Shown here: piece after piece, positions 1 to 16,453 of the stretch
Position numbering within the stretch: position 1 is the first letter of the stretch
Layout of the letters: every line of letters begins with the position of its first letter
Source: Alistipes sp.
GTDB taxonomy: Bacteria; Bacteroidota; Bacteroidia; Bacteroidales; Rikenellaceae
NCBI GenBank assembly: GCA_017631135.1
Contig: JAGBTW010000018.1
Location: 1-16,453 of the forward strand
DNA length: 16,453 nucleotides
Reading direction: 5' to 3'
Notes under the pieces: model-generated
Database searches by the model: none
What the model was told of the DNA's origin: nothing
What the model saw: the letters and a program-made list of their open reading frames with translations, nothing else
Translations under genes and position numbers: made by a program

Positions 1-441
1 ATGTACTCTATGATTGAGGTATGTAATGGTGTGCTGCCGACGGATAAGCCACGCTACCTCATGGGCGTAGGTACACCCATAAACATCCTCGAGGCGATAG
101 ACCGCGGTGTCGACATGTTCGACTGCGTGATGCCCACGCGCAACGGACGCAACGGTCACATATTCACCTCGGAGGGTGTGATAAATATCCGCAACAAGAA
201 GTGGGAGATGGACTTCTCGCCCATAGACCCCAATGGCGTTGCATTTGTAGACCACCAATACACCAAGGCATACCTCCACCACCTCGTGGTATGCAAGGAG
301 ATGCTCGCGGCACAGATAGCCTCGTTGCACAACATTGCATTCTACCTCTGGCTGGTGGGTGAGGCGCGCAAGCACATCATAGCTGGTGACTTCAAGCCAT
401 GGAAAGAGATGATGGTGGAGAAATTGGGTCGCAGACTATAA
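1..441 (+). CDS. tgt: Queuine tRNA-ribosyltransferase (Tgt), C-terminal part, 5' truncated by window edge
   Basis: Tgt exchanges guanine 34 in the anticodon of Asp, Asn, His and Tyr tRNAs for the queuosine precursor preQ1, in the cytosol. The 146 visible residues match the C-terminal 40% of the family (usually about 375 aa). They include PRYLMGVGTP at 18-26 and MFDCVMPTRNGRNG at 39-52, where D41 corresponds to the catalytic nucleophile. The reading frame is open to base 1, so the ATG there is an internal methionine and not the start. At the usual zinc site (CxCxxC in Escherichia coli) this protein has G79, A81 and D84; only the histidine equivalent, H110 in SLHN, remains. The following YTKAYLHHL segment aligns without gaps. 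It is followed 24 bases later by an LptF/LptG permease in the same direction, so it probably belongs to that operon. A queG gene for the last queuosine step lies at 7237-8145. Family assignment is firm. Confidence 0.95.
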   Translation: MYSMIEVCNGVLPTDKPRYLMGVGTPINILEAIDRGVDMFDCVMPTRNGRNGHIFTSEGVINIRNKKWEMDFSPIDPNGVAFVDHQYTKAYLHHLVVCKEMLAAQIASLHNIAFYLWLVGEARKHIIAGDFKPWKEMMVEKLGRRL

Positions 442-465
442 AATGGTAATGCATAAGTTAACGCA

Positions 466-1581
466 ATGAGAATAAGAATTGTACCATCGCTTCCTGGCTT
501 CCGCACCCTCGATAGATATATCCTGGGTAAGTTCTTGCGCACCTACATCTTCGGCATCATGATGATGGTCATCATCCTTGTTGTGTTTGACTATGTAGAG
601 AAGGTTGATGACTTCACGGAGCTGCATGCGCCATGGAAGGCTATCATCTGGGACTACTACATGAACTTCATACCGCAGTTCATAAGTCAGTTTAGTGCCC
701 TCTTCACCTTTATCTCGGTCATCTTCTTCACCTCGAAGATGGCGATGCAGACCGAGATTGTGGCGATACTCTCGGGTGGCGTTAGCTTCCGCCGCTTCAT
801 GTGGCCCTACATGATGGGCGCGATGATAATCACCACGTTGAGCCTCATCTTGAGCCTATGGATAATACCCGAGGGTCAGAAGGCGAGCGTGGAGTTTCAA
901 AGCAAATACATGAAGAGTCGCCAGACGCTTGTCTACCCCGAGCATGTATACCGCCAAATAGAGCCCGACACATACGCCTATGTGCGTGGCTTCTCGCCCA
1001 ACTTCGGTCGTGTCCCCTTCTTCGCTATCGAGCGCTTCGAGGGTGCCGAACTTGTCGAGACGCTCGACGCTGCAAATGCCTCGTTCGACAAGGAGACAAA
1101 GCGCTGGACAGCACCGCGCTACATGATATATTCGCGTGGTGAGGATGGCACGCTTGCCAGCAAGCAGTATCGCAACCTTGACACACTCATAAACCTCGAT
1201 GTGCGCGAGCTGGGCGACATATCGGGCGTGGTGAAGACTCTGACCTACGAGGAGCTTAACGACTTCCTCTCGCAGCAGCGCAGCAAGGGCTCGGACGAGG
1301 TGTTCCTAATCGAGGTGGAGCGTCATGCGCGCTTCTCGTACCCCTTGTCGACGTTCATCCTCACAGTCATTGGCGTGGCTCTTGCATCGCGCAAGATACG
1401 CGGTGGTATGGGTATGCATATCGGTATGGGTATTGCCCTGTGCTTCAGCTACTTGATGCTTGGTCGAGTGTTCGAGCAAGTTGCCATAGGTGGCTCGATA
1501 GAGCCTTGGGTGGGAGTGTGGCTCCCGAATATAGTATTTGCCATTATCGCAATTATTGTCTACCAAAAAGCACCTAAATAG
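466..1581 (+). CDS. LptF/LptG (YjgP/YjgQ) family LPS-export permease
   Basis: This is an inner-membrane permease of the Lpt ABC transporter, which extracts lipopolysaccharide and passes it to LptC and the periplasmic bridge. The 371 residues have the family layout: three N-terminal membrane segments (about 22-42, 66-90, 112-134), a periplasmic beta-jellyroll-like domain (about 140-285), and three C-terminal membrane segments (about 291-308, 313-338, 347-366). The cytoplasmic segment TEIVAILSGGVSFRRF at 96-111 matches the helix that couples to the LptB ATPase. LptF and LptG are hard to tell apart from sequence alone, so I give no symbol. The gene lies 24 bases after tgt and 2 bases before the next gene, which implies translation from a shared mRNA. 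An ATG at 443 in the upstream gap is closed by a stop within a few codons, so 466 is the start. An LptC-like gene lies at 14546-15574, outside this operon. Confidence 0.93.
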   Translation: MRIRIVPSLPGFRTLDRYILGKFLRTYIFGIMMMVIILVVFDYVEKVDDFTELHAPWKAIIWDYYMNFIPQFISQFSALFTFISVIFFTSKMAMQTEIVAILSGGVSFRRFMWPYMMGAMIITTLSLILSLWIIPEGQKASVEFQSKYMKSRQTLVYPEHVYRQIEPDTYAYVRGFSPNFGRVPFFAIERFEGAELVETLDAANASFDKETKRWTAPRYMIYSRGEDGTLASKQYRNLDTLINLDVRELGDISGVVKTLTYEELNDFLSQQRSKGSDEVFLIEVERHARFSYPLSTFILTVIGVALASRKIRGGMGMHIGMGIALCFSYLMLGRVFEQVAIGGSIEPWVGVWLPNIVFAIIAIIVYQKAPK

Positions 1582-1583
1582 TC

Positions 1584-3782
1584 ATGCAAAACATAAACGA
1601 TATTGTTGCTTCGATACGTCGTGGTGAGCGACTCTCGGCTAGCGATGCTCTTGTGCTATGGCGCGAAGCACCGCTGTGGCTTTTGGGCGAGCTCGCTACG
1701 CAGCGCAAACGAGAGGTTAGTGGTCGTAGCGTGTTCTACAATCGCAATGTGCACCTCGAGCCCTCGAATGTATGCCTCTTTAACTGCGAGTTTTGTTCGT
1801 TCCGCCGCCGTGATGGCGACCCCGACGCGTGGACAATGAGTATTGACGAGGTCGAGGCGCGCGCAAAGGAGTTGCGCAGTGCCGACATCACAGAGGTGCA
1901 TATCGTAGGTGGTGTACACCCGAGTCACAACCTCGATACCTATGTCGAGATGGTGCGTCGCGTAAAGCGTCAGCTGCCACATGTTGCTGTCAAGGCATAC
2001 ACCGCGGTGGAGATATTCTATATGATTAGCCGTGCGGGAGTTTCCATCGCCGAGGGTTTGCGCCGTCTTGCCGAGGCGGGCATGGAGTGCATACCTGGTG
2101 GTGGAGCAGAGATATTCGATGCTGCGCTACGCAAGAAGATATGTCCCGATAAGTGTAGCGCCGAGGAGTGGCTTGAGGTGCATCGCGAGGCGCACAAGAT
2201 GGGTCTCTCGACAAACTGCACGATGCTCTATGGTCACATCGAGACGCTTGACGAGCGCGTTGACCACTTGGAGCGCTTGCGTAAGTTGCAGGACGAGGCG
2301 CCAGGCTTCGACGCCTTCATTCCGCTAAAGTATCACAGTCGCAACAATCGCCTCTCGGCAGCTGGTGAGTGCTCGGTGGAGGATGATCTCCGCACGATAG
2401 CCATAAGTCGCCTCTTCTTGGATAACATCCCACACATCAAGGCTTATTGGGTGTCGTATGGCAAGGCGACAACGGAGATGGCGCTGGCATTTGGTGCAGA
2501 CGACATCGACGGCACTATAGGCGACACAACGAAGATATACTCCATGGCGGGAGGCACGGAGCGCCCCTCTATGAGTGTCGAGGAGTTAGAAAATATGGTG
2601 CGAGCTGCGGGCATGGAGCCCGTGGAGCGCGATTCGCACTACAATGTTGTAACAAAAAAGGTGGTCGACAAAGTAGAGCGTGTAGAGAATAAGATGGAGC
2701 ATAAGAGCATAGAAACAAAGAAGATAGCAACTATGGCAGAGGAGAGAGTTGTTGCAAGAAGCAAGGCGAGAGAGCCCGAGCGTGCAGCCACAAAGAGAGC
2801 AACTGCGCCTGTGCGCACTACGCAGAGCCGAAAGCCTGCGGGCGAGGGTCGCACAAAGAACGCAAAGAGCACGGTGTGGGCATTTTTGCGCCGTAGACCC
2901 ATCATCGCAAACATCTTGTACATAGGCATCTTTTGCATGGCGCTTGTCGTAGTGTTGTTCTTCGCGCTAAAGAGTGGCACACGACACAACAATACGATTG
3001 TCGTTCCCAACTTCGTGGGTATGACCATAGGCGAGGCGCGTGCCGATGCCGAGCGTCGAGACCTAAATATCGTTGTGCGCGACTCTATCTTTGATGTAGA
3101 CCTCCCTGGAGGCACTATCGTTGACCAGCTGCCTGGAACATCCGAGGTGCGCGACGTTACGGTGAAGCCTGGTCGCAAGATATATGTTACGGTAAACGCC
3201 TTTAACCGACGTCAGGTCGATGTGCCTTATGTAGCCAAGCAGACATTGCGCCAGGCACTCAACCAGCTTGAGCGCTCGGGACTTACGGTCGACAAGCTTG
3301 TCTATGAGCCGGATATGACATCTACGGACTATGTTGAGCGACAGATGGTTGGTGGCAAGGAGATAACCTCGACATCGAACCGCAAGGTGTCGGTGGGCAC
3401 AGGTGTAACGCTCTATGTGACCTATCATCGCGACAATCAACAGACATTTGCCCCCCGCGTTGTAGGCATGTCGTTGGCAAAGGCAAAGGCTAACCTTTGG
3501 GATTATGGTCTCAATGTGGGTAAGGTCGTCTACGACGAGAGCGTGAGTGATGTCATTGAGCGACGCCAGGCGCGCGTATATAAGCAGTCGGTGGCTATAG
3601 GCTCGGTGCACGACCGAGGTACAAAGGTTGATATATACCTCTCGGCAAACGACAACCTTGTAGATTCGTTGAGGTTGGTAGCCGAGAAGGAGGCGGAGCG
3701 TGCCGAGACGGAGCGCCGCAAGCTGCAACAGGCAAAGCAGCGCGAGGCAGATAGCCTTGCAAAGTTGGGAGTAATTAATTAA
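1584..3782 (+). CDS. Fusion: MqnE-like aminofutalosine synthase domain + membrane anchor + three PASTA repeats
   Basis: Residues 1 to about 356 resemble MqnE, the radical-SAM enzyme that joins SAM to a chorismate-derived substrate to make aminofutalosine for menaquinone. The iron-sulfur motif CLFNCEFC has C64, C68 and C71, and HLEPSNVC, IPGGGAEIF (170-178) and YWVSYG (288-293) are family-like. A basic Lys/Arg/Glu/Ala linker spans about 357-432. Then come RRR at 437-439, one membrane segment (about 440-463), three PASTA repeats (about 471-540, 545-615, 621-688) and a charged, probably coiled tail (690-727). Positive charges before the segment predict N-inside, C-outside, so the enzyme would be cytosolic and the PASTA part periplasmic. 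MqnE enzymes are normally about 370 aa and end near residue 356 here. Free-standing PASTA proteins next to rluD are the usual Bacteroidota arrangement, so this looks like a fusion of neighbours. In-frame M371, M384 and GTG codon 431 (base 2874) are possible internal starts. A related CofH/MqnC-type activity cannot be excluded. Confidence 0.88.
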   Translation: MQNINDIVASIRRGERLSASDALVLWREAPLWLLGELATQRKREVSGRSVFYNRNVHLEPSNVCLFNCEFCSFRRRDGDPDAWTMSIDEVEARAKELRSADITEVHIVGGVHPSHNLDTYVEMVRRVKRQLPHVAVKAYTAVEIFYMISRAGVSIAEGLRRLAEAGMECIPGGGAEIFDAALRKKICPDKCSAEEWLEVHREAHKMGLSTNCTMLYGHIETLDERVDHLERLRKLQDEAPGFDAFIPLKYHSRNNRLSAAGECSVEDDLRTIAISRLFLDNIPHIKAYWVSYGKATTEMALAFGADDIDGTIGDTTKIYSMAGGTERPSMSVEELENMVRAAGMEPVERDSHYNVVTKKVVDKVERVENKMEHKSIETKKIATMAEERVVARSKAREPERAATKRATAPVRTTQSRKPAGEGRTKNAKSTVWAFLRRRPIIANILYIGIFCMALVVVLFFALKSGTRHNNTIVVPNFVGMTIGEARADAERRDLNIVVRDSIFDVDLPGGTIVDQLPGTSEVRDVTVKPGRKIYVTVNAFNRRQVDVPYVAKQTLRQALNQLERSGLTVDKLVYEPDMTSTDYVERQMVGGKEITSTSNRKVSVGTGVTLYVTYHRDNQQTFAPRVVGMSLAKAKANLWDYGLNVGKVVYDESVSDVIERRQARVYKQSVAIGSVHDRGTKVDIYLSANDNLVDSLRLVAEKEAERAETERRKLQQAKQREADSLAKLGVIN

Positions 3783-3798
3783 GCAACAGATATATAAC

Positions 3799-4890
3799 GT
3801 GATAAACGAAGAATTGTACGATAGAGAGGATGTAGAGCTCTTGGATGGCGTTACGGATGGCGCAGACGAGGGTGATGAGATGTACGAGCACTTTGCGGTG
3901 ACCGTGGATAAGGGTCAGTCGCAGATGCGTCTCGACAAGTATCTCACCATACGCCTTGAGCACACATCGCGTAACCGCATACAGACGGCTGCCGATGGCA
4001 AAAATATCCTTGTGAATGGCAAGCCACAGAAGTCGAGCTACAAGATTAAGCCCCTCGACCAAATATCTATCGTGATGCCCTATCCCCGCCATAAGGAGGA
4101 GATTGTGCCCGAGAACATACCCCTCGACATTGTCTACGAGGATGATGATGTTATCGTGGTAAACAAGCCTGCGGGCATGGTTGTGCACCCAGGTGTCGGC
4201 AACCACAGCGGCACGTTGGTGCACGCGTTGTCGTACCACTTGAGCGAGCTGGAGATGTTCTCGGAGGGCAATGCCCGCGCGGGACTTGTCCATCGCATCG
4301 ATAAGGACACATCGGGACTGTTGGTCGTGGCGAAGAATGAGCGTGCTCATGCGGCACTTGCGAAGCAGTTTTTTGACCACACCATCTATCGCCGCTATGT
4401 AGCCCTTGTGTGGGGTAACATCGCCGAGGATGAGGGTACGATAATCGGTAACATTGGCCGTAGCCCCAAGGATAGATTGCAGATGTATGTCTTTGAGGAT
4501 GGCTCGGATGGTAAGCACGCAGTGACACACTTCAAGGTGTTGCGTCGCTATGGCTATGTCACGCTTGTTGAGTGTCGCCTGGAGACGGGACGCACACACC
4601 AAATTCGTGTGCACATGTCATGGCAGGGACACCCACTCTTTAACGACGAGCGCTATGGTGGCAACCGCATACTTAAGGGCACGACATTCATGAAGTATAA
4701 GCAGTTCATCGAAAACTGCTTCAAGCTTATCCCCCGCCAGTCGTTGCATGCTCGCGCTTTGGGCTTCGAGCACCCCACGACGGGCAAGTATGTGCAGTTT
4801 GAGTCGGAGCTGCCCGATGACTTCAAGGCTGTATTGCAGAAGTGGGACACCTACACCGACGCTGTAGGGCTCGATATGGATGATATATAA
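3799..4890 (+). CDS. RluD-like pseudouridine synthase (RluA family), GTG start
   Basis: This enzyme isomerises uridine to pseudouridine in RNA; RluD acts on helix 69 of 23S rRNA. Of the 363 residues, about 1-30 form an acidic tail, an S4 RNA-binding domain follows (about 42-90, MRLDKYL near its start), and the catalytic domain covers about 110-330. The active-site motif HRIDKDTSG at 165-173 carries the catalytic aspartate D168. NKPAGMVVHPG (122-132) and ETGRTHQIRVHM are further family motifs. The start is a GTG at 3799, since no in-frame ATG lies between the previous stop and it. The first in-frame ATG is codon 28 (3880), just before the S4 domain. I prefer the GTG because acidic N-terminal extensions are common in Bacteroidota relatives, but codon 28 is possible. 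The gap to the fusion gene is 16 bases. The RluA family is certain; the exact target (RluD) is inferred from the domain layout and the PASTA neighbour. Confidence 0.92.
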   Translation: MINEELYDREDVELLDGVTDGADEGDEMYEHFAVTVDKGQSQMRLDKYLTIRLEHTSRNRIQTAADGKNILVNGKPQKSSYKIKPLDQISIVMPYPRHKEEIVPENIPLDIVYEDDDVIVVNKPAGMVVHPGVGNHSGTLVHALSYHLSELEMFSEGNARAGLVHRIDKDTSGLLVVAKNERAHAALAKQFFDHTIYRRYVALVWGNIAEDEGTIIGNIGRSPKDRLQMYVFEDGSDGKHAVTHFKVLRRYGYVTLVECRLETGRTHQIRVHMSWQGHPLFNDERYGGNRILKGTTFMKYKQFIENCFKLIPRQSLHARALGFEHPTTGKYVQFESELPDDFKAVLQKWDTYTDAVGLDMDDI

Positions 4891-4910
4891 TAGGTAAGTA
4901 GACTTAAGTT

Positions 4911-6686
4911 ATGTTTCTACCAACAACAATAAAGGAGGTTGAGGCAAGAGGGTGGTACGAGTTGGATGTTATCATCTTCTCGGGTGACGCCTATATTGAC
5001 CACCCAGCATTTGGTCCAGCGGTTATTGGCCGCATCCTCGAGGCGGAGGGCTACAAAGTAGCCATCGTGCCACAGCCCAACTGGCGAGATGACCTGCGCG
5101 ACTTCAAGAAGCTCGGCAAGCCACGCCTCTTCTTCGCTGTCACGGCGGGTGCTATGGACTCGATGGTAAACCACTATACAGCCAACTTGCGCCTGCGCTC
5201 GAACGATGCCTATACGCCAGGTGGCAAGGCGGGCTTCAGACCTGATAGAACAGTCGATACCTATACCAAAATATTGAAGGAGCTATACCCCCACACGCCT
5301 GTTGTTGTCGGAGGCATCGAGGCTTCGTTGCGCCGACTTACGCACTATGACTATTGGAGTGACAAGCTTCAGCGCTCGATACTCGCGACGTCGGGTGCCG
5401 ACCTGCTTATCTATGGTATGGGCGATAAGGTTATTCGTGACGTGGCAAAGGCTATGCGTAATGGCTTTAATATGAAGCTGTTGCGCGGGCTCCGACAGGT
5501 GGGTTTCATGGCTGACAAGGAGTATGTCGAGCGCTTGTACAACGGCAAGACCATTGTGCTCAACTCCTACGAGGAGTGTGTAGAGGATAAACACAAATTC
5601 GGCAAGAACTTCTGCGAGATAGAGCTCTTGAGCAACATGATGAAGTGCGAGACCACGCTTGTCGAGGAGGTGGATGGCAAGTATGTCGTTATCACTCCGC
5701 CATACGAGCGTCTCACAACCGAGGAGCTCGACCACTCGTTCGACCTGCCATACGAGCGTGCGCCACACTATCGCTACAAGGGCAAGGGCGACATCCCCGC
5801 ATGGGAGATGATTAAGCACTCGGTGAATATCCATCGTGGCTGCTTTGGTGGTTGCTCGTTCTGCACCATCTCGGCACACCAGGGTAAGTTCATCAGCTCG
5901 CGCTCGGAGCGCTCAATCCTCAAGGAGGTGGAGCGCATAACAGAGATGGAGGACTTCAAGGGCTACCTCTCGGACATCGGTGCTCCCTCGGCGAATATGT
6001 ATCGCATGTCGGGTCGTAATACCGAGCTCTGCGAGAAGTGTAAGCGCCCATCGTGCTTGCATCCCAAGCTATGCCCCAATATGAACAACGACCACCAACC
6101 TCTGTTGGAGCTATATCGCAGAGTGCGAGAGACAAAGGACATCAAGCGCGCCTTTATCGGCAGTGGCATACGCTACGACCTCTTTGACGAGTCGGCATAC
6201 TTCGAGACCGTTGTTAAGCACCACACGTCGGGTCGCCTAAAGGTTGCGCCCGAGCACACCGAGGATCATGTGCTCAACCTTATGCGCAAGCCCTCGTTTG
6301 CGATGTTCGAGCGTCTTAACTCGCGCTTCCACCAAATATGTCGCCGTAATGAGCTTAAGTATCAGCTTATTCCCTACTTCATATCGTCGCACCCAGGATG
6401 CACTGAACGCGATATGCAGGCCTTGGCAACGAAGGTGCTCGGCAAGCTAAACTTCAACCTCGAGCAGGTGCAGGACTTGACGCCCACGCCAATGACGCTC
6501 TCGTCGGTGATGTTCTACATGGGCGAGAACCCCTATACGGGCGATAAGGTCTATGTGGCACGCTCGCAGGATGATAAGCGCAGGCAGAAGAGCTACTTCT
6601 TTGGTGGTAAGCTCCCCGAGGCACGACCCACGCGCGAGAGGGCTAACGACCGCAAGAGAGCGCCCCTGCGAAATAAAAAACGCTGA
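4911..6686 (+). CDS. ygiQ: YgiQ family radical SAM protein
   Basis: This is a B12-like-fold/radical-SAM protein of the widespread YgiQ family, whose reaction is not established. The 591 residues begin with an N-terminal domain rich in family signatures: FSGDAYIDHPAFG (23-35), AGAMDSMVNHYTANLR (79-94), and VVVGGIEASLRRLTHYDYWS (131-150). The radical-SAM iron-sulfur motif is CFGGCSFC with C311, C315 and C318. A second cysteine group, C374, C377, C382 and C388 (CEKCKRPSC...C), is also typical of the family and may bind a further metal or cluster. The C-terminal end after about 570 is basic and looks disordered. The ATG at 4911 is 20 bases after the rluD-like stop, so the gene is the last member of the left operon. 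The following 30 bases are AT-rich and contain the promoter of the next gene, with no strong terminator in front of it. Confidence 0.94.
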   Translation: MFLPTTIKEVEARGWYELDVIIFSGDAYIDHPAFGPAVIGRILEAEGYKVAIVPQPNWRDDLRDFKKLGKPRLFFAVTAGAMDSMVNHYTANLRLRSNDAYTPGGKAGFRPDRTVDTYTKILKELYPHTPVVVGGIEASLRRLTHYDYWSDKLQRSILATSGADLLIYGMGDKVIRDVAKAMRNGFNMKLLRGLRQVGFMADKEYVERLYNGKTIVLNSYEECVEDKHKFGKNFCEIELLSNMMKCETTLVEEVDGKYVVITPPYERLTTEELDHSFDLPYERAPHYRYKGKGDIPAWEMIKHSVNIHRGCFGGCSFCTISAHQGKFISSRSERSILKEVERITEMEDFKGYLSDIGAPSANMYRMSGRNTELCEKCKRPSCLHPKLCPNMNNDHQPLLELYRRVRETKDIKRAFIGSGIRYDLFDESAYFETVVKHHTSGRLKVAPEHTEDHVLNLMRKPSFAMFERLNSRFHQICRRNELKYQLIPYFISSHPGCTERDMQALATKVLGKLNFNLEQVQDLTPTPMTLSSVMFYMGENPYTGDKVYVARSQDDKRRQKSYFFGGKLPEARPTRERANDRKRAPLRNKKR

Positions 6687-6703
6687 TTTTGTTGCAAACA
6701 AAA
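6687..6703. repeat. AT-rich inverted repeat overlapping the lipoprotein promoter -33 region
   Basis: The arms TTTTGTT (6687-6693) and AACAAAA (6697-6703) form a perfect 7-bp inverted repeat around a 3-base centre. It starts immediately after the ygiQ stop codon and covers the candidate -33 element of the promoter that drives the small lipoprotein. It could be an operator, a weak terminator for the ygiQ operon (an A-rich run and ATATTTT follow), or just AT-rich sequence. The loop of three bases is small but possible for RNA. Confidence 0.4.
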
Positions 6704-6721
6704 ATATTTTCGCTACATTTG
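6688..6721 (+). promoter_or_regulatory. Bacteroidota-type promoter for the small lipoprotein gene
   Basis: A perfect match to the Bacteroidota -7 consensus TAnnTTTG is TACATTTG at 6714-6721. TTTG at 6688-6691, or TTG at 6692-6694 exactly 19 bases upstream of the -7 box, supplies a -33 element. Transcription would begin about 6-8 bases after 6721. That leaves a leader of about 35 bases rich in A and T, ending in AAAATAATAAAACT before the ATG at 6765. Such A/T-rich leaders without a Shine-Dalgarno sequence are usual in this phylum. Confidence 0.7.
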
Positions 6722-6764
6722 TGAAAAGATAGTGTCAATACTAATCAATTAAAATAATAAAACT

Positions 6765-7109
6765 ATGAAGAAAGTACTATTTTTTGCTGCAATGCTCGGT
6801 TTGTCAGTAGCATGCGCAGATACCAAGAAGGTTGAGGAGAACAAGGGCGAGGAGGCTGCTGCTCCTGCAGTTGAGGTTGTTGAGGAGGCTGTTGAGGCTC
6901 CTGCAGCTCCCGCAGAGGTTGTTGTTGAGGCTACAGAGGAGGCAGAGACTCCCGAGTTGCCATCAGTAAAGACCGAGCTTAAGGTTGAGATGAACAACGA
7001 CAAGGAGGATGGTCGATTCAATGTGAACGAGGCTCCCAAGACTCGCGTAGAGGAGAAGAAGCCCGCAAAGAATGTTCCTCTTAAGCCAGGTAAGGTTGAG
7101 AAGAAGTAA
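6765..7109 (+). CDS. Small Glu/Ala/Val-rich predicted lipoprotein
   Basis: I do not recognise a family. The 114-residue product starts with MKK and a hydrophobic stretch (residues 4-16) ending in a cysteine at 17 (LSVAC), which looks like a lipoprotein signal peptide, although the lipobox has Ser rather than Leu at -3. The mature part is low in complexity. Residues about 24-65 alternate Glu with Ala, Val and Pro, built at the DNA level from repeats of GAGGCT, GAGGTT and similar codons. Residues about 66-88 are mixed, and the last 25 residues are Lys/Pro-rich (KTRVEEKK, GKVEKK). It has no catalytic motif and no membrane segment beyond the signal. The gene has its own promoter and a strong terminator, so it is a monocistronic unit. 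An acidic middle with a basic tail suggests a flexible periplasmic or outer-membrane-attached protein, but its function is unknown. Confidence 0.8.
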   Translation: MKKVLFFAAMLGLSVACADTKKVEENKGEEAAAPAVEVVEEAVEAPAAPAEVVVEATEEAETPELPSVKTELKVEMNNDKEDGRFNVNEAPKTRVEEKKPAKNVPLKPGKVEKK

Positions 7110-7125
7110 TCTTTCAACTTAACAT

Positions 7126-7170
7126 AAAAAGAGGCGTGTCCAATAATTTTTTTGGACACGCCCTTTTTTT
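7126..7170. terminator. Bidirectional rho-independent terminator between lipoprotein and queG
   Basis: A perfect 9-bp stem is formed by GGCGTGTCC (7133-7141) and GGACACGCC (7154-7162), with two further A-T pairs possible at the loop. It is flanked by a run of A on the left (7126-7130) and seven T on the right (7164-7170). It can therefore end transcription from the lipoprotein gene on the plus strand and from queG on the minus strand, which converge here. Confidence 0.92.
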
Positions 7171-7188
7171 GAAATAAGAGACATAAGG

Positions 7189-7214
7189 GATGGCGCTATC
7201 GATGTTAGCGCATC
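7189..7214. repeat. Inverted repeat in the queG 3' region
   Basis: GCGCTA (7193-7198) and TAGCGC (7206-7211) are a perfect 6-bp inverted repeat around a 7-base centre. With one bulged G the stem extends by three pairs (GAT at 7189-7191 with ATC at 7212-7214). It lies 23 bases after the queG stop on the minus strand and before the stronger terminator. No T-run follows on either strand, so I call it a transcript-end hairpin of unknown role, not a terminator. Confidence 0.4.
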
Positions 7215-7236
7215 TATTCTATTGCATCTACAGGCG

Positions 7237-8145
7237 TTATGCCTTGATGTTTCGCTTTATTCGGGCGAGGCCAGCGCGGGTCATTGCCGTAGAGCCCGCC
7301 ATGGCGAGAAACTCCTCCTCGGTCATCTTGGTCCATGCCTCGCTATCAAGCGCCGTGGGGTCGAATAGCGGGTCGAATAGTGGGTGGTTGTGCATTGGGG
7401 CTTTGAGGTTATAGGGACACACACTCTGGCATGCGTCGCAACCGAATATCCAGCCATCGAGTTCCTGTGTCGACGACTCGCTCTCGCGCTCTATGGTTCG
7501 GCACGATATGCAACGCCTTGTGTCGATAGTTCTATTCTCCAATATAGCACCGTTGGGGCATGCCTCGATGCAGCGTCTGCACTCGCCACAGCCAACACTC
7601 TCGAGCGGTGCGTCGTACATGTCGACCTCCTCGTCGATGATGAGCTCGCCGAGGTGGAGCATAGAGCCATACTTGGGGTTTACGAGCAGCGAGTTGCGAC
7701 CTATCCATCCCAGCCCTGCACGTGCGGCATAGCTCTTCTCGGCAATGGGGGCAGAGTCGGTGAAGGCGCGGAAGCGGAGCGTGGGGCAGTGCTGTTTAAG
7801 CGTGGCTGCAAGAGCGTTGAGCATCTCCTTGATTGTGACGTGGTAGTCGCGTGCCAAGGCATAAGATGCAACCTTGGTGTTACACCCCTTGTCGTAGCCG
7901 CGACTATAGGGCGATAGGTACGAAATAGCACAAATAATTATGCACCTCGACCCTTCGACCAAAAGTGATGCGTCAAAGCGTTTTTCTATGTTGCGCGAGA
8001 GGTAGTCGAGTGTCGAGCTGTTACCCGCTAACAGCCACTCATTAAAGAGGTTATGCTGTTCGTGCAGATGTTCTGCGGGCACTATACCCACAAGGTCGAA
8101 GCCCACCTCTCGGGCTGCGTTTATGATGATATTTCGGCCTATCAT
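7237..8145 (-). CDS. queG: Epoxyqueuosine reductase (QueG), short form without HEAT domain
   Basis: QueG reduces epoxyqueuosine to queuosine in tRNA, the last step of the pathway, using cobalamin and two [4Fe-4S] clusters. With the ATG at 8145 the protein has 302 residues. FTDSAPIAEKSYAARAGLGWIGRN (starting near 128) carries D130, which matches the catalytic aspartate. The ferredoxin-like module has CGECRRCIEACP (C186, C189, C192, C196), C212 and C215, and CDACQSVCP (C236, C239, C243). The protein ends about 60 residues later; the C-terminal HEAT-like tRNA-binding domain of the roughly 380-residue Escherichia coli and Bacillus proteins is missing. A TTG at 8163 would add six residues, but it lies inside a possible promoter -7 box and the ATG gives the usual N-terminus. 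The gene converges with the lipoprotein gene and diverges from the acyl-CoA synthetase. Its partner tgt is at the left edge of the window. Confidence 0.94.
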   Translation of the reverse strand: MIGRNIIINAAREVGFDLVGIVPAEHLHEQHNLFNEWLLAGNSSTLDYLSRNIEKRFDASLLVEGSRCIIICAISYLSPYSRGYDKGCNTKVASYALARDYHVTIKEMLNALAATLKQHCPTLRFRAFTDSAPIAEKSYAARAGLGWIGRNSLLVNPKYGSMLHLGELIIDEEVDMYDAPLESVGCGECRRCIEACPNGAILENRTIDTRRCISCRTIERESESSTQELDGWIFGCDACQSVCPYNLKAPMHNHPLFDPLFDPTALDSEAWTKMTEEEFLAMAGSTAMTRAGLARIKRNIKA

Positions 8146-8160
8146 TGAAATTATTTTTGG

Positions 8161-8168
8161 CAAAAATA
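8161..8168 (-). promoter_or_regulatory. Possible -7 box for queG
   Basis: Read on the minus strand, 8168 to 8161 is TATTTTTG, a match to TAnnTTTG. It sits only 15 bases upstream of the queG ATG, which would give a very short leader. No TTG or TTTG lies at the expected -33 spacing, and the region is AT-rich, so a chance match is quite possible. Confidence 0.3.
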
Positions 8169-8202
8169 GTAAAATTTTAAAAAAATATTGGTATCTTGCA
8201 CT

Positions 8203-8230
8203 CGATTTGTTGAGTTTCAGAACAAAATCG
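8203..8230 (+). repeat. Leader hairpin upstream of the acyl-CoA synthetase
   Basis: CGATTTGTT (8203-8211) and AACAAAATCG (8221-8230) form a 9-bp stem with one bulged base and a 9-base loop. It lies 29 bases upstream of the ATG at 8260, so it is probably inside the mRNA leader. It could be a binding site, an mRNA-stabilising hairpin or coincidental. No riboswitch class is recognisable. Confidence 0.35.
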
Positions 8231-8259
8231 AAAACAATTATTAACTAAAATCTCAAACA

Positions 8260-9951
8260 ATGAAGATGTTTAACACGATATATGAGATTGTTCGCAATAG
8301 CGTTGAACAGTTCTCTTCGCGCATCGCATTCTCGATGCTCGGTGGTGAGGATGTCTCTTACAAGGAGGTAGGCGAGCGCATCGACAGCGTGCAGGAACTC
8401 TTGCTCGATGCTGGCGTGGGCGCTGGCGACAAGGTTGCTATCTTGAGCAGTAGCATGCCCAACTGGGGCGTATCTTACTTCGCCGTAACAACTGCGGGCA
8501 TGATTGCTGTGCCCATCCTCCCCGACTTCACCTCGAGCGAGCTCGAGCTTATCATCGAGCACTCCGAGGCAAAGGCCATCCTTGTCTCTGACAAACTCTA
8601 TGCCAAGTTGCCAAAGACGGTCTTGGATAAGATGAACATCGTAATTCGCACAAAGGGTCTCAACCCCATCGTGAAGAATGTGTCGGAGCGCGCAGAGAAG
8701 CGCATACCCCAGCCCGAGGACCTCGCGGCAATAATCTACACATCGGGCACTACATCGAAGCCCAAGGGCGTGATGCTCACACATCGCGCTATATCTATGC
8801 AGCTCACGGTGATACCACCCCTCTTTGACTACAACCAGGACGATGTCCTACTCTCGATATTGCCCTTGTCGCACACCTATGAGTGTACGCTCGGCATGAT
8901 ATACCCCTTCTCGCGCGGTGCACACATCTACTACATGGATCGCCCACCCGTTGCTTCGGCTCTCATGCCCGCATTGCAGCAGGTGCGCCCCACGGCGATT
9001 GCCTCTGTGCCCCTCATCATGGAGAAGGTATATCGTAGTAAGGTGCGCCCCACATTCGAGAAGAGCGCGCTCCTACGCACATTGTACGGTTGGTCTCCAA
9101 CGCGTAAGGTGCTCCACAAGGTTGCGGGCAAGAAGCTCATGGAGCTTTTCGGTGGCCGCATGCGCTTCTTCGCTATTGGTGGTGCGAAGTTCGACAGCGA
9201 GGCGGAGCGTTTCTTGCTCGAGGCGGGCTTCCCCTATGGTATCGGCTATGGACTTACCGAGACTGCACCTCTTCTTGCTGGTGCAGTGGGCAAGATGGTG
9301 CGCGTAGGCTCTACAGGTCCTGCACTCGAGGGTGTTGAGTTGCGCCTCGATAATATCAACCCCGCGACAGGTCAGGGTGAGATTGTTGTAAAGACACCAT
9401 GCTGCATGTCGGGCTATTACAAGAATGAGGAGGCTACACGCGACGCCTTCACTGAAGATGGCTGGTTCCGCACGGGTGACCTCGGCTGCATAGCAAAGGA
9501 TGGCTGGGTATTCATCAAGGGTCGTCTCAAGAATATGATTGTAGGTCCTTCGGGTGAGAACATCTACCCCGAGGACATTGAGGAGGTGCTCAACAGCAAC
9601 CCCGTAGTTGCCGAGTCGGTAGTGACAGAGGAGAACGGTAAGCTTGTCGCACTCGTACATTTCGACATGGCTGCGCTCGAGGCTCGCTACGACGTATTCA
9701 AGAAGATGGTAAGCGACGGCAAGGAGCAGCTCGGACAGAAGTACACAGCAAGTAAGGAGCAGATAGCCGAGAAGATGGAGGAGATAAAGCGCGAGCTTGT
9801 GACCTACGTTAACTCGAAGGTTAACCGCTTCTCGCAGATTACCAAGGTCATTGACAATGGCTGTGAGTTCGAGAAGACTCCCACGAAGAAGATTCGCCGC
9901 TTTGTTTACGAGCAGCGTGCGAAGAATGGTTTTGTGCCCGATGTCCAGTAA
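8260..9951 (+). CDS. AMP-binding long-chain acyl-CoA synthetase family protein
   Basis: This is an adenylate-forming enzyme that probably activates a fatty acid with ATP and loads it onto CoA, in the cytosol or at the membrane face. The 563 residues show the motifs in order: phosphate loop YTSGTTSKPKG (160-170), YGLTET (330-335), TGD (405-407), the hinge segment IKGRLKNMIVGPSGENIYPE (419-438), and the C-terminal catalytic lysine region KTPTKKIRR (539-547; K543 or K544). The phosphate loop has Ser at 166 where Gly is most common, a known variant. A charged insertion at about 475-515 within the C-terminal lid is rich in Lys and Glu. The length fits bacterial long-chain enzymes. Acyl-ACP synthetase or another substrate cannot be ruled out. 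The gene stands alone between the divergent queG and the convergent kinase, with a 114-base upstream region holding a possible leader hairpin. Confidence 0.9.
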   Translation: MKMFNTIYEIVRNSVEQFSSRIAFSMLGGEDVSYKEVGERIDSVQELLLDAGVGAGDKVAILSSSMPNWGVSYFAVTTAGMIAVPILPDFTSSELELIIEHSEAKAILVSDKLYAKLPKTVLDKMNIVIRTKGLNPIVKNVSERAEKRIPQPEDLAAIIYTSGTTSKPKGVMLTHRAISMQLTVIPPLFDYNQDDVLLSILPLSHTYECTLGMIYPFSRGAHIYYMDRPPVASALMPALQQVRPTAIASVPLIMEKVYRSKVRPTFEKSALLRTLYGWSPTRKVLHKVAGKKLMELFGGRMRFFAIGGAKFDSEAERFLLEAGFPYGIGYGLTETAPLLAGAVGKMVRVGSTGPALEGVELRLDNINPATGQGEIVVKTPCCMSGYYKNEEATRDAFTEDGWFRTGDLGCIAKDGWVFIKGRLKNMIVGPSGENIYPEDIEEVLNSNPVVAESVVTEENGKLVALVHFDMAALEARYDVFKKMVSDGKEQLGQKYTASKEQIAEKMEEIKRELVTYVNSKVNRFSQITKVIDNGCEFEKTPTKKIRRFVYEQRAKNGFVPDVQ

Positions 9952-9979
9952 TTGAAACTATAATTTAATAAACAAATAG

Positions 9980-10011
9980 AAGGGTTTGTCCAACATTTAG
10001 GACAAACCCTT
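9980..10011. terminator. Bidirectional terminator between acyl-CoA synthetase and PfkB kinase
   Basis: AAGGGTTTGTCC (9980-9991) pairs perfectly with GGACAAACCCTT (10000-10011), giving a 12-bp stem with an 8-base loop between two convergent genes. On the plus strand it is followed by TATTGTTTCTATT, and on the minus strand by TCTATTTGTTTATT. The tails are T-rich but not unbroken, so it works as a plausible terminator in both directions. Confidence 0.88.
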
Positions 10012-10033
10012 ATTGTTTCTATTATGGTGATGG

Positions 10034-11038
10034 TTAGAACAAGTACTTGTCTGTGCGAACCTGGTCGACGAGTGTGGCAATCTCCTGCCATACCTCCTCG
10101 CCAAAGGTGGTTCCAACAACCTCGATAACCTTGCCAGCAGCGATAGCACCGATAGTGCCACATGCGCGGAGCGACAACCCCTCGGTGAGTCCGTACATAA
10201 AGCCCGCAGCGTAGAAGTCGCCAGCACCTGTGGTGTCAACGCGCTTTGCTGCAGCCATGATGCCCACATGTATAACCTCTTCGCCACGCTTGATGAGTGC
10301 GCCACGCATGCCAATCTTCACAACCGCAAGTTCGCACATAGAGCCAATATGGTCGAGCGCCTTGTGGGGGTCGCTCTCGCCAGTGAAGGCGTGAGCCTCA
10401 TCCTCGTTAGCAAAGAGTATGTCTACATGCTTCGCAACGATGTCGCGCAGGAAGTCGCGGTTTTCCTCTACAACATTAAACGACGCAAGGTCGATGGCTA
10501 CCTTTAGGCCATGAGCCTTGGCACGCTCGATAGCGGTGCGTATAAGATCATGGTCCTGAACAAGATAACCCTCGATATAGAGGCAGTCGTAGCTATCGAA
10601 GATAGTGCCGTCACTATCCTCGGCCTGGAGGAGTGCCGCAGCGCCAAGGTGAGTGACAAACGTGCGCTCGCCATCTTTTGACACCAGCGCCACACACTTG
10701 CCCGAGCGCTCCTCGGAGCGTAGGATGAATGGCTCGATACCGATGTTGCGGAGTGCCTGCTCGTAGAAGTCACCCGTATTATCCTCGCCAACCTTGCCAA
10801 TAAAGCCCACCTTCGTGCCAAGGCGTGCCATAGCGCGTATGGCGTTACCCGCCGAGCCACCAAGTGATAGTGAGTATGGGCAGCCCGCAACGCTCTTCGA
10901 GATGGCGGTTTGCAACTTGCTATCTACGAGGCTCATAGAGCCCTTCGCAAGCTGATATTCTTCTAAAACATTGTCGTTAGAGAGGTTGACAAGCATATCG
11001 GTTAGTGCATTGCCAATACCTATTACACGTCTAATCAT
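10034..11038 (-). CDS. PfkB family carbohydrate/nucleoside kinase
   Basis: This is a ribokinase-fold enzyme that transfers phosphate from ATP to a sugar or nucleoside hydroxyl. The 334 residues begin with VIGIGNALTDMLV (5-17) and carry the N-terminal substrate-site signature LGGSAGNAIRAMARLG (59-74). The C-terminal PfkB signature is DTTGAGDFYAAGF (268-280), with the anion hole GAGD at 271-274 and the catalytic base D274. The Bacteroidota members of this subfamily are usually annotated as adenosine kinase or sugar kinase; nothing in the sequence decides the substrate. The ATG at 11038 lies about 40 bases after the T-run of the upstream gene's terminator, so it probably has its own promoter, but I see no clear TAnnTTTG box in the gap. 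It converges with the acyl-CoA synthetase at a shared terminator. Confidence 0.92.
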   Translation of the reverse strand: MIRRVIGIGNALTDMLVNLSNDNVLEEYQLAKGSMSLVDSKLQTAISKSVAGCPYSLSLGGSAGNAIRAMARLGTKVGFIGKVGEDNTGDFYEQALRNIGIEPFILRSEERSGKCVALVSKDGERTFVTHLGAAALLQAEDSDGTIFDSYDCLYIEGYLVQDHDLIRTAIERAKAHGLKVAIDLASFNVVEENRDFLRDIVAKHVDILFANEDEAHAFTGESDPHKALDHIGSMCELAVVKIGMRGALIKRGEEVIHVGIMAAAKRVDTTGAGDFYAAGFMYGLTEGLSLRACGTIGAIAAGKVIEVVGTTFGEEVWQEIATLVDQVRTDKYLF

Positions 11039-11080
11039 CGGGTTAGTTTTATGCTTTTTATGTGTGGCGATAATGTTCCT

Positions 11081-11120
11081 AAAAAAAAGGGACTGCCCCT
11101 AAACTATGATGGACAGCCCC
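11081..11120 (-). terminator. Minus-strand-specific terminator after the PpiD-like gene
   Basis: On the minus strand GGGGCTGTCC (11120-11111) pairs with GGGCAGTCCC (11098-11089) over 10 bp, two of them G-U, and eight T follow (11088-11081). On the plus strand the same two positions would be A-C mismatches, so the structure works only in the direction of the PpiD-like transcript. It ends 24 bases after that gene's stop codon and insulates the kinase gene. Confidence 0.88.
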
Positions 11121-11143
11121 TAATTCGTCTATGTGATTAACGA

Positions 11144-13105
11144 CTACAACTCGCTTGCACCGCGCTTGTCAACCACCTGGACACCGTCCATCATGTAGTT
11201 CTCGAAGTTGCGGTTAACGTCAGCCTTTGCAGCCTCGTTCATCTCCTTGCGCTTCTCCTCTACGCCAGCCTTTGCAGCCTCGGTGTTGTTGATGTTGTCA
11301 ACAACGAAGAGGTATACACCTGCGTTACCCTTAACAAATGTGGGCTCGCCGCTCTTTGTGCTGCGTGCGATAGCGCCTACGAAGATGGGGTCGTTAGCCT
11401 CGCCAGCAGCAACTGAAGTGAAGTTTACGCCGTTGAACTTACCGCTCTTCATACCCTCGATAGAGGCATCCATAGCGAGAGTGTTCTTTGCAACAGCAAA
11501 CTTCTTATCCTTCTCAACCTCGCGCTTTGCAAGACGCTCGTCGCTAACAACATACTTGTCGTTGTTGATAGCTGTAACCATGCAAACGTAGATAACATTC
11601 TTTGATGTCCAGCTCTTTGTGTCACCCACCTCGGCGTCGTATGTCCAGATTGCAAGGTTGCGTGAGTCCTCGATGCCGCTTACAGAGTGGAATGCCTGTG
11701 CGGGGTTAGTGCCACGAGATACTACGCGGTTCATGGGGAACTTACCAATCTTTGATGCTGCCTCGTTGAATGTCTCGGGCTTCTTGCCAGCCTCTGCCAA
11801 GAGCTTCTTTGAGTCTGCAACAATCTTGTCGTATGTCTCGTTGCTTGCCTTAACGGTGTACTCAACGTTTGCAGTAAGAACGAAGTTATCCTTCTTGCCG
11901 AGCTCGGTAATCTTAACTACTGCGGGCTTGTTGTTTACTGTGTGTGTGAACACGTCGCCAACCTTTGCGTTGAGGAACTTCTCTGCGTCACGCTCTGTCA
12001 AAGCAGCCATCTTCACAGTCTCGGTAGTTGCGTTAGCACCAGCCTCAATCTCTGCGAGGTTGCCGTTAACAGCCTTAATCTCCTCAACGAGCTTGTCAGC
12101 AGCCAAGGGTGACTCGGTTGTGATAGCGCTGAAAGTGAAGCTCTCGGGTGCTGATACCTTCTTAACGATGTACTTTGCATTCCAAGTGTCACCCTCGAGA
12201 ACGGGACCATAGTTCTCGCCAGCCTTGATAGCCTTTGCCTCGGCCTCGCTCAATGAGCTAACTGCAACATAGTTACCCACCTTGCCGTCAACGCCACGGA
12301 TAGCGCTCTTGATAGCCTTAACATCGCCATTAGCAGCCTTTACTGCCTCGTTAGCCTTCATGATAGCCTCCTCTGCAGCAACCTTATCCTCCTCGCTTGC
12401 CTCGATGTCGAAGCGAACATAAGCGATTGTGCGTGCGCCAAAGTTGGGGTTCTCCTTGCGGTGTGCCTCGGCATAAGCGTCAGTCTCTGCCTTTGTAGCC
12501 TCCTCTGCAGTGATAGCTGCGTAGGGCAACATTACATAGTGACCGTCGAATGTAAGGTTCTCGTTGCGGAGTGCCTCCTCAACCTCAAGGCTGTTGGCGA
12601 ACTTACCAGCAGCGTAGGTGTTGGTAGCCTTAACAAGAGTTGTAGAGACGTCGATGCCACCGCTCATAGCCTTCATCTGCTCCCAGTTGTAAGCGATAGC
12701 GTTCTCGAAGTCAGCCTTCTCCATGCTCAACGCTGTGGGGTCGTTGTTAAGGATGTTGTTGGTGTACTCAACGAACATAGCCTCCTCATCTGAAGCTACG
12801 AAGCCCAAACCTGCAGCCTCGTATGCGGGGTGAAGATACTTGTCGAATGCGATGCGGTGATAAACAGCCTGTGCTGTGTAGTCGGGGTTAACACCCTCCA
12901 TCGCATACTCCTGTACATACTTTGCGTACTCTGACTGCTTAACCTCTGTGCCATCGATTGTGAGTACTACATTGTCAGTAATCTGTGCGTTGCCACGGCC
13001 ACGCATAGAGAGCTGATCACCAAGAATAAATGCAACAAGTACGAGTGCAATGACTACAGAGAGTACAATGCCGTACTTGGTTCTTAATGTGTTTAATGAA
13101 GCCAT
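11144..13105 (-). CDS. Membrane-anchored PpiD/SurA-like periplasmic protein with a degenerate parvulin region
   Basis: The 653 residues match the Bacteroidota proteins usually annotated as peptidylprolyl isomerase or SurA N-terminal domain protein. A single membrane anchor lies at about 12-30 (near LVLVAFILGD), followed by a large, Ala/Glu/Lys-rich periplasmic part that would assist folding of outer-membrane proteins. Helical SurA-N-like sequence covers about 45-215. In relatives a parvulin domain follows YGPVLEGDTW (299-308), starting with an ARHIL-type strand and holding a GGDLG motif. Here the corresponding stretch (about 322-402) reads ESFTFSAITTES onward, has no ARHIL, no GGDLG, and is about 20 residues shorter. 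The closing element KPAVVKITELG (393-403) is still parvulin-like. I therefore call it a chaperone-like relative that probably lacks isomerase activity. It has its own promoter (13145-13152) and terminator and follows the CNNM/CBS gene after a 146-base gap. Confidence 0.82.
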   Translation of the reverse strand: MASLNTLRTKYGIVLSVVIALVLVAFILGDQLSMRGRGNAQITDNVVLTIDGTEVKQSEYAKYVQEYAMEGVNPDYTAQAVYHRIAFDKYLHPAYEAAGLGFVASDEEAMFVEYTNNILNNDPTALSMEKADFENAIAYNWEQMKAMSGGIDVSTTLVKATNTYAAGKFANSLEVEEALRNENLTFDGHYVMLPYAAITAEEATKAETDAYAEAHRKENPNFGARTIAYVRFDIEASEEDKVAAEEAIMKANEAVKAANGDVKAIKSAIRGVDGKVGNYVAVSSLSEAEAKAIKAGENYGPVLEGDTWNAKYIVKKVSAPESFTFSAITTESPLAADKLVEEIKAVNGNLAEIEAGANATTETVKMAALTERDAEKFLNAKVGDVFTHTVNNKPAVVKITELGKKDNFVLTANVEYTVKASNETYDKIVADSKKLLAEAGKKPETFNEAASKIGKFPMNRVVSRGTNPAQAFHSVSGIEDSRNLAIWTYDAEVGDTKSWTSKNVIYVCMVTAINNDKYVVSDERLAKREVEKDKKFAVAKNTLAMDASIEGMKSGKFNGVNFTSVAAGEANDPIFVGAIARSTKSGEPTFVKGNAGVYLFVVDNINNTEAAKAGVEEKRKEMNEAAKADVNRNFENYMMDGVQVVDKRGASEL

Positions 13106-13144
13106 AATATAATTTTTTTATTGTTAAAATTCCGTTTAAGCCTC

Positions 13145-13152
13145 CAAAGGTA
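13145..13152 (-). promoter_or_regulatory. -7 box of the promoter for the PpiD-like gene
   Basis: Read on the minus strand, 13152 to 13145 is TACCTTTG, an exact TAnnTTTG match 39 bases upstream of the ATG at 13105. Transcription would start near 13138, leaving an AT-rich leader of about 33 bases. A -33 element is not clear; TTTAG and TGTTT lie upstream at imperfect spacing. The 146-base gap between the CNNM/CBS stop and this gene contains nothing else I can name. Confidence 0.6.
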
Positions 13153-13251
13153 GTAATTTTTTATTAAACAGAGCTAAATATCTCTAAAAAAATATACATA
13201 TAACCCTGTCATTGTCTCATATAGAGGGCTACAATGGAGTATGTTGTGTCG

Positions 13252-14490
13252 TTATTTGTTCACTTTTATGCTTACAACATCGAGGCGCGACTGCTTGCGG
13301 CTGACAATCTTGATGCTGAACATGTCGTTCGCAAGTTGCTCCCCTTCCGAGGGTATGCCGCCATGCTCGGCGATGATGTAGCCCGCCAGCGTGTCGTACT
13401 CGTCGCTCTCGGGGATGCCCAACGAGTAGGTCTCGTTGAGGTACTCCACCTCGTGGCGTGCCGAGAAAAGCCACTCATCCTCGGCGAGTTGTCGCTCGAT
13501 AAGCTCCTGCACATCGTGCTCATCCTCAATCTCTCCGAAGATTTGCTCGAGCACATCCTCGAGAGATATGATGCCCGCCGTGCCACCAAACTCGTCAATC
13601 ACAACAGCGATGCTTGCGCGACGCTTGGTGAAGGTCTCGAGCATATCCTGTAGGGGCATGGTCTCGGCAACATATATCGTCTTTATGAGTATGTCCGAGA
13701 TGCTCTTTGGCTGCTCAAAGAGGCTCTTCGAGTTGACATAACCGATGATGTTGTCTATGGTGTCGTGCCACACGAAGATGCGTGAATATTTTGTCTCTAC
13801 GAAGCGCTCCGTAAGTTCGGCAATAGATGTAGACTCGAGGTCTACGGCTTCGACATCTACGCGCTGCACCATGCAGTCACGCACGCGCAAATCTGCAAAG
13901 TCCAATGCATTTTGGAATAGGCGTATATCCTGCTCCTCTTCGTCGTTGACCTCCACATTCTCGTCCTCGACAAGCGAGACAAGGTCGTCGCGGTTAAACT
14001 CCGTAGGCTCCTCGCGGGGCTCGATGCGTCGACCCGTAAGTCGAATAAGACCATACGATATGAGCGTCGAGAGGCGCGTGATGGGGTAGAGGATGATATA
14101 GAATAGGTAGATGACGGGTGAGAGAAGCGAGTAGTAGAAGTTTGCGTTGCGACGCACAACCGACTTGGGGATATACTCACCCACAAAGAGTATGATGATT
14201 GTCGAGATGATGGTCTGTGCCAGGGCGTTCTCCATGTTGAACACTCTGACAAGCAGCAGCGACATCGACATAGAGTAGATGACAAGCGCTATGTTGTTGC
14301 CAACGAGTATCGTGGTTATATAGTTGTCGGAGTTGCGCGAAAAGATGTCTGCGATATAGTTGAACATGGGGTTCTGCTTTCGGTCTATCTCCTCGCGCAG
14401 ACGGTTACGCCCGAGGAATGCAATCTCCATTCCCGAGAAGAAAGCGGAGAACATAAGCATCACCGCAATTGTTATGACTATACTTAACAT
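13252..14490 (-). CDS. CNNM/CBS domain membrane protein (CorC/HlyC-like, 'hemolysin' family)
   Basis: This inner-membrane protein belongs to the CNNM/CorC family, which is linked to magnesium and other cation export despite the old name hemolysin. The 412 residues hold a CNNM (DUF21) membrane domain at about 1-150 with hydrophobic segments at 1-20, 60-83, 91-108 and 122-140 and the motifs FSGMEIAF (18-25) and GEYIPKS (104-110). Two CBS repeats at about 205-325 contain DEFGGTAGIISLEDVLEQIF (299-318). A CorC_HlyC transporter-associated domain runs from about 333 to the end (DEYDTLAGYII, 363-373). All family parts are present and of normal length. It lies between the lptC-like gene (55-base gap) and the PpiD-like gene, an order I recall as common in Bacteroidota. 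Its ATG has no obvious promoter, so it is probably read from upstream. It may be a GldE-type relative, but that cannot be decided here. Confidence 0.93.
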   Translation of the reverse strand: MLSIVITIAVMLMFSAFFSGMEIAFLGRNRLREEIDRKQNPMFNYIADIFSRNSDNYITTILVGNNIALVIYSMSMSLLLVRVFNMENALAQTIISTIIILFVGEYIPKSVVRRNANFYYSLLSPVIYLFYIILYPITRLSTLISYGLIRLTGRRIEPREEPTEFNRDDLVSLVEDENVEVNDEEEQDIRLFQNALDFADLRVRDCMVQRVDVEAVDLESTSIAELTERFVETKYSRIFVWHDTIDNIIGYVNSKSLFEQPKSISDILIKTIYVAETMPLQDMLETFTKRRASIAVVIDEFGGTAGIISLEDVLEQIFGEIEDEHDVQELIERQLAEDEWLFSARHEVEYLNETYSLGIPESDEYDTLAGYIIAEHGGIPSEGEQLANDMFSIKIVSRKQSRLDVVSIKVNK

Positions 14491-14520
14491 AGTTTCTTTA
14501 TTATAGTAGACAATCCCTAT

Positions 14521-14546
14521 GGTGTCTCCCTCAAGTGGAGCACACC
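14521..14546. repeat. Intergenic hairpin between lptC-like and CNNM/CBS genes
   Basis: GGTGT plus CTCC (14521-14529) pairs with GGAG plus ACACC (14537-14546), giving nine pairs with one bulged base and a 7-base loop. It begins at the stop codon of the lptC-like gene on the minus strand. No T-run follows, so it is more likely an mRNA-processing or stabilising hairpin, or a weak attenuator, within an operon than a full terminator. Confidence 0.45.
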
Positions 14547-15574
14547 TACTTACTCTTTTTAGAGGTAGAGATGTCGCTGTTTAGGTCGAAGTTATTTGTA
14601 GACATGTCCAACGAGAAATCCTGCGTCTGCAGCTTTGTCTGCTCGGGTGGCGTCTGGCGCTTTACTGCCGCCGATGGCAGGTTTGTGCGGTCGTTGCCAG
14701 ATTGCTCCTTACGGTTGGATTTCGCCGATGTGGGTGATGTCGAGCGGGGTGATGTAGCCTGTGGTTTAGAGCTGCCGTTTCCTCGCTGATTTGTTGGGCG
14801 TATAGTGTTGCTTTTGGGCTTGTTATCCTTGCCCTCTTTGCCGCCCTTATTGTTGTTTTTGTCGCCTCTTTCAGCCTTTGTTGAGCCACTCTGTTTTCCG
14901 CTCTTTGACGACTTGTCTTTATCGTCGCTATTTGCCTCCTCGTTCTTCTTGTTCTCGGCCTCTATCTCCTCGGGGGTGGGCTGACTCATGTCAAACTCCA
15001 TCTCGGAGCTATACTTGCGGAAGTGGATGTTTTTGAGGTCCTCATCGGCGTCAAAGCCTACACCAAAGTGCCAGCCATCGGGCTGCAAAATCTTGGTGTC
15101 GACATTCGAGTATATCTTCTTTGTCGTAGCGTTCCAAAAGAGCTGTTGTGTGTATATCTCCGTTTGGTTCTTTACGGTTGTATCGCCCTTGTCGCGATTA
15201 TTTTTGATGATGATGACATTACCCTTTGCCTCCCACAACCTCTGATTTTCGTAGTATATGGCGTAGTTTGCCCTGATGGTTGCATCTACAAGGTTTGTGG
15301 AGTCTTGGGTGTAGGTTGTCATGTCTATGCCGCGGCGAAACTCCTGATAGGGGTTTGCTGCGAGGCTATATCCCTCCATGAGCGGTGTGACGAAGGAGTA
15401 GGAGAGCATGCCGTTCTCCATCATCGTGATGGTGCGGTTTTCGCTCGACTCGGTCATCAGTGTCTCATAGTCATATTGTGTGGTTTTGGTGTCGTTGCTA
15501 CATGAGAATAGCAATGTAGCACTCCCCACAATGGAGAGTGCTAACACTGCATATCTTCTCAACGTTAGATGCAT
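14546..15574 (-). CDS. lptC: LptC-like LPS-export lipoprotein with a long low-complexity tail
   Basis: LptC takes lipopolysaccharide from the LptB2FG transporter and passes it along the periplasmic bridge. The N-terminus has a hydrophobic segment (8-24) ending in the lipobox LFSC with C25, so this looks like a lipoprotein where the Escherichia coli protein has a membrane helix. Residues about 32-197 fit the LptC beta-jellyroll, with the family-like stretches SYSFVTPLMEG (58-68), YYENQRLWEAKGNVII (107-122) and TQQLFWN (142-148). From about 198 to 342 the protein is a disordered-looking tail rich in Lys, Ser, Asn, Thr and Gly, and no domain is recognisable in it. Family members are usually near 190-200 aa. 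The start ATG is at 15574, 27 bases after the upstream TPR gene. The LptF/LptG permease is in the left operon of this window. Confidence 0.85.
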   Translation of the reverse strand: MHLTLRRYAVLALSIVGSATLLFSCSNDTKTTQYDYETLMTESSENRTITMMENGMLSYSFVTPLMEGYSLAANPYQEFRRGIDMTTYTQDSTNLVDATIRANYAIYYENQRLWEAKGNVIIIKNNRDKGDTTVKNQTEIYTQQLFWNATTKKIYSNVDTKILQPDGWHFGVGFDADEDLKNIHFRKYSSEMEFDMSQPTPEEIEAENKKNEEANSDDKDKSSKSGKQSGSTKAERGDKNNNKGGKEGKDNKPKSNTIRPTNQRGNGSSKPQATSPRSTSPTSAKSNRKEQSGNDRTNLPSAAVKRQTPPEQTKLQTQDFSLDMSTNNFDLNSDISTSKKSK

Positions 15575-15601
15575 GGATTATAGTCGTCTATGCACCCGTT
15601 A

Positions 15602-16453
15602 TTAGCGGTAACGTACGGTTGTTGTCTGACCCGCTGCGTAGCCACAAAGGATGGTGTAGCGGTCGCCAGCTGTGAGCTCGGCGAAGAAGCAAGACTCCTG
15701 TACGGGGAATGCAGCGCGATATGCGCTCATCATCTGCTGTGCAGCCTTCTGTACCTCGGGCTCATCCTTGAGGAGGTTAACAGCCTGTGCCATAGCGTCG
15801 TATGCAGCCCAGTATACAGAAGCACCGTTGAGCTTATCATCTGTACAAGGAGTAGCTGCGTAGCACTGACCGAAGATGAAGTATGCATAACCGTTCTCGG
15901 GGTTGATGCCACGAAGCTCGCGTGCAGCCTCCATAGCAGCAGCGTTGTTGTTCTTTGCCATCTCGATAAGAGCAATCTGAACATAGAGAGGCTCCTTCTT
16001 TGCGGGGTCAGTCTCTACTGCGAGTGCCTCGCGGAGATACTTCAACGCCTTGTCGTTCTCGCCACGGTTCTTGAAGCCCTGTGCAAGGAACAATGCAGTC
16101 TCTGATGATGGCTTGATGGTGTAGTACTTCTCTGTAGTTGCGAAGAAGAAGTCGCTTGAGCACTGTGCGCGTGACATGAGAGCTACAGCCTGTGCAAGGA
16201 GTGCCTCGTTGTCGGGGTCAGCAGCGAGCTTCTGGCTGAAGAGTGCCTCGAGGTTCTCGCAGCTTGCAGCACCACTTGTACCGAAGCTTGTCTCGAACAT
16301 GTCGCGATACTGCTCATCCTCTGCTGATACCTCTGCAAAGAGGGGTGAGAGGCGCTCGTACTCTGCCAAAATCATGTCGCTGGTTACGCTATCGTCATAC
16401 TCGTAGTCCTCGCAGAGATACTTGAAGTAGCTTGATGCGATGTCGAGGTGTGA
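15602..16453 (-). CDS. Tetratricopeptide-repeat protein, C-terminal part (5' end outside window)
   Basis: The frame stays open from the stop at 15602 to the right edge at 16453, giving 283 visible residues; an ATG at 16375 lies inside this open frame and is probably not the start. The product is alpha-helical and rich in Ala, with TPR-like pairs such as ALFLAQGFKNRGENDKALKY followed by LREAL, and NPENGYAYFIFGQCYA. Three to four repeats can be made out in the middle of the visible part. The C-terminal residues (AELTAGDRYTILCGYAAG) look non-repeat. It probably acts in protein binding, and homologues in Bacteroidota are often secreted, but any signal peptide would be beyond the edge. It lies 27 bases upstream of the lptC-like gene on the same strand, so the two are likely co-transcribed. 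No specific function can be assigned. Confidence 0.8.
   Translation of the reverse strand, partial: SHLDIASSYFKYLCEDYEYDDSVTSDMILAEYERLSPLFAEVSAEDEQYRDMFETSFGTSGAASCENLEALFSQKLAADPDNEALLAQAVALMSRAQCSSDFFFATTEKYYTIKPSSETALFLAQGFKNRGENDKALKYLREALAVETDPAKKEPLYVQIALIEMAKNNNAAAMEAARELRGINPENGYAYFIFGQCYAATPCTDDKLNGASVYWAAYDAMAQAVNLLKDEPEVQKAAQQMMSAYRAAFPVQESCFFAELTAGDRYTILCGYAAGQTTTVRYR

Follow-up and report, generated by a model that had tools for sequence, protein, structure and literature searches.

A recurrent fusion of mqnE with a membrane-anchored PASTA gene in Alistipes, with a conserved internal ATG that may serve a second product

In the Alistipes DNA analysed here (the window, a stretch of 16,453 nucleotides), a single reading frame joins MqnE, the aminofutalosine synthase, to a membrane-anchored triple-PASTA protein. 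This MqnE-PASTA fusion is confirmed as genuine, and its recurrence across many assemblies puts it beyond chance. Comparison with relatives demonstrates the fusion, its history, the retention of an in-frame linker ATG whose context across the family is partly start-like, and the retention of the open frame itself. From these observations, we consider it likely that one gene gives two products, namely MqnE-PASTA tethered to the membrane and PASTA as a free protein; selection would then have favoured the tethering of MqnE. The preliminary description, which read the frame as one fused protein, was right that the fusion is real but missed both its origin from operon neighbours and the apparent retention of the PASTA start codon. 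The fused protein is probably just one half of the gene's products.

Layout of the fused frame

The fused frame occupies positions 1584-3782 of the forward strand, on which all features given here lie, and is open throughout its 732 codons, as the preliminary description had stated. Residues 1-356 (1584..2651) form the MqnE part, assigned by family model, structural relative and conserved columns. Residues 8-356 score 441.1 bits against NCBIfam TIGR03700 (MqnE), just above its cut-off of 434.55, and the PDB relative 6xi9, 'Aminodeoxyfutalosine synthase', matches residues 7-358 at E 9.4e-109. A second MqnE model, NF006276 (PRK08444), gives 341.3 bits, far below its own cut-off of 560, and the MqnC model TIGR03699 gives 344.2 bits, below its own cut-off of 428.1. 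Pfam finds Radical_SAM at residues 59-232, CofH_C at 240-356 and PASTA, so that the domain identities proposed earlier hold. The CxxxCxxC radical-SAM motif is present, and its three cysteines (C64, C68 and C71), singled out in the preliminary description, do not vary among 20 aligned fused proteins. Among 92 separate MqnE proteins, 97 columns are near-invariant (at least 98% conserved), and 88 of these are fully retained in 37 fused rows; position 251 is altered in 20 of the 37, position 207 in 6, and seven further positions have one deviating fused row each. Residue 251 (2334-2336) is Arg in at least 98% of the 92 separate MqnE and His in the window.

Partner genes point the same way. A survey of the genus found an mqnE-type match (best E < 1e-100) in 64 of 101 genomes, and 63 of these 64 also carry PF02621 (MqnA/MqnD) genes. 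The window's own genome, a MAG of 1.29 Mb that is 63% complete, has one PF02621 locus, and a gene on its contig C98 reaches 426.1 bits with the MqnC model, just below the cut-off of 428.1. Based on family score, motif and partner genes, the MqnE part is a predicted aminofutalosine synthase. The 37 genomes with no mqnE-type match include 16 with no PF02621 match and 21 with at least one; the matches in the latter are mostly single, weak or partial and could be remnants or another binding protein. One such genome, G011, has two full PF02621 genes, and its mqnE may fall in an assembly gap.

The enzyme is followed by an upstream linker, delimited by comparison of linkers and 27 codons long in the window (2652..2732), which ends at an in-frame ATG (2733..2735). 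On its conservation and context, this ATG is the proposed start of a free 349-residue PASTA protein. Such a protein would begin with a basic tail, predicted to be cytosolic (2736..2897; recognised by K+R against D+E over 38 frames), and continue with a single membrane helix (2898..2978) of hydropathy 2.95 over 19 residues, three PASTA repeats (3000-3197, 3216-3419 and 3453-3644) and a charged C-terminal helix (3651..3764). The triple PASTA of the preliminary description is borne out by three PF03793 matches, of which the middle one (3216-3419) is weak, scoring 20 bits and falling below the cut-off when scored alone. An AlphaFold model of the fused protein, of modest confidence (mean pLDDT 61.9, pTM 0.46), has a disordered linker at residues 351-430, the membrane helix at 439-465, three alpha-beta units at the expected PASTA sites, and the C-terminal helix at 690-727, which was absent from the preliminary description. 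Searched against PDB sequences, the PASTA part gave no match at E 0.01. According to the positive-inside rule, the side of a membrane helix that carries its basic flank is cytosolic; the basic N-terminal flank of this single helix predicts a cytosolic MqnE enzyme with the PASTA repeats outside, in agreement with the topology first proposed.

The upstream operon neighbour is an LptF/LptG-type permease gene (466..1581; PF03739, frame and gene order), and the mqnE start lies 2 bases beyond its end. Downstream stands an RluD-type pseudouridine synthase gene, counted from its putative start (3799..4890; PF00849, S4 and gene order). Positions 1-441 of the window hold what we take from its translation to be tgt, a queuosine gene, and 7237-8163 hold QueG (PF08331), a second queuosine gene beside tgt. 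Along with the LptF/G-type gene, the window carries an LptC-type lipopolysaccharide export gene (14546-15574) and a SurA-like gene (11144-13105).

Recurrence and history of the fusion

All 200 genomes of a family survey, from 22 genera, match some part of the fused protein. Part of the matching regions were sorted by stop-free frames. Duplicates included, 54 loci were fused and 143 had mqnE and PASTA in separate frames; within reach, 40 showed mqnE alone and 7 PASTA alone. The fused frames reduce to 38 distinct sequences. When the best 120 proteins from each of two protein searches were pooled, at least 216 different fused proteins were obtained, every one with Radical_SAM, CofH_C and PASTA. 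Of 80 named loci, 24 are fused, with titles of Alistipes sp. (23) or Rikenellaceae bacterium (1); ruminant colon, cecum or rectum is named in 22 of these titles, and nearly all of the fused loci come from MAGs. At the level of the order, a separate PASTA frame was in reach in 16 of 29 loci and mqnE only in 13, and no fusion was found among the 27 classified order-level loci of families other than Rikenellaceae. The recurrence in related genomes that the preliminary description had asked about is thus plain. It had also envisaged that relatives might carry a stop and separate genes, with the fusion limited to this assembly; such relatives do exist, but the fusion is not so confined.

Two gene trees describe the history. 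In a tree of the MqnE domain (207 rows), 36 fused rows and the unfused loci L021 and L022 form one clade with support 100, the unfused pair being nested within it with support 98. The reverted L021 has stops in the former linker. The fused locus L172 stands at a distance from this clade, among unfused rows, and the protein P0121 is 96% identical to that of L172; another fused protein, P0122, is represented by one contig and falls with the unfused locus L040 (support 92). In a tree of the LptF protein (89 rows, 29 of them fused, with L172 left out), the fused label needs two changes, which fits one gain and one reversal independently of MqnE. The trees indicate that fusion happened once, long ago, in an Alistipes clade represented mainly by ruminant hindgut MAGs, and was reversed once there; two younger fusions probably arose elsewhere, in L172/P0121 and in P0122.

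Outside the fused clade, mqnE and the PASTA gene are separate neighbours, other families of the order included. The order in the genus is tgt-lptF-mqnE-PASTA-rluD-ygiQ where the sequence stretch extends that far, and gene order indicates that the fusion arose from adjacent separate genes arranged as lptF-mqnE-PASTA-rluD. Among the 37 mqnE-less genomes of the genus, at least 21 have a match to the PASTA part. All seven mqnE-less loci examined read tgt-lptF-PASTA-rluD and group apart from the fused clade in the LptF tree; in these, mqnE appears to have been either cleanly removed or never present, and PASTA is retained. The PASTA gene lies in the mqnE frame in 43 of 90 separate pairs, and in 24 of the 90 a single stop intervenes (14 TAA, 10 TAG). 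These 24 pairs, one step short of fusion and with stop readthrough as a possibility, include L040, L042, L043, L052, L053, L055, L061, L064, L067, L071, L072 and L080, among others. The frame that runs into the separate PASTA gene of L079, L174 and L176 is open from 544-1090 bases before the mqnE stop; it differs from the mqnE frame and may be open by chance.

Within the fused clade, the upstream linker has been kept open. The clade tree (38 rows, reverted pair included) has a length of 10.0 over the whole mqnE coding sequence and 24.0 over third positions, and the upstream linker averages 57.6 codons. If unconstrained, it would be expected to have received about 71 or 170 stop-creating substitutions, a rough estimate since linker length changes along the tree, and one loss event is observed. 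Across the 14 closest pairs, dN/dS is 0.02-0.15 for MqnE and, where computable, 0.08-1.0 for the upstream linker, which implies weak constraint on the linker sequence. With the frame kept and its sequence loosely constrained, it seems that the frame matters and the sequence matters little, as for a tether.

The internal ATG and the two-product reading

An in-frame linker ATG, 24-80 codons ahead of the membrane helix, is present in all 38 distinct fused frames. The linker between enzyme end and helix is hypervariable, with 51-192 residues across relatives. In a MAFFT alignment of 40 linkers (38 fused, 2 reverted), a single column carries Met in 33 of the 37 rows that have a residue at that point. 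One ATG per linker was fixed by eye from this alignment; the shuffle and random-draw tests, the Met positions and the residue counts are free of that choice, and the other context tests use the ATG so chosen. A Met lies 22-85 residues before the helix in 215 of the 216 fused proteins and 19 residues before it in the remaining one, P0122. The first 120 proteins contain 74 unique linkers; all 74 have Met in the pre-helix zone, compared with 7 for Phe (similar in frequency to Met), 19 for Leu, and 70 for Ile and 74 for Asn, both twice as frequent. When codons were shuffled within linkers, the chance that all 38 retain a zone ATG was 0.00016.

In P0122, the internal Met (MEKLAYYWKRLRQNRLAYN) corresponds to the first Met, the likely start, of the PASTA gene that its sister L040 carries separately (MEKLTYYWKKLRQNKLAYN); in the reverted L021 and L022, the first Met of the PASTA frame aligns with the internal Met of the fused frames. 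The PASTA tail is 24-80 residues long in fused frames and 7-59 in separate genes; it exceeds the length in most of the latter, which counts against a retained start. Over the 38 frames, the linker is acidic on average upstream of the ATG (22% D+E, 15% K+R) and basic downstream of it (7% D+E, 26% K+R). The window has a second linker ATG, at 2694; that at 2733 is favoured because it aligns with relatives.

The nucleotide context is partly that of a start. A makes up 49% of the 18 bases before the ATG and 30% of the rest of the upstream linker; T occupies -1 in 29 of 38 frames against a background of 23%; and the mean RNA energy around the ATG is -2.0, against -8.2 elsewhere in the linker. In a common window, the RNA energy is -1.5 kcal/mol for internal ATGs, -2.3 for separate PASTA starts (n=92) and -3.0 for mqnE starts (n=103), both sets taken as the first Met, and -8.0 kcal/mol for other in-frame Mets (n=747). 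Taking the best ATG per linker without any choice, none of 2000 random draws, matched in number of codons per linker, was as extreme in structure or in A content. Of the 23 linkers that contain more than one ATG, 19 have the chosen codon in the least structured RNA. The window belongs to the other four, with -4.0 kcal/mol at 2733 and -1.0 at 2694, so the start used in the window is less sure than in the family. Context p-values count related sequences as independent. Seven representatives below 80% MqnE identity retain low structure (-1.6 kcal/mol) and 53% A, with T at -1 in 4 of 7 (p 0.05); the weaker T signal implies that the family p-values overstate independence.

The start marks described for F. 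johnsoniae are A at -3, -6, -12 and -13 and low structure (Baez et al. 2019, PMC6847099). At the internal ATGs, A is nominally enriched at -6 (p 0.01), -12 (p 0.001) and -13 (p 0.04), and is not clearly enriched at -3 (17 of 38 against 33%, p 0.09). The same source reports fewer ATG around starts in Bacteroidetes; depletion of ATG before the internal start is unsupported here (6/684 against 110/9591 per site, p 0.33), and an apparent depletion under GAT normalisation was set aside, GAT itself being common just before these ATGs. An internal PASTA promoter is disfavoured, as the -7 element TAnnTTTG of the Bacteroidetes promoter (PMC6847099) occurs within 300 bases upstream of the ATG in just 2 of 38 frames. 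As a class, the internal ATGs look like translation starts, being unstructured, A-rich and often preceded by T.

These results suggest the following course. In the ancestor, mqnE and a gene for a membrane-anchored triple-PASTA protein would have been separate operon neighbours; the mqnE stop would have been lost in an Alistipes lineage, with probably two further losses elsewhere, leaving a single frame in which the ATG of the PASTA gene was retained as an internal translation start. Initiation at 1584 would then yield a protein of 732 residues (82 kDa) in which the PASTA anchor ties MqnE to the inner membrane, and initiation at 2733 would give a free PASTA wall protein (349 residues, 39 kDa). 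Searches of 31 genomes (29 of them fused, 2 reverted) list no second multi-repeat PASTA locus, the other PF03793 matches being single repeats in frames of 734-812 codons. As PASTA is also kept where mqnE is missing, the free protein plausibly comes from the fused gene, and its retention in mqnE-less Alistipes makes a PASTA supply independent of MqnE plausible. The fuller account, a natural course of gene fusion in Bacteroidota in which stop loss between operon neighbours left a surviving internal start and both products came under selection, placing MqnE in a menaquinone-making assembly at the inner membrane and uncoupling the supply of PASTA, is offered tentatively, at a little under an even chance.

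It is also conceivable, if unlikely, that the long fusion protein alone is made; the conserved Met would then have persisted passively as a relic or have a structural role in the linker. The lack of clear enrichment at -3 and of ATG depletion would suit such a case, and charged residues near the ATG favour A-rich codons by themselves; however, a relic is unlikely to persist in 38 of 38 frames where linker length and residues turn over, and low structure and A-richness are nucleotide-level signals that a structural residue explains poorly. A shade less probable again is a neutral joined frame: stop loss would have been harmless, PASTA being supplied from the internal start, and the long form would be of little importance or be cut in two. 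Many relatives are one step from fusion (the 24 of 90 pairs with a single in-frame stop), one lineage reverted with both parts kept, and mqnE can be parted from PASTA, as other Alistipes show, all of which such neutrality would accommodate; it sits poorly with one observed loss where, by the rough estimate above, about 71-170 stop-creating changes are expected.

The preliminary description had proposed that the fusion might localise menaquinone synthesis or link it to wall status. Regulation of the fused MqnE by PASTA repeats that sense wall fragments, which would couple menaquinone synthesis to wall status, seems highly improbable to us. A linker of 51-192 residues that is disordered in the model offers a poor route for a conformational signal, and the persistence of PASTA in seven of seven mqnE-less loci examined argues against a tight functional bond, even though the topology (basic flank, one helix, PASTA outside) and the retention of most conserved MqnE residues are compatible with sensing. 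The source genome is a MAG that is 63% complete, and nearly all named fused loci come from MAGs, which could raise the suspicion of an assembly or frameshift artefact; its probability is negligible given 38 distinct fused frames from many assemblies, at least 216 proteins and one fused clade in both the MqnE and the LptF tree, and recurrence rules out an assembly artefact. The production of two proteins from one gene is the reading that we prefer.

Comparison with known systems

Fused genes are routinely taken as evidence of joint function and as one protein. The sequences compared here suggest that a fused frame can conceal an intact second gene; if two products are made, annotation as one 732-residue protein misses the free PASTA protein. 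With unfused relatives, an old fusion, its single reversal and two probable younger fusions at hand, the question of why operon neighbours fuse becomes testable. Since Bacteroidota mRNAs are described as being without Shine-Dalgarno sites (PMC6847099), the usual motif cannot reveal hidden starts; the one proposed here was flagged by ATG conservation, RNA structure and A content.

The enzyme part shares with MqnE (TIGR03700; 6xi9) its domain, length, most conserved residues and radical-SAM cysteines. Both the MqnE model and the unfused mqnE genes of relatives stop at the start of the linker, whereas the fused frame runs on into the membrane-anchored PASTA part. That part shares its helix, repeats and operon position with the single-helix PASTA protein that Rikenellaceae and other Bacteroidales encode separately, often before rluD. 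The internal ATG would yield exactly a protein of this separate type, but from a start inside the frame of another gene. PASTA Ser/Thr kinases (PknB/Stk1) combine a cytosolic enzyme, one helix and PASTA repeats outside. They share this overall architecture with the fused protein, whose enzyme is a radical-SAM protein and not a kinase: the family model NF033483 matches residues 358-687 alone, with 87 bits where the cut-off is 450, and Pfam finds no kinase family in the fused protein at 0.001, so that identity as a PASTA kinase was rejected for want of a kinase domain.

As the preliminary description had supposed, no account of an MqnE-PASTA protein was found in the open-licence literature searched. 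Parallels for the proposed internal start do exist. A MetRS fusion of Mycoplasma penetrans gives a smaller product that is lost on changing an internal Met and for which its authors propose an internal start (PMC7694997). It joins two enzyme domains, in proteins unrelated to MqnE-PASTA, and is backed by protein bands, whereas the present case is backed by comparing 38 frames with unfused relatives. SctQ/YscQ gives a full-length and a C-terminal product from one gene through an in-frame internal start (PMC4295842); it too is unrelated, its full-length form being FliM-like and its short form FliN-like. From these accounts of MetRS and SctQ, internal starts of this kind are known, and the MqnE-PASTA case is new within the literature searched.
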